A DNA stretch of 64,000 nt, from assembly GCF_002160915.1 (NCBI RefSeq), contig NZ_NFLM01000001.1, positions 124,001-188,000 on the forward strand. The letters run 5' to 3'. Positions 1 through 64,000 of this stretch are shown here, piece after piece. Numbering within the stretch: position 1 is the first letter of the stretch; each line of letters opens with the position of its first letter. Source of the stretch: Faecalibacterium sp. An121 (GTDB lineage Bacteria; Bacillota; Clostridia; Oscillospirales; Ruminococcaceae). The position numbers and the translations under genes are program-made. The notes beneath the pieces were generated by a model. That model did no database searches, was not told the origin of the DNA, and was given only the letters and a program-made list of their open reading frames with translations.

Positions 1-1
1 C

Positions 2-406
2 AACGGGGTGGAGCGGGGCGATACCGTCATCGACGACCAGGGCCGGCTGCTGGGCACCGTCATCGAGGCGGACCTGACCAGCTGCCGTGTGCTGACCATC
101 CTGCACCCCAGCTTCAACGCGGCCGGGGTGGTATCCCGCACGCGGGACAACGGCATCCTGACCGGGGACGCCGCCTACGCGGCCGAAGGGCAGTGCGTCT
201 TTACCGACCTGTCCCGGGAGTCGATGGCGTCGGTGGGGGATGAGGTGATCACCACCGGTCTGGGAGGCGTCTACCCGCCGGATATCCTGGTGGGGCGGAT
301 CGTCAGCATCGAGCCGGAGGCCAGCGGCACTTCGGTGGTGGCGGTGATCCAGCCGGACGCCGACGTACTGGGGGCCAAACAGGCCTTCATCATCACCGAC
401 TACTGA
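2..406 (+). CDS. mreC: Rod shape-determining protein MreC, C-terminal part (5' truncated by window)
   Basis: About 134 C-terminal residues of MreC, the extracytoplasmic scaffold that couples cytoplasmic MreB filaments to the elongation machinery. The reading frame is open from base 2, so the apparent GTG at base 8 is not the real start. The visible part is the paired beta-barrel region: NGVERGD matches the family's strand-turn pattern, followed by repeated glycine-rich turns (TTGLGGVYP, DILVGRIVSIEP) and the typical IQPDAD tail. It ends 19 bases before mreD, and the PBP gene follows, which is the standard mreC-mreD-mrdA order. No mreB lies upstream inside the window, but an mreB paralogue sits alone at 43.7 kb. 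Identity is firm from order and tail sequence. Confidence 0.88.
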   Translation, partial: NGVERGDTVIDDQGRLLGTVIEADLTSCRVLTILHPSFNAAGVVSRTRDNGILTGDAAYAAEGQCVFTDLSRESMASVGDEVITTGLGGVYPPDILVGRIVSIEPEASGTSVVAVIQPDADVLGAKQAFIITDY

Positions 407-425
407 GCAAGGAAGGGCGGGGCTT

Positions 426-959
426 ATGGAATCACGGCGCAAACGCAGGCGTTCCCAGCTGTACAAGTGGGGGCTGTACGTCCTTTTGCTGCTGGGATGC
501 ACGGTGCTGCAGACCGTCCCGGGGTTTCTTCTGCTGGGGCAGGCCAAGCCTGTGCTGCTGCTCCCCCTGGCGCTGGCGGTGGCCGTCTGCGAGGATGAGT
601 TTTCGGGGGCGCTGTTCGGGGCGGTGTGCGGCCTGATGTGGGACTACACCGCCGGCCGGACGGTGGGGCTGCTGGCCCTCACCCTGATGGGGCTCAGCTT
701 CGCGGTATCGGTGGCCAGCCAGCTGTATCTCAAACTGAACACCCTCAACTTTGCGCTGGTCAGCGCGGGGGCGGTGTGGCTGGTGGTGTCGGGGGACTTT
801 TTGTTCTATTACGCCATGCCCGGTTACAGCAATATGCTGGGCCGCTATCTGGGCTATGTGCCCCTCACGGTGGTGATGAGCGGGCTGCTGGCGGCGCCCC
901 TCTACCGCGCCGCCGTCTGGATCAGCGAGACGTTCAAAATCGACAACGGTGTGATCTGA
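426..959 (+). CDS. mreD: Rod shape-determining protein MreD
   Basis: A 177-residue integral membrane protein of the elongasome. A basic N-terminus (MESRRKRRRSQLYKW) is followed by about five hydrophobic segments, including one at residues 15-40 and one with the GALFGAVCGLMWD motif near residue 60, where MreD proteins carry a conserved acidic/Gly patch. Length is usual for Firmicute MreD (160-180 residues). It lies between mreC and the class B PBP with short gaps, so the three are probably one transcript. MreD sequences diverge widely; the call rests on position as much as on sequence. Confidence 0.88.
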   Translation: MESRRKRRRSQLYKWGLYVLLLLGCTVLQTVPGFLLLGQAKPVLLLPLALAVAVCEDEFSGALFGAVCGLMWDYTAGRTVGLLALTLMGLSFAVSVASQLYLKLNTLNFALVSAGAVWLVVSGDFLFYYAMPGYSNMLGRYLGYVPLTVVMSGLLAAPLYRAAVWISETFKIDNGVI

Positions 960-986
960 TACACCCGGAAGGAGGGGCACGCGCCT

Positions 987-3056
987 ATGGATGAGCACAA
1001 GACAGTGGTGCGCCGCCTGGCCATGCTGATCGCCGCTGCAGTGGCTGTACTGGCACTGTATACCCTGCGGCTGATCTTTCTGCAGCTGGTGCATGGGGAG
1101 GAGTTCGCCGCCCAGGCCACCAGCACCACCGAATACCGCTTCAACGTCACGGCGGCCCGGGGGGACATCGTAGACAGCGCCGGCCGCCGCATTGCCACCA
1201 GCACCACCAGCTACAATGTGGTGCTCAGCCGGCTGCTGATCGGGGACAACGACCTCAACGAGACCATCCGCAGCGCGGTGGAGATCCTGCAGGCCAACGG
1301 CGAAAGCTGGAACGACGGGCTGCTGATCGGCCAGGCGGACGGGGCGGGGCACTATGCCTTCACCGATGACCCCGCCAGCGAGAGCCAGCAGGAGGATGTG
1401 GCCAGCCTCAAGGAGGCCCTGGGCCTCCAGCAGTATGCCACCGCCGACGATGTGATGGACCGCCTGATCCAGCGGTACGAGCTGGAAGGATATGACCCCG
1501 CCTGGCAGCGGGTTCTGGGGGGCATCCGCTACCAGATGGAGCAGGAAGCCTTTTCCAATGTGAACAACTTCACCCTGGCGGAGAACGTCTCGGACAAGAC
1601 GGTGGCCACCGTGATGGAGCACAGCCTGACGCTGCCCGGGGTGGAGATCGCAGAGACCAGTGTGCGCAGCTACACCGACGGCACCATCCTGCCCCATGTG
1701 CTGGGCCGGGTGGGCAAGATCACCGCCGAGATGTGGCGCGTTACCGACGAAAACGGCCAGGTGACCTACCCGCTGCGGGAAAAGGGCTACGCGATGAACG
1801 ACGTCATCGGCATCTCGGGGCTGGAGTCCGCCTATGAGGACCAGCTGCGGGGTCAGGACGGCGTGGAGACCATCACCCGGGACAGCGACGGGGTGATCAT
1901 CGACACCAGCATCACCACCGAGCCCCAGCCGGGCAAAACGGTGATGCTGACGGTGAACAGCGAGTTCCAGAAGGCTGTGGACGAAGCCCTGGCCCGCAAC
2001 ATCCAGCAGATCGCCGCCACCTACAACACCGATGCCAGCGCCGGCGCGGCGGTGGTCATCGACGTCAAGGACGGCAGCATCCTGGCCTGCTCCAACTATC
2101 CCACCTACGACCAAAATCTTTACAGCACCCAGTACAGTGCGTACAGCGCCGACCCCGGCCTGCCCCTGTACAACCGCGCCCTGCAGGGCCTGTACACTCC
2201 CGGCTCCACCTACAAGCCGTCGGTGGCCATCGCGGCCCTCCTCAGCGGGGTGATCGACCGCAACAGCACCGTCTACTGCAACGGCGTCTACAACTATTTC
2301 AGCGATTACCACCCCCGCTGCACCCGCCACGGACACAGCGGCGACATCGACGTGGTCACCGCCATCAAGTGGAGCTGCAACATCTTCTTCTACGACGTGG
2401 GCCGCCGCACCACCAGCGAGATCTACGACCAGTATGCCTACCAGCTGGGCCTGGGCACCCCCACCGGGGTGGAAGTGAGCGAGTCCACCGGCCGCCTGAC
2501 CACCCGGGAGGACTCCAACTACACCGCCTCGCTGGAGATCCAGGCCGCTATCGGCCAGGGCAATACGGTGGTGTCCCCGGTGCAGCTGGCCACCTATGCC
2601 GCCACCATCGCCAACAAGGGCGTGCGCTACCGCACCCACTTTGTCAAGGCCCTGGTGGACACCAACACCGGTGAGGTGCTGGAGGAGACCGCCCCCGAAG
2701 TGATGGACGTCATCGAGGATCAGGTGGGCGCCTTTGACATCGTGGAGGAGGGGATGGTGGGGGCGGCCCAGACCGTCAGCGGCCTGGCCAACTACCCCTA
2801 TACCATCGCCTGCAAGACCGGTACCCCCCAGCGCAGCGAATACACCATGGTGGGCAACCGGCGGCAGTATTACACCAACTCCACCATCATCGCCTATGGC
2901 CCGGTGGAGGACCCCCAGATCGCTGTGGGCATCGTCATTGAATATGGCGGCGGCGGTGCCCGTGCCGGCGAGCTGGTGGCGGATATCTTCAACGCCTATT
3001 TCTTCGAGCGCTCCAACAGCATGATCCCCGTACAGGAGGGCGAGCTGCTGGAGTGA
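987..3056 (+). CDS. mrdA: Penicillin-binding protein 2 type peptidoglycan D,D-transpeptidase
   Basis: A 689-residue class B PBP that cross-links peptidoglycan during lateral wall growth, probably with RodA as glycosyltransferase partner (not in the window). A short cytoplasmic head and one membrane anchor (about residues 11-32) precede the dimerisation domain and the transpeptidase domain. The three penicillin-binding motifs are present: S407-T-Y-K410 (catalytic Ser407), an SCN motif in KWSCNIFF, and K610-T-G. Long insertions in the N-terminal domain fit the PBP2 rather than the FtsI/PBP3 branch. RBS GGAGG lies at 971-975. The gene follows mreCD directly. Confidence 0.93.
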   Translation: MDEHKTVVRRLAMLIAAAVAVLALYTLRLIFLQLVHGEEFAAQATSTTEYRFNVTAARGDIVDSAGRRIATSTTSYNVVLSRLLIGDNDLNETIRSAVEILQANGESWNDGLLIGQADGAGHYAFTDDPASESQQEDVASLKEALGLQQYATADDVMDRLIQRYELEGYDPAWQRVLGGIRYQMEQEAFSNVNNFTLAENVSDKTVATVMEHSLTLPGVEIAETSVRSYTDGTILPHVLGRVGKITAEMWRVTDENGQVTYPLREKGYAMNDVIGISGLESAYEDQLRGQDGVETITRDSDGVIIDTSITTEPQPGKTVMLTVNSEFQKAVDEALARNIQQIAATYNTDASAGAAVVIDVKDGSILACSNYPTYDQNLYSTQYSAYSADPGLPLYNRALQGLYTPGSTYKPSVAIAALLSGVIDRNSTVYCNGVYNYFSDYHPRCTRHGHSGDIDVVTAIKWSCNIFFYDVGRRTTSEIYDQYAYQLGLGTPTGVEVSESTGRLTTREDSNYTASLEIQAAIGQGNTVVSPVQLATYAATIANKGVRYRTHFVKALVDTNTGEVLEETAPEVMDVIEDQVGAFDIVEEGMVGAAQTVSGLANYPYTIACKTGTPQRSEYTMVGNRRQYYTNSTIIAYGPVEDPQIAVGIVIEYGGGGARAGELVADIFNAYFFERSNSMIPVQEGELLE

Positions 3057-3167
3057 GCCGGCCTCCCCAAACAGGCCCGGCGCCCCGCAAAAGCGGGCCA
3101 GTTCTTTGCATCTGTATGGAAAAAAGATGCGGATTCTAAAAATATTGAAACTAATGTATAAAAACGG

Positions 3168-3196
3168 TTGCTATTCTGAGAAAATTGTGGTAATAT
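3168..3196 (+). promoter_or_regulatory. Sigma-A promoter of mgsA
   Basis: TTGCTA at 3168-3173, a 17-base spacer, then TAATAT at 3191-3196, in an AT-rich stretch that stands out from the GC-rich surroundings. The predicted transcript starts near 3203, leaving a leader of about 60 bases. A weak 5-bp hairpin (3084-3097) lies between the PBP gene and this promoter and lacks a T-tract. Confidence 0.7.
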
Positions 3197-3261
3197 CATA
3201 ATTGAATAGTAGCACTGTTTATTTGGATTGAATCGGGTTTAGACAAAGGAGATGGATACGG

Positions 3262-3669
3262 ATGACGATTGCGCTGATCGCACATGACTCCAAAAAGGAA
3301 TTGATGGTGCAGTTTTGTACGGCGTACTGCCGTATCCTCAGCCAAAACCAGCTGGTCGCCACAGGCACCACCGGCAAGCTGATCGCTGAGGCCACCGGCC
3401 TCCAGGTCAAACGGTTCTTGTCGGGCAAGCAGGGAGGAGACCAGCAGATCGCCGCCCGCATCGCCTGCAATGAGATCGACCTGCTCATCTTCTTCCGCGA
3501 CCCGATCAATGCCAAACCCAGTGAGCCCAACGAGATGACCCTGCTGCGGCTGTGTGATGTACATAACATCCCCATGGCCACCAATATCGCCACCGCCGAA
3601 GTGCTGATCCACGGCCTGGAGCGGGGCGATCTGGACTGGCGCAGCATCGTCAATCCGCCTCAGGCGTAA
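3262..3669 (+). CDS. mgsA: Methylglyoxal synthase
   Basis: A 135-residue cytoplasmic enzyme that converts dihydroxyacetone phosphate to methylglyoxal and phosphate, a bypass that relieves phosphate-limited glycolysis. The family signatures are all visible: ALIAHDSKK at the N-terminus, the phosphate loop ATGTTGKL (33-40), GGDQQIAA containing the catalytic aspartate (Asp60, matching Asp71 of the E. coli enzyme), and [11 protein letters not shown] with the second acidic residue (Asp80). Length is slightly short of E. coli MgsA (152) but usual for Clostridia. It is monocistronic, with its own promoter upstream and a terminator downstream. An ATG at 3252 next to AAGGAG is out of frame. Confidence 0.96.
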
Positions 3670-3692
3670 CGGCTGCCCCTGATCGTACTGCA

Positions 3693-3738
3693 AAAGCCCC
3701 GCTGTGCCCCGGTATGTCCGGCGTGCAGCGGGCTTTTT
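3693..3738 (+). terminator. Terminator of mgsA
   Basis: AAAGCCCCGCTG pairs with CAGCGGGCTTT (one bulged C) and is followed by a T-tract at 3734-3738. It ends the mgsA transcript and faces the mnmA terminator next to it. Confidence 0.85.
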
Positions 3739-3751
3739 CGCGTCCGGACGC

Positions 3752-3785
3752 AAAAAAGCTCCCGGCTAAGGCTTCCGGGAGCTTT
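3752..3785 (-). terminator. Terminator of the rnhA-mnmA transcript
   Basis: An 11-bp perfect inverted repeat, AAAGCTCCCGG with CCGGGAGCTTT and a 9-base loop. Read on the minus strand it ends in a run of six T, 17 bases after the mnmA stop codon. Confidence 0.88.
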
Positions 3786-3802
3786 GGCTGTGCAGGCAGA
3801 AG

Positions 3803-4870
3803 TCAGCGTGCGGACGTGATGAAGCCGCTGCCGGCCACCGCGTCGTTCCGGTAGAAGGCCGCAGTCTGGCCGGGGGCGGGGGCGCGTACCGGCTGCTCAA
3901 AGACCAGGGTGTCCACACCGTCAAAGGCGGCGCTTTGAGCTTGGGCGGCGCTGCGCACCTTGACCTTGTATGTCCCGGCGGGCAGGGGCTGGCCGTCCGG
4001 GGTGACGATGCCGTCTACCGTCACGGTGGTGAAAAATTCCTCCCCGGCCCGGGCCAGACGGATATCGCCGTTGGGGCAGATCTCGCGGATGAACACCGGC
4101 TCGCCCAAGGCAATGCCCAGGCCCTTGCGCTGGCCCACCGTGTAGTGCAGCACCCCTTTGTGGGGGCCAAGGTCCTCTCCGTCGGGGGAGATGAACCGTC
4201 CGGCCTTGCCCTCCATGCCGCGGTCCCGGATGAAGGCGGCATAGTCCCCGCCGGGAATGAAGCAGATCTCCATGCTGTCGGGGGCGTCGGCGCAGTCCAG
4301 GCCGAAGTCCCGGGCCATCTGGCGCACGTCGTCCTTTTCAAATTCGCCCAGGGGCAGCACCAGACGGCTGAGGACCTCCTGGTCCAGCCGGCTGAGCATA
4401 TAGGTCTGGTCCCGGGCAGCGCTTTGGGGCAGGTGGATGCGGCTCACCCCGTCGGCGTCCACCTCCACCCGGGCATAGTGGCCGGTGGCGATGTACTGGA
4501 TGCCCAGCCGGTCGGCCGCCGCCAGCAGTGCGGTGAACTTGACGGCGGGGTTGCACCGCACACAGGGATTGGGGGTGCGGCCGGCGCAGTAGTCGGCGCA
4601 GAAGGGAGCCACCACTTCCTGCTCAAACAGAGCCTGGGCGTCCAGCACGATGCATTCGATGCCCAGCTGCTGGGCGGCCTGCCGGGCGGCCTGAACCGCT
4701 CCGTCGTGGGCGTCCGAGAAACGGATCACTGCGCCGGTCACCGCAAAGCCCTGCTGCTGCAGGATGCGCACCGCCACGCTGGAGTCCACCCCTCCGCTCA
4801 TCCCCACCAGGACCTTGTCCTGCTCCTCATAGGTGTCAAACCCGCTGCCGGGCAAAATGGTATCGTTCAT
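3803..4870 (-). CDS. mnmA: tRNA-specific 2-thiouridylase MnmA
   Basis: A 355-residue enzyme that adds the 2-thio group to wobble uridine 34 of Lys, Glu and Gln tRNAs, using ATP and a persulfide relay. The PP-loop SGGVDSS is at residues 25-31. The two catalytic cysteines are in TPNPCVRCNP (Cys103) and SMEICFIPG (Cys203). Also present are the ATGHYA motif and the QRKGLGIA segment of the RNA-binding barrel. The start at 4870 gives the normal family length; the frame is open further upstream but that part overlaps rnhA and reads as a shadow. It begins 2 bases after the rnhA stop, so the pair is translationally coupled. Confidence 0.95.
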   Translation of the reverse strand: MNDTILPGSGFDTYEEQDKVLVGMSGGVDSSVAVRILQQQGFAVTGAVIRFSDAHDGAVQAARQAAQQLGIECIVLDAQALFEQEVVAPFCADYCAGRTPNPCVRCNPAVKFTALLAAADRLGIQYIATGHYARVEVDADGVSRIHLPQSAARDQTYMLSRLDQEVLSRLVLPLGEFEKDDVRQMARDFGLDCADAPDSMEICFIPGGDYAAFIRDRGMEGKAGRFISPDGEDLGPHKGVLHYTVGQRKGLGIALGEPVFIREICPNGDIRLARAGEEFFTTVTVDGIVTPDGQPLPAGTYKVKVRSAAQAQSAAFDGVDTLVFEQPVRAPAPGQTAAFYRNDAVAGSGFITSAR

Positions 4871-4872
4871 GT

Positions 4873-5334
4873 TCAGCTCTGCCTCCCGCCATGTGCTTTG
4901 CTCTGCGCCACGGCCAGACGGTCGCAGCGCTCGTTCTCCGGGTGGCCCGCGTGGCCCTTGACCCAGACGTAGGTGATGGTGTGTTTTTCGGCCAGTTCCA
5001 GCGCCCTGGCCCACAGATCGGGGTTCTGGGCAGGGGATTTGTCCGCCTTTTTCCAGCCCCGGGCCCGCCAGGACCTGGCCCAGCCTTTTTCCAGCCCGTT
5101 GATGACATACTGGCTGTCGCTGCAAAACCGGATCTCGCAGGGTTCCTTCAGCAGGCCCACCGCCTCGATGAAGGCGGTCAGCTCCATCCGGTTGTTGGTG
5201 GTGGAGCTGTCGCCGCCGCTCAGCTCCTTCTCATAGACTTTATCGCCGCTGCGGTACCGCAGCAGCGCCCCCCAGCCCCCCGGGCCGGGGTTGCCGCTGC
5301 AGGCGCCGTCGGTGTAGATCTCGACTTTTTTCAT
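4873..5334 (-). CDS. rnhA: Ribonuclease HI
   Basis: A 153-residue enzyme that degrades the RNA strand of RNA-DNA hybrids. The catalytic set is complete: Asp9 in [16 protein letters not shown], Glu51 in NNRMELTAF, Asp73 in CSDSQYV, His128 in VKGHAGH and Asp138 in NERCDRLA. The basic handle region ([16 protein letters not shown]) used for hybrid binding is present. Length equals the classical E. coli-type enzyme (155). It is the first gene of a two-gene minus-strand operon with mnmA. RBS AAGGAG is 7 bases before the ATG. Confidence 0.96.
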
Positions 5335-5384
5335 ATCGCTCTCCTTGCAGGGTTCAGGGGCACGCAGCGCCCGCTGTCCCTCTT

Positions 5385-5414
5385 ATATTAGAGGCAGGCA
5401 GGGGGCGCTGTCAA
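5385..5414 (-). promoter_or_regulatory. Promoter of rnhA-mnmA
   Basis: On the minus strand, TTGACA (5409-5414), an 18-base spacer and TAATAT (5385-5390). It lies back to back with the candidate RNA promoter at 5457-5485; the two regions are separated by about 40 bases. Confidence 0.75.
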
Positions 5415-5456
5415 GGGCAAAACGTATATTTTCCCGCCGCCCTGCCCAAGCTCGAA

Positions 5457-5485
5457 TTGACAAAACCCGGCTTACCTACTATAAT
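5457..5485 (+). promoter_or_regulatory. Consensus sigma-A promoter of a candidate non-coding RNA
   Basis: TTGACA at 5457-5462, exactly 17 bases, then TATAAT at 5480-5485: a perfect consensus match and the strongest promoter in the window. The next gene (rnjA) starts about 340 bases downstream and a terminator-like hairpin lies between, so the promoter seems to drive an abundant RNA rather than only a messenger leader. Confidence 0.85.
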
Positions 5486-5491
5486 GATTGC

Positions 5492-5734
5492 AAGTAGAAA
5501 GCGCCAGGATGTGCGTACAGCGCGCATTCAGGGCGTATCCGGGGCCCTTCCTGCTCTGTGCAGAGCATCCGATCCCGCGTCGTGCGCAGGGGTCTTTCAG
5601 GACAGGGCGGCCCGGGTATGCCCCAGCCTCCGGGGGGCCGGCCGCGGTCGCATTGAGCAGATGGACCGTGCAGGCCACCAGCGCCCGCCCCGGGGCCACA
5701 GCATCCGATCAGCAAGCCGGAGAGCGGCTTTTTT
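5492..5734 (+). ncRNA. Candidate structured non-coding RNA, about 243 nt, unknown family
   Basis: Seen: a perfect promoter upstream and a hairpin plus T-tract at the end (AGCCG, GAGAG loop, CGGCT, T6 at 5729-5734). Between them an unusually coherent fold can be drawn by hand. A closing helix joins 5507-5513 to 5699-5706. A long arm pairs 5531-5543 with 5611-5623 (13 bp with wobbles) and continues as 5544-5553 with 5598-5608, capped by hairpins 5554-5565 and 5571-5594. A second arm pairs 5628-5635 with 5688-5695 and carries hairpin 5640-5676. No open frame in it looks coding. I checked for RNase P, SRP RNA and tmRNA signature sequences and saw none. 6S RNA is possible but not demonstrated. It could instead be a long regulated leader of rnjA. 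Confidence 0.6.
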
Positions 5735-5788
5735 GAGATACGATCCTTTACCGGAGACCGGGCGGAAGGCCGCGGCCTCCCCTTTGGT

Positions 5789-5806
5789 AAGGGCCGGACG
5801 GCCCTT
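5789..5806 (+). promoter_or_regulatory. Hairpin in the rnjA leader
   Basis: A 7-bp perfect stem, AAGGGCC and GGCCCTT with loop GGAC, 26 bases before the rnjA start codon and without a T-tract. RNase J homologues often affect their own messenger, so this could be a processing or control site. That role is inference. Confidence 0.35.
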
Positions 5807-5832
5807 GCCCTGTTTGCGTTATGGAGGTACAC

Positions 5833-7626
5833 ATGGCAACAAAAGAGAACACTGGCACATCTTCCGGCAGCACCCGCCGCCCCAGCCCTGCGGCTGACAA
5901 CCGCGTCCAGCGCACCCGCCGCCCCATGCGCCGGCCCCGCCGGCCCCAGCCCCCCAAAGGCGGCGCGGCAGTGCCCATCCACATCTACCCTCTGGGCGGC
6001 CTTGGGGAAGTGGGCAAGAATATGACCGTCTATGAGTGCTGCGGCGATATGATCATTGTGGACTGCGGCCTGGTGTTCCCCGACAGCGAGATGTATGGGG
6101 TGGATATGGTCATCCCCGACTTCACCTTTGTGCTGCAGAACAAGGACAAGATCAAGGGGCTGCTGATCACCCACGGCCACGAGGACCACATCGGCAGCAT
6201 CCCCTATCTGCTGCAGAAGATGGACCTGCCGGTCTATGGCACCCGGCTGACCCTGGGGCTGATCCGCAACAAGCTGGAGGAGTTCAACCTGGCAGGCAAG
6301 ACCCGTTTTGTGGAGATCGTCCCCCGGCAGAAACTGCAGCTGGGATGCTTCACGGTGGAGCCCATCCACGTCAACCACTCCATCCCCGATGCGGTGGCCT
6401 TTGCCATCGAAAGCCCCGCCGGCGTGGTCATCCAGACCGGCGACTTCAAGATCGATTACACCCCCCTGGCCTGCGGTCCCACCGACCTGACCACCCTGGC
6501 CGAGTACGGCCGCAAAGGGGTGCTGGCCCTGCTGAGCGATTCCACCAATGCCGAGCGCCCCGGGTTCACCGCCACCGAGCAGAAGGTGGCTGCCGGCGTC
6601 CACAACCTGTTCACCCAGGCGCGGAACAAGCGGATCATCATTGCCACCTTTGCTTCCAACATCTACCGCATCCAGCAGATCATCGACCTGGCGGTGCAGG
6701 AAGGCCGCAAGGTGGCGTTCAGCGGGCGGAGCATGGTCAACAACACCGCCATGGCCCAGGAGCTGGGCTATATGCATATCCCGGACGGCACCCTGATCAG
6801 CGTGGACGAGCTGAACCGCTATGCCCCCGAGGAAGTGGTGCTGATCACCACCGGCAGCCAGGGCGAGCCTTTGAGCGCTTTGTCCCGGATGGCTTCCTGC
6901 AGCCACCGGCAGGTGCGGGTGGGCCCGGGGGATTTCATCATCATCTCGGCCAACCCCATCCCCGGCAACGAAAAGAGCGTCACCAAGATCGTCAACGGCC
7001 TGCTTTTGCTGGGGGCCGAGGTGATCTATGAGAGTATGTACGATGTGCACGTCTCGGGCCATGCCTGCCAGGAGGAGCAGAAGCTGATGCTCACGCTGAC
7101 CCGGCCCAAGTTCTTCCTGCCGGTGCACGGCGAGTACAAGCAGCTGAAAAAACACGCCCTCACGGCGGCCAGCCTGGGCATCCCCCACAGCAACATCCTG
7201 ATCGCGGAGAACGGCTCCAACGTCATCCTGACCCAGGATGAGATCAAGCTGGGAGAGCCGGTCACCGCCGGCGCCGTCATGGTGGACGGCCTGGGCGTGG
7301 GCGACGTGGGCAATGTGGTGCTGCGGGACCGCAAGCACCTGTCGGAGGACGGCCTGGTGATCATCGTGGCCACCGTGGACGGCAAGACCGGCCGTGTGCT
7401 GGCCGGGCCGGACCTGGTCAGCCGGGGCTTTGTGTACGTCCGTGAGAATGAGAGCCTGATGGAGGGCGCCCAGAGCACGGTGGAAATGGCCCTGAACCGC
7501 TGCGTAGAGGAGCGGGTCCGGGACTGGAACAGCGTCAAGACCCGTATGCGGGAGGCGCTGAGCAGCTATATCTACCGGCGCACCAAGCGCAGCCCCATGA
7601 TCCTGCCCGTGCTGATGGAGGTATGA
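5833..7626 (+). CDS. rnjA: Ribonuclease J
   Basis: A 597-residue metallo-beta-lactamase/beta-CASP ribonuclease with 5'-3' exonuclease and endonuclease activity, central to mRNA decay and rRNA maturation in Firmicutes. About 45 basic, proline-rich residues precede the core. The metal motif HGHEDHIGSIPYLL, the downstream NHSIPDAVAF and QTGDFKID motifs, beta-CASP elements (SDSTNAERPG, STFASNIYR-like, SGRSMVNN, TTGSQGEP) and the C-terminal HVSGHACQEE and PVHGEY metal ligands are all visible. The ATG at 5833 is chosen over the one at 5821 because GGAGG (5823-5827) lies between them. The gene appears single-copy in this window, followed by gdpP after 173 bases. Confidence 0.95.
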   Translation: MATKENTGTSSGSTRRPSPAADNRVQRTRRPMRRPRRPQPPKGGAAVPIHIYPLGGLGEVGKNMTVYECCGDMIIVDCGLVFPDSEMYGVDMVIPDFTFVLQNKDKIKGLLITHGHEDHIGSIPYLLQKMDLPVYGTRLTLGLIRNKLEEFNLAGKTRFVEIVPRQKLQLGCFTVEPIHVNHSIPDAVAFAIESPAGVVIQTGDFKIDYTPLACGPTDLTTLAEYGRKGVLALLSDSTNAERPGFTATEQKVAAGVHNLFTQARNKRIIIATFASNIYRIQQIIDLAVQEGRKVAFSGRSMVNNTAMAQELGYMHIPDGTLISVDELNRYAPEEVVLITTGSQGEPLSALSRMASCSHRQVRVGPGDFIIISANPIPGNEKSVTKIVNGLLLLGAEVIYESMYDVHVSGHACQEEQKLMLTLTRPKFFLPVHGEYKQLKKHALTAASLGIPHSNILIAENGSNVILTQDEIKLGEPVTAGAVMVDGLGVGDVGNVVLRDRKHLSEDGLVIIVATVDGKTGRVLAGPDLVSRGFVYVRENESLMEGAQSTVEMALNRCVEERVRDWNSVKTRMREALSSYIYRRTKRSPMILPVLMEV

Positions 7627-7799
7627 CCTCCATCCCCGCCGGGGCCGTGCCGTGCAGGATGGACCTGCGCGGCTGAACCGCCGGGCCGCCCGCCCCGGGG
7701 GCATCCCGGGGACACAGCGGCAGAGGGGATGCAGGCAGCTCCCCGGCCCGGCCAGTGAAGTGTGTCCTCCCGAAGGGGAGGGGAAAAGAGGCATCCGCC
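7627..7799 (+). other. GC-rich structured leader between rnjA and gdpP
   Basis: 173 bases without a gene but packed with short hairpins: GCAGG/CCTGC near 7652-7666, CCCCGGG (7693-7699) with CCCGGGG (7705-7711), and CCTCCC with GGGAGG at about 7767-7782 just before the gdpP ribosome binding site. I see no T-tract, so these are not clear terminators. I do not recognise a known riboswitch class. The last hairpin is close enough to the start codon to affect translation. Confidence 0.4.
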
Positions 7800-9776
7800 A
7801 TGAAGCAAAAACCCAGATGGACGCTGGAAATGTTTACAATGGGCTTTGCGCTGCTGGCGGCGGCGCTGTCCCTGCTGCTGCTGGTGGTACAGCCCGCCCT
7901 GGGCCCTGTGGTGCTGGTGGTGGCGGTGGTGTGCATCATCCTGGTGGTGGTGTCGCGCTACCGCATCCGCCGGTGGGCGGCCCGCTGGGTCACCGGCACC
8001 AGCTTTGAAAATTCCCGCACCCAGTACAGCCTTGCGTCCCTGTCCCAGCCGGCGGCCCTGCTCAGCGGGGACACGGTGGTGTGGTATAACCTGCCTTTCC
8101 GGGACAGGGTCCTGGCCGGCGGGGACCAGCTGGCCGGACGCGTGAACAAGATGCTGCCCGGACTGGATATGGCCCAGTGCGCCGGTCCGGACGGCCAGGT
8201 GCTGGCCTGCGTCAGCGGTACCTGGCGCATCCATGCCTCCACCGTCAAGGGGGAGGGAGAGAAGGTCAGCATCCTGATCCTCAACGATGAGACCGCCCTG
8301 CGCAGGGTCGAGCTGGAATACAAGGCCAGCCGTCCCGGTTATATGATCTTCTCGGTGGACGGCTACGACGATGTGTTCAGCGACATGCTGGACAGTGAGA
8401 GCGCCCGTTTGCTGGAGCGGATCAACCGCACCATCGAGGCCATGATCGCCCGGGGCACCGGTTTTCTGCGCCGGGTGGCCAACGGGCGCTACATCGCTGT
8501 GGTGGAGGAGCGTCAGCTGGAGCAGTTCGCCCAGCAGGGCTACGATGTGCTGGACAAGATCCGGGCCCTGGAGCCCAGCATCAACCTGTCCATCTCCATC
8601 GGCATCGGCCGGCGGGCCCCCACCCTCCACGAAGCCCAGGAGATGGCGGTGCAGGCTCTGGATATGGCCCAGGGCCGCGGCGGCGACCAGGCCGCCGAGA
8701 TGACCCCCGACGGCTTCACCTTCTATGGCGGCGTCAGCCATGGCGTGGAAAAGCGCAGCAAGGTGCGCAGCCGCATCGTGGCCGAGGCCCTGGTGGGGCT
8801 GATCAAGGCCGCCGACCATGTGGTCATCATGGGCCACCGGATGAGCGATCTGGACGCCATCGGTTCGGCGGAAGGGATGCTGCGGATCTGCAAGATCTGC
8901 GATGTGCCCGCCGTCATCGCCGTCAAGCGGGAAGCCACCCTGGCCTCCAGCCTGATCAACGCCATTGAGGACGCCGGTCAGGAGGGGGATTTCATCGACC
9001 CTCGCAGCGCCCTGAGCATCATTTCCAAGGAGACTTTGTGCATCGTGGTCGATACATACCAGGTCGGCCAGGTGGAGTGCAAGGAGATCCTGGAAAAGTG
9101 CGGCAAGATCGCCGTCATCGACCACCACCGCAAGGGGGTAGGCTATATCGAAAACGCCGTGCTGGTCTGCCACGAGCCCTATGCGTCCTCGGCCAGCGAG
9201 CTGGTCACCGAGCTGCTGCAGTATGTGGGCACCCGGGATGACAAGCCCACCCGCATCGAGGCCGAGGGCCTGCTGGCGGGCATCATGCTGGATACCCGCA
9301 ACTTCAGCCTGCATACCGGCGTGCGCACCTTTGAGGCGGCGGCGGCCCTGCGCCGCTACGGCGCCGAGACCGAGCGGGCCTGGGCTTTGTTCGACGTCAG
9401 CCTGCCCGAATACAACGCCAAGGCGAGCCTGGTGGCCAAGGCCCAGATGTACAAGGGCTGCGCCGTGGTGCTGAGCGGGGAATTGCCCGCCGAAGCGCAG
9501 GTGGCGGTGCCCCAGGCGGCCAACGACCTGTTGAGCATCGAAGGGGTGCAGGCCAGCTTTGTGGCGGTGCAGGCCGGCAGTATGGTCAAGATCTCGGCCC
9601 GCAGCATGGGCCAGGTGAATGTGCAGGTGATCATGGAGAGCATGGGCGGCGGCGGACACCAGACCATGGCGGCCACCGTCCTCAAGCACACCACCATGGA
9701 GCAGGCCCACGCCCACCTGTGCGCGGCCATCGACGCCTACCGGGCTGCCCAGAAAAAGGGCAGCGTGAAAGCCTGA
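7800..9776 (+). CDS. gdpP: Cyclic-di-AMP phosphodiesterase GdpP
   Basis: A 658-residue membrane enzyme that hydrolyses c-di-AMP, a second messenger that controls potassium balance and cell-wall stress. Order of parts: two membrane helices (about residues 10-58), a degenerate PAS region, a degenerate GGDEF domain (about 170-310), then the DHH/DHHA1 phosphodiesterase. Metal motifs are H346-R-M-S-D350-L-D352, D441-H-H-R and the terminal GGGGHQTMAAT. The ATG at 7800 (AGAGG 8 bases upstream) gives almost exactly the B. subtilis GdpP length; an in-frame GTG upstream at 7755 adds residues that do not fit the family. gdpP is usually followed by rplI and dnaB; here two genes intervene. Confidence 0.95.
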   Translation: MKQKPRWTLEMFTMGFALLAAALSLLLLVVQPALGPVVLVVAVVCIILVVVSRYRIRRWAARWVTGTSFENSRTQYSLASLSQPAALLSGDTVVWYNLPFRDRVLAGGDQLAGRVNKMLPGLDMAQCAGPDGQVLACVSGTWRIHASTVKGEGEKVSILILNDETALRRVELEYKASRPGYMIFSVDGYDDVFSDMLDSESARLLERINRTIEAMIARGTGFLRRVANGRYIAVVEERQLEQFAQQGYDVLDKIRALEPSINLSISIGIGRRAPTLHEAQEMAVQALDMAQGRGGDQAAEMTPDGFTFYGGVSHGVEKRSKVRSRIVAEALVGLIKAADHVVIMGHRMSDLDAIGSAEGMLRICKICDVPAVIAVKREATLASSLINAIEDAGQEGDFIDPRSALSIISKETLCIVVDTYQVGQVECKEILEKCGKIAVIDHHRKGVGYIENAVLVCHEPYASSASELVTELLQYVGTRDDKPTRIEAEGLLAGIMLDTRNFSLHTGVRTFEAAAALRRYGAETERAWALFDVSLPEYNAKASLVAKAQMYKGCAVVLSGELPAEAQVAVPQAANDLLSIEGVQASFVAVQAGSMVKISARSMGQVNVQVIMESMGGGGHQTMAATVLKHTTMEQAHAHLCAAIDAYRAAQKKGSVKA

Positions 9777-9797
9777 CAAGCTGAAAGGAGAAGGGAA

Positions 9798-10901
9798 ATG
9801 AAGCCCTATGATTATCTGATCGTGGGGGCGGGGCTGTTTGGCGCCGTCTTTGCCCATGAGGCCCGCAGCAAGGGCAAGCGCTGCCTGGTCATTGACCGGC
9901 GGGACCACATTGCGGGCAATGTGTACACCCAGCAGGTGGAGGGGATCAACGTCCACCGCTATGGCGCTCATATCTTCCACACCAACTCCAAAGAGGTGTG
10001 GAACTATGTGGGCCGGTTTGCCGAGTTCAACCGCTACACCAACAGCCCGGTGGCCAACTACCACGGCCAGATCTACAACCTGCCCTTCAACATGAATACC
10101 TTCAATAAGATGTGGGGCGTGGTGACTCCCGCCGAGGCCAAGGCTGAGATCCAGCGCCAGCGGGACGCCGCCGGCATCACCCAGCCCAAAAACCTGGAGG
10201 AGCAGGCCATCAGCCTGGTGGGCACCGACATCTATGAGAAACTGATCAAGGGCTACACCGCCAAGCAGTGGGGCCGTCCCTGCGACCAGCTGCCCGCCTT
10301 CATCATCCGGCGGCTGCCGGTGCGGTTCACCTACGACGACAACTATTTCAATGCCCTCTATCAGGGCATCCCCAACGGCGGCTACACCGCCATGGTGGAG
10401 CGTATGCTGGAGGGGGTGGAGGTCCGCCTGGGGGTGGACTACCTGCAAGAGAAAGCGCAGCTGGACGCTTTGGCGGACCGTGTGATCTACACCGGCGCCA
10501 TCGACGCCTATTTCGGCTATCAGCTGGGGGCGCTGGAATACCGCAGCGTCCGGTTTGAGACGGAGGTGCTGGACACCGACAACTACCAGGGCAACGCGGT
10601 GGTCAACTACACCGACGCCGAGACCCCCTACACCCGCATCATCGAGCACAAGCACTTTGAGTTCGGCACCCAGCCCAAAACGGTGATCAGCCGGGAGTAC
10701 AGCGCCGAGTGGAAGGTGGGGGACGAGCCCTACTATCCCGTCAACGACGATAAGAACAGCGCCCTCTACGCCCGTTACCAGGCCCTGGCCGGGGAGGAAA
10801 AGAAGGTCCGCTTCGGCGGGCGTCTGGGCGAGTACCGCTACTACGACATGGATAAGGTGATCGAGAGCGCCCTGGCCGCTGCCCGGGAGGAGCTTGCATG
10901 A
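9798..10901 (+). CDS. glf: UDP-galactopyranose mutase
   Basis: A 367-residue flavoenzyme that interconverts UDP-galactopyranose and UDP-galactofuranose, the donor for galactofuranose in surface polysaccharides. The N-terminus shows the FAD-binding DYLIVGAGLFGAVFA loop, then RRDHIAGN and the substrate-pocket segment HRYGAHIFHTNS. Length is normal for bacterial Glf (365-390). Conserved late features include the TGAIDAYF segment and the EYRSVRFETE strand. No galactofuranosyltransferase or polysaccharide cluster is nearby, so the gene looks displaced from its usual context. It lies 21 bases after gdpP and overlaps the next start by 4 bases (ATGA). Confidence 0.95.
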   Translation: MKPYDYLIVGAGLFGAVFAHEARSKGKRCLVIDRRDHIAGNVYTQQVEGINVHRYGAHIFHTNSKEVWNYVGRFAEFNRYTNSPVANYHGQIYNLPFNMNTFNKMWGVVTPAEAKAEIQRQRDAAGITQPKNLEEQAISLVGTDIYEKLIKGYTAKQWGRPCDQLPAFIIRRLPVRFTYDDNYFNALYQGIPNGGYTAMVERMLEGVEVRLGVDYLQEKAQLDALADRVIYTGAIDAYFGYQLGALEYRSVRFETEVLDTDNYQGNAVVNYTDAETPYTRIIEHKHFEFGTQPKTVISREYSAEWKVGDEPYYPVNDDKNSALYARYQALAGEEKKVRFGGRLGEYRYYDMDKVIESALAAAREELA

Positions 10902-11230
10902 AGATGGATCGGAACATGATCGCCTATTGCGGCGCCTACTGCGGTGTGTGCGAGTGGAAGGACAAGATCGGCTGCAAAGGCTGCAAGGCCAATGCGGGAA
11001 CGATGTTCTGGGGCGAATGCGATAAGGCGTGCTGCTGCATCGAAAAGGGCTTTGCCCACTGCGGCGAGTGCCCGGATCTGCCCTGCCAGAAGCTGCAGGA
11101 GCTGTTTGATGACCCGGAACACGGCGACCGGGGCGTGAGGCTCCGCAACCTGATGCACTGGAAAGCCGGAGACAGCGTGTATGAAGAACTGGGCAACGCA
11201 GCCCAGGAGAAAGCAAAGGGCCTGCAATAA
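10898..11230 (+). CDS. Small cysteine-rich DUF3795-type protein
   Basis: A 110-residue protein with 13 or more cysteines in its first 70 residues, in pairs such as CGAYCGVC, CKGCK, CCC and CGECPDLPC. This matches the DUF3795 family, whose members are thought to bind metal but have no settled function. The C-terminal third is helical and lacks cysteines. Its ATG overlaps the glf stop, so the two are translationally coupled, but no functional link with Glf is known. The label comes from the cysteine spacing; the role is unknown. Confidence 0.75.
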   Translation: MKMDRNMIAYCGAYCGVCEWKDKIGCKGCKANAGTMFWGECDKACCCIEKGFAHCGECPDLPCQKLQELFDDPEHGDRGVRLRNLMHWKAGDSVYEELGNAAQEKAKGLQ

Positions 11231-11259
11231 AAAGGACGCGGGCAAAGGGCTTGCCGCCC

Positions 11260-11288
11260 TTGCCGAAACGGCCCGGATGCGCTATACT
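11260..11288 (+). promoter_or_regulatory. Promoter of rplI
   Basis: TTGCCG (11260-11265), 17-base spacer, TATACT (11283-11288). Predicted start near 11295, about 50 bases before rplI. Confidence 0.65.
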
Positions 11289-11346
11289 GTAAGATAGAGA
11301 CAGGCCTGCGCGGCGCGAGCTGCCAGGCCGGAAATGAGGGATTGCC

Positions 11347-11802
11347 ATGAAGGTTATTTTGAAGCAGGACGTCAAGGGGATCGGCAGGAAGGACGAGATC
11401 CATGAGGTGTCGGACGGCTATGCCCGCAACTACCTGTTCCCCCGCAAGCTGGCTGCTGTGGCCGACGCTACCGCGCTGAACATCGCCCGCAGCAAGGAGG
11501 CCGCCGCCGATTTCCATGAGGCGGAGAATGTGGCCGCTGCCCAGGCGCTGGCGGCCAAGATCAACAGCCGCATCGTCACCGTCAAAGCCAAGGGCGGCGC
11601 TTCGGGCCGCCTGTTCGGCAAGGTGACCGGCAAGGAGATCGCCGCCGCCCTGTCCGAGGCCACCGGCGAGACGGTGGACAAGAAGAAGATCGAGCTGGAG
11701 GTCAAGGATATCCGGGACGCCGGCGTCTTCAACGGCAAGGTGCGCCTGTATCCGGGCGTCGTGGCCAGCTTTAAAGTGAATGTGGAGGTCGAGCAGGCCT
11801 GA
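11347..11802 (+). CDS. rplI: 50S ribosomal protein L9
   Basis: A 151-residue ribosomal protein: an N-terminal 23S rRNA-binding domain with the signature [16 protein letters not shown] and [14 protein letters not shown], a long connecting helix (about 40-75), and a C-terminal domain with GRLFGKVT. Length is standard (about 148). It has its own promoter and terminator, so its expression can be separate from the dnaB-tilS-hpt genes downstream. Confidence 0.97.
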
Positions 11803-11823
11803 GTGACCTGCCCGGCGGCCGCT

Positions 11824-11854
11824 GCGCTCCCTGCAAAAGAGGGGGCGCTTTTTT
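11824..11854 (+). terminator. Terminator of rplI
   Basis: GCGCTCCCT pairs with AGGGGGCGC (9 bp, one T-G pair), 7-base loop, then T6. It stands 47 bases before the dnaB start. Confidence 0.9.
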
Positions 11855-11901
11855 GAGTTTCTGCCCCGGATGGGCAAAACGAGTGGAAGGGGGAGGCAGA
11901 T

Positions 11902-13311
11902 ATGCCGGAACAACGCCGGAAGGGCGGCTATTCCAATCAACTGAACCTTGAGAGCATGGGCATCCAGCCGCCTTACAGTATGCAGGCGGAACAGAGCGTG
12001 CTGGGTGCGGTGCTGCTCAAGCCCGATGTGCTGACCGACCTGGTGGAGATCCTGCGCCCCGAGATGTTCTATGCCGCCCAGAACGGGCGGATCTATGCCG
12101 AGATGGTGCGCCTGTTCACCGGGGATCAGACCATCGACTTTGTCACGCTGCTGGACGCGGTGGTGTCGGACAACATCTTTGCAAGCCCGGACGAGGCCAA
12201 AGTCTACCTGACCGGCCTGGCCGAAACGGTGCCCAGCATCTCGAATGTGCGGGCCTATGCCGAGATCGTCCAGGAAAAATACCTCATCCGCCAGCTGATG
12301 GGGGTGGCGGCGGATATTTTGCAGGACGCCGGTGACGAGCCCGACGCCAGTATGCTGCTGGAAAACGCCGAACAGCGCCTGTATGAGATCCGTTCGGGGC
12401 GGGATTCCAGCGCCCTGACCCCCCTGTCCTCCAGTATGGTGGAGACCCTGACCAACCTGCAAAAGATCAGCGGCCCCGATGCCGACAAATACAAGGGTAT
12501 CCCCACCGGCTTCCGGCTGCTGGATACCGTCCTGACCGGTCTGGGCCGGGGCGACCTGATCATCCTGGCAGCCCGTCCGGGCATGGGCAAATCCAGCTTT
12601 GCGCTCAACATCGCCACCCGTGTGGCCATGAAACAGCACATCCCGGTGGCCATCTTCAGCCTTGAGATGACCAAGGAGCAGCTGACCAACCGCATCCTGT
12701 CCGCCGAGGCGGGGATCGACAGTCAGGCGTTCCGCACCGGCGCCCTCACCGCCTCGGACTGGGAATACCTGGCCCTGGCCACCGAGAAGCTGCACGATGC
12801 GCCCATCTACATGGACGACACTTCCTCCATCACCATCACCGAGATGAAGGCCAAGATCCGCCGGATCAACCAGGACCCGGCCCGGCCCAACATCGGCCTG
12901 ATCGTCATTGACTACCTGCAGCTGATGACCTCGGGCCAGCGCACCGAGAACCGTGTGCAGGAGATCAGTTCGATCACCCGCAATCTCAAGATCATGGCCA
13001 AGGAGATGAATGTGCCCATCATCGCCCTCAGCCAGCTGTCCCGTGCGGTGGAAAAGCAGGGCAGCAATTCCGGCCACCGGCCCCAGCTGTCGGACCTGCG
13101 CGACTCGGGCTCGATCGAGCAGGACGCCGACTGCGTGCTGTTCCTCTACCGGGATTCCTACTACGCCAGCCAGCAGCCCGACGGCGCCGACGTGGACGCC
13201 GATACCGCCGAGTGCATCGTGGCGAAGAACCGCCACGGCGAGACCAGCACCGTCCCGCTGGGCTGGGACGGCGCGCATACACGCTTTATGGATGTGGATT
13301 TCAGGCATTGA
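11902..13311 (+). CDS. dnaB: Replicative DNA helicase DnaB
   Basis: A 469-residue hexameric 5'-3' helicase of the replication fork. The N-terminal helical domain carries the EQSVLGAVLL signature (primase and loader contact), then a linker, then a RecA-like ATPase with Walker A ARPGMGKSS (Lys230), Walker B VIDYLQLM and the late motifs LSQLSRAVE and LSDLRDSGSIEQDAD. No intein is present. Predicted RBS GGGGGAGG is at 11890-11897. It is followed after one base by tilS, so the two are coupled. Confidence 0.97.
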   Translation: MPEQRRKGGYSNQLNLESMGIQPPYSMQAEQSVLGAVLLKPDVLTDLVEILRPEMFYAAQNGRIYAEMVRLFTGDQTIDFVTLLDAVVSDNIFASPDEAKVYLTGLAETVPSISNVRAYAEIVQEKYLIRQLMGVAADILQDAGDEPDASMLLENAEQRLYEIRSGRDSSALTPLSSSMVETLTNLQKISGPDADKYKGIPTGFRLLDTVLTGLGRGDLIILAARPGMGKSSFALNIATRVAMKQHIPVAIFSLEMTKEQLTNRILSAEAGIDSQAFRTGALTASDWEYLALATEKLHDAPIYMDDTSSITITEMKAKIRRINQDPARPNIGLIVIDYLQLMTSGQRTENRVQEISSITRNLKIMAKEMNVPIIALSQLSRAVEKQGSNSGHRPQLSDLRDSGSIEQDADCVLFLYRDSYYASQQPDGADVDADTAECIVAKNRHGETSTVPLGWDGAHTRFMDVDFRH

Positions 13312-13312
13312 T

Positions 13313-14734
13313 ATGACCGAAGAAGAAAAGACTCTGCATGGGACACGGGACCGGGTGCTGGCGTTTTGCAGGCAGGCCGGGCTGCTGGCTCCGGGCCAGC
13401 AGGTGGCGGCAGCCGTGTCGGGCGGGGCGGACAGTATGGCCCTGCTGCGGCTGCTGCTGGATCTGGCCGGCCCTCTGGGGATCCGGGTGTCGGCCTGCCA
13501 TGTGAACCACAGGCTGCGGGGCGCCGCGGCCGACGCCGACGAGGCCTTTGTGCGGGCCCAGTGCGCCGGGCTGGGGGTGCCCCTGCGGGTGTTCCGCGCC
13601 GGAGAGGAGGGCCTGCCTTCTGCGGCCGGCGGGGAAGCCGAAGCCCGGGCGCTGCGCTACGCCTGCTTTGCCCGGCTCCACCGGGAGGGGATAGACCGGG
13701 TGGCCACGGCCCATACTGTTAGCGACCAAGCGGAAACGCTCTTGTTCCGGCTGGCCCGCGGCACCGGGCTGCACGGGGCGGGGGGCATCCGCCCGGCCCG
13801 GGACTTTTACGTCCGGCCGCTGCTCTGCCTGACCCGCCTTCAGGTGGAGTCCTATTGCAGGGCCTGCCGTCAGACATGGGTCACCGACGAGACCAACCTG
13901 GAGGACGGCTATGCCCGCAACCGGCTGCGCCACGATGCGCTGCCCGCTTTGCGCCAGGCCAACGCCGCCGCCGAGGAAAATCTGGCCCGCTTCTGCGAGA
14001 AGGCTGCCCGGGCCGACGCCTACTTTGCCCGGGCGGCCCGGGAGCTGCTGGACCGGGCCGCAGCCGCCTGGCCGGGAGCCTGGGACCTGGGACCTCTGCG
14101 CCAGGCCGACCCCCTGATCCTGGAGGCGGCGGCCCACGCCCTGGTGGCCCCGCACCGGGACCCCGAGGCGCTTTATATCCGGCTGGTCTGCGAGGCGGTG
14201 GCCCGGGGCGCCGGAGCGGTGCAGCTGCGGCCGGATGTGCGGCTGCGGGCCGGCCAGGGCTGCCTCTGGCTGGAGGAGGGGCCTCCTGCCGGACCGCTGC
14301 AGCCGGCGACTTTCTGCCCCGAAAAACAGTCCCGCTATCCCCTGGGCGGGGGCAAAACCCTGTCGGCACAGCTGGTAAGAGAGACTTTTCAAGAAAAAAC
14401 ACAGGTCGTTCACAAAAAAGACTTAAAAAATGTAGCAGATTATGCTAGAATAACCATGTTGCATCCTGCCCTCACCCTGCGCAGCCGTCAGCCGGGGGAC
14501 ACCTACCGGCCTGCGGGCCGCGGGGTGACCAAATCCCTGCGCAAGTGGATGAACGAGCAGGCCATCCCGCCCTGGATGCGGGACAGCCTGCCGTTGCTGG
14601 CGGATGGCAGCCAGGTCGTTTGGGTCTGCGGCGCAGGCTTTGCGGAGGGCCTGGCCCCCGATGGGGCCGCCGGCCTTGCCCTGCGCCTGGAGATACAACC
14701 CGAAAGGGAGAACAGAGAGGATGTTGAGTCATGA
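13313..14734 (+). CDS. tilS: tRNA(Ile)-lysidine synthase
   Basis: A 473-residue enzyme that converts C34 of the AUA-reading tRNA-Ile to lysidine, changing both codon and amino-acid identity. The PP-loop SGGADS is at residues 36-41, followed by the HVNHRLRG and ATAHTVSDQAET motifs. A C-terminal TilS substrate-binding domain covers roughly residues 380-460. The start at 13313 overlaps the dnaB end region; no strong RBS is visible, which fits coupling to dnaB. A short AT-rich stretch inside (14395-14455) is very unlike the rest of the gene and contains a promoter-like sequence. Followed by hpt with a 4-base overlap, the order seen in many Firmicutes. Confidence 0.94.
   Translation: MTEEEKTLHGTRDRVLAFCRQAGLLAPGQQVAAAVSGGADSMALLRLLLDLAGPLGIRVSACHVNHRLRGAAADADEAFVRAQCAGLGVPLRVFRAGEEGLPSAAGGEAEARALRYACFARLHREGIDRVATAHTVSDQAETLLFRLARGTGLHGAGGIRPARDFYVRPLLCLTRLQVESYCRACRQTWVTDETNLEDGYARNRLRHDALPALRQANAAAEENLARFCEKAARADAYFARAARELLDRAAAAWPGAWDLGPLRQADPLILEAAAHALVAPHRDPEALYIRLVCEAVARGAGAVQLRPDVRLRAGQGCLWLEEGPPAGPLQPATFCPEKQSRYPLGGGKTLSAQLVRETFQEKTQVVHKKDLKNVADYARITMLHPALTLRSRQPGDTYRPAGRGVTKSLRKWMNEQAIPPWMRDSLPLLADGSQVVWVCGAGFAEGLAPDGAAGLALRLEIQPERENREDVES
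14423..14451 (+). promoter_or_regulatory. Possible internal promoter within tilS, driving hpt-ftsH
   Basis: TTAAAA (14423-14428), 17 bases, TAGAAT (14446-14451), inside a 60-base AT-rich island in an otherwise GC-rich coding sequence. It lies about 280 bases before hpt. The elements are imperfect; the composition makes it stand out. Confidence 0.45.
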
Positions 14735-15276
14735 CGATGCACGATGATATTCAGACCATTCTGGTCACCGAGGAACAGCTGCAGGCCAAGGTGGCCCAGC
14801 TGGGGGCCCGGATCAGCCAGGATTACGCAGGCAAGGACCTGCTGCTGGTGTCCATCCTGAAAGGGGCGGTGGTCTTTATGGCCGACCTGATGCGGGCGGT
14901 GAGCATCCCCTGCAGCATCGACTTTATGGTGGTGTCCAGCTATGGCGGCACCAACACCGAGACCACCGGCCTTGTCAAGATCGTCAAGGATCTGGACGCC
15001 GATCTGACAGGCAAGGACGTGCTGATCGTGGAGGATGTGCTGGATACCGGGGTCACCCTGTCCAACCTGGTGCCCATGCTGAAAATGCGCAACCCCAGCT
15101 CGGTGAAGATCTGCGCCATCCTTGACAAGCCCGCCCGCCGCAAGACCGACATTGCCGCCGACTACCGCGGCTTTGAGGTGCCCGACGCCTTTGTGGTGGG
15201 CTATGGCCTGGATTACAACGAAAAATACCGCAACCTGCCCTATGTGGGCGTGCTGAAGCCGGAGATCTATCAGTGA
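14731..15276 (+). CDS. hpt: Hypoxanthine phosphoribosyltransferase
   Basis: A 181-residue purine salvage enzyme making IMP and GMP from hypoxanthine and guanine with PRPP. The PRPP-binding motif VLIVEDVLDTGVTL and the LLLVSILKGAVVFMADL segment are diagnostic. The lid region VVSSYGGTNTET and the C-terminal DAFVVGYGLDYNEKYRNLP are also present. The ATG overlaps the tilS stop by 4 bases. tilS-hpt-ftsH is a conserved Firmicute order. Confidence 0.96.
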   Translation: MTMHDDIQTILVTEEQLQAKVAQLGARISQDYAGKDLLLVSILKGAVVFMADLMRAVSIPCSIDFMVVSSYGGTNTETTGLVKIVKDLDADLTGKDVLIVEDVLDTGVTLSNLVPMLKMRNPSSVKICAILDKPARRKTDIAADYRGFEVPDAFVVGYGLDYNEKYRNLPYVGVLKPEIYQ

Positions 15277-15316
15277 GCCCGGCGCCAAAACCATTCAGAA
15301 CTGGAGTTGATCGTTT

Positions 15317-17458
<2,142 letters not shown>

Positions 17459-17495
17459 GCCCGCCCCGCCATAGAGAGGGAAGGAGTTGAGTGTT

Positions 17496-18521
17496 GTGGA
17501 GGAGAGCTTTGATCCCATTGCCCAAACCAGAGCCAACTACTATACGCCGGGCAGCCCGGTGCAGTTTGTCCGGGTGGAGCTGCTCAAGGGCAGCATCAGC
17601 GGGGACCGCGCAGTCTGCCTGACGTTCAAGAACATTTCCCGGGTGAATCTGACCGCCCTGGACGTCCGTTTCAAGTGCAAGACCACCGGAGGAGAGATCC
17701 TCTGTGAGGATGAGTTCGCTTACCAGGGCCTGGATATCAAGCCCGGGGAGCTGTTCGGCATGGACGATGCGGTGTTCATCACCCAAAAGCCCATCACCAG
17801 CGTGGACGTGGTGCTCAAGAACGTCTACAACGGCAAGCGTGTGGTCCGCCTGGACAATATCAAGCGGGTGCGGCTGCCTGCCCCCCGCCGCCTGCCGGAA
17901 GACCTGGCCGCCGCCCTGGAAGAACGGATGGGCCGCAAGGGGATGGTGTACGCCCCCCAGGTGCTGGACTGTGGCTGGTACTGCGCCTGCGGCGCCTTCC
18001 ATCCCAAGGAGGAGGACACGGTCTACTGCAGCGAGTGCGGCTCGGACCGGATCCTGCTGCAAAACGCCCTGAACACCCTGATGCAGCCGGAGCAGCCCCC
18101 CGAGGAGGATCTGCCTGCCCCCGAGGCCGAGGCAGAGCCCACCCGCATTGCCGGAGCTGCCGAGATGGGCGGTACCCGCGCCTTTGAGCCGGTGCAGCCT
18201 GCCCGCCGTCAGGAGACGCGGGCCAGCCAGGAGACACGGCTCTTCACCCAGCCCAGCGCGCCCCCGGCCCAGCCGGAGGAGCCTGAGCCGGAACAGCAGC
18301 CGGAGGATGCCACACGGGCCGTCCCGGCGGCGGACCGCTGGGCAGAGGAAAAGCCTGCCCACCGTCCCCGTCCCGCCCCCGTCCGGGAGGACGAGGAGGA
18401 TGAGGAGGACGACCGCGACCCCATGGCGGAAAATATCATCCGCTGGGTGCCGCCGGTCACCGCCCTGATCTGCGCGGGCATCGCCCTGTATGGCTTTATT
18501 TACTATCAGTTCTTTATCTGA
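17496..18521 (+). CDS. Zinc-ribbon protein with acidic/proline-rich linker and C-terminal membrane anchor
   Basis: A 341-residue protein I cannot name. Residues about 1-135 form a beta-rich domain (FVRVELLKG, VCLTFKNISRVNLTALDVRFKC) that resembles bacterial proteins of unknown role. A four-cysteine zinc-ribbon motif follows (CGWYCACG ... VYCSECGSDR, about residues 160-185), then about 120 residues of low-complexity Pro/Glu/Ala sequence, and a single membrane helix at the very end (VPPVTALICAGIALYGFIYY). It is therefore a tail-anchored or type I-like protein with most mass in the cytoplasm. GTG 17496 is chosen because AAGGAG is 9 bases upstream; the in-frame TTG at 17487 abuts that RBS. It lies directly after ftsH and before a second tail-anchored protein. 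Confidence 0.7.
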   Translation: MEESFDPIAQTRANYYTPGSPVQFVRVELLKGSISGDRAVCLTFKNISRVNLTALDVRFKCKTTGGEILCEDEFAYQGLDIKPGELFGMDDAVFITQKPITSVDVVLKNVYNGKRVVRLDNIKRVRLPAPRRLPEDLAAALEERMGRKGMVYAPQVLDCGWYCACGAFHPKEEDTVYCSECGSDRILLQNALNTLMQPEQPPEEDLPAPEAEAEPTRIAGAAEMGGTRAFEPVQPARRQETRASQETRLFTQPSAPPAQPEEPEPEQQPEDATRAVPAADRWAEEKPAHRPRPAPVREDEEDEEDDRDPMAENIIRWVPPVTALICAGIALYGFIYYQFFI

Positions 18522-18533
18522 ACCAGCCCGCCC

Positions 18534-18567
18534 AGGGGGAGCGTGTTTTGACCGCTCCCCCTGTTTT
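18534..18567 (+). terminator. Terminator of the ftsH-region transcript
   Basis: A perfect 10-bp stem, AGGGGGAGCG and CGCTCCCCCT with a 9-base loop, followed by GTTTT. It begins 13 bases after the stop of the zinc-ribbon gene. Confidence 0.85.
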
Positions 18568-18633
18568 GGGTCGGAGCGTCCTTTCCCGGCAGGTTTTTCA
18601 GAGCCGGGATCGGAACAGAAGGGAGGGGAGAGT

Positions 18634-19482
18634 ATGCCTGAAGCCTATTTGCAGGCGGCCTTTGAGATCAAGGCGTCCTGCGATGAGATCAGCCGCCGCA
18701 TCCTGCGCTGGCACTGGGACGCCAAACCCGGGCCCCACAGCTTTGACTCCCTGCTGGAGCACATCGCACGCCGCCAGGAGGAGAGCCCCACCTACTACGG
18801 CCATATGCCCGACGTCAGCCGCAAGACCAGCTGGCAGCAGCTGGATACCACCCTGTGTATGCGGGTGCTGCTGGACCCCGAAAGCGACGCCGCGCAGCCT
18901 CTGGATCTGCTGGGCAGCACGGCCCACCCGGGCGCGGCCCGCAGGGCCTGCAACGCGGTGCGCACCGCCCGCAACGAAGCGGCCCACGCCTCGGACCGGG
19001 CGGCAGGGGGCCAGGCGGCCATCCTGTTCGATGAGGCGGTGGAGTGCATCGAGGACGCCTATGCGGGCACCGCTTTCAGCGAAAAGGAGCTGGCCAAGTA
19101 TTACCAGCTCTCACGGGATTACCTGCGCCGGTGCGGCGTAGGGGGCAGGGAACCGGCTCCGCCCCCCGATCAGCCGCCTGCGCCGGAAGATCCGGCCCCC
19201 GAAGTGCGGGTCTATCCCACCGGGGAGGCCCGTCAGAAGGCCGCCGCAGCCCGCCAGAAGGGCAGCCGCAGCGCCGCAGGCACGCCGTCCCGGGAGAGCG
19301 CAGCCCCTGCCCGCTCCCGCGCCGCACGCAAGGCGGCCCCGGCCAGGGAGCCGGCCCGCCGTTCCCGCACCTCCAGAGAGGAGGAGCCGGGCAGCCGGGC
19401 GGCTGTGGTGCTGGCGCTGGCGGCGCTGGTGATCGGTTTGGCAGTGCGGGCAGCCCGGATGGGCGTGCTGCCCTTTTTGTAA
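18634..19482 (+). CDS. HEPN-like domain protein with basic linker and C-terminal membrane helix
   Basis: A 282-residue protein of unknown function. Residues 1-160 are helical and contain RNEAAH (Arg113 to His118), which fits the R-N-x3-H active-site motif of HEPN domains; the flanking pattern (LDTTLCMRVLLD before, a C-terminal helix bundle after) is reminiscent of the Swt1-type HEPN branch. HEPN domains are often RNases in toxin, defence or RNA-processing proteins. Residues about 165-250 are a highly basic Ala/Arg/Lys/Pro linker, and the last 25 residues are hydrophobic (AVVLALAALVIGLAVRAA). The start at 18634 has GGGAGGGGAG before it. No antitoxin-like partner is adjacent. The HEPN assignment comes from motif and helix pattern only. 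Confidence 0.6.
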   Translation: MPEAYLQAAFEIKASCDEISRRILRWHWDAKPGPHSFDSLLEHIARRQEESPTYYGHMPDVSRKTSWQQLDTTLCMRVLLDPESDAAQPLDLLGSTAHPGAARRACNAVRTARNEAAHASDRAAGGQAAILFDEAVECIEDAYAGTAFSEKELAKYYQLSRDYLRRCGVGGREPAPPPDQPPAPEDPAPEVRVYPTGEARQKAAAARQKGSRSAAGTPSRESAAPARSRAARKAAPAREPARRSRTSREEEPGSRAAVVLALAALVIGLAVRAARMGVLPFL

Positions 19483-19503
19483 GAACATTGTGAGGGATCG
19501 GAT

Positions 19504-20349
19504 ATGGACAAACGACTGATTTTTTTGGATATCGACGGCACCTTCATCCAGCCGGGGCGGATGGAAGCCCCGGCCAGCGCGGTGGAGGCGGTGCGCCAGG
19601 CGCAGGCCAATGGCCACAAGGTGTTTTTGTGCACCGGCCGCAACTACAAAATGACCTCCCCGGTGCTGCGCTATGGCTTTGACGGCTATGTGTGCAGCGC
19701 GGGGGGCTATGTGGTGTGCGGGGACACCGTCCTGTTTGACTGCCCCATGGACAAGGCCCAGAGCGACGGAGTGCGTGCGGTGCTGGAGGCAAGCGGGGTG
19801 GAGTGCACCCTGGAGGCCAGGGACGCCACCTACGGGGGCGGCCAGATGATGGAGCGGCTGGCCTCCTACCAGGCCCAGCGCCCCGACGCCGTGAACAGCG
19901 AACTGGAGCGCTGGCGTCAGGCTTTTGCGGACGGAATGCTGATCCGCCCGCTGGAGGAATACAAGGGGGAGCCGATCTACAAGATCTGCTACATAGCCCC
20001 GGGCCGGGATTGCCTGGCCCAGGCCAGGGCCGCCTATGAGGATCAGTTCCTCTTTTGCGAGGCCGGGGGTCCTGCGCAGCGTCAGGGCTTTGTCAGCGGC
20101 GAGCTGATCAACCGCAAGTTCAACAAGGGGGAAGGCATCCGCCGGATCTGCGATTTCTGCGGTCTGCCCACCTCTGCGGCGGTGGCCTTTGGGGACAGCG
20201 AGAACGACCTGGAAATGGCCGATGTGGCCGGGGTCAGCTGCTGCATGGAGAACGGCGCCGAGGCCCTCAAGGCCCGCTGCACCTTCACCTGCCCCTCGGT
20301 GGACGAGGACGGCATCGCCGTGGCGTTCCGCCGGCTGGGCCTGATCTGA
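19504..20349 (+). CDS. Cof-type HAD superfamily sugar-phosphate phosphatase
   Basis: A 281-residue cytoplasmic hydrolase. Motif I is FLDIDGTF (nucleophile Asp9, acid/base Asp11), motif II CTGRN, motif III the KGEGIRRIC segment with its lysine, and motif IV FGDSENDLEMAD. A type IIB cap domain fills the middle (about 85-190). The family dephosphorylates small sugar phosphates or flavin and pyridoxal nucleotides; the substrate cannot be told from sequence. RBS is weak (GAGGGATCGG) and the gene is 21 bases after the HEPN-like gene, so they may share a transcript. Confidence 0.88.
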   Translation: MDKRLIFLDIDGTFIQPGRMEAPASAVEAVRQAQANGHKVFLCTGRNYKMTSPVLRYGFDGYVCSAGGYVVCGDTVLFDCPMDKAQSDGVRAVLEASGVECTLEARDATYGGGQMMERLASYQAQRPDAVNSELERWRQAFADGMLIRPLEEYKGEPIYKICYIAPGRDCLAQARAAYEDQFLFCEAGGPAQRQGFVSGELINRKFNKGEGIRRICDFCGLPTSAAVAFGDSENDLEMADVAGVSCCMENGAEALKARCTFTCPSVDEDGIAVAFRRLGLI

Positions 20350-20401
20350 CCCGCCGCCCAAAAAGAAAAGCCGGCGTCTGCCGGCTTGTAAGGGATCGCG
20401 T

Positions 20402-20863
20402 TTATGCGCCGCCTTCGGGCGGCGCTTTTTTGTGGGCGGCGGCCTGCCAGCCCATGGTGTATTCTTCCTGGCCGGTGGCGGGATCGATGCCCTGTCCCAG
20501 GATCTCAAACCCTTCCCGGCGGTAAAAATCCAGGGCGCGGGGGTTCTTTTGATAGGCGTGGAGCCGCAGGGCAGGCTTGTGTTCTTTGGCGCAGTCCAGC
20601 AGCAGCCGGCCTACTCCCTGGCTGCGGGCGTCCTGGCTCACAAAGATCCCCTCGATCCACTGTCCCACAAGGCCGATGAAGCCATCGATTTGGCCGGCCT
20701 GGTCCTGGTGCACATAGACCTCTGCCCGGGGCAGAGCGGCCCGCACGGCTTCCCGCTGCTCTTCCCAGTACGAGCGGGGGATAAAGCTGTGGGCCTGGAT
20801 GTTGGCGTCCAGCCAAAGGCGTACGACGGCGTCCAGGTCTTCCGGCTGAAATGGGCGGATCAT
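20402..20863 (-). CDS. GNAT family N-acetyltransferase
   Basis: A 153-residue acetyltransferase. It begins MIRPFQPEDLDAVVRLWLD, the usual first strand and helix, and has the acetyl-CoA loop QDARSQGVGRLLL (the Q/R-x-x-G-x-G/A pattern) and the late NPRALDFYRREGFE helix. The EGIFVSQDARS region is typical of the small-molecule and antibiotic-resistance-like branch, but no substrate can be assigned. It is the last gene of the minus-strand set that begins at htpG. The final residues overlap the opposite-strand terminator hairpin. Confidence 0.85.
   Translation of the reverse strand: MIRPFQPEDLDAVVRLWLDANIQAHSFIPRSYWEEQREAVRAALPRAEVYVHQDQAGQIDGFIGLVGQWIEGIFVSQDARSQGVGRLLLDCAKEHKPALRLHAYQKNPRALDFYRREGFEILGQGIDPATGQEEYTMGWQAAAHKKAPPEGGA
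20406..20431 (+). terminator. Terminator at the convergent HAD / GNAT junction
   Basis: A perfect 8-bp stem, GCGCCGCC and GGCGGCGC with a UUCG tetraloop, followed by T6. It ends plus-strand transcripts from the HAD gene. The hairpin lies inside the last codons of the minus-strand GNAT gene, so that protein's tail (PPEGGA) is encoded by the stem. Confidence 0.9.
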
Positions 20864-20878
20864 ACAAAAACTCTCCTT

Positions 20879-21007
20879 TCAGGGGTCTGCGCTTTCGGGG
20901 CGCAGGTCGGTGTAGTAGCAGGTCGGTGTAGTATAAGATCTCCTTTCGGTGATCTCCATCATTTGGCGGGTGAAGCGCAGGCTGCCGCACACCGTGAGGA
21001 TCTTCAT
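20879..21007 (-). pseudogene. Truncated remnant of a nucleoside-deoxyribosyltransferase-like gene
   Basis: A 42-codon frame beginning MKILTVCGSLRFTRQMMEI. This is the first strand, loop and helix of a Rossmann-like nucleotide-binding family (related to nucleoside 2-deoxyribosyltransferases) that is normally well over 100 residues. After about 21 residues the sequence becomes unrelated and runs through a 16-base tandem repeat to a stop. The ATG overlaps the stop of the upstream flavodoxin-domain gene. It looks like the 5' end of a deleted gene rather than a functional small protein; family recall is from the N-terminal motif only. Confidence 0.5.
20902..20933. repeat. Two-copy 16-base tandem repeat
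   Basis: GCAGGTCGGTGTAGTA occurs twice in direct tandem (20902-20917 and 20918-20933). It sits in the broken end of the gene remnant and probably marks replication slippage at the deletion junction. Confidence 0.85.
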
Positions 21008-21540
21008 GACAGAGCCTCCCGGATGGCCGCAAGGACAGGGTCCAGGGTGCTTTCGTCCACGAAATCCACCTGTTTGCCGTAGGTTTCCAGCATGGCCCGG
21101 GTCTCGGCGTTCTGCTTTTCGGGGGGCAGCTTTTTGGCGTGGCTGCACAAAAGGGACATCATGGTCTTGTGCATCAGGTTCAGCTTACTGTAATCGATGC
21201 CGCCCCGCAGATGGAAGATCTGGCTGCGCGCCAGCACCGCCGGGGGCACCTGCAGGGAGATGGAGCGGCGGATGTTGGCGACGTTGGCCGGGTCGGCGGG
21301 GTCGGCCAGACCCACCGTGACGATCATCAGCCGGGCGTCCTGGGGCAGGGCCTGCAAGGTCTGCTTGAGCCCTTTGACCCCGCCGGCATACAGTCCCCCC
21401 AGGTGGACTGCCAGTCTGCATCCCGCAAGGTCTGGCTTGTGCTGCGCGTTGTGGACGGGCAGGCCGGACATCCGGCCTAGGGCTTCGGCGTAGCGCCGGG
21501 TGGTTCCGTACTGGCTGCCATAGAGGATGACGGATTCCAT
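21004..21540 (-). CDS. Flavodoxin-domain protein
   Basis: A 178-residue flavodoxin-like protein. The N-terminal ILYGSQYGTTRRYAEAL is an FMN phosphate loop of the flavodoxin_5 / HemG-like type, and HLGGLYAGGVKG and TVGLADP match the later FMN contacts. The last 60 residues are helical and have a run of basic residues (CSHAKKLPPEKQ) as in this branch. Such proteins serve as electron carriers or menaquinone-linked oxidases; none of its partners is nearby. The start at 21540 is chosen at the beginning of the flavodoxin fold although the frame is open further upstream. Confidence 0.8.
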   Translation of the reverse strand: MESVILYGSQYGTTRRYAEALGRMSGLPVHNAQHKPDLAGCRLAVHLGGLYAGGVKGLKQTLQALPQDARLMIVTVGLADPADPANVANIRRSISLQVPPAVLARSQIFHLRGGIDYSKLNLMHKTMMSLLCSHAKKLPPEKQNAETRAMLETYGKQVDFVDESTLDPVLAAIREALS

Positions 21541-21560
21541 AAAGACTCCTTTCGTTGCGG

Positions 21561-22022
21561 TCATTGGCTGCGGTAGGCCCGCAGCATCCACCCGCCCAGA
21601 TTGCCCAGCAAAAGGGCCAGCGTCACCGGCATGAACCAAGCCGGCAGCGGCCGGGCCAGGATGGAGCAGAGGGCCAGAAAGCCGAACACAAGGGCCATCA
21701 GCAGCTTGGTGCTGCTGAGCAGGTGGAGCAGGGCGGCATAGACCCGGGCCTGGTTTGCCTCGGTGATCTGCAGGCCCCCGGTATTCCACAGGGCGGGGAA
21801 ACGGCCGATCACCGACAGCAGCCCATAGAGGACCCAGGCCACACCCAGCAGCGCTGCCAGACTGGTCTTGCTGCCCCACCGGTCGATCTCGCCAAAGGCG
21901 TTGTAGTGCATGGGCACCCGGCTGGGCAGGGCCTGCCAGCGGGCAGCCAAAAACACACTGATCCCCGCCAGCACCAGCAGCGCCAGCGCATTCAGCAGGC
22001 GGTCCAAAAAAGCAGGCTTCAT
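21561..22022 (-). CDS. DUF1648-type small membrane protein
   Basis: A 153-residue protein with four predicted membrane helices (about 8-28, 55-75, 105-125, 130-145). Between helices 1 and 2 lies the marker PSRVPMHYNAFGEIDRWGSK, the DUF1648 pattern also found in SdpI-type immunity proteins. Full SdpI proteins are about 200 residues, so this is a short version. Function is unknown; possible roles include immunity or envelope stress. It is 20 bases upstream of the flavodoxin-domain gene. Confidence 0.75.
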   Translation of the reverse strand: MKPAFLDRLLNALALLVLAGISVFLAARWQALPSRVPMHYNAFGEIDRWGSKTSLAALLGVAWVLYGLLSVIGRFPALWNTGGLQITEANQARVYAALLHLLSSTKLLMALVFGFLALCSILARPLPAWFMPVTLALLLGNLGGWMLRAYRSQ

Positions 22023-22055
22023 AAAGGTACTCCTTTGCGGCTTCCAGGGCAGGAT

Positions 22056-22178
22056 TCAGTTGTTTTTGTTGTCCCTGCCGCCGGTGTGGCGGTCGATGAA
22101 GGACTGCCAGGCCTTGCCCCGCAGCAGCATGGCGCCGCAGACGGCCAGTGCGGCGGCAATGAGGATGACGATCTCCAT
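22056..22178 (-). CDS. Small single-pass membrane protein, 40 residues
   Basis: MEIVILIAAALAVCGAMLL makes one membrane helix, followed by a charged cytoplasmic tail ending in RDNKNN. A strong ribosome binding site (GGAGG, 7 bases before the ATG) and a good position in the minus-strand gene row support translation despite its size. No family is recognised. Confidence 0.6.
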   Translation of the reverse strand: MEIVILIAAALAVCGAMLLRGKAWQSFIDRHTGGRDNKNN

Positions 22179-22204
22179 AGGAAAACCTCCTTTTGCAGAA
22201 AACC

Positions 22205-23038
22205 TCAGTCCCTCGCCCGGAGCTGCCAGAAGGCCACGGCGCTGGCGGCCGCTACGTTCAGGCTGTCCACACCGTGGGACATGGGGATCCTGGCGGTGTA
22301 GTCGCAGTGGGCGATGGTGTCGGCGGTCAGGCCGTCCCCTTCGGTGCCCAGCACCAGGGCCAGCCGGGGTTCGGCCATCAGGGCGGGGTCGTCGATGGAC
22401 ACCGAACGGTCGGTCAGGGCCAGGGCGGCGGTCTTGAAACCAAGAGCCTTCAGCCGGGCCAGGCCGGCAATGGGCCAGTCGGCGGGCTCGGCGCCGATCC
22501 GGGTCCAGGGCACCTGAAAGACGGTGCCCATGCTCACCCGCACTGCCCGGCGGCACAGGGGGTCGCAGCAGGAGGGGGTCACCAGCACTGCATCGATGTG
22601 CAGCGCTGCCGCTGAACGGAAGATGGCCCCGATGTTGGTGGAATCCACAATGTTTTCCAGCACCGCCACCCGGCGGGCGTCCCGGCACAGAACTTCCACG
22701 CCGGGCAGGGCGGGACGGTGGAAGGCCGCCAGTACTCCGCGGGTCAGCTGGTAGCCGGTGAGGGCCGTCAGGATATCCCGGTCGGCGGTGTAGACGGGGG
22801 TATCAGCCGGGCAGCGGGCCAGGATCTCCTGGGCCGGACCCTCGATCTTCCGCCGCTCCATCAGCAGGGAAAGGGGAAGCAGCCCCGCGTCCAGGGCCCG
22901 CGCAATGACCTTGGGGCTCTCGGCAATAAAGACCCCTTTTTCCGGCTCCAGGCGGCTGCGCAGCTGGGCCTGGGTCAGGCGTGCAAATACGTCCAGGGCG
23001 GGATCGGACAGGTCGTTGATCTCGATGATATGCGGCAT
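22205..23038 (-). CDS. TrmH/SpoU family RNA 2'-O-methyltransferase
   Basis: A 277-residue SPOUT methyltransferase that probably methylates a ribose 2'-OH in rRNA or tRNA using SAM. An N-terminal substrate-binding domain (1-105) is followed by the trefoil-knot domain. Its three motifs are visible: ENIVDSTNIGAIFRSAAAL, LVLGTEGDGL and IPMSHGVDSLNVAAASAVA. The closest types are RlmB- and TrmH-like enzymes; the target nucleotide cannot be told from sequence. The gap to the XpaC-like gene upstream is 10 bases, so both are likely co-transcribed. Confidence 0.92.
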   Translation of the reverse strand: MPHIIEINDLSDPALDVFARLTQAQLRSRLEPEKGVFIAESPKVIARALDAGLLPLSLLMERRKIEGPAQEILARCPADTPVYTADRDILTALTGYQLTRGVLAAFHRPALPGVEVLCRDARRVAVLENIVDSTNIGAIFRSAAALHIDAVLVTPSCCDPLCRRAVRVSMGTVFQVPWTRIGAEPADWPIAGLARLKALGFKTAALALTDRSVSIDDPALMAEPRLALVLGTEGDGLTADTIAHCDYTARIPMSHGVDSLNVAAASAVAFWQLRARD

Positions 23039-23048
23039 AGGCTCTCCT

Positions 23049-24173
23049 TTATGAGGGGTTGGAGGTGAAGTCGCTGTGTCCCGACAGTCCGTCCAGGCTC
23101 AGCATCCCTTCCAGGGCGGCGATGTCCGCCGACACGTCCAGGGCGTCCGACTGGAACAGCTTGTCCAGCTGGTTTTCAAAGGCGGTGACCAGCAGGTCGA
23201 GTGAGCGCTCGATGCTCTGCTTGGTTTTGGCGATGTTCTCACCGTCCACCCCCTGGCTGTCCAGCTGGGCGTAAGTGTGCAGCAGCTTGAGGGAGGTGGG
23301 CAGGTAGTAGCTGGTAAACTTGCGCAGCTGCTCCTCCTTGTCCGGGTCGGCCTCGGCCAGGGCGAAGATGCGAGCGCTGACCTGCTCCAGCCGGTCGGCC
23401 TTGCCCTTCATGTCGGGGTCGGTGATGGCCTGTCCGGCCTGATGCAGCTGGCGCAGCAGTTTCTGGTACTGGGTCTCCCCGCCGGCGTCGGGTTGGGGCT
23501 CGGGAGCGGGCTGGGCAGGGATGGGGGCCGGGCCCCGCACTACCAGAAAGCCGGTGCGGTTGTCGATGTAAGCATCCGTGCCGAAATAGCCGTGGTCGAT
23601 GGCGTTTTCCAGCACCTTGCGGCCCTCTTTTTCGGTCAGGCCTGCCGCCGCGAACAGCTCGTCCAGGGGGATGTTGTCCCGGCCGCCCACCACCTTGTCC
23701 AGCTGGCGTTCCAGCCGGCGGCTCCGGCGGATCACCAGGCCCAGGGCCAGCGCGCCCCCGCCGCCCACGATCATGGTCAGATTGGAGAACACATCGTTCC
23801 ACAGGCTATAATAGATGCTCTCCGGCAGGCTGAGCACCCCGGCCAGCAGCACAAGGCCTCCCAGGACAGTGCACCACTTGATCAGGGTCTGCTGGCGGCG
23901 GCGGGACTTGCGCTGTTCGTCGGCCGTCATGCCGTCGGGGGTATAGTGGACACTGTAATCGTAGGCTGCCTTTGGGGCGCCGGCCTCTTGGGGGCGGAAA
24001 GCGGTGCCTGCGAACTGGCTCTCCTGAAAGGCATTCCGCTCTTTCTTTTCCGCATCCCGGTCGATGGTCCGCAGGATAAACAAAACCACCGCCAGCCAGG
24101 GGACGGTGCCCAGCAGGACCAACAGGAAAATGGTGGGGATGCGGGCAAAATAGTGTTTGTGCTCCGGCTGCAT
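23049..24173 (-). CDS. XpaC-like membrane protein (5-bromo-4-chloroindolyl phosphate hydrolysis family)
   Basis: A 374-residue protein. One membrane helix near the start (about 10-32) and two in the middle (about 100-145) precede a cytoplasmic helical half (residues 240-370, with KADRLEQVSARIFALAEADPDK and LPTSLKLLHTYAQLD) that matches XpaC. XpaC proteins are often next to TelA-like proteins, but no telA is here. The biochemical role is unknown despite the family name. ATG 24173 is preferred over an in-frame TTG at 24194 because CAGGAGG lies between them. Confidence 0.8.
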   Translation of the reverse strand: MQPEHKHYFARIPTIFLLVLLGTVPWLAVVLFILRTIDRDAEKKERNAFQESQFAGTAFRPQEAGAPKAAYDYSVHYTPDGMTADEQRKSRRRQQTLIKWCTVLGGLVLLAGVLSLPESIYYSLWNDVFSNLTMIVGGGGALALGLVIRRSRRLERQLDKVVGGRDNIPLDELFAAAGLTEKEGRKVLENAIDHGYFGTDAYIDNRTGFLVVRGPAPIPAQPAPEPQPDAGGETQYQKLLRQLHQAGQAITDPDMKGKADRLEQVSARIFALAEADPDKEEQLRKFTSYYLPTSLKLLHTYAQLDSQGVDGENIAKTKQSIERSLDLLVTAFENQLDKLFQSDALDVSADIAALEGMLSLDGLSGHSDFTSNPS

Positions 24174-24201
24174 CGTGATGAAACCTCCTGACAAAACGGC
24201 A

Positions 24202-24242
24202 CAAAAAAGCCGTGTTCCCCTTTATTATAATGGAACACGGCT
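24202..24242 (-). terminator. Terminator of htpG
   Basis: An 11-bp perfect repeat, AGCCGTGTTCC and GGAACACGGCT, with a 13-base AT-rich loop. Read on the minus strand it is followed by six T. It is 77 bases after the htpG stop. The promoter of the next gene lies within it. Confidence 0.88.
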
Positions 24243-24252
24243 CGTTTGTTAA
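24224..24252 (-). promoter_or_regulatory. Promoter of the XpaC-like gene, inside the htpG terminator
   Basis: On the minus strand TTAACA (24247-24252), 17 bases, TATAAT (24224-24229). The -10 element is the loop of the htpG terminator and the spacer is one arm of its stem. Confidence 0.65.
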
Positions 24253-24319
24253 GGCTTTCTTATAAGAGAGGAAAAATTTTTGATCCTGGCCGGGATGGAC
24301 GGTGTGCGCGGCCCTCCTG

Positions 24320-26248
24320 TTATTTCATGAGGGCGCAGACGGCGTCGGCGTAGGCGACAGGGTCGTCCACCGGCAGACCCTCGATCAGCTGGGCCTGGGC
24401 ATAGAGGATCTGACTGTACTGGTTCACCTTGTCGGTGTCGCCGGCCTCCTGGGCGGCTTTGAGGGCTGCAAAGACCGGGTGGCTGGCGTTGACCTCCAGC
24501 ACCTTGTCGCTCTTGACATCCTCGCTGCCGGGCTGGCGGGACAGGACCTTCTCCATCTCAATGGACAGGGGACCCTCCGACGACAGGCAGACCGGGTGGT
24601 CCTTCAGCCGGGTGGAGACCTTGACTTCCTTGACCTTGCCCTCCAGGGCGGCCTTCATGGCGTCGAACAGGGACTTGTTCTCGGCGGTGGCGTCCTCGGC
24701 GGCCTTCTTCTCCTCGTCGGTCTCAAGGCCCAGGTCGCTGCCGTTGATGTTCTTGAACTCCACGGTGCCGTCCTTGCCCTCGGCATCCTTGCGGGGGAAG
24801 CTGTGCATGATCTGGAAGCAGAACTCGTCCACGTCCTCGGTCAGCAGCAGCAGGTCATAGCCCTTGTCCAGCACCAGGGAGGCGGCGGGCAGCTTGGCCA
24901 GCCGGTCGGCCGAGTCGCCGGCGGCGAAGTAGATGTACTTCTGCTCGGCGGGCATCTTGTCCACATACTCCTGCAGGGTGACCATCTTCTGCTCCTTGGC
25001 GGAGTAGAACAGCAGCAGGCCCCGGAGCAGCTCGGTGTGCATCCCGTAGTCGGAGTAGACGCCGAACTTGATCTGGCGGCCGAACTCCTTCCAGAAGGCT
25101 TCGTACTTCTCCCGGTCGTTGACCAGCATGGCGTTCAGCTCGTTCTTGATCTTCTTCTCCAGGGCGTTGTGGATCAGCTTGAGCTGGCTGTCCTTCTGGA
25201 GGGTCTCACGGCTGATGTTGAGGCTCAGGTCCTGGCTGTCCACCACGCCCTTGATAAAGCTGAAGTAATCGGGCAGCAGGTCGGCGCACTTGTCCATGAT
25301 CAGGACGCCCGAGGCATACAGGGCCAAGCCCTTTTCGTACTCTTTGGTGTAGAAATCGTAGGGCCGGTGGCCGGGCACGAACAGCAGGGCGTTGTAGTTG
25401 GCGGTGCCCTCGGTGCGGCTGACGATCACCCGGGCCGGGTCGGCATAATCCCCGAAGCGGTTCTTATAGAACTCGTTGTACTCGGCGTCGGTGACCTCGC
25501 TCTTCTGCTTCTTCCAGATGGGGACCATGCTGTTCAGGGTCTCCAGCTCGGTGTACTCCTCCCACTCGGGCTTGTAGTCCTCGGGCTTGGGATCGGGTTC
25601 GGGCTTCTGGCGGCTCTTGGTGCGCTCCATCTGGATGGGGTAGCGGATGTAGTCGCTGTACTTCTTGACGATGGCGGCCACGCCGTACTCGGACACATAG
25701 TTGTCGTAGTTGTCGGCGTCGGTGTTGGGCTTGATGTGCAGGATGATATCGGTGCCGGCGGTCTCCTTTTCGGCGGGGGTGATCTCATAGCCTTCCACCC
25801 CGCTGGACTCCCACTGCCAGGCCTGGTCGCTGCCGTAGGCCTTCGAGATGACGGTGACCCGGTCGGCTACCATAAAGGCGGAGTAGAAGCCCACGCCGAA
25901 CTGGCCGATGATGTCGATGTTCTCATCCACGTTTTCGGCCTTGAAGTCCTGGCTGCCCGAGTGGGCGATGGTGCCCAGGTTCTGCTCCAGCTCCTCCCGG
26001 GTCATGCCGATGCCGTTGTCCGATACGGTCAGCATGCGGGCGTCCTTGTCCAGCGTCAGCAGGATGCGGAAATCCTCCCGGTCCATCCCCACCGAGGTGT
26101 CGGTCAGGCTCTTGAAATAGAGCTTGTCGATGGCGTCGGAGGCATTGGAGATCAGCTCCCGCAGGAAGATCTCCTTGTTGGTATAGATCGAATTGATCAT
26201 CAGGTCCATCAGCTTTTTGCTTTCGGCCTGGAACGGCTGCATTGCCAT
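24320..26248 (-). CDS. htpG: Hsp90-family molecular chaperone HtpG
   Basis: A 642-residue ATP-dependent chaperone. The N-terminal GHKL ATPase contains ELISNASDAIDKL, VSDNGIGMTREEL and GQFGVGFYSAFMVADRV. The middle domain has the catalytic-loop region with SRETLQKD, and the C-terminal dimerisation domain ends near residue 640. The ATG at 26248 (AGAGG 8 bases upstream) is chosen over an upstream ATG at 26284 that lies in the operator. Regulation is directly visible: a perfect CIRCE repeat overlaps the transcription start. In B. subtilis htpG is not HrcA-controlled, so this differs from that model. Confidence 0.96.
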   Translation of the reverse strand: MAMQPFQAESKKLMDLMINSIYTNKEIFLRELISNASDAIDKLYFKSLTDTSVGMDREDFRILLTLDKDARMLTVSDNGIGMTREELEQNLGTIAHSGSQDFKAENVDENIDIIGQFGVGFYSAFMVADRVTVISKAYGSDQAWQWESSGVEGYEITPAEKETAGTDIILHIKPNTDADNYDNYVSEYGVAAIVKKYSDYIRYPIQMERTKSRQKPEPDPKPEDYKPEWEEYTELETLNSMVPIWKKQKSEVTDAEYNEFYKNRFGDYADPARVIVSRTEGTANYNALLFVPGHRPYDFYTKEYEKGLALYASGVLIMDKCADLLPDYFSFIKGVVDSQDLSLNISRETLQKDSQLKLIHNALEKKIKNELNAMLVNDREKYEAFWKEFGRQIKFGVYSDYGMHTELLRGLLLFYSAKEQKMVTLQEYVDKMPAEQKYIYFAAGDSADRLAKLPAASLVLDKGYDLLLLTEDVDEFCFQIMHSFPRKDAEGKDGTVEFKNINGSDLGLETDEEKKAAEDATAENKSLFDAMKAALEGKVKEVKVSTRLKDHPVCLSSEGPLSIEMEKVLSRQPGSEDVKSDKVLEVNASHPVFAALKAAQEAGDTDKVNQYSQILYAQAQLIEGLPVDDPVAYADAVCALMK

Positions 26249-26277
26249 AGCAAAAACCTCTTTTCTGGTATGGGTAG

Positions 26278-26304
26278 TTAGCACTCATAGTTTACGAGTG
26301 CTAA
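26278..26304. promoter_or_regulatory. CIRCE operator (HrcA binding site) of htpG
   Basis: TTAGCACTC, nine bases, GAGTGCTAA: identical to the CIRCE consensus at all 18 positions. It begins within the -10 element of the htpG promoter and lies 30 bases before the htpG start codon, the typical position for HrcA repression released by heat. Confidence 0.97.
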
Positions 26305-26331
26305 TATACACCGTTTTGACCTGAAAATCAA
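26303..26331 (-). promoter_or_regulatory. Promoter of htpG
   Basis: On the minus strand TTGATT (26326-26331), 17-base spacer, TATATT (26303-26308). The CIRCE element abuts it on the downstream side. Confidence 0.8.
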
Positions 26332-26448
26332 GAGGGAAGGGGCTTCCTTCATAAAAAGTTTAAAAATCCCCCTTTCCAGCCGGGGCGCTGTGAGGTACAA
26401 TAAGGGGCAGGCAGACCATCCAGGTCGTATAGATGGGAGGATAAAAAG

Positions 26449-27231
26449 ATGAAGATCGAGACGTTGAACCCCTGCGGCAGCCGGCTGACGGTCTATCTGC
26501 GGGATGCAGAGCAGGCCATGCCCCTGTTCCAGATCCGGCCTTTGGTGTTGGTGATCCCGGGCGGCGGCTATGAACACGTCAGCCCCCGGGAAGGGGACCC
26601 GGTGGCTCTCCGCTTTTTGGCAGCGGGCTACCATGCGGCGGTGCTGCATTACAGCGTGGGCGAACAGGCCCGGGATTACCGCCCCCTGGCCCAGGTGAAC
26701 GGGGCGCTGGCCGCCCTGCGGGCCCATGCGGCCGAGTGGGGCATCTGTCCGGACAAGATCGCGGTGTGCGGTTTTTCGGCAGGGGGGCACCTGGCGCTGT
26801 CCTCGGCTGTGCTGGACCTGCCCGACCCTGCGCTGCCGGCTGGCCAGCAGCGCCCCGACGCCCTGATTTTGGGTTATCCGGTGGTGAGCGCCGGTCCCTG
26901 CGCCCATCGGGGCAGCTTCGTGCAGCTCAGCGGCAGCCGGGATGAGGCCAGCCACCTGGCCTTTGGCCTGGAGGACAAGATCACCTCCCGCACGCCCCCG
27001 GTCTTTGTGTGGCATACCATGGACGACAGCACCGTGCCGGTGGAGAACACCCTGCTGCTGGTGTCCGCCCTGCGCAAGGCCCAGGTGCCCTGTGAAGCGC
27101 ATCTGTTCCCTCACGGCGTCCACGGTCTGAGCGTCTGCACCGCCGAGGTCAACACCCCGCTGCCCCATGCGGCCCACTGGTTTGCGCTGGCCTGCGAGTG
27201 GCTGGGGGAGACCTTGGACTTCCACCCGTAA
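26449..27231 (+). CDS. Alpha/beta hydrolase (BD-FAE/esterase-like)
   Basis: A 260-residue cytoplasmic hydrolase without a signal peptide. VLVIPGGGYEHVSPREGD is the oxyanion-hole segment HGG-like loop, GFSAGGHLA carries the nucleophilic serine (about Ser109), and the acid and histidine are likely in HTMDDSTVP and FPHGVHGLS. This layout is that of the acetyl-xylan esterase / BD-FAE branch, which removes acyl groups from sugars or small esters. The substrate is not determined. RBS GGAGG is 9 bases upstream; a weak -10 TACAAT lies at about 26396. Confidence 0.88.
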   Translation: MKIETLNPCGSRLTVYLRDAEQAMPLFQIRPLVLVIPGGGYEHVSPREGDPVALRFLAAGYHAAVLHYSVGEQARDYRPLAQVNGALAALRAHAAEWGICPDKIAVCGFSAGGHLALSSAVLDLPDPALPAGQQRPDALILGYPVVSAGPCAHRGSFVQLSGSRDEASHLAFGLEDKITSRTPPVFVWHTMDDSTVPVENTLLLVSALRKAQVPCEAHLFPHGVHGLSVCTAEVNTPLPHAAHWFALACEWLGETLDFHP

Positions 27232-27280
27232 GGGAAAGACGACTTTTTCGTAAATACGATGAAAAGATTGTGGAAACCGA

Positions 27281-27309
27281 TTGACACGGGCCACCTGTTT
27301 TTGTATACT
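27281..27309 (+). promoter_or_regulatory. Strong promoter for the 27.4-28.3 kb genes
   Basis: TTGACA (27281-27286), 17 bases, TATACT (27304-27309). Predicted start near 27316, about 40 bases before the first start codon. Confidence 0.85.
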
Positions 27310-27356
27310 ATGGAGCGGAGGGCATCCGCTCTGTACGGCAAAGGAGAGCGAGAGAT

Positions 27357-27797
27357 ATGCCGTTCCGTGATGACCAGCCCAGGATATCGGTGAAGGGCCT
27401 GCTGCTGCAGGCTTTCCTGACCGGATGGGAGAAGTCGGGCAAGGCCATCCCCCAGGACGAATATCTGGACAGCTCGATCCGGGTGATCGAGAAACTGCAG
27501 GTGGAGCCTGAGACCCTCTATGCAGAGGAGGGACTGGGCCTTTTGGACGGGGACCATGTGGACCACCTGGAGGATCTGCTGCGCGCCGACGGCGCATGGC
27601 TGTACTATGGGGTGGAAGCCGAAAACTTCTTCCTGCTGCAATGGTATCCGGACCAGGCCTCGGCCCAGGCCAAGCTGGCCGACCTGGAGGCGCTGGGGGA
27701 TGGGGTCCAGTATGTGGTGGATCTGACCCTGCGCCGCGAAAACCCTTCACAAGCGGAATATTTTGGGGATTCATCCCCGGTGCAGCTGCGTTCCTGA
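27357..27797 (+). CDS. Hypothetical protein, 146 residues
   Basis: A soluble acidic protein with no recognised domain. It begins MPFRDDQPRISVKGLLLQAF and is predicted to be mixed alpha/beta, with a hydrophobic core around ADGAWLYYGVEAENFFLLQW (70-90). There are no cysteine clusters, signal peptide or membrane helices. A strong promoter and AAGGAG (10 bases upstream) argue that it is a real, expressed gene. The HD-domain gene starts 35 bases after it with its own GGGAGG, so they are probably one transcript. Confidence 0.6.
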   Translation: MPFRDDQPRISVKGLLLQAFLTGWEKSGKAIPQDEYLDSSIRVIEKLQVEPETLYAEEGLGLLDGDHVDHLEDLLRADGAWLYYGVEAENFFLLQWYPDQASAQAKLADLEALGDGVQYVVDLTLRRENPSQAEYFGDSSPVQLRS

Positions 27798-27831
27798 CGG
27801 CGGCCCGGGGCCTATCTTAGGGAGGAAACCT

Positions 27832-28338
27832 ATGATCCTGTCTGAAACAGAACACAGCTGCCTGCGGGGCATCCTGCAAGCCTACGAAAAGGACCCCCGT
27901 GTGCTGGAGATGGACAACTACATCCAGCACGGCAGTGTGACCACCTACCAGCATTGCTGGAACGTGGCCCGGGTGAGCTTCTGGATCAACCGGCGGTTCC
28001 ACCTCGGCGCGGACGAGACTGCGCTGGCGGTGGGGGCGCTGCTGCACGATTTTTATCTCTACGACTGGCACTGTGCAGGTCGGTTCCAGCTGTGCAGCGG
28101 GCTGCGCAGCATCTTCAAGATGCACGGTTTCATCCACCCGCTGCTGGCCAGAGAGAACGCCGAGCGGTGCTTTTCCCTCAGCCCCAAGGTGCGCAACATC
28201 ATCCGCAGCCATATGTGGCCCTTGACTTTGCTCCACGCGCCCCGGTGCCGGGAGGCGGTCATCGTCTGCATCGCCGACAAATACTGCGCGGTGCTGGAGG
28301 CGCTCTACCGCAACCATCAGAAGGCCATCTGCGTGTGA
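27832..28338 (+). CDS. HD-domain phosphohydrolase-like protein
   Basis: A 168-residue single-domain HD protein. Metal ligands are visible: the first histidine in YQHCWNVAR, the HD pair in ALLHDFYLYDWH, a further histidine in HGFIHPLLARENAE, and IIRSHMWPL. A late Asp in VIVCIADKYCAV completes the pattern. HD proteins of this size hydrolyse nucleotides or cyclic dinucleotide products; the substrate is not known. ATG 27832 follows GGGAGGAAACCT; the upstream in-frame extension has no RBS. Confidence 0.82.
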   Translation: MILSETEHSCLRGILQAYEKDPRVLEMDNYIQHGSVTTYQHCWNVARVSFWINRRFHLGADETALAVGALLHDFYLYDWHCAGRFQLCSGLRSIFKMHGFIHPLLARENAERCFSLSPKVRNIIRSHMWPLTLLHAPRCREAVIVCIADKYCAVLEALYRNHQKAICV

Positions 28339-28363
28339 GCCCCCTTTTACACCCATACAAGAC

Positions 28364-28399
28364 AAAAGCCTGTGCCCTTTAAAAGGCACAGGCTTTTTT
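28364..28399. terminator. Bidirectional terminator between the HD and GNAT genes
   Basis: AAAAGCCTGTGCC pairs perfectly with GGCACAGGCTTTT (13 bp, 8-base loop). T-runs follow on both strands, so it serves the converging HD and GNAT transcripts. Confidence 0.93.
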
Positions 28400-28403
28400 G
28401 TGT

Positions 28404-28928
28404 TTAAAGCTTGATGTATCCCGGGGGCTCGTCGGCGGCACAGCGCCGCTCCATCAGCCAGGTGTCCAGCCAGCGGCCGTGACAGTCCCGGGCGATCCGC
28501 TCCCGGCGGCCCACCACCCGGAATCCGCATTTGGCGTGCAGGCGCCGGCTGGCCTCGTTGTCCTGGAGGACGGTGGACTGCAGGGTCCAGTAGCCGGCGG
28601 CCTCGGCCTCGCGGCACAGGGCGGTCAGCAGGTGGTATCCGTAGCCGTGGCCGCGGTAGCGCTCCCCCACATAGATGCTCACCTCGGCCACCCCCCGGTA
28701 GCACCAGCGCATATTCACCCGGGACAGCACCGCCCACCCCGCGATGGCCCCGTCGGGGGCCAGGATCACCAGCCGGCACTCCCGGATGTGGGAGGCATCC
28801 CACGCCCGGTAAGGGGGACAGGCAGTCTGGAAGGTGGCGTGTTCGGTGGCGATGCCCTGGGTATAGATCTCGGCCACCTGGGGCCAGTCCTCTGGCCGCA
28901 TGGGCCGGATCGTCATTTCCTGTTCCAT
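28404..28928 (-). CDS. GNAT acetyltransferase of the phosphinothricin/amino-acid type
   Basis: A 174-residue enzyme. The order MTIRPMRPEDWPQVAEIY, GIATEHATFQT, GWAVLSRVN, AEVSIYVGERYRGHGYG and LQDNEASRRLHAKCGF is that of the pat/YncA-like branch (phosphinothricin, methionine sulfone and related N-acetyltransferases). The acetyl-CoA loop is RYRGHGYG. An in-frame ATG five codons later is possible, but the first is better spaced from a GGACG sequence. It is downstream of the DUF975 gene with a 23-base gap. Confidence 0.85.
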   Translation of the reverse strand: MEQEMTIRPMRPEDWPQVAEIYTQGIATEHATFQTACPPYRAWDASHIRECRLVILAPDGAIAGWAVLSRVNMRWCYRGVAEVSIYVGERYRGHGYGYHLLTALCREAEAAGYWTLQSTVLQDNEASRRLHAKCGFRVVGRRERIARDCHGRWLDTWLMERRCAADEPPGYIKL

Positions 28929-28951
28929 GAAAATTCGTCCGTTCTTTCGTA

Positions 28952-29716
28952 TCAGAAATCGATGGGAGCGCCCTGCAGCTCGGCCTCGGTGACATAGCCG
29001 GAGGCGATCACTTTGGCCCGCATGGCTGCGTAGAGCTCGGCATTGGTGGTTGAGGTATAGGGCTGCACAAACAGGACGCCGATGCCCAGCAGCAGGCTGC
29101 CCAGCAGGTTCCATCCCAGGAAGGACAGGTCCAGCACAAAGATGTTCCACTTTTCGCCGTCGGTCATCATGGTGCTGATCTCAAAGGCGCGGCTGGCGTC
29201 CATGCCGGGATTTTCAGCCAGCAGCCAGCCGACGAAACGGTACTGGTAGGACTTGACGATGCCGGGAACGATCAGCAGCAGGCTCCACAAGACGATCTTC
29301 AGGTTGAGAAGGAACATGACCCACACCGTGTTCCAATAGCCATAGGTAAAGCTGGAAAACAGCATGCCCAGCCGGGCGGGAGCGGTGCGGTTGAACAGCA
29401 GGTAGCGGTTTAGTCCCACCTGGATGGCCGGGCTGACCAGGATGGTCCAGCACAGCGCCGCAAAGAGGAACAGCAGGATGGCCAGGGTGCCCAGCGTGAA
29501 AAGATAGGGCAGCAGCAGGGAATAGGGAAAACCCTGATTGCTGGCCAGCTGGGCGGCTTCCTGGGGCAGGCTGGATGCGCTGTTCGAGCCGACGTTGTAC
29601 CGCAGCTCGATGGTGCCGCACAGCAGGGAAGTGATGAGGCAGGCGAGAAAGACCTGCCAGTAGCTGCGGCTCAGCACATGTTTGGCGTTGGTCTTTAAAA
29701 GTTTGCGTGTCCACAT
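28952..29716 (-). CDS. DUF975 family membrane protein
   Basis: A 254-residue integral membrane protein with six hydrophobic segments. The marker region LIVPGIVKSYQYRFVGWLLAENPGMDASRAFEIST is diagnostic of DUF975: a short helix after the fourth membrane segment with the pattern GI-K-Y-Y-(x)-AENP. Members are widespread in Firmicutes and may take part in membrane traffic or stress, but none is well characterised. GGAGG is 8 bases before the ATG. It has its own promoter and reads into the GNAT gene. Confidence 0.88.
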   Translation of the reverse strand: MWTRKLLKTNAKHVLSRSYWQVFLACLITSLLCGTIELRYNVGSNSASSLPQEAAQLASNQGFPYSLLLPYLFTLGTLAILLFLFAALCWTILVSPAIQVGLNRYLLFNRTAPARLGMLFSSFTYGYWNTVWVMFLLNLKIVLWSLLLIVPGIVKSYQYRFVGWLLAENPGMDASRAFEISTMMTDGEKWNIFVLDLSFLGWNLLGSLLLGIGVLFVQPYTSTTNAELYAAMRAKVIASGYVTEAELQGAPIDF

Positions 29717-29762
29717 AAAAAGGACCTCCTCCTTTGCAACCAAAATCAAAGGGCACAGCAAC

Positions 29763-29791
29763 AGTATAGCAGATTTCGCCCCAAAGCACAA
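29763..29791 (-). promoter_or_regulatory. Promoter of the DUF975-GNAT transcript
   Basis: On the minus strand TTGTGC (29786-29791), 17 bases, TATACT (29763-29768). It is divergent from the plus-strand promoter that begins 22 bases away. Confidence 0.65.
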
Positions 29792-29812
29792 TGCGACGGT
29801 TTTGTAAATGTT

Positions 29813-29841
29813 TTGACAAGGAGCCCTTTGGAGGGTACAAT
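29813..29841 (+). promoter_or_regulatory. Promoter of the secreted hydrolase gene
   Basis: TTGACA (29813-29818), 17 bases, TACAAT (29836-29841). Predicted start about 50 bases before the ATG at 29898. Confidence 0.8.
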
Positions 29842-29897
29842 AGAAGAAACTGCGCCGCCGGCTGGCGGAGAGATGACAGGAAAGAAAGGTACTTCTT

Positions 29898-31013
29898 ATG
29901 ACGATCACAGGCAAGATCCAAAAGAGGCTTTGTGCCGGCGCGGCCCTGGCGATGCTGGCGGCAGCGCTGCTGATGCCTGCACAGGCAGCCGGCGCCCCCC
30001 ATGTGACCCCTGACACCACGGTGGCCGAGATGCGGGCCAATGAGGGGATCATGGGTTCGGGGGTCAATACATGGGACAGGGGAGACCTGCTGCCCGAACA
30101 ACCCTGGATGTACGGCCACTGGACGCTGCGCCGGTTCATCGGATCCACGGTGGAGGACGGCGTGGCCGGGCTGAACCTCATCATCGACAACTATAATCAG
30201 GGAGTGCAGGTCACCTACCCGATCTATACCCCCGAGGAGATCGCGGCAGACCCCTCCCTGGCTGAGGTGGAGCTGTATTATTTCCCTGCCACCCAGCCCG
30301 GCGCCAAATATGCCCTGGTACTGGCGGGCAATATGTTCGAGCGCACGTCGGTGGTCAAGGAGGCCTGCGGGGCGGTCAGCCAGCTGCACGAGATGGGCTA
30401 TGGGGCCTTTATCCTGCGCTACCGCATCGGGCGCGACCTGAAAGACAACGCCAACTACAAGGACCTGGTGCGGGCGGTGCAGTTCATCACCGAGAACGCC
30501 GAGAAGTTTGAGGTCCAGGCCGAGGACTATGCCCTGGTGGGCCACTCGGCAGGGGGGCAGCTGTGCGCCATCTTTGGCACCGACCGGATGGGATACAGCA
30601 ATTACGGCCTGCCCAAGCCCGGGGCGCTGCTGCTGGCCTACCCCATCATCAATTATATGTACAGCAAACCCGCCTTCTTTTACCTCTACGACGGGGCGGA
30701 GCCGGGGGACCACCTGGCGCCGGGGGACTACTATTACAACATCGAGGTGGCGGCGGAAGTGAGTTCCGATTTCCCGCCCACCTTCCAATGGTATGGCCGG
30801 AATGACAATACCCTGAAGGGGATCTTCTTCCCCCTGCAGAGCCCCGCGCTGGACCGGGCTCTGGAGGCCCATGGCGTCATGCACCAGATGCTGGTGTTTG
30901 ACAATGCGCCCCACGGCAGCGCCACCGGCACCGGCACCGACGCGGAGGGCTGGCTGTACCAGGCAGCCGCCTTCTGGGAACAGGCGGTGGCTGCACGGCA
31001 CGCAGGCGGGTAA
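29898..31013 (+). CDS. Secreted alpha/beta hydrolase
   Basis: A 371-residue exported hydrolase. A signal peptide covers about residues 1-32 (LCAGAALAMLAAALLMPAQA, cleaved near AQA-AG). The mature part is an alpha/beta fold with the nucleophile elbow GHSAGGQL (about Ser216), an oxyanion segment near LVLAGNMFERTS, and likely acid and histidine in WYGRNDNT and APHGSATG. It resembles the esterase/acetyl-xylan-esterase-like hydrolases of gut Firmicutes. The substrate is unknown. No lipobox or sorting signal is present, so it is presumably released or wall-associated. Confidence 0.85.
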   Translation: MTITGKIQKRLCAGAALAMLAAALLMPAQAAGAPHVTPDTTVAEMRANEGIMGSGVNTWDRGDLLPEQPWMYGHWTLRRFIGSTVEDGVAGLNLIIDNYNQGVQVTYPIYTPEEIAADPSLAEVELYYFPATQPGAKYALVLAGNMFERTSVVKEACGAVSQLHEMGYGAFILRYRIGRDLKDNANYKDLVRAVQFITENAEKFEVQAEDYALVGHSAGGQLCAIFGTDRMGYSNYGLPKPGALLLAYPIINYMYSKPAFFYLYDGAEPGDHLAPGDYYYNIEVAAEVSSDFPPTFQWYGRNDNTLKGIFFPLQSPALDRALEAHGVMHQMLVFDNAPHGSATGTGTDAEGWLYQAAAFWEQAVAARHAGG

Positions 31014-31051
31014 GACAGAGCGGTGACCCATCCCAAAAGAGAGGTGATTTT

Positions 31052-32509
31052 ATGCCCCGAGATCTCAATGAAACTTTCCGCAGCCTGAATGAGGGCCTGC
31101 CCGGCGATATCGCCAGACTCAAGGCCGCAGGGTATTTTGCCGAGGCCATCGCCCGGATCGATGAACGGCTGGCCGAGGACTGGTCCGCCACCCAGAACGG
31201 CCCGGGCCTGGCCGCCAACCCCACCCCCCGCGGGCCGGACGGCCAGCGGGAAGCGATGACGGCGCAGCGGGAGATCATGCGCCGTCTGCCCCTGGAGTAC
31301 CCTTACGACCAACAGCAGGCCGTGGCCAAAATGCAGGCCAGAGTGCCGGATTTCACTCTGGAGGAGCTGCAGGCCCTGGAGCGGGCCGGCCGGGTGGACT
31401 GGCGCTTTGTGGAAGGGGAAAAGCACTACCTGGACCGGTTCGATGAGACGCTGCTGGACACCGACCCCAGCTTTGCGGCCCGGCAGGCATCGCCCCCGCC
31501 CCGGGACGGCCAGGCCCTGGCCCGCCGCAGGGCGGTGCACCAAAAGATGAAGCAGCGGGGGTCTGCCCGTGCGCGCATCACCCTGGCCACAGGGGTGGGG
31601 ATGTCGGACCAGGCCTTTGCCCGGGCGCTGGCCAGGGCCAAAGCCGAGGGCCGGGACAGCGTCCATGTGCGGGCCTGGCTGCCCCTGCCGGCGGCCTGCC
31701 GGGCCCAGAGCGACATCCGGCTGGAGGAATGGTCGGTGCAGCCCACCCTCATTGCCCTGGCCGACGTGCCCCAGCGCACCGCCTATTGGGAGGCCGACCT
31801 GACCGAGAACCGCTTCTTTACGGCGCGGTACAGCTACATCAGCACCGCCCGCTACATCGAGCCGATGGACGCGGTGCCCGACAGCACCCAGCCCAGCTTT
31901 GACACCGCCGAGGAGCCGCCCCACATCGTATTCACCCCCTTCCTGCGGGCGCTGGCGGCCCAGCTGACCCAGGGGGTCACCAGCCCGGTGGAAAAGGCCC
32001 GGCGTTTCTATGACTACATCACCCTGAACGTCCGCTACCATTACCAGCCCTCCTACTTTGTGCTGGAGGACATCCCCACCTGCTGCGCTGCCGACCGCCG
32101 GGGGGACTGCGGCGTGATGGCCCTGACCTTCATCACCCTCTGCCGCATTGCGGGCATCCCAGCTAAGTGGCAGAGCGGCCTGGCGGTGGGACCGGGCAAG
32201 TGCGGCTGCCATGACTGGGCCAAGTTCTACATCGAGCCCTGGGGCTGGATGTACGCCGACTGCTCGTATGGGGCCTCGATGGCCCGGGCAGGGGAGGAGG
32301 AGCTGCGCCGCCACTACTTTGGCAGCCTGGACCCCGGCCGGATGGTGGCCAACCGGGCCTTTGGCGCGCCTTTCGATTCGCCCATGTACGGTTTCCGGGC
32401 GGACCCCTACGACAACCAGACCGGCGAGGTGGAGGCCGACGGCGTGGGCCTGTACGGGGACCAGGTGGTCAGCACCAAAGAGACTCTGTGCTACGAAGAA
32501 TTGGATTGA
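31052..32509 (+). CDS. Transglutaminase-like cysteine protease fold protein
   Basis: A 485-residue cytoplasmic protein. The last third carries a transglutaminase-core domain: RRGDCGVMALTFITLCRIAG with the catalytic cysteine, GCHDWAKFYI with the histidine, and MYADCSYG with the aspartate, a full Cys-His-Asp triad. The first 270 residues are helical and then beta-rich (VHVRAWLPLPA, RYSYISTARYIEP), as in transglutaminase-like proteins that precede their core with an N-terminal beta domain. These act as peptidases or peptide-bond-forming enzymes on unknown targets. No signal peptide. RBS GAGAGG is upstream. rmuC follows after 13 bases. Confidence 0.85.
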   Translation: MPRDLNETFRSLNEGLPGDIARLKAAGYFAEAIARIDERLAEDWSATQNGPGLAANPTPRGPDGQREAMTAQREIMRRLPLEYPYDQQQAVAKMQARVPDFTLEELQALERAGRVDWRFVEGEKHYLDRFDETLLDTDPSFAARQASPPPRDGQALARRRAVHQKMKQRGSARARITLATGVGMSDQAFARALARAKAEGRDSVHVRAWLPLPAACRAQSDIRLEEWSVQPTLIALADVPQRTAYWEADLTENRFFTARYSYISTARYIEPMDAVPDSTQPSFDTAEEPPHIVFTPFLRALAAQLTQGVTSPVEKARRFYDYITLNVRYHYQPSYFVLEDIPTCCAADRRGDCGVMALTFITLCRIAGIPAKWQSGLAVGPGKCGCHDWAKFYIEPWGWMYADCSYGASMARAGEEELRRHYFGSLDPGRMVANRAFGAPFDSPMYGFRADPYDNQTGEVEADGVGLYGDQVVSTKETLCYEELD

Positions 32510-32522
32510 CCAGGAAAGGTAT

Positions 32523-33884
32523 ATGATGGAAATGAGCATTGTACTCTGCCTGCTGCTCGTGGTGGGCGATATCCTGCTGGTGGTGCTGCTGCTGCGCAGC
32601 CGCCGCCCCGATGACAACGCCCGGGAGGAGATGGAACACTGGCTGTCCGAACAGCTGGCCGCCCAGGCTGCCGACTTTGACCGGAGACTGCGGGCCAGCC
32701 AGGCCGCCCTGGCCGACCAGAACTATGCGGCCATCCGGGGGGTCAAGGATGCGGTGGAGGGCATGGCCCGCCAGATGACCGACAGCCAGGGGGTCCAGCA
32801 GAAAAACCTGGAGGGCCGGGTCCAGAGCATGGAGCGCACCCTGGAGAGCCGCCTGCGCACTCTGGAACTGTCCAACAGCCAGAAGCTGGAGGATATGCGC
32901 CGCACCATGACCGAGGGGATGGACGCCGTCCGGGCGGAGAGCGCCAGGAAGCTGGAGGAGATCCGCCATACGGTGGACGAGCAGCTCCAGGATTCCCTGC
33001 AAAAACGGGTCAGCGAGAGCTTCCGGACGGTCAGCGACCAGCTGGAGCAGGTGTACAAGGGCCTGGGTGAGATGCAGACCCTGGCCGCCGATGTGGGCGG
33101 CCTCAAACAGGTGCTGTCGGGGGTCAAGACCCGGGGCATCCTGGGTGAGATCCAGCTGGGTGCCATCCTGGAGGAGATCCTGGCCCCCGAACAGTATGCC
33201 ACCAATGTGGCCACCATCCCCGAATCGGCCAACCGGGTGGAATTTGCGGTGCGGCTGCCCGGAGCCGACGGCCAGAACATCTGGCTGCCCATTGACTCCA
33301 AGTTCCCGGGGGACACCTACGCCCACCTGCAGGACGCCTATGCCTCGGGGGACGCCCAGGCCGTGGAAGCGGCCCGCCGCGCCCTGGAGCAGGTGGTCCG
33401 CGCCGAGGCCAAAGACATCCGCACCAAATATGTGGAGCCCCCCTATACCACCAACTTCGGCATCCTGTTTCTGCCCTTTGAGGGACTGTATGCCGAAGTG
33501 GTCAACCTGGGCATGGTGGAAAAGCTCCAGCGCGACTACCAGGTCAATGTGGCGGGCCCCAGCACCATGGCCGCCCTGCTGAACAGCCTGCAGATGGGCT
33601 TCAAGACGCTGGCCATCCAAAAGCGCTCCAACGAGGTGTGGCAGGTGCTGGGCGCGGTCAAGACCGAGTTTGAGAAGTTCGACAAGGGGCTGTCCCGCCT
33701 GCAGGACCGGCTGCGTCAGTCCGACCGGGAACTGGATGACCTGATCGGCACCCGCACCCGGGCCATCAACCGCAAACTGCGTTCGGTGCAGTCTCTGGAC
33801 GACGCCAGCGCCGCCGCCCTGCTGGAGCTGGACGCGGCCCCCGGCCAGCCGCCCCGGGCCAGCCTGACCGGCGGGGAAGAATGA
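32523..33884 (+). CDS. rmuC: DNA recombination protein RmuC
   Basis: A 453-residue protein with an N-terminal membrane helix (about 3-22), a long coiled coil (about 35-200) and the RmuC domain: GILGEIQLGAILEEIL, WLPIDSKFPGD, and TNFGILFLPFEGLYAEV are hallmark motifs. RmuC proteins limit certain inversion or recombination events and are linked to nuclease-like folds. The start may be the ATG at 32523 or the next codon; AGGA at 32512-32515 allows either. It is probably co-transcribed with the transglutaminase-like gene. Confidence 0.93.
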   Translation: MMEMSIVLCLLLVVGDILLVVLLLRSRRPDDNAREEMEHWLSEQLAAQAADFDRRLRASQAALADQNYAAIRGVKDAVEGMARQMTDSQGVQQKNLEGRVQSMERTLESRLRTLELSNSQKLEDMRRTMTEGMDAVRAESARKLEEIRHTVDEQLQDSLQKRVSESFRTVSDQLEQVYKGLGEMQTLAADVGGLKQVLSGVKTRGILGEIQLGAILEEILAPEQYATNVATIPESANRVEFAVRLPGADGQNIWLPIDSKFPGDTYAHLQDAYASGDAQAVEAARRALEQVVRAEAKDIRTKYVEPPYTTNFGILFLPFEGLYAEVVNLGMVEKLQRDYQVNVAGPSTMAALLNSLQMGFKTLAIQKRSNEVWQVLGAVKTEFEKFDKGLSRLQDRLRQSDRELDDLIGTRTRAINRKLRSVQSLDDASAAALLELDAAPGQPPRASLTGGEE

Positions 33885-33916
33885 GCGGATTTTTTATCCC
33901 GTGAGCGGTTTTGGCA

Positions 33917-33945
33917 TTGCTTTTTCCCTATGAATATGGTATGAT
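33917..33945 (+). promoter_or_regulatory. Promoter of the flavodiiron protein gene
   Basis: TTGCTT (33917-33922), 17 bases, TATGAT (33940-33945), in an AT-rich gap. It gives a leader of about 110 bases. Confidence 0.65.
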
Positions 33946-33963
33946 AACAGCCGCGAAGGAACC

Positions 33964-34010
33964 AGGGCGCCGCCGCAGGCCCGGTCACGGCCACCCCGGC
34001 CCGGCGCCCT
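33964..34010 (+). promoter_or_regulatory. Inverted repeat in the flavodiiron protein leader
   Basis: AGGGCGCCG (33964-33972) pairs with CGGCGCCCT (34002-34010) around a 29-base GC-rich loop that can form a smaller GGCC/GGCC hairpin. It falls wholly within the predicted leader RNA. No T-tract follows, so it is not a plain terminator. Function unknown. Confidence 0.4.
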
Positions 34011-34063
34011 TTGCAGTAAAATGGAAATGATAAGAAAAAATGGTAAGGAAAGGACGACCCGCC

Positions 34064-35263
34064 ATGAACGTATACAAGACCCATGTCACCGATTCTGTGT
34101 TGGGCATCAGCATCAACGACACCACCCTGGATCTGTTTGAGAGCCAGTACCCGGTGCCCACCGGCGTCAGCTACAACTCCTACCTGATCCGCGACAGCAA
34201 GACCGCCGTGCTGGATACGGTGGACGCCCGCGCCACCGACGCCTGGCTGGAGGCGCTGGAGGCGGAACTGGACGGCGCCGCCCCCGATTATCTGATCGTC
34301 TCCCATGTGGAGCCGGATCACTCGGCCAATGTGGCCCGTCTGGCCGCCAAGTACCCCGCCATGCAGGTGGTGGGCAACGCCAAGACCTTTGCCTATCTGG
34401 AGAACTTTTTCCCCGGCGCCATCGCTGCCGGCCGCAAGGTGATGGTGAAGGACGGCGATACCCTGGAACTGGGCAGCCACACCCTGCACTTTGTGTTTGC
34501 GCCCATGGTCCACTGGCCCGAAGTGATGGTCAGCTATGAGTCCAGCGAGAAGATCCTCTTCTCGGCCGACGGCTTTGGCCGGTTCGGCGTGGTGGCCGAC
34601 GGCGACAGCTTTGACAACTGGGTGGAGGATTCCCGCCGCTACTTCCTGAACATCGTGGGCAAGTACGGCCCCCAGGTGCAGGCCCTGCTGAAGAAGGCCG
34701 CCGCCCTGGACATCGCGCAGATCTGCCCCCTGCACGGCCCCGTGCTGAAGGGCGACCTGACCGGCTATCTGCACCTGTACGATACATGGTCCAGCTACAA
34801 GCCCGAGGCGCCCGCCGAGATCCTGGTGGCGTCGGCTTCCATCCACGGCCACACCCTGGCCGCCGCCCGTACCATGGCTGAAAAGCTGCGTGCCGCCGGG
34901 GCCAAGGTCACCGAGATCGACCTGTGCCGCACCGATGTGTCCTATGCGGTGGCTGAGGCGTTCCGCTGCGGCAAGATGGTGCTGGCCTGCGCTACCTACG
35001 ACGGATTCCTGTTCCCCCCGATGGAGACCTTCCTGACCCACCTCAAGACCAAGAACTTCCAGAACCGCATTGCGGGTCTGATGGAGAACGGCATGTGGGC
35101 TCCCATGGCCGCCAAGCTGATGACCGCATCCCTCACCGGCATGAAGGGGATCACCCTGTGCGAGCACATCGTCAGCATCCACGGCGCAGTCAAGGCTTCC
35201 ACCGAAGCCCAGATGGACGCCCTGGCCAGCGAGATCATGGCCCGCTGCGCCGCAGCCGACTGA
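34064..35263 (+). CDS. Flavodiiron protein (A-type flavoprotein)
   Basis: A 399-residue enzyme that reduces O2 to water and/or NO to N2O, a major protection for strict anaerobes. The N-terminal metallo-beta-lactamase-like domain has the diiron ligands HVEPDHSAN (H-x-E-x-D-H), MVHWPE, FSADGFG and CPLHGP. The flavodoxin domain starts near residue 260; its FMN loop reads ASASIHGHTLAAA, with His-Gly-His in place of the more usual Tyr-Gly-x. No rubredoxin domain is fused, so an external electron donor is needed. ATG 34064 follows AAGGAAAGGA with 10 bases between. It is monocistronic. Confidence 0.94.
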   Translation: MNVYKTHVTDSVLGISINDTTLDLFESQYPVPTGVSYNSYLIRDSKTAVLDTVDARATDAWLEALEAELDGAAPDYLIVSHVEPDHSANVARLAAKYPAMQVVGNAKTFAYLENFFPGAIAAGRKVMVKDGDTLELGSHTLHFVFAPMVHWPEVMVSYESSEKILFSADGFGRFGVVADGDSFDNWVEDSRRYFLNIVGKYGPQVQALLKKAAALDIAQICPLHGPVLKGDLTGYLHLYDTWSSYKPEAPAEILVASASIHGHTLAAARTMAEKLRAAGAKVTEIDLCRTDVSYAVAEAFRCGKMVLACATYDGFLFPPMETFLTHLKTKNFQNRIAGLMENGMWAPMAAKLMTASLTGMKGITLCEHIVSIHGAVKASTEAQMDALASEIMARCAAAD

Positions 35264-35271
35264 ATATAAAA

Positions 35272-35301
35272 AACGCCCCGGCAGCAATGCCGGGGTATTT
35301 T
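35272..35301. terminator. Bidirectional terminator between flavodiiron and DUF1836 genes
   Basis: CCCCGGCA and TGCCGGGG with a GCAA tetraloop (35276-35295), an AT-rich run on each side. It ends both converging transcripts. Confidence 0.88.
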
Positions 35302-35306
35302 TGTTT

Positions 35307-35855
35307 TCAGTTCAGGTCGTCCAGGATGTCGGGCCAGAGGGCCTGTTCCTGCCGCAGGGCATCGAACCAGCAGTCCAGATAGATCTTGTGGGCGGCCGGG
35401 ATGATGGTACGGCGCAGAAGGTACTGCTCCTCGGTCAGGTCGCTGTCTGTGGGGCGCGGGGCAGCATCCAGGCCGAACACCTGGCCAATGGCAGACTCCA
35501 ACTCGGCGCAGAAGGTGTTGTAGGCCCTCTCCGCCGTACTGATCTCCTGCTGGATGGCAAAAAGCATCTGGATGTTCTCCATCGACAGCACGTTCTTGAC
35601 CGCCACGATGTACATGAGGTAAGCGATCTGGTCCCGCATATACTTCTTGCGCACCGGGTGGGTGATAAGGCCCTTTTTGACGTAGTTGCTGACCATAGAG
35701 CCGGTCAGCTCCATCCCCGCAAAGGTGCGGAAATGGCTGTTCACATATTGGACGGTCTGGTCCAGATACAGCCCCATGGTCGGCAGCTGGTCATACCGGG
35801 GCAGGGCAAAACCCGCGGCAGAAGCCGCAACACGGCGTTTCGTTTCAGCATTCAT
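35307..35855 (-). CDS. DUF1836 protein, MerR-like DNA-binding candidate
   Basis: A 182-residue protein. The N-terminal half (PRYDQLPTMGLYLDQTVQYVN, GMELTGSMVSNYVKKGLI, RKKYMRDQIAYLMYIVAVK) matches DUF1836, which contains a winged helix related to MerR and is probably a regulator. The start codon at 35855 is only 6 bases from the -10 element, so the messenger is predicted to have no leader; no RBS is present. It shares a promoter region with degV, transcribed the other way, which suggests but does not prove that it controls it. Confidence 0.82.
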   Translation of the reverse strand: MNAETKRRVAASAAGFALPRYDQLPTMGLYLDQTVQYVNSHFRTFAGMELTGSMVSNYVKKGLITHPVRKKYMRDQIAYLMYIVAVKNVLSMENIQMLFAIQQEISTAERAYNTFCAELESAIGQVFGLDAAPRPTDSDLTEEQYLLRRTIIPAAHKIYLDCWFDALRQEQALWPDILDDLN

Positions 35856-35861
35856 GATTTC

Positions 35862-35889
35862 AGTATACAGCAAAACGTTGAAATGTCAA
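35862..35889 (-). promoter_or_regulatory. Promoter giving a leaderless DUF1836 transcript
   Basis: On the minus strand TTGACA (35884-35889), 16 bases, TATACT (35862-35867), then GAAATC and the ATG. A start 6-7 bases past the -10 element coincides with the A of the start codon. Confidence 0.75.
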
Positions 35890-35933
35890 CAGAAAACGAA
35901 AATAAAAACTTGTGTTAAGATTTTTTGATTGTG

Positions 35934-35962
35934 TTGACAAGTTATTGAAAACCTGATATGAT
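35934..35962 (+). promoter_or_regulatory. Promoter of degV
   Basis: TTGACA (35934-35939), 17 bases, TATGAT (35957-35962). It is divergent from the DUF1836 promoter, with 44 very AT-rich bases between the two -35 elements that could hold an operator. Confidence 0.82.
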
Positions 35963-36018
35963 GAAATCAAATCAAGCTACGGTTGGCTCTGCCGGCTGCA
36001 GAATGGAGAGATGTATGT

Positions 36019-36879
36019 ATGAAACGGAAGATCGTGGTGGATTCCTCATCGAATCTGAGCCGGATGCAGGGGATCGACTTTGCCTGTGTGCCCCTGAAGA
36101 TCATTACCGATGAGCAGGAGTATGTGGATGCTCCTGAGACGGATGCTTTTGCCATGGCCCATGCTTTGCGCAGCTACAAGGGCAAAAGTTCGACCTCCTG
36201 CCCCAATGTGGGGGACTTTCTGGCCGCCTATGAGGGGGCGGACGAGATCTTTGTGGTGACCATCACCGGCACCCTGTCGGGCTGCAACAACGCAGCCCGC
36301 ATGGCCGCCGAAGAATATCAGGACAATCACCCCGGGGCCCGCGTCTTTGTGCTGGACAGCCTGTCCACCGGGCCGGAGATGTGCCTGCTGGCCCGGCGGA
36401 TGGCGGCCCTGGCGGCCACAGATGCCGCCTTTGATGAGATCTGCCAGGACGCAGAGGCATACAGCCAGCATACCCACCTGCTGTTCAGCCTGGAGTCCCT
36501 CAACAACCTCGCCCGCAACGGCCGCGTCAAGCTGACCGCCGCCGTGGTGGCCCGGGCGCTGGGGATCCGGGTGCTGGGCCAGGCCAGCCCCCAGGGCGAA
36601 CTGGATCTGATCTGCAAGACCCGCGGCGAGCACGGCGTGCTGGAGCGGATCATCCTGGAGATGAAGGCCAAGGGCTATGCCGGCGGTCCGGTGCAGATCG
36701 CCCATTGCGACAACGAGAATGCCGCCCGCCGCCTCAAGCTGATGATCGAGGCGGTGTGGCAGAACGCCAGGGCCGAGATCGTCCCCTGCGGAGCGCTGTG
36801 CAGCTTCTATGCGGAGCTGGGCGGCCTGCTGGTGGGCTATGAGGACGCGAAAGCGCCTGCGCTGCCCGTAAAAGAATAA
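36019..36879 (+). CDS. DegV family fatty-acid-binding protein
   Basis: A 286-residue protein of the DegV/FakB fold, which binds fatty acids and presents them for phosphorylation by a FakA-type kinase (not in this window). KIVVDSSSNLS begins the N-terminal domain, TSCPNVGDFLAAYEG and VTITGTLSGCNNAARMA carry the lipid-carboxylate contacts, and the C-terminal domain has LFSLESLNNLARNGRV. The ATG at 36019 is preceded by GGAGAG (8 bases). The gene has a strong promoter and a terminator of its own. Confidence 0.93.
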   Translation: MKRKIVVDSSSNLSRMQGIDFACVPLKIITDEQEYVDAPETDAFAMAHALRSYKGKSSTSCPNVGDFLAAYEGADEIFVVTITGTLSGCNNAARMAAEEYQDNHPGARVFVLDSLSTGPEMCLLARRMAALAATDAAFDEICQDAEAYSQHTHLLFSLESLNNLARNGRVKLTAAVVARALGIRVLGQASPQGELDLICKTRGEHGVLERIILEMKAKGYAGGPVQIAHCDNENAARRLKLMIEAVWQNARAEIVPCGALCSFYAELGGLLVGYEDAKAPALPVKE

Positions 36880-36889
36880 GAGACCCCGG

Positions 36890-36924
36890 CCGGCCCGCCT
36901 GTGTGTACAGACGGGCCGGTTTTG
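36890..36924 (+). terminator. Terminator of degV
   Basis: CCGGCCCGCCTGT pairs with ACAGACGGGCCGG (12 of 13 bp, 4-base loop), then TTTT. Confidence 0.85.
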
Positions 36925-36945
36925 TCTCTTTTTGGGGAGGGCGGC

Positions 36946-36974
36946 TTGCAAAAAGCGCACAGGGGCGGTATACT
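36946..36974 (+). promoter_or_regulatory. Promoter of the cardiolipin synthase gene
   Basis: TTGCAA (36946-36951), 17 bases, TATACT (36969-36974). The leader is about 55 bases. Confidence 0.78.
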
Positions 36975-37033
36975 GTCGGAAAAGGAAAGCGTCCCGGGGC
37001 CGGCCGGCAGGCCCCGCAAGGGAAGGAGAAGCT

Positions 37034-38560
37034 ATGTTCAGACTGCCCATTGTCAAATTCTTCAGCCGTTTTGTCAATAAGATCACCATTACCTTTCTGC
37101 TCATCCTCATCGAACTGGTGTGGCTGGCCTCCCTCTATCTGCGACTGACCGAGTACGCGGCCTGGCTGAATGGCGTCATGACCTCGCTCAGCGTGCTGAT
37201 CATCCTGTTCCTGGTGCGCAAAGATGAAAACCCCGCCTACACCATCGCCTGGATGGCCCTGATCGGCATTACGCCGGTGTTTGGCGGTCTGATGTACCTG
37301 TTCTGGGGCAACAAGCGCCCCTCCCGCCGGATGCGCCGCCGGATGGCCGCTGTGGACCGCCGCCACCGCGGGCTGGTGGCCCAGCACCCAGACCAGGTGG
37401 CGGACCTGCCCTCCCGCACCCGCCAGCTGAACAGCTATATTGCAAAGTACGGCCCTTGGCCTGCCTGGCAGAACACCTCGGTGCAGTATTATTCCAGCGG
37501 CGAGGAGATGTTCCCCCACCTGCTGGAGGATCTGCGCAAGGCCCAGCGGTTCATTTTCCTGGAGACCTTCATCATCCGTCCCGGCAAGATGTGGAACGCG
37601 GTGGAGGATATCCTGCGGGAAAAGGCCGCCGCCGGTGTGGATGTGCGGGTGATCTATGACGATATGGGCTGTCTGACCACCGTGCCCTCGGGCTTTGTGG
37701 TCCGGCTGGAACGGGCCCACATCCGCTGCATCCCCTTTAACCCGGTGGTGCCTCTGGTGTCGCTGGTGATGAACCACCGGGACCACCGCAAGATCGTTTC
37801 CATCGACGGCAACGTGGCCTACAACGGGGGGACCAACTTTGCGGATGAGTATATCAACGCAGAGGAACGGTTCGGCTACTGGAAGGACGCCGCCGTCCGG
37901 CTGGAAGGCCACGCGGTGTGGAATTTCACGGTCATGTTCCTGAATTTCTGGAACGCTTTCCGCCCCATGGAGGAGGATTACAGCCCCTTCCGCCCCACCT
38001 GCACCGCGCCCACCGACGGGGTGGTGCAGCCCTATGCCGACAGCCCTCTGGACGAGGAGCGTCTGGCCGAGAGCGTCTACCGGGATATCATCGACCAGGC
38101 CCAGCGGTATGTCTATATCTTTACGCCCTATCTGGCCATCGGCGAGGATCTGCTCAACTCCCTCAAGCTGGCGGCCAAGCGGGGAGTGGATGTCCGGCTG
38201 GTGCTGCCCGGTATCCCGGATAAGCCCATCGTGTTCCGGCTGAGCCGCTCCTACTACCTGCCCCTGCTGCGGGCGGGGGTGAAGATCTACGAGTTCACCC
38301 CGGGGTTCATCCACTCCAAGTGCTATGTCAGCGATGACCACATCGCCACCGTGGGCAGCATCAATATGGATTACCGCAGCCTTTACCTCCACTTTGAATG
38401 CGGCACCCTGCTGATGGGGGGCAGCCAGGTGGCGGCGGTGCGCGCCGACGCCGAAAAGGCCTTTGCCCAGAGCCATCGCATCTCCATCGACGACTGCCGC
38501 ACCAGCCTGCTGGGCACCCTGCTGGACGACGTGCTGCGCCTGGTCAGCCCCCTGCTGTGA
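37034..38560 (+). CDS. cls: Cardiolipin synthase
   Basis: A 508-residue membrane enzyme that joins two phosphatidylglycerol molecules to make cardiolipin and glycerol. Two N-terminal membrane helices (about 13-32 and 38-60), then two phospholipase D domains with HKD motifs: NHRDHRKIVSIDG in the first, and FIHSKCYVSDDH in the second, each with its downstream GGTN or GSIN segment. ATG 37034 has GGAAGGAGAA upstream. An in-frame extension upstream exists but has no RBS. The gene ends where a long structured region begins. Confidence 0.93.
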   Translation: MFRLPIVKFFSRFVNKITITFLLILIELVWLASLYLRLTEYAAWLNGVMTSLSVLIILFLVRKDENPAYTIAWMALIGITPVFGGLMYLFWGNKRPSRRMRRRMAAVDRRHRGLVAQHPDQVADLPSRTRQLNSYIAKYGPWPAWQNTSVQYYSSGEEMFPHLLEDLRKAQRFIFLETFIIRPGKMWNAVEDILREKAAAGVDVRVIYDDMGCLTTVPSGFVVRLERAHIRCIPFNPVVPLVSLVMNHRDHRKIVSIDGNVAYNGGTNFADEYINAEERFGYWKDAAVRLEGHAVWNFTVMFLNFWNAFRPMEEDYSPFRPTCTAPTDGVVQPYADSPLDEERLAESVYRDIIDQAQRYVYIFTPYLAIGEDLLNSLKLAAKRGVDVRLVLPGIPDKPIVFRLSRSYYLPLLRAGVKIYEFTPGFIHSKCYVSDDHIATVGSINMDYRSLYLHFECGTLLMGGSQVAAVRADAEKAFAQSHRISIDDCRTSLLGTLLDDVLRLVSPLL

Positions 38561-38585
38561 TACGAGTTTTCAACACGGCTTTGAG

Positions 38586-38920
38586 AAGCGCTTTGCGGCG
38601 CTTGAGCGTGTCGAAAAACGACACGCTCCAGGGGGAACCCATTTCTGCGCGCAGCCGCGCGTCAGAAATTCCTTCCCCCTGGTGGTTGCGGTTCCCTGCT
38701 TTTGCTGCGCCCGTCGCAGCGGGCTTGCAAAAGGCAGACCGCTGCCCCTGCTCCGCTTTGGCTGTTTCGTCCGCGGGACGCGCCTCAGCTTCGCAGTCCC
38801 TGGGGACAAAATTTAGCGCTGAACCGCGCACTCGCCGCAAGGCGGCTCGCACACTCTCAGCGCCAAATTTCCCTGTATGTGTCCCGTCCATCCGCACATG
38901 TCGGCTGGACGGGACTTTTT
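38586..38920 (+). repeat. Array of consecutive hairpins (about 335 bases), unknown element ending in a terminator
   Basis: After the cls stop lies a run of inverted repeats with almost no unpaired sequence: 38586-38603; 38604-38613 with 38619-38628 (10 bp perfect, AAAAA loop); 38629-38637 with 38673-38681, enclosing 38641-38647 with 38663-38669 and 38648-38652 with 38657-38661; 38688-38742; 38744-38806; 38809-38822 with 38857-38870 (13 of 14); and 38881-38890 with 38906-38915 (10 bp perfect), then T5. Neither strand shows coding potential. It could be a large structured RNA co-transcribed with cls, a non-autonomous mobile repeat, or both. I saw no second copy in the window, no target-site duplication and no upstream promoter. 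The final hairpin is a good terminator. Confidence 0.6.
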
Positions 38921-39012
38921 GATTATCTGCGCTTTTCTGTGCGCATAAAACCGGTCCGGGGCGGGCATACTGGCCCAAAAGCCCCCGCAGGGGCATACAA
39001 AGGAGCGAGAAG

Positions 39013-39537
39013 ATGAGAGCAAGACAGTATCTGGCGGCCCTGGCCGCGGCGGTGATGCTGGCCGGATGCGGCCAGACCGGGACGAGCAGTTCGAGCGGAG
39101 CCTCATCGGGACAGCAGGCCCTGCGCACCGGCCTGGCCGTCCAGAGCAAGGCCGAGGATGGGGAGATGCACACGGTGGCCGCCGCCGTATGGCTGGACCA
39201 GGAGGGCCGCATCCAGCGGGCGGTGGTGGACGAGTTCGAAGGGCAGCTGGCCTCGGGAGAGGACGGCAAAAACACCTGGCCGGAGGACCTGCGCACCAAG
39301 CGCCAGAAAGGCGCGGACTATCCGCTGGACAAGGTCTCCTCCATCGGCAGGAGCTGGGCCCAGCAGGCGGACGCCTTTGCCGAACACCTGAAGGGGATGA
39401 CTGCCAGCCAGGTGCGGGCGGTGCAGACCGACGAGGACGGCTATGCCCGGGACCCCGACCTTTTGGCGGGCTGTACCATCAAGATCGACGATTACCGGGA
39501 GGCTGTGGCAGCCGCCTGCGCGGACGCCATGGCCTGA
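39013..39537 (+). CDS. Lipoprotein of unknown function
   Basis: A 174-residue exported lipoprotein. A signal peptide with lipobox LAGC (Cys20) is followed by a Ser/Gly linker. The mature domain (VAAAVWLDQEGRIQRAVVDEFEG ... TAS) has the strand pattern seen in small FMN-binding-domain-like and bacterial lipoprotein families where a short domain repeats a D-x-x-G-x-I motif; that resemblance is weak. RBS AAAGGAGCG is upstream. The terminator of the hairpin array is about 90 bases before; I see only a poor promoter candidate between them. Confidence 0.7.
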   Translation: MRARQYLAALAAAVMLAGCGQTGTSSSSGASSGQQALRTGLAVQSKAEDGEMHTVAAAVWLDQEGRIQRAVVDEFEGQLASGEDGKNTWPEDLRTKRQKGADYPLDKVSSIGRSWAQQADAFAEHLKGMTASQVRAVQTDEDGYARDPDLLAGCTIKIDDYREAVAAACADAMA

Positions 39538-39606
39538 TGGTGTGCCCCTCGTGAAAATAGATAGATTTACAGCGGGGAACGCCGCGCGGATTGTCCAAAA
39601 ATACGC

Positions 39607-39635
39607 TTGCAAATCAGGGCGATCTGCACTATAAT
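39607..39635 (+). promoter_or_regulatory. Promoter of the MATE exporter gene
   Basis: TTGCAA (39607-39612), 17 bases, TATAAT (39630-39635): near-consensus. Predicted start near 39642, about 95 bases before the start codon. Confidence 0.85.
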
Positions 39636-39652
39636 GTCTCCGTTCAAAGACA

Positions 39653-39684
39653 GCGTCCTGCCCTGTTTGGGGCAGGGCGCTTTT
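39653..39684 (+). terminator. Terminator-like hairpin in the MATE gene leader (possible attenuator)
   Basis: GCGTCCTGCCC (39653-39663) pairs with GGGCAGGGCGC (39670-39680), 11 bp including one T-G pair, followed by TTTT. It lies between the promoter and the only gene downstream, so full-length transcription requires read-through. A second palindrome (GGGTGCACCC, 39699-39708) follows. Possible attenuation or riboswitch control; no known class is recognised. Confidence 0.55.
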
Positions 39685-39737
39685 GACGGCAAAAAAACGG
39701 GTGCACCCGCCTGTGGTGCGGGGCAAGGAGGATGCGT

Positions 39738-41111
39738 ATGACCAAGGATATGACCCAGGGCCGGCCGCTGCAGCTGATTTTGCTGTTTGCGGTGCCTATG
39801 ATGCTGGGCAGTTTGTTCCAGCAGTTTTACAATATGGCCGACACCATCATCGTGGGCCGCTTTGTGGGCGTGGAAGCCCTGGCGGCGGTGGGCAGCGTGG
39901 GCGGCCTGAGCTATCTGGTGCTGGGCTTTGTCAACGGCATTGCCTGCGGCTTTGCCATCCCTCTGGCCCGGTGCTTCGGCGCCAAGGACGGGGAGGGAAT
40001 GCGCCGCTACACCGCCAATTCGGTGTGGCTCTCCATCCTGTTTGCGGCGGTGCTGACGGTGGTGACGGTGGCCCTCACCCGGCCCATCCTGGTGCTGACC
40101 AACACCCCCGCCGATATCATCGATATGGCCGACGCCTACATCCGCACCATTTTTGCCGGCATCCCCTTCACCCTGCTCTATAATGTCACCAGCGCCTTTA
40201 TGCGGGCGCTGGGGGACAGCCGCCGGCCCCTCTATTTCCTGATCGTGGCCAGCGTGCTGAACGTCTTTTTGGATATCTTCTTCATCCTGGCCTTCGACGC
40301 CGGGGTGTTTGGGGCGGCGCTGGCCACCGTCATCAGCCAGGCCATTGCGGGTGTGTGGAGCCTGGCTTATATGGTCCGCAACTTCCGTATGCTGGGCTGG
40401 TCCAAGGAGGAGGGCCGCCTCAGCCGGTCCCACTGCGCCGAGCTGTGCCGGATGGGCCTGCCCATGGGCCTGCAGTGCAGCGTCACGGCGGTGGGCAGCA
40501 TCGTGCTGCAGGCTGCGGTCAACGGGCTGGGCAGCGCTGCGGTGGCTGCCATGACCGCAGGCTCCAAGGCGGGCCAGATCCTGTCGGTGCCCCTGGAGAG
40601 CATCGGCACCGCCATGACCACCTACACCGGCCAGAACCTGGGCGCAGGCAGCCTGCCCCGGGTGCGCCAGGGCGTGCGGACGGCGCTGGGCATCGGGTGC
40701 GTGTACAGCGTGGCCTCCTTTGTGATCCTCCACTTTGTGGATACCCTGCTCATCGGGATGTTCCTGGATACCAGCCAGGACGCGGGCGGCGTCATCATGG
40801 CCAACGCCCGGGAGTTCCTGTTCTGGAACAGCGTATTCTACATCCCTCTGGCGGTGCTGATCGTCTACCGCTACTCCATCCAGGGCCTGGGTTATTCGGG
40901 CCTGGCCATGTTTGCCGGCGTGGCGGAGATGTTCGCCCGGGCCATGGTGGGCTTTGCCATGGTGCCGGTCTTTGGCTATTGGGCCGGGTGCATCGCCAGC
41001 CCGGTGGCCTGGCTGTTCGCCTGTGCTTTCCTGCTGCCCGCCTACCATTTTGTGATGGCCCGGCTGGAGCATCCCGCTGCCGCCGGCACGGTGCGGCTGC
41101 GCAAAGCTTGA
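39738..41111 (+). CDS. MATE family multidrug/sodium or proton antiporter
   Basis: A 457-residue exporter with 12 predicted membrane helices. It starts in the family manner (TQGRPLQLILLFAVPMMLGSLFQQFYNMADTIIVGRFVG) and has the two internally repeated halves (second half from about residue 235, LCRMGLPMGLQCSVTAVGSIVLQ). It belongs to the NorM/DinF-like branch of putative drug and metabolite exporters. Substrate unknown. ATG 39738 (7 bases after AAGGAGG) is chosen over ATG 39732, which touches the RBS. A terminator-like hairpin lies in its leader. Confidence 0.93.
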   Translation: MTKDMTQGRPLQLILLFAVPMMLGSLFQQFYNMADTIIVGRFVGVEALAAVGSVGGLSYLVLGFVNGIACGFAIPLARCFGAKDGEGMRRYTANSVWLSILFAAVLTVVTVALTRPILVLTNTPADIIDMADAYIRTIFAGIPFTLLYNVTSAFMRALGDSRRPLYFLIVASVLNVFLDIFFILAFDAGVFGAALATVISQAIAGVWSLAYMVRNFRMLGWSKEEGRLSRSHCAELCRMGLPMGLQCSVTAVGSIVLQAAVNGLGSAAVAAMTAGSKAGQILSVPLESIGTAMTTYTGQNLGAGSLPRVRQGVRTALGIGCVYSVASFVILHFVDTLLIGMFLDTSQDAGGVIMANAREFLFWNSVFYIPLAVLIVYRYSIQGLGYSGLAMFAGVAEMFARAMVGFAMVPVFGYWAGCIASPVAWLFACAFLLPAYHFVMARLEHPAAAGTVRLRKA

Positions 41112-41127
41112 CCCTGTGATCCAGACG

Positions 41128-41179
41128 GCCCCCTTCCGGCCCGCGGCGCCATGCCGCCTGCCCGGGAGGGGGCTTTTTT
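41128..41179 (+). terminator. Terminator of the MATE gene
   Basis: GCCCCCTTCCGG (41128-41139) pairs with CCGGGAGGGGGC (41162-41173), 12 bp with one T-G pair, then T6. The loop holds a smaller GC-rich hairpin. Confidence 0.85.
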
Positions 41180-41195
41180 GCGCCGGTACAGGCCA

Positions 41196-41224
41196 TTTAC
41201 AAAACCAGTCCGAAAGGGTATACT
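41196..41224 (+). promoter_or_regulatory. Promoter of recD2
   Basis: TTTACA (41196-41201), 17 bases, TATACT (41219-41224). Leader of about 115 bases. Confidence 0.72.
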
Positions 41225-41343
41225 TAGAATATATCTGCAAACGTCCCGGCCCCTGCCCAAGCGCCGTTTTCGGCCTGCGGCAGAGGCGGCCGAAGGGGCG
41301 TATCCGGGGTCGCCCGGATCTTGCGAGAAGGGAGGGCCCGCCT

Positions 41344-43557
41344 GTGGAGCAGCAGGAGCTGGAGCAGCTGGAAGGCACCGTAGAGGACATTATTTTTGAA
41401 AACAGTGACAGCGGCTATACCGTGTTCGAGCTGTCGGGGGGCGGTACCTTGACGGTGGTCTGCGGTACGGTGGGGGAGCTGCACCCGGGCCAGGCCGTGG
41501 TCTGCCGGGGCCGCTATGAGAACCACGCCACCTATGGCCGCCAGTTCCATGCAGTGGAATGCATGACCGATATGCCCAAGGATCTGGATGCCGTGTATGC
41601 CTTCCTGGCCAGCCGGTCTCTGCCCTATGTGGGCCCCGCCACCGCCCAGAAGATCATCGAAAAATTCGGGGCTGCGTCCCTGGATGTCATCGCCAACCAG
41701 CCCGCCCGCCTGACCGAGATCAAGGGGATCTCAGCGGACAAGGCCGACCGCATCCAGCAGGAGTTCAAACGGATGTTCGGGATGCGGGAACTGATCGCCT
41801 ACCTGGCCCAGTTCGAGATCGGGCCCCGGCGGGCTATGGAGGTGTTCCGCACCTTTGGGCCGGGCGCAGCCCAGGCCATCGCGGCCAATCCCTACCTGCT
41901 GTGCGGCGAGCCTTTGCAGCTGGATTTCCGCCATGCGGACAGCATCGCCCAGTATTACCAGATGGAAGGGGACTGCCCCCAGCGACTGGAGGCGGCTTTG
42001 CTGCGCACCCTGCGCCACAACGCCGGCAACGGCCATACCTGCCTGCCCCGGGAGCGTCTGGTGGCCACCGCATCGGCCTTCATCCATCAGCCCGCCGATA
42101 AGCTGACCGATGCGTTGGAGCGATGCCTGGCCGGCGGTGAACTGGATTCCCGCAGCCTGGGCGGCGCGGAGTACATCTATCTGCCCGATCTGCTGGCTGC
42201 CGAGGAAGCCATCGCCGCCCGGCTGGCGGCCCTGGCGGGGCGGGAGCGGCAGGCCGCACTCCACCTGGACCGGGATATCCAGACCCTGGAGCTGAGCCAG
42301 GGGTTCGCCTATGCCCCTGAGCAGCGGGAGGCCATCCGCCAGGCGGTGACCGAGAACTGCCTGGTGCTCACCGGCGGCCCCGGCACCGGCAAGACCACCA
42401 CCGTCAAGGCCATCCTGAACCTGCTGGAGAGCCGGGCCGAACGGGTGGCTCTGTGCGCCCCCACCGGCCGGGCTGCCAAACGGCTGTCCGAGCTGACCGG
42501 GCGGAAGGCTTCCACCATCCACCGGCTGCTGGAAGTGGATTACAGCGGCGGCGTAGTCACCTTCATCCACAACGAAAAGAACCTGCTCAAGTGCGACGTG
42601 GTGATCCTGGATGAGATGAGTATGGTGGATGTGCAGCTGTTCCAGAGCCTGCTGGCTGCCCTGCGGCCCGCCTGCCGGATCATTATGGTGGGGGATGCCG
42701 ACCAGCTGCCCAGCGTAGGCCCCGGCAACATCCTCAGTGAAGTGATCCGCTCGGGGGCGGTGCCCACCGTCCGGCTGGAGCACATCTTCCGCCAGGCCAG
42801 GCGCAGCCTGATCGTGGAGAACGCCCACAACATCGTCAGCGGCCGCCCCCTGCAGAAGGGGGGCAGGGAGGACGATTTCTTTTTCCTGGAGGCGGACGGG
42901 GAAGCCTGCCAGAAGCTGGTGTGCGACCTGGTGGCGGTCCGGCTGCCCCGCAGCTACGGGCTGGACCCGGTGCGGGATATCCAGGTGCTGTGCCCCACCA
43001 AGATGGGGCCCTGCGGCACCCAGGCGCTGAACCCTCTGCTGCAGGACCTGCTCAACCCGCCGGCCAGGGGCAAAGCCCAGCTGCAAAGCGCCTCCCGGGT
43101 GTTCCGGGTGGGGGACAAGGTGATGCAGGTGCGCAACAACTATGAGATCATCTGGCGCCGGGACGGCGGCGAACAGGGGGTAGGAGCCTACAACGGCGAC
43201 ATTGGCATTGTGGAGTCCATCGACACCCGCAGCCGCTCGATGGTGGTGCATATGGACGACCGGCGGCTGGTCTATCCCGCCGAGAATCTGAACGAGCTGG
43301 AACCCGCCTACGCCATCACGGTGCACAAGAGCCAGGGCAGCGAGTTTGCGGCGGTGGTGCTGCCTGCGGCAGGGGTGCCGCCCCGGCTGTGCTACCGCAA
43401 CCTGTTTTACACCGGGGTCACCCGGGCCCGCCGGCTGTGCGTGGTGGCGGGCCGCCGGGACACGGTGGCCGCCATGATGGCCAATGTCCGCCAAAACCTG
43501 CGGTACAGCGGTCTGGCGGCCCTGCTGCAGCAGCGCCTGGCCCCAAAAGGCCCGTGA
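41344..43557 (+). CDS. recD2: RecD2-type ATP-dependent DNA helicase
   Basis: A 737-residue 5'-3' superfamily 1B helicase involved in DNA repair and fork processing outside RecBCD. The N-terminal OB-like and helix-hairpin-helix region (residues 1-240, with SRSLPYVGPATAQKIIEKFG) distinguishes RecD2 from RecD. The motor has Walker A GGPGTGKT (344-351), LDEMSMVDV, GDADQLPSVGPG and the late ITVHKSQGSEF and YTGVTRAR motifs. The start is GTG at 41344, with GGAGGG 7 bases upstream. The frame is open upstream but that segment contains the promoter. Confidence 0.93.
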   Translation: MEQQELEQLEGTVEDIIFENSDSGYTVFELSGGGTLTVVCGTVGELHPGQAVVCRGRYENHATYGRQFHAVECMTDMPKDLDAVYAFLASRSLPYVGPATAQKIIEKFGAASLDVIANQPARLTEIKGISADKADRIQQEFKRMFGMRELIAYLAQFEIGPRRAMEVFRTFGPGAAQAIAANPYLLCGEPLQLDFRHADSIAQYYQMEGDCPQRLEAALLRTLRHNAGNGHTCLPRERLVATASAFIHQPADKLTDALERCLAGGELDSRSLGGAEYIYLPDLLAAEEAIAARLAALAGRERQAALHLDRDIQTLELSQGFAYAPEQREAIRQAVTENCLVLTGGPGTGKTTTVKAILNLLESRAERVALCAPTGRAAKRLSELTGRKASTIHRLLEVDYSGGVVTFIHNEKNLLKCDVVILDEMSMVDVQLFQSLLAALRPACRIIMVGDADQLPSVGPGNILSEVIRSGAVPTVRLEHIFRQARRSLIVENAHNIVSGRPLQKGGREDDFFFLEADGEACQKLVCDLVAVRLPRSYGLDPVRDIQVLCPTKMGPCGTQALNPLLQDLLNPPARGKAQLQSASRVFRVGDKVMQVRNNYEIIWRRDGGEQGVGAYNGDIGIVESIDTRSRSMVVHMDDRRLVYPAENLNELEPAYAITVHKSQGSEFAAVVLPAAGVPPRLCYRNLFYTGVTRARRLCVVAGRRDTVAAMMANVRQNLRYSGLAALLQQRLAPKGP

Positions 43558-43596
43558 AGGCCGGCGGCTTTTCCGCTGTACTTTTCGGGCGGGATA

Positions 43597-43605
43597 TGGT
43601 ATACT
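43597..43605 (+). promoter_or_regulatory. Extended -10 promoter of the mreB paralogue
   Basis: TGGTATACT: a TG-n-TATACT extended -10 with only a poor -35 (TGTACT, 43577-43582, 17 bases away). Confidence 0.6.
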
Positions 43606-43694
43606 GAAAACTGGATTTTTACGGCCCCGCAGGGCCTTTATATCATAGAGGACAGCCGGGGCCTGCCGCCTGCGGCGAGAAAGGATGCAGCATT

Positions 43695-44720
43695 ATGGCA
43701 CAGAACGATATCGGGATTGATCTGGGCACGACCACCATCATCATCGCGCAGGAGGGCAAGGGCGTGGTGCTCAACCAGCCCAGCGTGGTGGCGGTGGATA
43801 CCCGCAAAAAGACGGTGCTGGAGGTAGGGGACAAGGCCCTGGCCATGGTGGGCCGCACGCCCAACTACATTTCGGCCACCTTCCCGCTGAAGGACGGGGT
43901 CATCAGCGACCACACCATGACACGGGAGCTGATCTGCCGCTTTGTCAATGAGGTGTACAGCTCCCACATGGTCAAGCCCCGCGTGGCGGTGTGCGTGCCG
44001 GCGGCCATTACCGGCATCGAGAGCGACGCGGTGGTGGAAGCCGTGGTGGCGGCGGGCGCCCGTCAGGTATACCTGATCGACGAGCCCATCGCGGCAGCCC
44101 TGGGTTCGGGGCTGGATATCACCGTTCCCGACGGCCGGATGATCATTGACATCGGCGGCGGCACCACCGATATCGCGGTCCTCAGCCTGGGCGGCAAGGT
44201 CAAGGCCACCAGCGTGCGGGTGGCGGGCAACCACTACGACGACGAGATCCTCAAGCACGTGCGGGCCAAGTTCAACATCGCCATCGGCCAGCGCACCGCC
44301 GAGGAACTGAAAAAGCGGGTGGCCTGCTGCCCCCAGAAGACCGACTTTGACGAGACGATGGAGATCAAGGGCCGCAGCCTGCTGACCGGGCTGCCGGTGC
44401 GGGTCAATGTGTCCACCAGCGACCTGTATGAGCCGGTCATGATGCTCAGTGAGCAGATCGGCACCGCGGCCCACCAGGTGCTGGAAAAGACGCCCCCCGA
44501 GCTGGCCGGCGACATCTACAAGAACGGCGTCATGCTGACGGGCGGCGGCGCGCAGCTGCACGGCCTGCCCGAGTACCTCAGCCAGGAGCTGAAGGTGGAT
44601 GTGTACGTTTCCCCCGATCCGGTCAACTGCGTGGCCCTGGGCACCGCCATGAGCCTTTCGATGGGCGACAAGCTGGAGGTCGGCTTCACCGACGCGACCC
44701 CGCGGATCGGCCGCCGGTGA
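43695..44720 (+). CDS. mreB: MreB/Mbl-type actin-like protein
   Basis: A 341-residue bacterial actin homologue that polymerises on the inner membrane surface and guides cell-wall synthesis. Phosphate 1 motif DIGIDLGTTTIII, connect motif DEPIAAALGSG, phosphate 2 IIDIGGGTTDIAVLSLGG and the adenosine motif GVMLTGGGAQLHGL are all present. It lies far from mreCD at the window start, as MreB paralogues such as Mbl or MreBH do in Firmicutes; which paralogue it is cannot be settled here. It has its own promoter and appears monocistronic. Confidence 0.92.
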   Translation: MAQNDIGIDLGTTTIIIAQEGKGVVLNQPSVVAVDTRKKTVLEVGDKALAMVGRTPNYISATFPLKDGVISDHTMTRELICRFVNEVYSSHMVKPRVAVCVPAAITGIESDAVVEAVVAAGARQVYLIDEPIAAALGSGLDITVPDGRMIIDIGGGTTDIAVLSLGGKVKATSVRVAGNHYDDEILKHVRAKFNIAIGQRTAEELKKRVACCPQKTDFDETMEIKGRSLLTGLPVRVNVSTSDLYEPVMMLSEQIGTAAHQVLEKTPPELAGDIYKNGVMLTGGGAQLHGLPEYLSQELKVDVYVSPDPVNCVALGTAMSLSMGDKLEVGFTDATPRIGRR

Positions 44721-44730
44721 GAAAAGGCTG

Positions 44731-44759
44731 TTGAAATCCGCCAAAAAACCGGGTATAAT
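44731..44759 (+). promoter_or_regulatory. Promoter of the OadG-like and secreted protein genes
   Basis: TTGAAA (44731-44736), 17 bases, TATAAT (44754-44759). The start codon is about 45 bases further on. Confidence 0.82.
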
Positions 44760-44811
44760 GGGAAATAAATAAGATGACCGGCCCAATTTGGGCTGCAACA
44801 GGAGGATGAAC

Positions 44812-45150
44812 ATGGATACCAATACGATCATGATCTTGGTGATTCTGGCAGCGCTGCTCATTGCCTTTGTGGTGCTGCGCGGCCGCGGCAGCTCCAAAGC
44901 CCGCTCCGATTTTTCCGCCCCCACCGCCCCGCTGCCCGAGTCGATGCCCGCAGCCCCGGCTGCGCCGGCTGCTCCCGCCGCGGCGTCCGCGCCCCAGGTG
45001 GAGGCCGGCATCCCTCCTGAAGTGGTGGCAGCCATCACAGCGGCCATCTATGCCATGGGCAGCGGCCGGTATGTGCTGAAAGCTGTCCGCCGCGCCGACC
45101 GCTCGGTGTGGGCCCAGGCGGGCGCCGCCGACGTCACCGCACCTTTCTGA
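44812..45150 (+). CDS. OadG-like small membrane protein
   Basis: A 112-residue protein with an N-terminal membrane helix (TIMILVILAALLIAFVVL), a Pro/Ala-rich linker (40-65) and a C-terminal segment IPPEVVAAITAAIYAMGSGRYVLKAVRR that matches the end of oxaloacetate decarboxylase gamma-type subunits. Such subunits belong to sodium-pumping biotin-dependent decarboxylases, but no alpha or beta subunit or biotin carrier is in the window, so this could be an orphan or a paralogue with another job. ATG 44812 lies 6 bases after GGAGG; an ATG at 44806 touches that RBS. Confidence 0.65.
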   Translation: MDTNTIMILVILAALLIAFVVLRGRGSSKARSDFSAPTAPLPESMPAAPAAPAAPAAASAPQVEAGIPPEVVAAITAAIYAMGSGRYVLKAVRRADRSVWAQAGAADVTAPF

Positions 45151-45174
45151 GAGTGCCTGTGAGGAGGAACTGTC

Positions 45175-45855
45175 ATGAAAACAAAAAAGAAACTTGCGTC
45201 TGTTGTGCTGGCGGCAGCCATTGCGGCGGCTGCTTCCGTGCCGGCCTGGGCTACCGAGAGCTTCGATCTTTCGGTGTTCCAGGGGATCGAAGGCATCACG
45301 GCGGAACAGCAGAGCATAAAGGTGGATGACACCATGGTGTCAGGCGCCATCGTGTGGCCGACTTCCTATTTACAGACGGCCAACGACGAGCAGCCGGTGG
45401 GAACGGTCAGGGTATATCCCATGGTGGAATCGCTGCAGGACGGGGACTATATGGCGTTTATCTTCTGCTGCTATCCGGAAGAAGGGACCAGTCCGCTCTT
45501 TTATGAGGCGGAGCTGGACATCGCCGGTGTGACCCATACGCTGGAGACAGCCCCCAGTATGATGGACCTGGCGCTCAGTGAGGGAGCGCGCAGCTCCGTT
45601 ACTTCCCCTCTGACCCGGGACAGCCTGACCATGCTCCAAAGCCTGGCAGAGCATCGGGACGAGGAGATCCGCGGCCGGCTGAGAGGCATGCCGGATATCC
45701 GGCAGATGTATACCACCGGCAGCAAAGAGGATGTCGTGATGGAATTTGTCCTGACCCAGGAGGATAAGGATACCCTCATCGATTTCTACAACCGCTTCGG
45801 GATGGCCGGCGGCTTGCGGGAGGACAATCTGCGGGTGATTTTTGGCGAAGAATAA
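45175..45855 (+). CDS. Secreted hypothetical protein
   Basis: A 226-residue exported protein. A clear signal peptide (KKKLASVVLAAAIAAAASVP, cleaved after AWA near residue 26) leads to a soluble domain without cysteine pairs or repeats. The mature part has hydrophobic strands (GDYMAFIFCCYPEEG) and a helical C-terminal half. No family recognised. It follows the OadG-like gene by 24 bases with a GAGGAGG ribosome binding site, so the two share a transcript. No lipobox or cell-wall anchor is visible, so release into the medium is likely. Confidence 0.65.
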   Translation: MKTKKKLASVVLAAAIAAAASVPAWATESFDLSVFQGIEGITAEQQSIKVDDTMVSGAIVWPTSYLQTANDEQPVGTVRVYPMVESLQDGDYMAFIFCCYPEEGTSPLFYEAELDIAGVTHTLETAPSMMDLALSEGARSSVTSPLTRDSLTMLQSLAEHRDEEIRGRLRGMPDIRQMYTTGSKEDVVMEFVLTQEDKDTLIDFYNRFGMAGGLREDNLRVIFGEE

Positions 45856-45878
45856 ACCGTAACAGTTGGACCGCTATG

Positions 45879-45912
45879 GCCCGACCTCCGGTACAGGAGG
45901 CCGGGCTTTTTT
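45879..45912 (+). terminator. Terminator of the secreted-protein transcript
   Basis: GCCCGACCTCC and GGAGGCCGGGC (10 of 11 bp, 6-base loop), then a T-run. Confidence 0.88.
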
Positions 45913-45936
45913 GCGGGGCCAGTTGCCCGCCTTTAC

Positions 45937-45965
45937 TTTAAATAGAGGCCGGTTTGTGGTATACT
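45937..45965 (+). promoter_or_regulatory. Promoter of pcrA
   Basis: TTTAAA (45937-45942), 17 bases, TATACT (45960-45965), with TG-G before the -10 (extended -10). Confidence 0.68.
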
Positions 45966-45996
45966 GTAAAAAGATTTTGTAGGACAGGAGAAGCAC

Positions 45997-48507
45997 ATGG
46001 CAAAGGATATACAGACCGAATTTTGTACTTTGCGGGATACATTCATAGAAAAGCAGTTCGGCCGGCTGAATGAGATGCAGCGGCAGGCCGTTTTTACCAC
46101 CAGCGGCCCCCTGCTGATTTTGGCAGGAGCGGGCAGCGGCAAGACCACCGTGCTGGTCAACCGGATCGCCAGCTTGATCCGGTTCGGCAGCGCCCACGGT
46201 TCGAACTGGACCCCCCGTCCCGCCACCGACGAGGACGTGCGGGCCCTGCGCACCGCCATCATGACCGGCACCGATGTGCCCCTGTGGCTGGACGAGATGC
46301 TGCGCAAGGACCCGCCCCACAGCTGGAACATCATGGCCATCACCTTTACCAACAAGGCCGCCGGCGAGCTGAAAGCCCGCCTGCGCGCCATGCTGGGGGA
46401 TGAAGAAGGGGATGAGGTGTTCGCCTCCACCTTCCACTCGGCCTGTGTGCGCATCCTGCGCCGCTATGCCGAGGAACTGGGCTGGCCCCGCAGCTTTACC
46501 ATCTACGATACCGACGACGCCCAGCGGGTGATGAAGGCCCTGTATAAAGAGCAGGGCGTGGACGATAAGCTCCTGCCGGTCAAATCGGCCCTGGGGCAGA
46601 TCGGCCGCTGGAAGGATCAGCTGATCGCCCCCGCCGATGCCGTCCGGGACAGCGCCGGCAAGACCAAGGCGGAGATCGCCGCCAGGCTGTACGGCCTGTA
46701 CGAAAAGCGGCTGCGGGAGGCCGGCGCCTTCGACTTTGACGGGCTGATCTACTACACCGTCCGGCTGCTGCAGGAGCATCAGGAGGCCCGGGAGTACTAC
46801 CAGAACCGCTACCGCTACCTTTTGGTGGACGAGTACCAGGACACCAGTGTGGCGCAGTTCCGTCTGGTCAGCCTGCTGACCGGCCCCGACCGCAACATCT
46901 GCGTGGTGGGCGACGACGACCAGAGCATCTACCGCTTCCGGGGCGCCACCATCGAGAATATCCTCAACTTTGAACGGTATTACCCCGGGGCCAAGGTGAT
47001 CCGGCTGGAACAGAACTACCGCTCCACATCCAACATCCTGGACGCGGCCAACTGCGTCATCCGCCACAACACCGAGCGCAAGGGCAAGACCCTTTGGACC
47101 AAGAACGCCGAGGGCGCCCCGGTGCACGTTTACCAGGCCGAGGATGAGCAGGATGAGGCCGCCCATATCGCCGAGGTGATCGGCCAGCATCTGCGCCAGG
47201 GCGGGCATCTGTCGGATCATGCCATCCTCTACCGGATGAACGCGCAGTCGGCCCCCATCGAAAACTACTTCACCCGTGCGGGTATCCCCCACAAGATCGT
47301 GGGAGGCCAGCGGTTCAACGACCGCAAGGAGGTCAAGGACATCCATTCGTATATGTCCATCGTGGCCAATCCCCGGGACGATGTGCGCCTGCGCCGGATC
47401 ATCAACGAGCCGGCCCGGAAGATCGGCGCGTCCACCGTGGATACCATCGCGGAACTGGCCGCCCAGGAGGGCGTGGGGATGATGGATATCATCAGCCGGG
47501 CCGATGAATACGCCCGGCTCAGCCGTGCGGTGGCGCCCCTGCTCAAATTCTGGCAGATGTACCGCCAGCTGCAGGACGCTCTGGACACCTGTCCGCTGGA
47601 CCTCTTTGCCCAGAAGCTGATCGACCTGACCGGCTACCGGGCCATGCTGGAACAGCAGGCCGCCCAGGGCCATGAGGATGCCCAGGACCGGCTGCAAAAC
47701 CTGGGCCAGCTGGTGAACAACGTCAAAAACTACTGCGACACCCGGGGGGTGGATGCCAGCCTGGAGGGCTATCTGGAGGAGATCGCCCTGATCAGCGACA
47801 TCGACAGCTACAACGCCGACGCCGACCAGGTGGTGCTGATGACCATCCACTCGGCCAAGGGCCTGGAGTTCCCCTATGTGTTCCTGGTAGGCATGGAGGA
47901 GGGGATCTTCCCCAGTGAGATGAGCCGTTATTCCGAGGAGGATCTGGAGGAGGAGCGCCGCCTGGCTTACGTGGGCATCACCCGGGCCAAGCAGGAACTG
48001 TATATTTCCCACAGCGCCACCCGGATGCTGTACGGCCGCACCTGCCGCAATGAGCCCAGCCGCTTTTTGAATGAGATCGAGCCGGAATACCTGGAGACCA
48101 CCCGCAGCCCCGCCCTGGACCGTCCGATGCGCGCCGGCTGGGGGGGCGGTATGGGAGCTTCGGTGCCCGGCGGGGCCTCGGGCTATTCCGGGCCGTCGGG
48201 CTATGGCCGGGCCGCCTCGTCCGGCCGCACGGCCTACCTGGACCGGGAATACAACGCCGCCGGCCGGCGGACTGCCTTCCCGGGAGGCGCGGGCATCAGC
48301 CGCCCGGCCCCCGCGCCCCGTCCGGCTGCTCCGGCCAAGAGCTACCAGCCGGGGGATGTGGTGATGCACAAGGTGTTTGGCCGGGGCGTGGTCACCCGGG
48401 TCACCCCGGCGGCGGGGGACTTTATCGTGGAGATCCGTTTCGACAAGGTGGGCGTCAAAAAGACCATGGCCAACTACGCCCCCCTGACCAAAGTTTCGGA
48501 GGGATGA
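45997..48507 (+). CDS. pcrA: UvrD/PcrA-type ATP-dependent DNA helicase
   Basis: An 836-residue superfamily 1A 3'-5' helicase for nucleotide excision repair, transcription-coupled repair and replication restart. Motifs: LNEMQRQAV (Q motif), Walker A AGAGSGKT (43-50), TFTNKAAGELKAR (Ia), LVDEYQDTS (II), GDDDQSIYRFRGA (III), LEQNYRST (IV), TIHSAKGLEF (V) and YVGITRAK (VI). An insertion of about 55 residues between motifs Q/I and Ia is longer than usual. The C-terminal region is Gly/Arg-rich and ends in a Tudor-like PcrA domain (GDVVMHKVFGRGVV), which contacts RNA polymerase. thyX follows in 3 bases. Confidence 0.95.
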   Translation: MAKDIQTEFCTLRDTFIEKQFGRLNEMQRQAVFTTSGPLLILAGAGSGKTTVLVNRIASLIRFGSAHGSNWTPRPATDEDVRALRTAIMTGTDVPLWLDEMLRKDPPHSWNIMAITFTNKAAGELKARLRAMLGDEEGDEVFASTFHSACVRILRRYAEELGWPRSFTIYDTDDAQRVMKALYKEQGVDDKLLPVKSALGQIGRWKDQLIAPADAVRDSAGKTKAEIAARLYGLYEKRLREAGAFDFDGLIYYTVRLLQEHQEAREYYQNRYRYLLVDEYQDTSVAQFRLVSLLTGPDRNICVVGDDDQSIYRFRGATIENILNFERYYPGAKVIRLEQNYRSTSNILDAANCVIRHNTERKGKTLWTKNAEGAPVHVYQAEDEQDEAAHIAEVIGQHLRQGGHLSDHAILYRMNAQSAPIENYFTRAGIPHKIVGGQRFNDRKEVKDIHSYMSIVANPRDDVRLRRIINEPARKIGASTVDTIAELAAQEGVGMMDIISRADEYARLSRAVAPLLKFWQMYRQLQDALDTCPLDLFAQKLIDLTGYRAMLEQQAAQGHEDAQDRLQNLGQLVNNVKNYCDTRGVDASLEGYLEEIALISDIDSYNADADQVVLMTIHSAKGLEFPYVFLVGMEEGIFPSEMSRYSEEDLEEERRLAYVGITRAKQELYISHSATRMLYGRTCRNEPSRFLNEIEPEYLETTRSPALDRPMRAGWGGGMGASVPGGASGYSGPSGYGRAASSGRTAYLDREYNAAGRRTAFPGGAGISRPAPAPRPAAPAKSYQPGDVVMHKVFGRGVVTRVTPAAGDFIVEIRFDKVGVKKTMANYAPLTKVSEG

Positions 48508-48510
48508 GGA

Positions 48511-49293
48511 ATGATGACAGTTCGACTGATCGCATATACGCCCGACCCGGAGCGTGTGGTGGCCGCTGCGGCCAAACTCTGCTACTCCGACAGCCATATC
48601 CCCGACCTGCTGGAAGGGCTGGATGAAGAAAAGACCGCCCGCTTTCTGGATATGCTCAGCGACCTGGGCCACGCCAGCCCCATCGAGCACGCCAGCTTTA
48701 CATTTGGCATCGAGGGGGTCAGCCGGTCGCTGCTGGCCCAGATCACACGGCACCGGATCGCTTCCTTCAGCGTCCAGAGCCAGCGGTATGTCCGGCTGGA
48801 CGATTTCCGCTATGTGGTGCCCCCCGCCATCGAGGCGGTGCCCGAGGCCAAAGCGGCCTTCCTGGCCAGCATGGAGGAGGATGCACGCCGCTATCTGGAC
48901 CTGGCCCGCAAACTGGAGGAGGGCCACACCGCCCGTCTGATGGCCGAGGGCGTGCCCGAAAAGGAAGCCCGCCGCAAGGCCGAAAAGATGGCCAACGAGG
49001 ACGCCCGCTTTGTGCTGCCCAATGCCTGTGAGACCAAGATGGTGGTGACCATGAACGCCCGCAGCCTGCACAACTTTTTCCGCCTGCGCTGCTGCGAGCG
49101 CGCCCAGTGGGAGATACGGGCCCTGGCCGACGAGATGCTGCGGCTGGTGTATCCCCTGGCGCCCCACCTGTTCCGGACGGCGGGGCCCGGCTGCCTGAGC
49201 GGCCCCTGCCCCGAAGGCAAGATGTGCTGCGGCCGGCCGGGAGAGGTGCGGGAGAAATACCGGGCTCTGTGCAAAGGCGGTGAGGACGCATGA
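48511..49293 (+). CDS. thyX: FAD-dependent thymidylate synthase ThyX
   Basis: A 260-residue flavoenzyme that makes dTMP from dUMP with methylenetetrahydrofolate and NAD(P)H, releasing tetrahydrofolate. The ThyX motif is intact: R80-H-R82 ... S85 ... S90-x-R92. The SPIEHASFTF segment and the late NACETKMVVTMNARSLHNFF region complete the active site. A cysteine-rich end (CLSGPCPEGKMCCGRP) is an extension not universal in the family. It overlaps tmk by 4 bases. No thyA is in the window. Confidence 0.96.
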   Translation: MMTVRLIAYTPDPERVVAAAAKLCYSDSHIPDLLEGLDEEKTARFLDMLSDLGHASPIEHASFTFGIEGVSRSLLAQITRHRIASFSVQSQRYVRLDDFRYVVPPAIEAVPEAKAAFLASMEEDARRYLDLARKLEEGHTARLMAEGVPEKEARRKAEKMANEDARFVLPNACETKMVVTMNARSLHNFFRLRCCERAQWEIRALADEMLRLVYPLAPHLFRTAGPGCLSGPCPEGKMCCGRPGEVREKYRALCKGGEDA

Positions 49294-49991
49294 GGAATTC
49301 TTCCCAGGAAGGGCGGGGACGCCTGCTGGTGATCGAGGGGCTGGACGGCAGCGGCAAAGCCACCCAGGCCAGGATGCTGGCCGAAACCCTGACTAGGGAA
49401 GGGCTGCCGGTGCGGCAGATCAGCTTCCCCAACTACGAAAGCGAGTCCTCGGCCCTGGTGCGGATGTATCTGGGCGGGCAGTTCGGCGATAAGCCCGACG
49501 ATGTCAACGCCTATGCGGCGTCCAGCTTTTTTGCGGTGGACCGCTATGCCAGCTACAAGACCGACTGGGGCGCGTTTTATCACAGCGGCGGCATCCTGAT
49601 CGCCGACCGCTACACCACGTCCAACGGGGCCCATCAGTGTTCCAAGCTGCCCCGGGACCAGTGGGACGGCTATCTCGGATGGCTGTTCGACTACGAATAC
49701 CGGCTGCTGGGGCTGCCCGCCCCCGACCTGGTGATCTACCTGCGGGTGGACCCCATGGTCAGCCAGCGGCTGATGACCGGCCGCTACCACGGAGACGAGA
49801 GCAAGAAGGATATCCAGGAGCGGGATCTGGAGTACATGGAGCGCAGCCGCCAGGCTGCCGAATACTGCGCCCAAAAGCTGGGCTGGGAGATCCTGGAGTG
49901 CACTACGGCGGCGGGCCGGATGCGCCCGGCGGACCACATCAGCTGGGAAGTGCGGGCCCTGGCCGGCCAGATCCTGGGGCAGGAAAAATAA
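49290..49991 (+). CDS. tmk: Thymidylate kinase
   Basis: A 233-residue P-loop kinase that phosphorylates dTMP to dTDP. P-loop VIEGLDGSGKATQ, the DR(Y) motif ADRYTTSN, and the LID-like region YHGDESKKDIQE are visible; it belongs to the dTMP kinase-like branch that is somewhat larger than E. coli Tmk (213) and has a longer middle. The ATGA overlap with thyX places two consecutive steps of dTTP synthesis under coupled translation. A role as a related nucleoside monophosphate kinase is less likely. Confidence 0.87.
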   Translation: MRNSSQEGRGRLLVIEGLDGSGKATQARMLAETLTREGLPVRQISFPNYESESSALVRMYLGGQFGDKPDDVNAYAASSFFAVDRYASYKTDWGAFYHSGGILIADRYTTSNGAHQCSKLPRDQWDGYLGWLFDYEYRLLGLPAPDLVIYLRVDPMVSQRLMTGRYHGDESKKDIQERDLEYMERSRQAAEYCAQKLGWEILECTTAAGRMRPADHISWEVRALAGQILGQEK

Positions 49992-50031
49992 TACAGATGC
50001 AAGCAAGAACGAAAAAGGGGGTATCTTAAAG

Positions 50032-50844
50032 ATGTTTCGCCTGATGGGACCGTCCGACCTGGCGGCCATGGAACAGCTGTGGACCGCCCAGTGGGACGAA
50101 CCGGCCCAGGCCGCCCGGCGTGCGGTGCTGCAGTTTGCCGGGCAGGAGAACGCCTATGTGGCGGCGGAAGGGGACGCGGTGCAGGCCATGGTCCTGGCGG
50201 TGCCGGTCACCCTGCAGGGCCGCCGCGGCTGTTACCTGTGCGGCCTGTGCGCCCGGGACACGGCCCTGGCTGCGGGTCTCGTGGACTATGCCTGCGATCA
50301 GCAGAGCCGTCAGGGGGCGGTCTTTTTTGCGGCGGCCCCCGGCGCGGGCCAGACCGCCTTTTACATCTCCCGCGGGTTCCAGCGGGCCTTCGGGCTGCGC
50401 TGCCTCACCCGGGAGGTGCGCCGCAATCTGTGGAGCCAGGCCGAGTTTGATGCGGTCACCGCCAAGCGCCTGTGCGAGCTGCGCCGCCAATACTGTCCCG
50501 ACTGCGTGGAGCTGGACGCTGCACGGATGTCGGTGGTGCTGGGGGACTTGTACAGCCGCGGGGTGACCATTGTGTCCAACGCCCATGGCTATGGCCTGTA
50601 TTTCCGCAAGGATGACACCCTCTTTTTCATCGAGCTGATGGCCGACGACGACCGCGCCGCCGAGGTGCTGATGGAGGCCGCCCGTGAGAAGGAGTCGGTG
50701 GTGGAACGGGCCGTCATCACGGTGGGGGAGGCCCAGCCCCTGTTTTTGGGAGAGGGCAGCCGCCAGGAATACGGCATGATCCGTTTTGTGGGCGCTCCCT
50801 TTGACGTGAGCGGGAGTTATATGCGCCTGATGCTTGAAAACTGA
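50032..50844 (+). CDS. GNAT-like acetyltransferase, two-domain
   Basis: A 270-residue protein with an N-terminal GNAT-like half (MFRLMGPSDLAAMEQLWTAQW, VVLAVPVTLQGRRGCYLCGLCARDTALAAGLVDYA) and a second half that also looks GNAT-derived (DLYSRGVTIVSNAHGYGLYFRKDD). The usual acetyl-CoA loop is poorly kept. It resembles the tandem-GNAT proteins of Firmicutes whose substrates are unknown. GGGGG with weak RBS lies upstream. The neighbours (tmk before, mltG after) do not suggest a pathway. Confidence 0.65.
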   Translation: MFRLMGPSDLAAMEQLWTAQWDEPAQAARRAVLQFAGQENAYVAAEGDAVQAMVLAVPVTLQGRRGCYLCGLCARDTALAAGLVDYACDQQSRQGAVFFAAAPGAGQTAFYISRGFQRAFGLRCLTREVRRNLWSQAEFDAVTAKRLCELRRQYCPDCVELDAARMSVVLGDLYSRGVTIVSNAHGYGLYFRKDDTLFFIELMADDDRAAEVLMEAAREKESVVERAVITVGEAQPLFLGEGSRQEYGMIRFVGAPFDVSGSYMRLMLEN

Positions 50845-50861
50845 CCGGAAGGAAAACCTGT

Positions 50862-52001
50862 ATGAAGGAAGCGAAAAAAAGCAAACACACCGCCCCTGCC
50901 TCCAAACACACCCTGCGCTGGGTGTTGCTGGCGCTGCTGGCCGTGCTGGTGCTGGGAGCGGGGGCCGTGGGGCTTTTGCTGCGCCGGGAGATGACCGGCG
51001 CCGGGGCTACCGGCCAGACCGTCACCGTGACGGTGGAACAGGGCAGCGGGGTGGCCGCCATCGCCCGGGATTTGCAGCAGGCAGGGGTGATCCGCTTTCC
51101 CCGGCTGTTCCGCTGGTATGTGGGACAGCAGGGTGCGGCCGGCAGCCTGCAGTATGGCACTTTTGAGCTGGAGCAGGGCGCTTCCTACGACCAGCTGATC
51201 CAGGCGCTGTCCGTATATGCCGCCGCCGAGACCACCCGCCTGACCTTCCCGGAGGGGACCACCGCCATTGCCATCGCACAGCAGATGGAGCAGGCTGGCC
51301 TGTGCACCGCCGAGGAATTCCTGCAGGAGGCAAACGAGGGGGATTTCAGCGAGTTTACCTTCTGGCAATACCTGCCCACCGACCAGGAGGCCCCCGACCG
51401 CTTTATGAAGTGCGAGGGGTATCTGTTTCCCGACACCTACGAGTTCCTCAACGACGGGACCGTCCATGACTATGTGGCCACCTTCTATGCGCGCTTTGAC
51501 CAGATGATCACCCCGGACATCTACGAGGCGCTGGAACAGCAGGGGATGACCCTGCACCAGCTGGTCACCCTGGCTTCCTTCGTCCAGGAGGAGGCGGGCA
51601 ACGACCAGGACAGCAACGTGGCCCAGGTGTTCCGCAATCGGCTGGCCCCCGATTCGCCCTACCCCCGGCTGGAGAGCAACGTCTCCAGCTACATCCAGAG
51701 CGATGAGGACAACAACTACCTGTGGAACTGGGTGGCCCCGTGGTATGGTGGCTGGGACGAGATCCCCGCCAACATCCTGGCGGCCTACGACACTTACAGC
51801 TGCGCCGGGCTGCCGGCGGGGCCTGTGTCCAACCCCGGCCTCGCAGCCATCCAGGCCGCGCTGGACCCCCAGCCCGACCCCGAGGTCCAGGATGCCTATT
51901 TCTTTGTCACCGACCTGACCGGCCGCTACTATTACGCCCAGACCCTGGAACAGCACCAGGCCAACGTCCGGGCGGCCCGCGCGGTCAACAACAGCCTTTG
52001 A
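50862..52001 (+). CDS. mltG: Endolytic murein transglycosylase MltG
   Basis: A 379-residue membrane-anchored lytic transglycosylase that ends nascent glycan strands. A basic start, one membrane helix (about 18-42), a LysM-like region (VTVEQGSGVAAIARDLQQAGV) and the catalytic YceG domain: YLFPDTYEF, the TLASFVQEEAGND helix carrying the active-site glutamate region (around residue 243), and QVFRNRLA. Conserved end: FVTDLTGRYYYAQTLEQHQ. It fits with PBP2 and MreCD in this window as a cell-wall growth function. The U32 peptidase gene follows after 70 bases, as in many Firmicutes. Confidence 0.93.
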   Translation: MKEAKKSKHTAPASKHTLRWVLLALLAVLVLGAGAVGLLLRREMTGAGATGQTVTVTVEQGSGVAAIARDLQQAGVIRFPRLFRWYVGQQGAAGSLQYGTFELEQGASYDQLIQALSVYAAAETTRLTFPEGTTAIAIAQQMEQAGLCTAEEFLQEANEGDFSEFTFWQYLPTDQEAPDRFMKCEGYLFPDTYEFLNDGTVHDYVATFYARFDQMITPDIYEALEQQGMTLHQLVTLASFVQEEAGNDQDSNVAQVFRNRLAPDSPYPRLESNVSSYIQSDEDNNYLWNWVAPWYGGWDEIPANILAAYDTYSCAGLPAGPVSNPGLAAIQAALDPQPDPEVQDAYFFVTDLTGRYYYAQTLEQHQANVRAARAVNNSL

Positions 52002-52071
52002 ACCACATCCACAACAAGGGGGCAGGCCCGGCGCCCGGGCCCGCCCCTTTTGACGTATGGGAGGAAACATC

Positions 52072-53298
52072 ATGCTTCAAATACCCGAGCTGCTGGCCCC
52101 TGCGGGGGACCTGGAGCGGCTGCGCTATGCGGTCTGCTACGGCGCCGACGCCGTCTACTGCGCCCTGCCTGAGTTTGGGATGCGGGCCGCTCCCGCAAAC
52201 TTCACCCCCGAACAGCTGGCCGAAGGGGTGATTTATGCCCACGCAAGAGGGCGCAAGGTCTATCTGACCCTGAACACCCTGCCCACCAACGAGGAGGCGG
52301 ACCGTATGCCCGACGCCATCCGCCAGGCCGCCCAGGCCGGAGTGGACGCCTTTATTGTGGCGGACCTGGGGGTGCTGGACGCCTGCAAGACCTATGCCCC
52401 CGACATCGATGTGCATATGTCCACCCAGACCGGCATCACCAACTACGCGGCTGCCACAGCCTGCTGCAAGATGGGGGCCAAACGGGTGGTGCTGGCCCGG
52501 GAACTCAGCCTCACCGAGATCGCCGTCATCCGGGACAAAACTCCGCCTGAACTGGAGCTGGAAGCCTTTGTCCATGGGGCCATGTGCATGAGCGTGTCGG
52601 GCCGGTGCCTGCTGTCCAACTACCTGGCGGGCCGGGACGCCAACCGCGGCCAGTGCGCCCAGCCCTGCCGTTGGAAATACTACCTCACCGAGGAGACCCG
52701 TCCCGGCCAGCTGTATGAGATCGGGGAAGGGGAGGGCGGCAGCTACATCCTCAATGCCAACGACCTGTGCACCGCCCCGTTCCTCGACCTGCTGTGCAAG
52801 GCCGGCGTGGACAGTCTCAAGATCGAGGGCCGGGCCAAGACCTTTTACTATGTGGCCAGCGTCACGGCGGCCTACCGCAAAGCCCTGGACCAGTACCTGG
52901 CCGACCCCTATGCGGAGGATTTCGAGCTGCCGCAGGCGGTGCTGGAGGAGCTGACCCGCACCAGCCACCGGCCCTATTCCCCGGGGTTCTATTTCGGACC
53001 CGACAAGGCTTGCCAGAATACATCCACCGCGGCCTATATCCGCCAGTGGGAGTTTGTGGGCACGGTGGACAGCTGGGAAAACGGGGTGGCCAGCTGCCAG
53101 CAGCGGGGCAAGTGGTCCCTGGGGGACACCCTGGAGGCGCTGACCCCCGACGGCACCTCCATTCCCCTGCAGCCCGAATGGATCCAAAACGAGGCGGGGG
53201 AACCGGTCACATCCACGCCCCATGCCATGGAGCGCTACACCATCCCCACCCCTGCGCTGCCGCCCATGAGCCTGCTGCGCAAAAAAGTTGCGCTCTAA
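52072..53298 (+). CDS. U32 family peptidase / tRNA- or ubiquinone-type hydroxylase homologue
   Basis: A 408-residue member of the U32 family. It begins PELLAPAGDLERLRYAVCYGADAVYC and has the family signature EAFVHGAMCMSVSGRCLLSNYLAGRDANRGQC, with cysteines that in related proteins (RlhA, TrhP, UbiU/V) bind an iron-sulfur cluster. In bacteria such proteins include TrhP, which hydroxylates tRNA U34; peptidase activity is historical and uncertain. ATG 52072 (GGGAGG 7 bases before) is chosen over an in-frame ATG 15 bases upstream. mltG-U32 adjacency is common. Confidence 0.86.
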   Translation: MLQIPELLAPAGDLERLRYAVCYGADAVYCALPEFGMRAAPANFTPEQLAEGVIYAHARGRKVYLTLNTLPTNEEADRMPDAIRQAAQAGVDAFIVADLGVLDACKTYAPDIDVHMSTQTGITNYAAATACCKMGAKRVVLARELSLTEIAVIRDKTPPELELEAFVHGAMCMSVSGRCLLSNYLAGRDANRGQCAQPCRWKYYLTEETRPGQLYEIGEGEGGSYILNANDLCTAPFLDLLCKAGVDSLKIEGRAKTFYYVASVTAAYRKALDQYLADPYAEDFELPQAVLEELTRTSHRPYSPGFYFGPDKACQNTSTAAYIRQWEFVGTVDSWENGVASCQQRGKWSLGDTLEALTPDGTSIPLQPEWIQNEAGEPVTSTPHAMERYTIPTPALPPMSLLRKKVAL

Positions 53299-53348
53299 AA
53301 AACGGAGCCGCCCCGGGCGCTGGTCCAAGACCAGCAGCCCGGGGCGGC
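53297..53348 (-). terminator. Terminator of the galK-galT-cutC transcript
   Basis: GCCGCCCCGGGC with GCCCGGGGCGGC (12 bp) and, inside, CTGGTC with GACCAG (6 bp): a very strong 18-bp stem (53307-53348) followed on the minus strand by six T. It also separates the converging U32 gene. Confidence 0.9.
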
Positions 53349-53380
53349 CTGCTGTATAAGGAGAAAGAAAATAGCAAAGA

Positions 53381-54142
53381 TCAGACGCTGTCCAGCGCGG
53401 TGCGGGCAGCGCGGATGGCGCCGGCATCGGTCTGCCACAGAGTGAACTCGTCAAAGCCCGGCAGGCCCATGGGCACGCCCTCCCGGCGGAAGGACATCCG
53501 GCTGGGGACTGCCTTTTTGCCCGACAGGTGGCAGGCGGTGACGCCGGTCTGGCGCACCAGTTCGGGGATGTTGGCTGCACTGACCCCGGACCCTGCCAGG
53601 ATCTCGATCCGGCCGGCGGCCTGGGTTTGCATTTGAGCCAGCATGGCCCGGCCTGTGTAGGCGTCGGCGGCCTGTCCGCTGGACAGGATGGTGGCAAGGC
53701 CGAGGGCGCAGGCCTGCTCCAGGCAGGCGCCGGCGTCCCGGCAGACGTCAAAGGCGCGGTGCAAAGCCAGCGCCACAGGGCGGCCTCCGGCAGCCTTGCG
53801 GGCAGCCTGGCAGATCTGCTCCATGGCGGGCAGGTCCAGCTGGCCTTCGGGGGTCAGCACGCCGGTGACGATACCGTCGGCCCCTGCGCGCACCAGCTGG
53901 GCCGCCAGGGCGACCATCTGGGCCACTTCCCACCGGTCGTAGCAGAAATCGCCTGCCCGGGGGCGGAGCAGGGCCCGCACCGGCAGCCCGGTCTCGGCCT
54001 TGACCTGTTCCACCAGGGCCAGGCTGGGGGTGGTTCCCCCAATGGCCAGATCGGCGCAGAGCTCCAGCCGGTCGGCCCCGCCTTCGCGGGCGGCCAGGGC
54101 GCTGGCTGTGCTGTCCACACAGACTTCAAGGATACGGGTCAT
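53381..54142 (-). CDS. cutC: CutC family protein
   Basis: A 253-residue TIM-barrel protein of the copper homeostasis CutC family. EVCVDSTASALAAREGGADRLELCADLAIGGTTPS, RPRAGDFCYD, GIVTGVLTPEGQLD, LHRAFD and AGSGVSAANI are the family signatures. Direct copper binding is not well established and the true reaction is unknown. It overlaps no neighbour and lies 18 bases after galT, so it is the last gene of the gal transcript; a galactose link is not known for the family. Confidence 0.9.
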   Translation of the reverse strand: MTRILEVCVDSTASALAAREGGADRLELCADLAIGGTTPSLALVEQVKAETGLPVRALLRPRAGDFCYDRWEVAQMVALAAQLVRAGADGIVTGVLTPEGQLDLPAMEQICQAARKAAGGRPVALALHRAFDVCRDAGACLEQACALGLATILSSGQAADAYTGRAMLAQMQTQAAGRIEILAGSGVSAANIPELVRQTGVTACHLSGKKAVPSRMSFRREGVPMGLPGFDEFTLWQTDAGAIRAARTALDSV

Positions 54143-54160
54143 CCAAAAGTCCTCCTGTCC

Positions 54161-55660
54161 TTAACGAATGGTCTCGAGGAAGCGGACAAATCCGGCCTGG
54201 CCGGCCTCATCCCGCTTGTAAACGCCGGCATCCTCCAGCACCTGTGCAAAGACGTGCCCGATCTCCTCCTGCACGATGGCATGGACGTTGCTTTCATTGA
54301 GGTCGGGGTATTTGGCCAGCAGTTCACCGGCCCATTCGGCGTGCTTCTGGATCGCCTCGCCATACTGGTCCACAGGGGTGCGGGCCACCAGGGCAGTTTC
54401 CAGCTGGGCCATCTCGCCCTTCAGGCGGCTGGGCAGCACGGCCAGGCCCATCACTTCGATCAGGCCGATGTTTTCCTTTTTGATGTGGTGGAGCTTGGCG
54501 TGGGGGTGGAAGACGCCCAGCGGATGCTCGGGGGTGGTGATGTTATTGCGCAGCACCAGATCCAGCTGGAACTTGCCGTCCCGCATCCGGGCAATGGGGG
54601 TGATGGTGTTGTGGGGCTCGCCGTCGGTCTCGGCGTAGACAAAGCAGCTCTCGTCGGTATAGGCGCGCCAGGCCAGCAGGATCTTGTCGGCCAGGTCCAC
54701 CAGCTGGCTGTCATCCTCGCTGGTCAGCCGGATGCAGCTCATGGGCCAGCGGACGATGCCCGCCTCCACATCCGGATAGCCCGGGAAGGACCAGGGCTTC
54801 TCGATGGGGGCCTTGGCCATGGCGAACTCGTAGCAGCCGCCCTGGAAGTGGTCGTGGCTCAGGATGCTGCCGCCCACGATGGGCAGGTCGGCATTGCTGC
54901 CCACAAAGTAGTGGGGGAACTGGGCCACAAAGTCCAGCAGCTTGCGGAAGGTGGCCCGGTCGATCTTCATGGGGGTATGCTGGCTGTTGAACACGATGCA
55001 GTGCTCGTTGTAATAGACATAGGGGCTGTACTGCAGGTTCCAGTCGCTGTCGTTGATGGTCAGGGGGATGATGCGGTGGTTCTCGCGGGCGGGATGGTTC
55101 ATCCGGCCTGCGTAGCCCTCATTCTCCTGGCACAGCTGGCATTTGGGATAGGCGCTCTGGGGGGCGAGCTTGGCCGCCGCGATGGCCTTGGGGTCCTTTT
55201 CGGGCTTGGAGAGGTTGATGGTGATGTCGAGATCCCCGTAGGGGGTCCGGGTGACCCACTTCAGGTCCTTCTTGATGCGGTAGCGCCGGATGTAATCGGT
55301 ATCCTGGCTGAAGGAATAGAACCAGTCGGTGGCGGCCTTGGGGCCTTCTTCCTCGTACTTTTCCCAGAAGTTGGCCCGCACGATGCTGGGCCGGGGGGTC
55401 AGCACGCCCATGAGCCGGGTGTCGAACAGGTCACGGGCCACCGAGTTGTCTTCGCAGACACCCCGGGCGACCGCGTCGTCCACCAGGGTCTTGAGGATGG
55501 ATTCCAGGTCGATGTAATAGCAGTCGCCTTCCGGCTCCTCAAAGCTGTCCAGCTGCATGGTCATCAGGAGCTGGTTGCGGATGTAGATCGCATCATCGGG
55601 CTGGATCAGGCCGGTATCAAGGCCGTAGTTCACCAGCTGCTGAATGGCGTTGGAAATCAC
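54161..55660 (-). CDS. galT: UTP-hexose-1-phosphate uridylyltransferase, type 2
   Basis: A 499-residue enzyme that moves UMP between UDP-glucose and galactose-1-phosphate in the Leloir pathway. It is the type 2 (Firmicute) form, which is longer than the E. coli enzyme and lacks its HPHPQ-type layout; recognisable segments include RPSIVRANFWEKYEE, NHPARENHRIIPLTIN, IVGGSILSHDHFQGG and HPHAKLHHIKKENIGLIEVMG. Its start overlaps the galK stop by 4 bases. galE and an aldose epimerase are not in the window. Confidence 0.93.
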   Translation of the reverse strand: MISNAIQQLVNYGLDTGLIQPDDAIYIRNQLLMTMQLDSFEEPEGDCYYIDLESILKTLVDDAVARGVCEDNSVARDLFDTRLMGVLTPRPSIVRANFWEKYEEEGPKAATDWFYSFSQDTDYIRRYRIKKDLKWVTRTPYGDLDITINLSKPEKDPKAIAAAKLAPQSAYPKCQLCQENEGYAGRMNHPARENHRIIPLTINDSDWNLQYSPYVYYNEHCIVFNSQHTPMKIDRATFRKLLDFVAQFPHYFVGSNADLPIVGGSILSHDHFQGGCYEFAMAKAPIEKPWSFPGYPDVEAGIVRWPMSCIRLTSEDDSQLVDLADKILLAWRAYTDESCFVYAETDGEPHNTITPIARMRDGKFQLDLVLRNNITTPEHPLGVFHPHAKLHHIKKENIGLIEVMGLAVLPSRLKGEMAQLETALVARTPVDQYGEAIQKHAEWAGELLAKYPDLNESNVHAIVQEEIGHVFAQVLEDAGVYKRDEAGQAGFVRFLETIR

Positions 55661-56940
55661 AGGACGGCACCTCCTTCAGGACGGATCGAAAGGACATGGC
55701 AGCGGCCGGCGCCAATGATGGCCTCGATGCCGGCCTTGAAAGACTCCAGCTGCTCCAGGGGGACAAAGGCCTGCACGGTGCCGGCAAAACCGCCGCCGTG
55801 GACCCGGACCGCGCCCTGGCCGGCCAGCAGATGCTTGGCGGCGGCGATGGTGACGGCCACCTCCTGATGCTTGGTGTAGCCTGCGGGGATGACGTTCTGC
55901 AGGTACTCCCAGCTGCTGCGGCCCGACTCGTTGACCAGGGCCAGGAAGGTGTCGAAGTCGCCTGCCCGCAGGGCAGCCACCTGGCGGGCCACACGCTGGT
56001 TGTCCGCATAGATGTGGAAAGCCCGCAGGACAGCCCGGTCGCCGCAGGCCTTGCGGCAGGCGGGGATGTTGGCCAGGAAGGTCTCAAAGGGCACCTGGCG
56101 CAGCACTTCGCCGCCGCACACCTTGGCCACAGCCCGGCAGTCCGCAGGGATGGCGGCGTACTCGTCGGTCAGGTCGGCGTGGTCGGCACCCGAATCCAGG
56201 ATGCACAGGGCCAGGCCCGCCTTGGAGAAGTCCACCTCCACCGGCTCCACCACGGGGTTGGAGGAGTCTGCAAAGTCGATGGTGATGATGTTGCCCACGC
56301 TGGAGGCCATCTGGTCCATCAGGCCGCAGGGCTTGCCGAAATAGACGTTCTCGGCCCACTGACCGATCTGGGCAATGGCGATGGGGGAGAGCTTCTCCTC
56401 CATGAACAGCTCGTTGAGGATGGTGCCCACCAGCACTTCAAAGGCGGCGCTGGAGGAGACGCCGCTGCCCTTGGGCACATTGGAGGTGATATACACATCC
56501 AGGCCGGACAGCTGTGCGCCCCGCTGGACAAAGGCGGCGCAGGTGCCCCGCAGGATGGCGGCGCTGGTGTTCTCCTCCGATTTGCGGGGGGCCAGGTCGT
56601 CCAGGCTGATGGTGCACAGGGGATAGCCCTCGCTCTGCACCCGCAGCTGGCCGGCATCGTTGGGGCCTGCGGCGGCGATCATATCGATGTTGACGCTGCC
56701 CGCCAGGACACAGCCGTGCTGATGGTCGGTGTGGTTGCCGCCGATCTCGGTGCGGCCCGGCGCGCTGAACAGGGCGGCGCCGCTGTGGGGGCCGAACTTG
56801 GCCTCCAGGCCATCCAGGGCGGCGGCATAGCGTGCCGCATGGGCGGCGGCCTCCTGGGGGGTGCAGCAGTACAGAGAAGCCAGACGGCCGGCATAGACGC
56901 CCCCGGCCAGCTCCTGCTTCCAAATACGGACATCCTTCAT
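55657..56940 (-). CDS. galK: Galactokinase
   Basis: A 427-residue GHMP kinase that makes galactose-1-phosphate. SAPGRTEIGGNHTDHQHG is the sugar-binding signature, VPKGSGVSSSAAFEVLV the ATP-binding glycine loop, and RVHGGGFAGTVQAFV the third GHMP motif. It is slightly longer than E. coli GalK (382) at the N-terminus. The ATG at 56940 has GGAGGAAACGAGA before it. First gene of galK-galT-cutC. Confidence 0.95.
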   Translation of the reverse strand: MKDVRIWKQELAGGVYAGRLASLYCCTPQEAAAHAARYAAALDGLEAKFGPHSGAALFSAPGRTEIGGNHTDHQHGCVLAGSVNIDMIAAAGPNDAGQLRVQSEGYPLCTISLDDLAPRKSEENTSAAILRGTCAAFVQRGAQLSGLDVYITSNVPKGSGVSSSAAFEVLVGTILNELFMEEKLSPIAIAQIGQWAENVYFGKPCGLMDQMASSVGNIITIDFADSSNPVVEPVEVDFSKAGLALCILDSGADHADLTDEYAAIPADCRAVAKVCGGEVLRQVPFETFLANIPACRKACGDRAVLRAFHIYADNQRVARQVAALRAGDFDTFLALVNESGRSSWEYLQNVIPAGYTKHQEVAVTIAAAKHLLAGQGAVRVHGGGFAGTVQAFVPLEQLESFKAGIEAIIGAGRCHVLSIRPEGGAVL

Positions 56941-57064
56941 TCTCGTTTCCTCCTTACACATACACTGGCTGCGGCCCCGGTGTTTTGCGGCGGCTCCGGG
57001 GCGCAGGGCAGCCTTCTCACTTACAATAATAAAAGCTTTGGACCAAAAAGGACATATATTATTG

Positions 57065-57080
57065 TTGCATTTAGATGCAA
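57065..57080. promoter_or_regulatory. Operator-like palindrome upstream of galK
   Basis: TTGCATTTAGATGCAA: a palindrome with 6-bp arms, 125 bases before galK, overlapping a possible minus-strand promoter (TTGCAT, 16 bases, TATATG). The whole 56941-57199 gap is AT-rich near here. It is the right type of site for a LacI- or GalR-type regulator, but no binding is shown. Confidence 0.4.
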
Positions 57081-57199
57081 AGTTGCCGAAAAAGCGCCTT
57101 TGGGCGGCCCGGAAGGTTTTCACAAAAAATTCTGCACATAAAAATAGGTTTTGGAACCTTCGACGACTGTGGGGCCGGACGATGCCGCCGGCCGGTGTC

Positions 57200-57236
57200 A
57201 AAAAAGCCGCCCGGAACGTTTCGGTTCCAGGGCGGC
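57200..57236 (-). terminator. Terminator of the two double-glycine-leader genes
   Basis: GCCGCCC-GGAAC with GTTCC-A-GGGCGGC (12 bp, one bulged A), followed on the minus strand by six T. It is 16 bases after the stop of the shorter gene. Confidence 0.88.
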
Positions 57237-57252
57237 ATCCATGACAGATGTG

Positions 57253-57513
57253 TTATAGCTGTTTGAACAGATCCGAGATGCCGTCCACCAGTTCGGTGGT
57301 CAGCTCAAAGATCGAGCGCACCGCTGTGAACAGCAGGGCAGGAACGAAGGTAAACGAGATGGCGAGCACCGAGGAACCCCGATAAAAATCGGTCAGATGC
57401 AGGCTGTCGAGAAAATCGACAATCGCGTCGCTCAGCGGGCCGCCGCCCTGGATCCGACGCTGCTCATCCTCGCCGATCTCCCCGTAATGGGCAGGCATGT
57501 GAAGATTCTGCAT
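57253..57513 (-). CDS. Small exported-peptide candidate with double-glycine leader (86 residues)
   Basis: Residues 6-24 (MPAHYGEIGEDEQRRIQGG) look like a double-glycine leader, aligning without gaps with the leader of the neighbouring gene: MPAHY, then an acidic stretch, then a hydrophobic residue at -4 and -12 relative to GG. Cleavage after G24 or G25 would release about 61-62 residues (GPLSDAIVDFLDSL...), with one hydrophobic helix (SVLAISFTFVPALLFTAV) flanked by amphipathic helices, a bacteriocin-like layout. No cysteines. RBS AAAGGAG is 9-10 bases upstream. No transporter, immunity or modification gene is recognisable nearby. It could also be a membrane peptide with another role; I found no named family. 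Confidence 0.6.
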   Translation of the reverse strand: MQNLHMPAHYGEIGEDEQRRIQGGGPLSDAIVDFLDSLHLTDFYRGSSVLAISFTFVPALLFTAVRSIFELTTELVDGISDLFKQL

Positions 57514-57556
57514 GAATGTTAGCTCCTTTCGTCATAAGATTTCAAAAGCCAGGGGC

Positions 57557-57997
57557 TCAGGCGGCCACAGCCTCAGCCTGCTGCTGGGCAGCCAGCTGCT
57601 CCTGGGTGAGGGCATACGCCTCCTGGAAGACCTTGATCAGCGGGTCCACCAGGGCCATGTAGTAGTAGGACAGCATGCTTACGCCATAGAAGCCGCCCAT
57701 GACGCCCACGATGGCCAGCGCGCCCCACTGGGCGCCGTTCAGAGAGGAGAAGAAATCCTTCATGATCCGGACGCCGGATTTCAGAGTGGTGCCGACAAAG
57801 GCGTTGGCGAGCATACCCACTCCCGCCGAGAAGAAGGCGCCGCTGAGGACCATGAAACCATTCACCAGCACATTGACGCCGAACTGGATGACGTCCTGCT
57901 GGGTGATGCCGCCATCCAGATAGATCATTTCTTCCTGCGGGACAAGGGCGTAGTGGGCAGGCATGCAGACTGCGCCTGCGGAAACAGTGTATTCCAT
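57557..57997 (-). CDS. Membrane-peptide candidate with double-glycine leader (146 residues)
   Basis: Residues 1-30 end MPAHYALVPQEEMIYLDGG, a close match to double-glycine leaders (hydrophobic residues at -4, -7 and -12, EE at -8/-9, GG at -2/-1). The rest (116 residues) is strongly hydrophobic with about three helices and many Gly/Ala (FGVNVLVNGFMVLSGAFFSA, GALAIVGVMGGFYGVSML), ending in a Gln/Ala-rich tail. Its leader aligns with that of the next gene over 19 positions with no gap. It has a good promoter, and AAAGGAG 8 bases from the ATG. It is large for a class II bacteriocin and may be a membrane component or a different secreted protein. Function unknown. Confidence 0.6.
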   Translation of the reverse strand: MEYTVSAGAVCMPAHYALVPQEEMIYLDGGITQQDVIQFGVNVLVNGFMVLSGAFFSAGVGMLANAFVGTTLKSGVRIMKDFFSSLNGAQWGALAIVGVMGGFYGVSMLSYYYMALVDPLIKVFQEAYALTQEQLAAQQQAEAVAA

Positions 57998-58057
57998 ATG
58001 TAGGGCTCCTTTCAAGCTTGGCCCCCGCACAAAGCCGCGGGAACTGACTTTATATGA

Positions 58058-58086
58058 ATTATAGCATATTCGGCAAAAAACAACAA
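58058..58086 (-). promoter_or_regulatory. Promoter of the double-glycine-leader pair
   Basis: On the minus strand TTGTTG (58081-58086), 17 bases, TATAAT (58058-58063). Leader of about 55 bases with a short CCCGC/GCGGG hairpin. Confidence 0.75.
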
Positions 58087-58232
58087 GGCATCGCTGAGGC
58101 AGGTTTGGACCCGGATTGTGAGGATGATGTGAAATCGAAAGGGCCAAAAGAGCGTGCCTGTGTTGGAAAGGCGGATGTAAGGCCCCGCGGGGCAGGTGAA
58201 AAAATGTTCCTGTGCAATATTCCCGCACCGCA

Positions 58233-58278
58233 AAACAGGGAAGCCGCCCCGCGGCCACTGGGCTGCAGGACGGCTTCC
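58233..58278 (-). terminator. Probable terminator of malQ
   Basis: GGAAGCCG (58239-58246) pairs with CGGCTTCC (58271-58278) around an inner 6-bp stem (58251-58256 with 58261-58266); on the minus strand TTTT follows after a CTG. A separate 12-base palindrome GCCCCGCGGGGC lies at 58182-58193. The rest of 58087-58232 shows nothing else. Confidence 0.65.
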
Positions 58279-58324
58279 GCTGCGCAAAATAAGGAAAATA
58301 GAGAAAGAAAAATAGAGGGATGTT

Positions 58325-59800
58325 TTAATTCTGCCCGGGGGCGCGGCCGTACAGTTCGGTCAGGGCGGCGATCTGTCCGGCCAGAGCGGGGGTGAGCAGG
58401 CCGGGGGACAGCCGCCACTGCCAGTTGCCGCCCTGGGTGCTGGGGGTGTTGATCCGGGCCTCGGGGCCCAGATGCAGCCAGTCGGCCATGGGGATGACCG
58501 CCAGGCCGGATACGCTGGACAGGCAGGCGCAGATCATGGCGTCGGTCAGGTCCTGAGGCGCGCAGCGCAGGTAGCGGCAGGCGTAGGCCACATCCTGGGG
58601 GCTGGCGCTTTGCTGCCAGCCCTCGGTGGTGATGTTGTCGTGGGTGCCGGTATAGACCACACTGTTGGGTGTGTAGGTGTAGGGCAGGTAATTGCCCGGT
58701 TCCCGGCTGTCAAAGGCAAACTGCATGATCTTCATGCCGGGACAGCCGCTGGCAGCCAGCAGGGCCTTGACCTGGTCGGTGAGGTAGCCCAGGTCCTCGG
58801 CGATCACCGCGTCCCGGCCCACGGCCTGGTGCATGGCGTCCAGGAAGGCCTGGCCCGGACCCTGGACCCATTGGCCGCCCTGGGCGGTGGCGCTGCCCGC
58901 CGGGATGGAAAAGTAGCTCTCGAAGCCGCGGAAATGGTCGATGCGCACCACATCGTAGATGGAGGTGGCGTGGCGCATCCGCTGTTTCCACCAGGCAAAG
59001 TCCTCGGCGGCGTGGCGCGGCCAGTCGTAGAGGGGATTGCCCCACAGCTGGCCGTCTGCGGCAAAGGAGTCCGGGGGACAGCCCGCCACTCGGGTCAGAT
59101 GCATCCGGCCGTCGGTCTGGAACAGCTCGGGCCGGGTCCACAGGTCGCTGGAGTCGGGACTGACATAGATGGGGATATCCCCGATGAGGCGGATGCCCTT
59201 GCCATTGGCATAGGATTTGAGGGCCTGCCACTGCTTATAGAACAAATACTGGACCGCCCTATGGTAGCCGCAGGCGCCGGCCAGGCGCTCGCGGGCGTCG
59301 GCCATGGCCTGGGGCTGGCGGCAGCGCAGGGGATCGGGCCACTGGGACAGGCCCGCCTGGCCCTGCTCCTCCTTGATGGCCATGAACAGGGCGTAGTCCT
59401 CCAGCCACCCCTTCTGCTGGCGGCAGAAATCCCGGTAGGCGGGGGTGGGGCTGGCCAGCAGGCGGCCGGCAGCCAGCCGCAGCACGGCGGGCCGCTGGGT
59501 ATACAGAGCGCCATACTGGATGGGCTCTACCGGCAAAGCAGGGGGCAGCTCATCCGGTGTGAGAAGTCCGTCCTGCACCAGCAGGTCCAGGTCGATGAAG
59601 TAGGGGTTGCCTGCAAAGGCGGAAAAGCTCTGGTAGGGGCTGTCCCCATAGCCGGTAGGGCCAATGGGCAGGATCTGCCAGAAGGATTGGCGGGCGTCGG
59701 CCAGAAAGTCCACAAAGCGGTAGGCCTCCCGCCCCAGCGTGCCGATGCCCCAGGGGCCCGGCAGGCTGAATACAGGCATCAGGATGCCGCTTGCACGCAT
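58325..59800 (-). CDS. malQ: 4-alpha-glucanotransferase (amylomaltase)
   Basis: A 491-residue GH77 enzyme that transfers glucan chains between maltodextrins, releasing glucose and building longer chains. RASGILMPVFSLPGPWGIGTLG is the typical start, and the catalytic regions are VVRIDHFRGFESYF (nucleophile Asp), AEDLGYLTDQV (acid/base Glu) and YTGTHDNIT (transition-state Asp). Full length. ATG 59800 is 8 bases after GGAGGGG. It is the last gene of the ABC importer operon, so imported substrates are probably maltodextrins. Confidence 0.95.
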   Translation of the reverse strand: MRASGILMPVFSLPGPWGIGTLGREAYRFVDFLADARQSFWQILPIGPTGYGDSPYQSFSAFAGNPYFIDLDLLVQDGLLTPDELPPALPVEPIQYGALYTQRPAVLRLAAGRLLASPTPAYRDFCRQQKGWLEDYALFMAIKEEQGQAGLSQWPDPLRCRQPQAMADARERLAGACGYHRAVQYLFYKQWQALKSYANGKGIRLIGDIPIYVSPDSSDLWTRPELFQTDGRMHLTRVAGCPPDSFAADGQLWGNPLYDWPRHAAEDFAWWKQRMRHATSIYDVVRIDHFRGFESYFSIPAGSATAQGGQWVQGPGQAFLDAMHQAVGRDAVIAEDLGYLTDQVKALLAASGCPGMKIMQFAFDSREPGNYLPYTYTPNSVVYTGTHDNITTEGWQQSASPQDVAYACRYLRCAPQDLTDAMICACLSSVSGLAVIPMADWLHLGPEARINTPSTQGGNWQWRLSPGLLTPALAGQIAALTELYGRAPGQN

Positions 59801-59813
59801 GAGAACCCCTCCT

Positions 59814-60656
59814 TCAGCCCTTGACAGCGCCGGCGATGACGCCTTCGATGATGTATTTCTGACAGACTACATACAGGATGATGATGGGCACGATGGCAAT
59901 GATGATGCAGGCCATCATGGGGGCCAGCTCCACCCGGCCGTAGCCGCCGCGGAAATACTGGATGGCCATGGGGATGGTGCGGTACTTTTTGATGTCCAGC
60001 ACCAGGGTGGGCAGGAGGTAGTCGTTCCACACCCACATGGTCTCCAGGATGGCGGTGGAGATCATGGTGGGCTTGAGGATGGGGAACACGATGCGGAAGA
60101 ACAGCTGGATGGGGTTGCAGCCGTCGATCATGGCCGACTCCTCGATCTCAATGGGGACGCTCTTCATGAAGCCGGTGAACATGAACACCGCCAGGCCGGC
60201 GCCGAAGCCCAGATAGATGATGCAGATGTTCCAGGGGGTGTTCAGCTTGAGGGTGTCCGCCGTCTTGGAGAGGGTGAACATGACCATCTGGAAGGGGACC
60301 ACCATCGAAAAGACGATCAGAAGGTTCATGGCCTTGGAGAGGGCGTTGTGCACCCGGGTCAGATACCAGCCGCACATGGAGCAGCACAGCAGGATCAGGG
60401 CCACGCTGGTGACGGTGATCACCAGGCTGTAGGCGAAGCTGGACAGGAAATTCATCTTGACCACGCCGTAGATGTAGTTCTCCAGGCCGGCAAAGTTGGC
60501 GGCGGTGGGCAGCGCAAAGACGGTGGAGGTGGTGAAGCTGCCCTCCACCTTCAGGCTGTTGAGGAAGATCAGCACGATGGGGTAGACCCACAGAAGGCAG
60601 AGCACCGCCATGACCACGGTGAGGAAATTGTTGTAGATCCGACGGGACTTGGACAT
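59814..60656 (-). CDS. Carbohydrate ABC transporter permease (MalG type)
   Basis: A 280-residue membrane protein with six predicted helices. The EAA loop that contacts the ATPase is EESAMIDGCNPIQLFFRIVFPILKPTM. It is a CUT1-family MalG/LacG homologue. The start at 60656 follows GGAGG (10 bases) and overlaps the stop of the upstream permease by one base. No ATPase gene is in this window; CUT1 systems in Firmicutes often share a MsmX-type ATPase encoded elsewhere. Confidence 0.92.
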   Translation of the reverse strand: MSKSRRIYNNFLTVVMAVLCLLWVYPIVLIFLNSLKVEGSFTTSTVFALPTAANFAGLENYIYGVVKMNFLSSFAYSLVITVTSVALILLCCSMCGWYLTRVHNALSKAMNLLIVFSMVVPFQMVMFTLSKTADTLKLNTPWNICIIYLGFGAGLAVFMFTGFMKSVPIEIEESAMIDGCNPIQLFFRIVFPILKPTMISTAILETMWVWNDYLLPTLVLDIKKYRTIPMAIQYFRGGYGRVELAPMMACIIIAIVPIIILYVVCQKYIIEGVIAGAVKG

Positions 60657-61507
60657 CAGGACTGCACCTCCTTCGAGCGGGTGAAGCGGAGCTGCACCAG
60701 CGAAATGACCACCACGATCAGGAAGAACACCACAGCCTTGGCCTGGCCGATGCCCTTCCACTGGGCGCCGCTGCGGCCGTAGAAGGTGGAGTAGATGTTC
60801 AGGGCCAGCATCTCGCTCAGATTGGCCGGCTCGCCGCCGGTCAGGGCCACGTTCTGGTCGAACAGCTTGAAGCTGTTGGTCAGGGTCAGGAAGGTGCAGA
60901 TGGTGATGCTGGGCATCACCAGGGGGATCTTGATCTTGAACAGGATCTCATGCCCCGATGCGCCGTCGATCTTGGCGGCCTCGATCAGGTCGCCCGGCAC
61001 GCTTTGGAGGCCGGCCACATAAATGATCATCATATAGCCGATCTGCTGCCAGCACATCAGGATCACCAGGCCGATGAAGCCGTACCGCTCGTCCAGAGCC
61101 AGCAGGGGCTTGCCGAGGTTGGCCAGCACGCCGTTGAGCAGGATCTGCCAGATGTAGCCCAGCAGGATGCCGCCGATCAGGTTGGGCATGAAGTAGACGG
61201 TGCGAAACAGGTTGGTGCCCCGGATGCCCCGGGTCAGGGCCAGGGCGATGGCGAAGGCGAACACGTTGATGAGGACGGTGGACACCACCGTGAAAGCCGC
61301 CGTGAACCAGAACGCATGGGTGAAGGTGCTGTCCTGGAACACCTTGATGTAGTTGTCAAAGCCCACAAAGGTGGTCTTGGACACGGTGGTGAAGCGCTGG
61401 AACGAGAGGTAGATGCCCCAGATAAAGGGCCAGATGAAGCCGATGATAAAGGCCAGCAGGGTGGGCAGGACGAACACCGGCCAGTATTTGCTGATCGCTT
61501 TCTGCAT
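60656..61507 (-). CDS. Carbohydrate ABC transporter permease (MalF type)
   Basis: A 283-residue membrane protein, about six helices, with the MalF/UgpA-type EAA loop EAAKIDGASGHEILFKIKIPLVMPSI. It lacks the long second periplasmic loop of E. coli MalF, as Gram-positive homologues do. RBS GGAGG is upstream. A terminator-like hairpin separates it from the solute-binding protein gene, which would lower its expression relative to that gene. Confidence 0.92.
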   Translation of the reverse strand: MQKAISKYWPVFVLPTLLAFIIGFIWPFIWGIYLSFQRFTTVSKTTFVGFDNYIKVFQDSTFTHAFWFTAAFTVVSTVLINVFAFAIALALTRGIRGTNLFRTVYFMPNLIGGILLGYIWQILLNGVLANLGKPLLALDERYGFIGLVILMCWQQIGYMMIIYVAGLQSVPGDLIEAAKIDGASGHEILFKIKIPLVMPSITICTFLTLTNSFKLFDQNVALTGGEPANLSEMLALNIYSTFYGRSGAQWKGIGQAKAVVFFLIVVVISLVQLRFTRSKEVQS

Positions 61508-61540
61508 GGATCGCGCCTCCTTGGATGGTTTTCACACATA

Positions 61541-61576
61541 AAAAGCAGGGGCGGGCCTGTTGCAGCCCGCCCCTGC
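61541..61576 (-). terminator. Intra-operon terminator-like hairpin between binding protein and permeases
   Basis: GCAGGGGCGGGC and GCCCGCCCCTGC (12-bp perfect stem, 8-base loop), followed on the minus strand by TTTT. It is 39 bases after the binding-protein stop and 33 before the permease start. Confidence 0.85.
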
Positions 61577-61615
61577 CGGTTTCCTATGCTGTCACAGCGG
61601 GCAGCTGCCGGAGGC

Positions 61616-62965
61616 TCAGCCGTTGGCCAGCTGATACTCGGTGGCCCAGTTGTCCACAAAGGCAGAGACTACATCGTCCCAGGTGCCGGTGCCGGCCGCA
61701 TAAGCGGTCAGGGCGCTGCCCAGCATATTCTTCCACTCCTCCGAAGGCATGGTGGAGAAGCACCAGTCAACGGGGGTCTTGCCGTCGGCCACGTACTGGT
61801 CCGAGATGGCGTTCAGGGGGTTGGTGGGAGCCTTGGCGCTCTTGAAGGGGATGACAAAGCCCATGTTGTCGGCCATGGCGCTGGTGCCCTCCTCGCTGGT
61901 GACGCACCAGTAGATGAAGTCCAGGGTAGCCTGGATGTCCTCCTCCGAGGACATATTGTTGACGCACCAGTAGTTCTCGGAACCGGTGCACAGGCCCTGG
62001 TTCTCCTCGCCCTCGACGCCGATGTAAATGGGGATCATGCCGAGGTTGTCATCGCCCAGGTCCTTGATATCGGTGTAGGCCCAGGTGCCGTTCTGATAGA
62101 ACACGGCCTGCTTGTTGACGAACTCGGACACGGCGTCGTTGCCGGTCTTGCTGGCCAGGACGGTGGGATCGCAGGTGGAATCGGTGATGTACAGATCAAA
62201 GATCTGCTTGTAGTTGTCCAGATAGGTGCCCTTGATGGCGTCGGTGGAGCTGATGCCGTCGGCCTGGTACTCGTAGTAGATGGGCAGGTTGGCCAGGTGG
62301 GTCTTGAAACGCCAGTCAGAGGAGGAATCCATGCCGGCGGAGGTAAAGGCGCCCTGGATGCCCAGCTCGTCCTTGCGGGCCTGGAGGTCATCGGCCACAG
62401 CCTTCAGGCTGTCAAAATTGGTGATGTCAGCCTCGGTGTAGCCTGCGGCGGTCAGCAGCTCTTTGTTGTAGATGATGCCGTAGGTCTCGATGACGTAAGC
62501 AATGGCGGGGATGGTGTCGCCGTCCTTCAGGACGAAGGAATCACTGGTCACTTCGCCGTACAGTTGAGAGCCGGACAGGTCGTAGCAGTAATCCTTCCAG
62601 TTGTTCAGACCCACGGGGCCGTTGACCTGGAACAGGGTAGGAGCCTCGCTCTTCTCCATCTCGCTCATCAGGGTGGTCTCGTACTGGTTGGAAGCGGCGG
62701 TCACCACGGTGACAGGGACGCCGGTCTGCTCGGTGTAGACGGCGGCCAGGTCCTGCCAGGCCTGATCCTGCTCGGGCTTGAAGTTCAGGAAATAGACCTT
62801 GCCGCTGGCGGCGGGGGCGGCAGCAGAGCTGGAGCCGGCAGCCGTACTGGCGGCGGTGGAAGCAGCGGTGCTGCTGCTGGAAGAACCACAGGCGGCCAGG
62901 ACACCGGCAGCGGACACTGCGCCGGCGGCCTTCAGGAAGTTGCGGCGAGAAATCATCTTTTTCAT
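61616..62965 (-). CDS. Carbohydrate ABC transporter solute-binding lipoprotein
   Basis: A 449-residue CUT1 binding protein. MKKMISRRNFLKAAGAVSAAG is followed by the lipobox LAAC (Cys at about 26) and a Ser/Ala linker (SSSSSTAASTAA). SRRNFLK fits the twin-arginine consensus, so export may be by Tat, although RR lipoprotein signals can also use Sec. The mature domain has the family's alpha/beta pattern. The ATG at 62965 (AGAAGGAGAA before) is chosen because the signal peptide begins there. The probable ligand is a maltodextrin, from the malQ neighbour. Confidence 0.92.
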   Translation of the reverse strand: MKKMISRRNFLKAAGAVSAAGVLAACGSSSSSTAASTAASTAAGSSSAAAPAASGKVYFLNFKPEQDQAWQDLAAVYTEQTGVPVTVVTAASNQYETTLMSEMEKSEAPTLFQVNGPVGLNNWKDYCYDLSGSQLYGEVTSDSFVLKDGDTIPAIAYVIETYGIIYNKELLTAAGYTEADITNFDSLKAVADDLQARKDELGIQGAFTSAGMDSSSDWRFKTHLANLPIYYEYQADGISSTDAIKGTYLDNYKQIFDLYITDSTCDPTVLASKTGNDAVSEFVNKQAVFYQNGTWAYTDIKDLGDDNLGMIPIYIGVEGEENQGLCTGSENYWCVNNMSSEEDIQATLDFIYWCVTSEEGTSAMADNMGFVIPFKSAKAPTNPLNAISDQYVADGKTPVDWCFSTMPSEEWKNMLGSALTAYAAGTGTWDDVVSAFVDNWATEYQLANG

Positions 62966-63037
62966 AGTTCTTCTCCTTCTTGTGCTTTGTGTCAAGTGTA
63001 TTTCAGTCCCGCCCACAGGGCGGAAGTGAGACTGGAT

Positions 63038-64000
63038 TCAGGCGGGGCCGCCCCGGGGCGGGCGGACGCTTTCGCCCTCCTGGATGGTGGGGGCCAGCAC
63101 CACCGTCTGGGCGGGGGCCCCGTGCTCGATCTGGTGGATCAGCAGCTCGACGCAGCGCAGCGCCAGCTCTCCGGTGGGCTGCACCATACTGGCCAGGGCA
63201 GGCACGCAGTAGCGCGACATGGGGATGCCGTCAAAGCCGATCACCGACACATCCTCGGGCACGCGGTAGCCGGCGCTGGCCAGCGCGCGGATGGCCCCGA
63301 TGGCAATGACGTCGCTCATGGCGAACAGGGCGGTGAACCGGGCCCGGCGGGCCAGCAGGCTGTTCATGGTGTTGTAGGCGGATTCAAAGTTGTAGCTGGA
63401 CAGCCCGTACAGCTGGGGGTCAAAGACGATGCCGTTATCCTCCATGGCCTGCTGTGCGCCCAGGCGGCGCATCTTGCTGGGGTGGCTGGAAGGCGGCCCG
63501 CCGATGACGCAGATCCTGCGGTGGCCCTGAGCGATCAGATGGGTGACGGCCTGGTAGGCTGCCGCCCGGTCATCCACGCCCACCATGGACAGGTTGGGGA
63601 AGCTCAGTTCCTCCGACACCACGGTGGCCAGTACCGACGGTATGGTGATCTGGTCGAAGCTCTGGCGGAAGTTGTCCACGTTGCCGCCCAGGAAAATGAT
63701 CCCCTTGGGCTTGATCTCCCGCAGGATCTTCTCGGCGGCCTCCATCTCGTTGGCGTCCTCGTCCAGATAGGAGATGATGCCGCTGTATCCGTACAGCCCC
63801 ACCACCTGCTGCAAATGGACCAGAAAGTCCGCAAAGAACATATTCTGGGTGCCCTTGACCACAAACACCACGCTGCGGGACTGCTGGATCTTGAGCTGGC
63901 GGGCGTTGGTGTTGGGCACGAACCCCACTTCCCGCATGATCTGCAGCACGTGTTCTTTTGTCTCGGGGCGGACGTCGGGCCGGTCGTTGATGACCCGGGA
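63038..64000 (-). CDS. LacI family transcriptional regulator (5' truncated by window)
   Basis: About 321 residues up to the window edge. The N-terminal part visible (SRVINDRPDVRPETKEHVLQIMREVGFVPN) is the end of the LacI helix-turn-helix plus hinge (NTNARQL), so only the first 15 or so residues are missing. The effector domain has the typical LAAIGAIRALASAGYRVPEDVSVIGFDGIPMS end. It is upstream of the ABC importer genes and most likely controls them in response to an imported sugar. The distance to the binding-protein gene (72 bases) contains a CCGCCC/GGGCGG hairpin (63010-63024). Confidence 0.93.
   Translation of the reverse strand, partial: SRVINDRPDVRPETKEHVLQIMREVGFVPNTNARQLKIQQSRSVVFVVKGTQNMFFADFLVHLQQVVGLYGYSGIISYLDEDANEMEAAEKILREIKPKGIIFLGGNVDNFRQSFDQITIPSVLATVVSEELSFPNLSMVGVDDRAAAYQAVTHLIAQGHRRICVIGGPPSSHPSKMRRLGAQQAMEDNGIVFDPQLYGLSSYNFESAYNTMNSLLARRARFTALFAMSDVIAIGAIRALASAGYRVPEDVSVIGFDGIPMSRYCVPALASMVQPTGELALRCVELLIHQIEHGAPAQTVVLAPTIQEGESVRPPRGGPA

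Follow-up and report, generated by a model that had tools for sequence, protein, structure and literature searches.

Class IIb bacteriocins consist of two short cationic peptides, both of which are needed for killing, and are encoded next to an immunity gene. A second system for comparison is that of MAM, a protein reported to be anti-inflammatory that, according to PMC12184118, exceeds every other envelope protein of Faecalibacterium duncaniae in abundance. Its link with PCAT is discussed as very specific (PMC12184118, PMC8836110). The double glycine (GG) that ends the MAM leader occupies positions 20–21 (PMC8836110), and a search with MMMPANx(8,11)VxGG brings up MAM-like proteins (PMC12184118). 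A MAM hexamer and a structural role in the cell have been proposed (PMC12184118). Here, we analyze a pair of adjacent genes, A and B. In our preferred reading they form a branch of MAM/PCAT export made up of two genes, a branch that we have not found described.

A pair of genes with double-glycine leaders

The window is the whole 64,000-nt stretch of DNA that was analyzed, from Faecalibacterium sp. An121 (G000; 2.71 Mb in 62 contigs, 99.3% complete). Both open reading frames that a first-pass annotation had placed at 57253–57997 are present there on the minus strand. The features of the locus are as follows.

58058–58086, minus strand: promoter-like site, TTGTTG-17 nt-TATAAT with a TG extension, 60 nt upstream of A
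58006–58012, minus strand: ribosome-binding site of A (AAAGGAG), assigned from sequence
57557–57997 (stop codon counted), minus strand: gene A, 146 aa, GG-leader protein, putative remote MAM paralogue
57908–57997, minus strand: A leader, residues 1–30, ending in DGG; V-12, E-8, M-7, L-4, G-2, G-1
57560–57907, minus strand: A cargo, 116 aa, with two hydrophobic segments (cargo residues 13–31 and 62–80)
57523–57529, minus strand: ribosome-binding site of B (AAAGGAG), inside the 43-nt A–B gap
57253–57513 (stop codon counted), minus strand: gene B, 86 aa, GG-leader protein of a family nearly restricted to the genus
57442–57513, minus strand: B leader, residues 1–24; I-12, E-8, Q-7, I-4, G-2, G-1
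57256–57441, minus strand: B cargo, 62 aa, with one hydrophobic segment, SSVLAISFTFVPALLFTAV
57200–57231, minus strand: terminator-like hairpin (stem-loop 57231–57210) and T run, 3' of B

The mature part of A has the 116 residues first estimated for it, while that of B has 62 rather than about 61, with one hydrophobic segment where a single helix was foreseen. The label "membrane-type" given to both proteins finds moderate support in the hydrophobic segments, two in the A cargo and one in the B cargo.

The common leader block was also correctly recognized. Its 19 residues align without gaps (A, MPAHYALVPQEEMIYLDGG; B, MPAHYGEIGEDEQRRIQGG), with hydrophobic residues at -12 and -4 (V and L in A, I and I in B) and a glutamate at -8 in both. 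A matrix derived from 15 distinct MAM leaders, with A and B outside the training set, was scored against all 90,921 six-frame 19-mers of the window (segments of at least 30 aa). A ranks first with 17.9 bits and B second with 11.8 bits; the third 19-mer scores -6.7 bits. The same order is returned by hmmsearch with the same MAM leaders, at weak E-values (0.13 and 0.66; 1,026 segments). Because a matrix built from MAM alone places A and B far above the third 19-mer, the likeness of their leaders is beyond chance.

The leader positions are well kept across the genus. GG occupies -2/-1 in all A and all B proteins of the 26 loci, window included. E-8 is missing from one of the 26 A leaders and present in all 26 B and all 33 MAM leaders, the last figure not being a count of all MAMs, as two MAM proteins (in G404 and G329) were missed by the motif. 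The residue at -7 is methionine in every A protein; in B it is Q at 18 loci, including the window, L at five, K at two and M at one. Thus, both genes carry the PCAT-substrate pattern of hydrophobic -12/-4, E-8 and GG-2/-1, and at -7, where PCAT substrates have M or L, all 26 A proteins show M but only six of 26 B proteins show either, with Q in the window. The positions kept at a fixed distance constitute the PCAT-substrate signature of PMC12184118.

The MAM set used for comparison consists of the 33 proteins with an MMMPAN or MTFPAN start found by the motif script at 30 loci. It leaves out the shortened-leader MAMs of L101 and L102, the L103 proteins of the trio type (see below) and any MAM match for which there was no locus. 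The shortened leader, MMMPANFSAVNAEVVYGG, has about three residues less (L101:1483-1875, minus strand; L102:1501-1905, plus strand; genomes G404 and G329) and lacks the usual -8/-7 spacing.

A single exporter found on another contig

A Pfam C39 search of the An121 genome gave two matches, which are two pieces of a single ORF on contig 23 (L003:6927-9302). This 791-aa protein contains C39, ABC membrane and ABC ATPase domains and scores 586 bits against TIGR01193 (cut-off 523.85), a "peptide cleavage/export" family with the model name bacteriocin_ABC. Near this PCAT are two proteins with MAM leaders (L003:6425-6817 and 5991-6380), an HlyD protein, an Ig-like-domain protein and a SpoIIID-like protein, surroundings that resemble the MAM arrangement in PMC8836110. 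The same source describes PCAT lying away from mam in several strains. The two MAM genes are adjacent (L003:5991-6817, contig 23), have MMMPAN and MTFPAN starts and are 52% identical; this two-type arrangement recurs in several relatives. A weak match between one of the An121 MAMs and Bacteriocin_IIc (E 0.002) stays under the cut-off.

The remark that no transporter adjoins the pair is true of the neighborhood, and the consequence drawn from it, that processing takes place elsewhere, agrees with the single PCAT found in the genome, in trans, on another contig. The leader-profile and C39 check suggested at the same time did turn up leaders together with one C39 exporter, but this exporter lies beside MAM genes and not beside A–B. 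The one PCAT found elsewhere in the genome probably exports both A and B.

A 20-residue leader profile matches seven ORFs of this genome at E≤10: the two MAMs, A, B and a trio of further proteins. Six of these had gone into the profile as rows, and the last differs from a row by a single residue, so the result means that no further leader proteins were found and is not an independent discovery. The trio consists of three tandem GG-leader proteins, two of them alike, near dnaK/dnaJ (L021:8924-10220, contig 13). The first shows a weak, below-cut-off match to lactococcin G-alpha/enterocin 1071A (E 0.0049), and the trio may represent cargos of this exporter that are closer to bacteriocins.

Genomic context and transcription signals

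B is present in 26 of the 31 genomes of the genus. Among the 22 with a completeness of 90% or more and a contamination of 5% or less, it is present in 20. A adjoins it on the upstream side in all 26 loci, which bears out the description of the pair as a two-gene unit. The motif script detected both genes at 24 of these loci; at the other two the missed partner is present, with the Tyr of its PxxY motif changed to Cys, and no locus was left out. The A–B gap is 43 nt in the window, 24–111 nt over the 26 loci and 24–104 nt in the 20 regions surveyed below. A search for related loci gave a close relative of A in one record, Candidatus Faecalibacterium gallistercoris (L006; 76% identity), where B again adjoins it and the galactokinase-like gene of the window also lies downstream.

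Upstream of the pair, malQ is found in 18 of 20 regions surveyed, ending 283–433 nt before A, and the order lacI-binding protein-permeases-malQ-A-B is seen in 18 of 20, whole or up to the contig end. A phosphotransacetylase gene (above NCBIfam cut-offs) is upstream in G287 and G401, the G401 region being additional to the 20, and no malQ was found in G402. The next ORF of at least 200 aa starts 17–789 nt after B, on either strand and including some antisense frames. In the window, malQ and galT score above NCBIfam cut-offs, while model matches of the galactokinase-like, permease-like and LacI-like genes fall below them. We take the gene at 61616–63016 to be the binding protein; it has no NCBIfam match at E≤1e-10. 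No immunity, kinase, regulator or modification gene was recognized beside the pair in the 20 regions with nine window genes as queries, a flank survey in which small ORFs in the gaps carry no annotation.

The promoter-like site at 58086–58058 has no counterpart of the same form elsewhere in the window. At all 26 loci, the best site within 170 nt of the A start combines TTGTTG, TTGTTA or TTGTCA with TATAAT or TACAAT and a TG extension, at a spacing of exactly 17 nt, although 16–18 nt were allowed, and it ends 34–83 nt before the start used. A consensus promoter scan did not list the window's site, whose first hexamer matches at three of six positions, and listed two other promoters, one ending 3 nt before the B start. 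A fold of -15 kcal/mol or better precedes a T run 3' of B at 21 of 26 loci; three have a weak fold and two have none. At six of 26 loci the A–B gap itself holds a fold of -9 or better before a T run. The promoter said to be common to both genes would correspond to this conserved promoter-like site and the terminator to the hairpin 3' of B; the consensus scan counts three terminators, with no excess over shuffles (mean 2.0). It is plausible that A and B are transcribed as one unit, with a terminator pattern that is not uniform.

Properties of the cargos

Over the 26 loci, the A cargo is 114–131 aa long and near neutral (net charge -2 to +2), and the B cargo is 62–97 aa long and mostly acidic (-7 to +2). 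Every B cargo contains one strongly hydrophobic segment. A cargos contain two (11 loci), one (nine) or none (six), and the 33 MAM cargos one (13) or none (20). The A C-terminus (57560–57580 and relatives) often forms an alanine-rich tail (AAA, VAA, LAA), and one group of A proteins ends in CLPTLVALC or SLPTLVALC. AlphaFold2 models, computed from two-row alignments of the window and L006 only, give three helices for A at low confidence (mean pLDDT 52) and a helix at residues 49–85 for B (mean pLDDT 62).

Among the closest pairs with dS >0.05, eight for A and eight for B, Nei-Gojobori dN/dS is 0.13–0.45. Median values at dS 0.05–1.5 are 0.56 for A (217 pairs) and 0.43 for B (186 pairs), with maxima of 1.11 and 0.74. 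Both genes are under moderate constraint and evolve fast. Pfam and NCBIfam assigned A and B to no family and gave no bacteriocin match at E≤10; a single sub-threshold match of A is to DUF4954 (E 0.048).

These properties bear on the reading of A–B as a class IIb-like bacteriocin of two peptides that is exported in trans and has its immunity gene elsewhere or in a small unannotated ORF. Two adjacent genes with double-glycine leaders, a PCAT of TIGR01193 (bacteriocin_ABC), glycine-containing hydrophobic segments in the A cargo and the sub-threshold Bacteriocin_IIc match of a MAM in the same genome would all suit such a system. However, cargos of 114–131 and 62–97 aa with the charges given above are not two short cationic peptides, no flanking immunity gene was recognized, and neither Pfam nor NCBIfam offers a bacteriocin match. 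Moreover, the pair occurs in 26 of 31 genomes and for the most part at a single locus, unlike a patchy cassette. We therefore consider a bacteriocin unlikely. The broader proposal of a two-peptide antimicrobial or signaling system, made from the window alone, is not supported, given the long, near-neutral or mostly acidic cargos, the lack of a recognized immunity, kinase or modification gene in the flanks surveyed and the largely constant genomic placement.

Relation of A to MAM

Profiles of the leader-free cargos were compared with hhalign (26 rows for A, 33 for MAM). A against MAM scores 31.8, with a probability of 64–71%, an E-value of 3.8e-5 (for a single comparison) and 11% identity; in the reverse direction the score is 28.9 and the probability 52%. 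The highest score among 300 column shuffles of MAM is 17.7, that among 300 eight-column block shuffles 27.9, and reversed profiles score about 14, such that 31.8 tops all 600 shuffles, in one direction. Scores for A–B (13.3) and B–MAM (10.1) are low, and were obtained without shuffle controls; homology of the cargos was rejected in both cases, in agreement with the initial impression that the mature parts of A and B are unrelated.

A leader-inclusive A profile of 146 positions extends to 106–126 in six of eight MAM matches and to 66–74 in the other two. Its matches to the An121 trio involve mainly the leader (4–32, 5–67 and 8–57 of 146), and those in other genera stop at 31–72. A trio-type protein of G367 is aligned over 6–114, so alignment length does not single out MAM. 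Taken together, these comparisons lead us to read the A cargo as a remote homologue of MAM, without amounting to proof. The three helices modeled for A follow MAM's published order; at a mean pLDDT of 52, this is not counted as evidence.

Neither A nor B fits MMMPANx(8,11)VxGG, as both are without the MMMPAN start and V-4. GG lies at positions 29–30 in A and 23–24 in B, neither at the 20–21 of MAM. Since A does not have the MMMPAN motif, we call it MAM-like and not MAM. In G396, the first 42 residues of MAM are identical to the peptide printed in PMC12184118 and the pair is also present, which means that A and B can be sought in published data.

The MAM-like cargo of A raises the question of whether A and B are immunomodulatory surface proteins, exported by PCAT and acting on host cells through NF-kB inhibition, as MAM is reported to do. 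MAM proteins are reported to inhibit NF-kB in transfected cells to a varying degree (PMC8836110). However, B is unrelated to MAM, and the role proposed for MAM itself is structural (PMC12184118), which makes it improbable that A–B has such a role.

Co-occurrence of leaders, pair and exporter

Leader matches (E≤0.01) number 2–8 in 27 of the 31 genus genomes, and 5–8 in 24 of these. The remaining four (G408, G409, G081 and G415) have neither a leader match nor a full PCAT; they may reflect how old the system is, or that it was lost. Around malQ in G409, a 14-kb region with lacI- and permease-like genes contains no A–B by tblastn at E≤1e-3. Full C39 matches are found in 26 of 31 genomes and are absent from G408, G409, G414 and G415; G081 has one weak and divergent match (E 7.5e-8, 293-aa frame). 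The C39 domain of G417 (G417:C1:1947568-1948062) is in a frame of 203 aa, compared to 776–846 aa in the other 25 genomes.

The presence of B agrees with that of a full PCAT in 29 of 31 genomes (Fisher p 7.7e-4, phylogeny ignored) and in all 22 of the better genomes (p 0.0043, phylogeny likewise ignored). The two exceptions are G414 (77% complete), with leaders and B and no PCAT found, and G413 (79% complete), with a PCAT and no B.

A set of 396 genomes of the family included seven from the genus, of which six match the B profile. Outside the genus, it finds one borderline ORF (E 9.8e-4, 490-aa frame), which spans profile positions 24–65 and leaves the leader outside. The leader profile (E≤0.001) matches 11 of the 396 genomes, five of them outside the genus. 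These non-genus leader-like matches are in G246 and G295 (g108), G181 and G372 (g96) and G056 (g57), some being clustered on one contig.

This distribution makes it very improbable that A and B are ordinary small membrane proteins with an unprocessed GG leader, even with the one or two hydrophobic segments of the window's cargos in its favor. The leader positions are kept in 26 of 26 pairs, leader matches are missing from the four genomes named above, all without a full PCAT, and among genomes without a full PCAT leaders persist in the incomplete G414 only. Least credible of all are secreted signals of the pheromone type, since A and B cargos are far longer than typical pheromones and no kinase or regulator was recognized beside either gene. 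GG leaders and PCATs do serve quorum-sensing peptides elsewhere (PMC8836110, PMC12184118).

Proposed function of the pair

Judged by sequence comparison, A–B is likely an operon of PCAT-exported envelope proteins that pairs a MAM paralogue with a one-helix protein, both processed in trans. According to this model, a single promoter would drive A and B, and the 791-aa PCAT beside the MAM genes would recognize the leaders common to both proteins. Its C39 domain would cleave them after GG, and the hydrophobic cargos would be delivered to the cell envelope. There, A, as a distant paralogue of MAM, may build or enter an envelope assembly, as has been proposed for MAM, and B, a one-helix protein always beside A, could serve as its partner or membrane anchor. 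We infer transcription, cleavage, export, envelope location, A–B contact and any function past export; shared descent alone could keep A and B adjacent.

More tentatively, one PCAT could serve several leader-tagged proteins, with A–B as its most conserved unit, forming a heteromeric envelope layer or pore of the MAM paralogue and its one-helix partner, separate from the MAM lattice or combined with it. This extension is conceivable, though we would not at present favor it.

If PCAT also exports A, B and others, then mutating or inhibiting it would disturb many surface proteins at once, and some effects now attributed to MAM could be common to a paralogue that is present in most genus genomes searched. 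The first-pass annotation had singled out the locus as the best candidate in the window for an undescribed system, which is partly right. A full-text literature search gave no description of the A–B pair, although a listing in a supplementary table under a locus tag is possible; MAM and PCAT, in contrast, are published (PMC8836110, PMC12184118).

Comparison with known systems

Like class IIb bacteriocins, A and B are two neighboring GG-leader genes. They differ in their long, neutral or acidic cargos, in having no recognized immunity gene and in being genus-wide. The trio near dnaK/dnaJ has the same leader and the same presumed exporter as A–B. However, it is matched by the A profile chiefly in the leader, and one of its members has the weak lactococcin G-alpha/enterocin 1071A match. 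Compared to MAM, A–B occupies a locus of its own, with its own promoter-like site and away from PCAT; the MMMPAN start is absent from both proteins, and the B cargo is unrelated. Nevertheless, the MAM system is the one they resemble in leader type, with fixed spacing, E-8 and GG common to MAM, A and B, in the remotely similar cargo of A, which is also of similar size, and in the one PCAT found in the genome.
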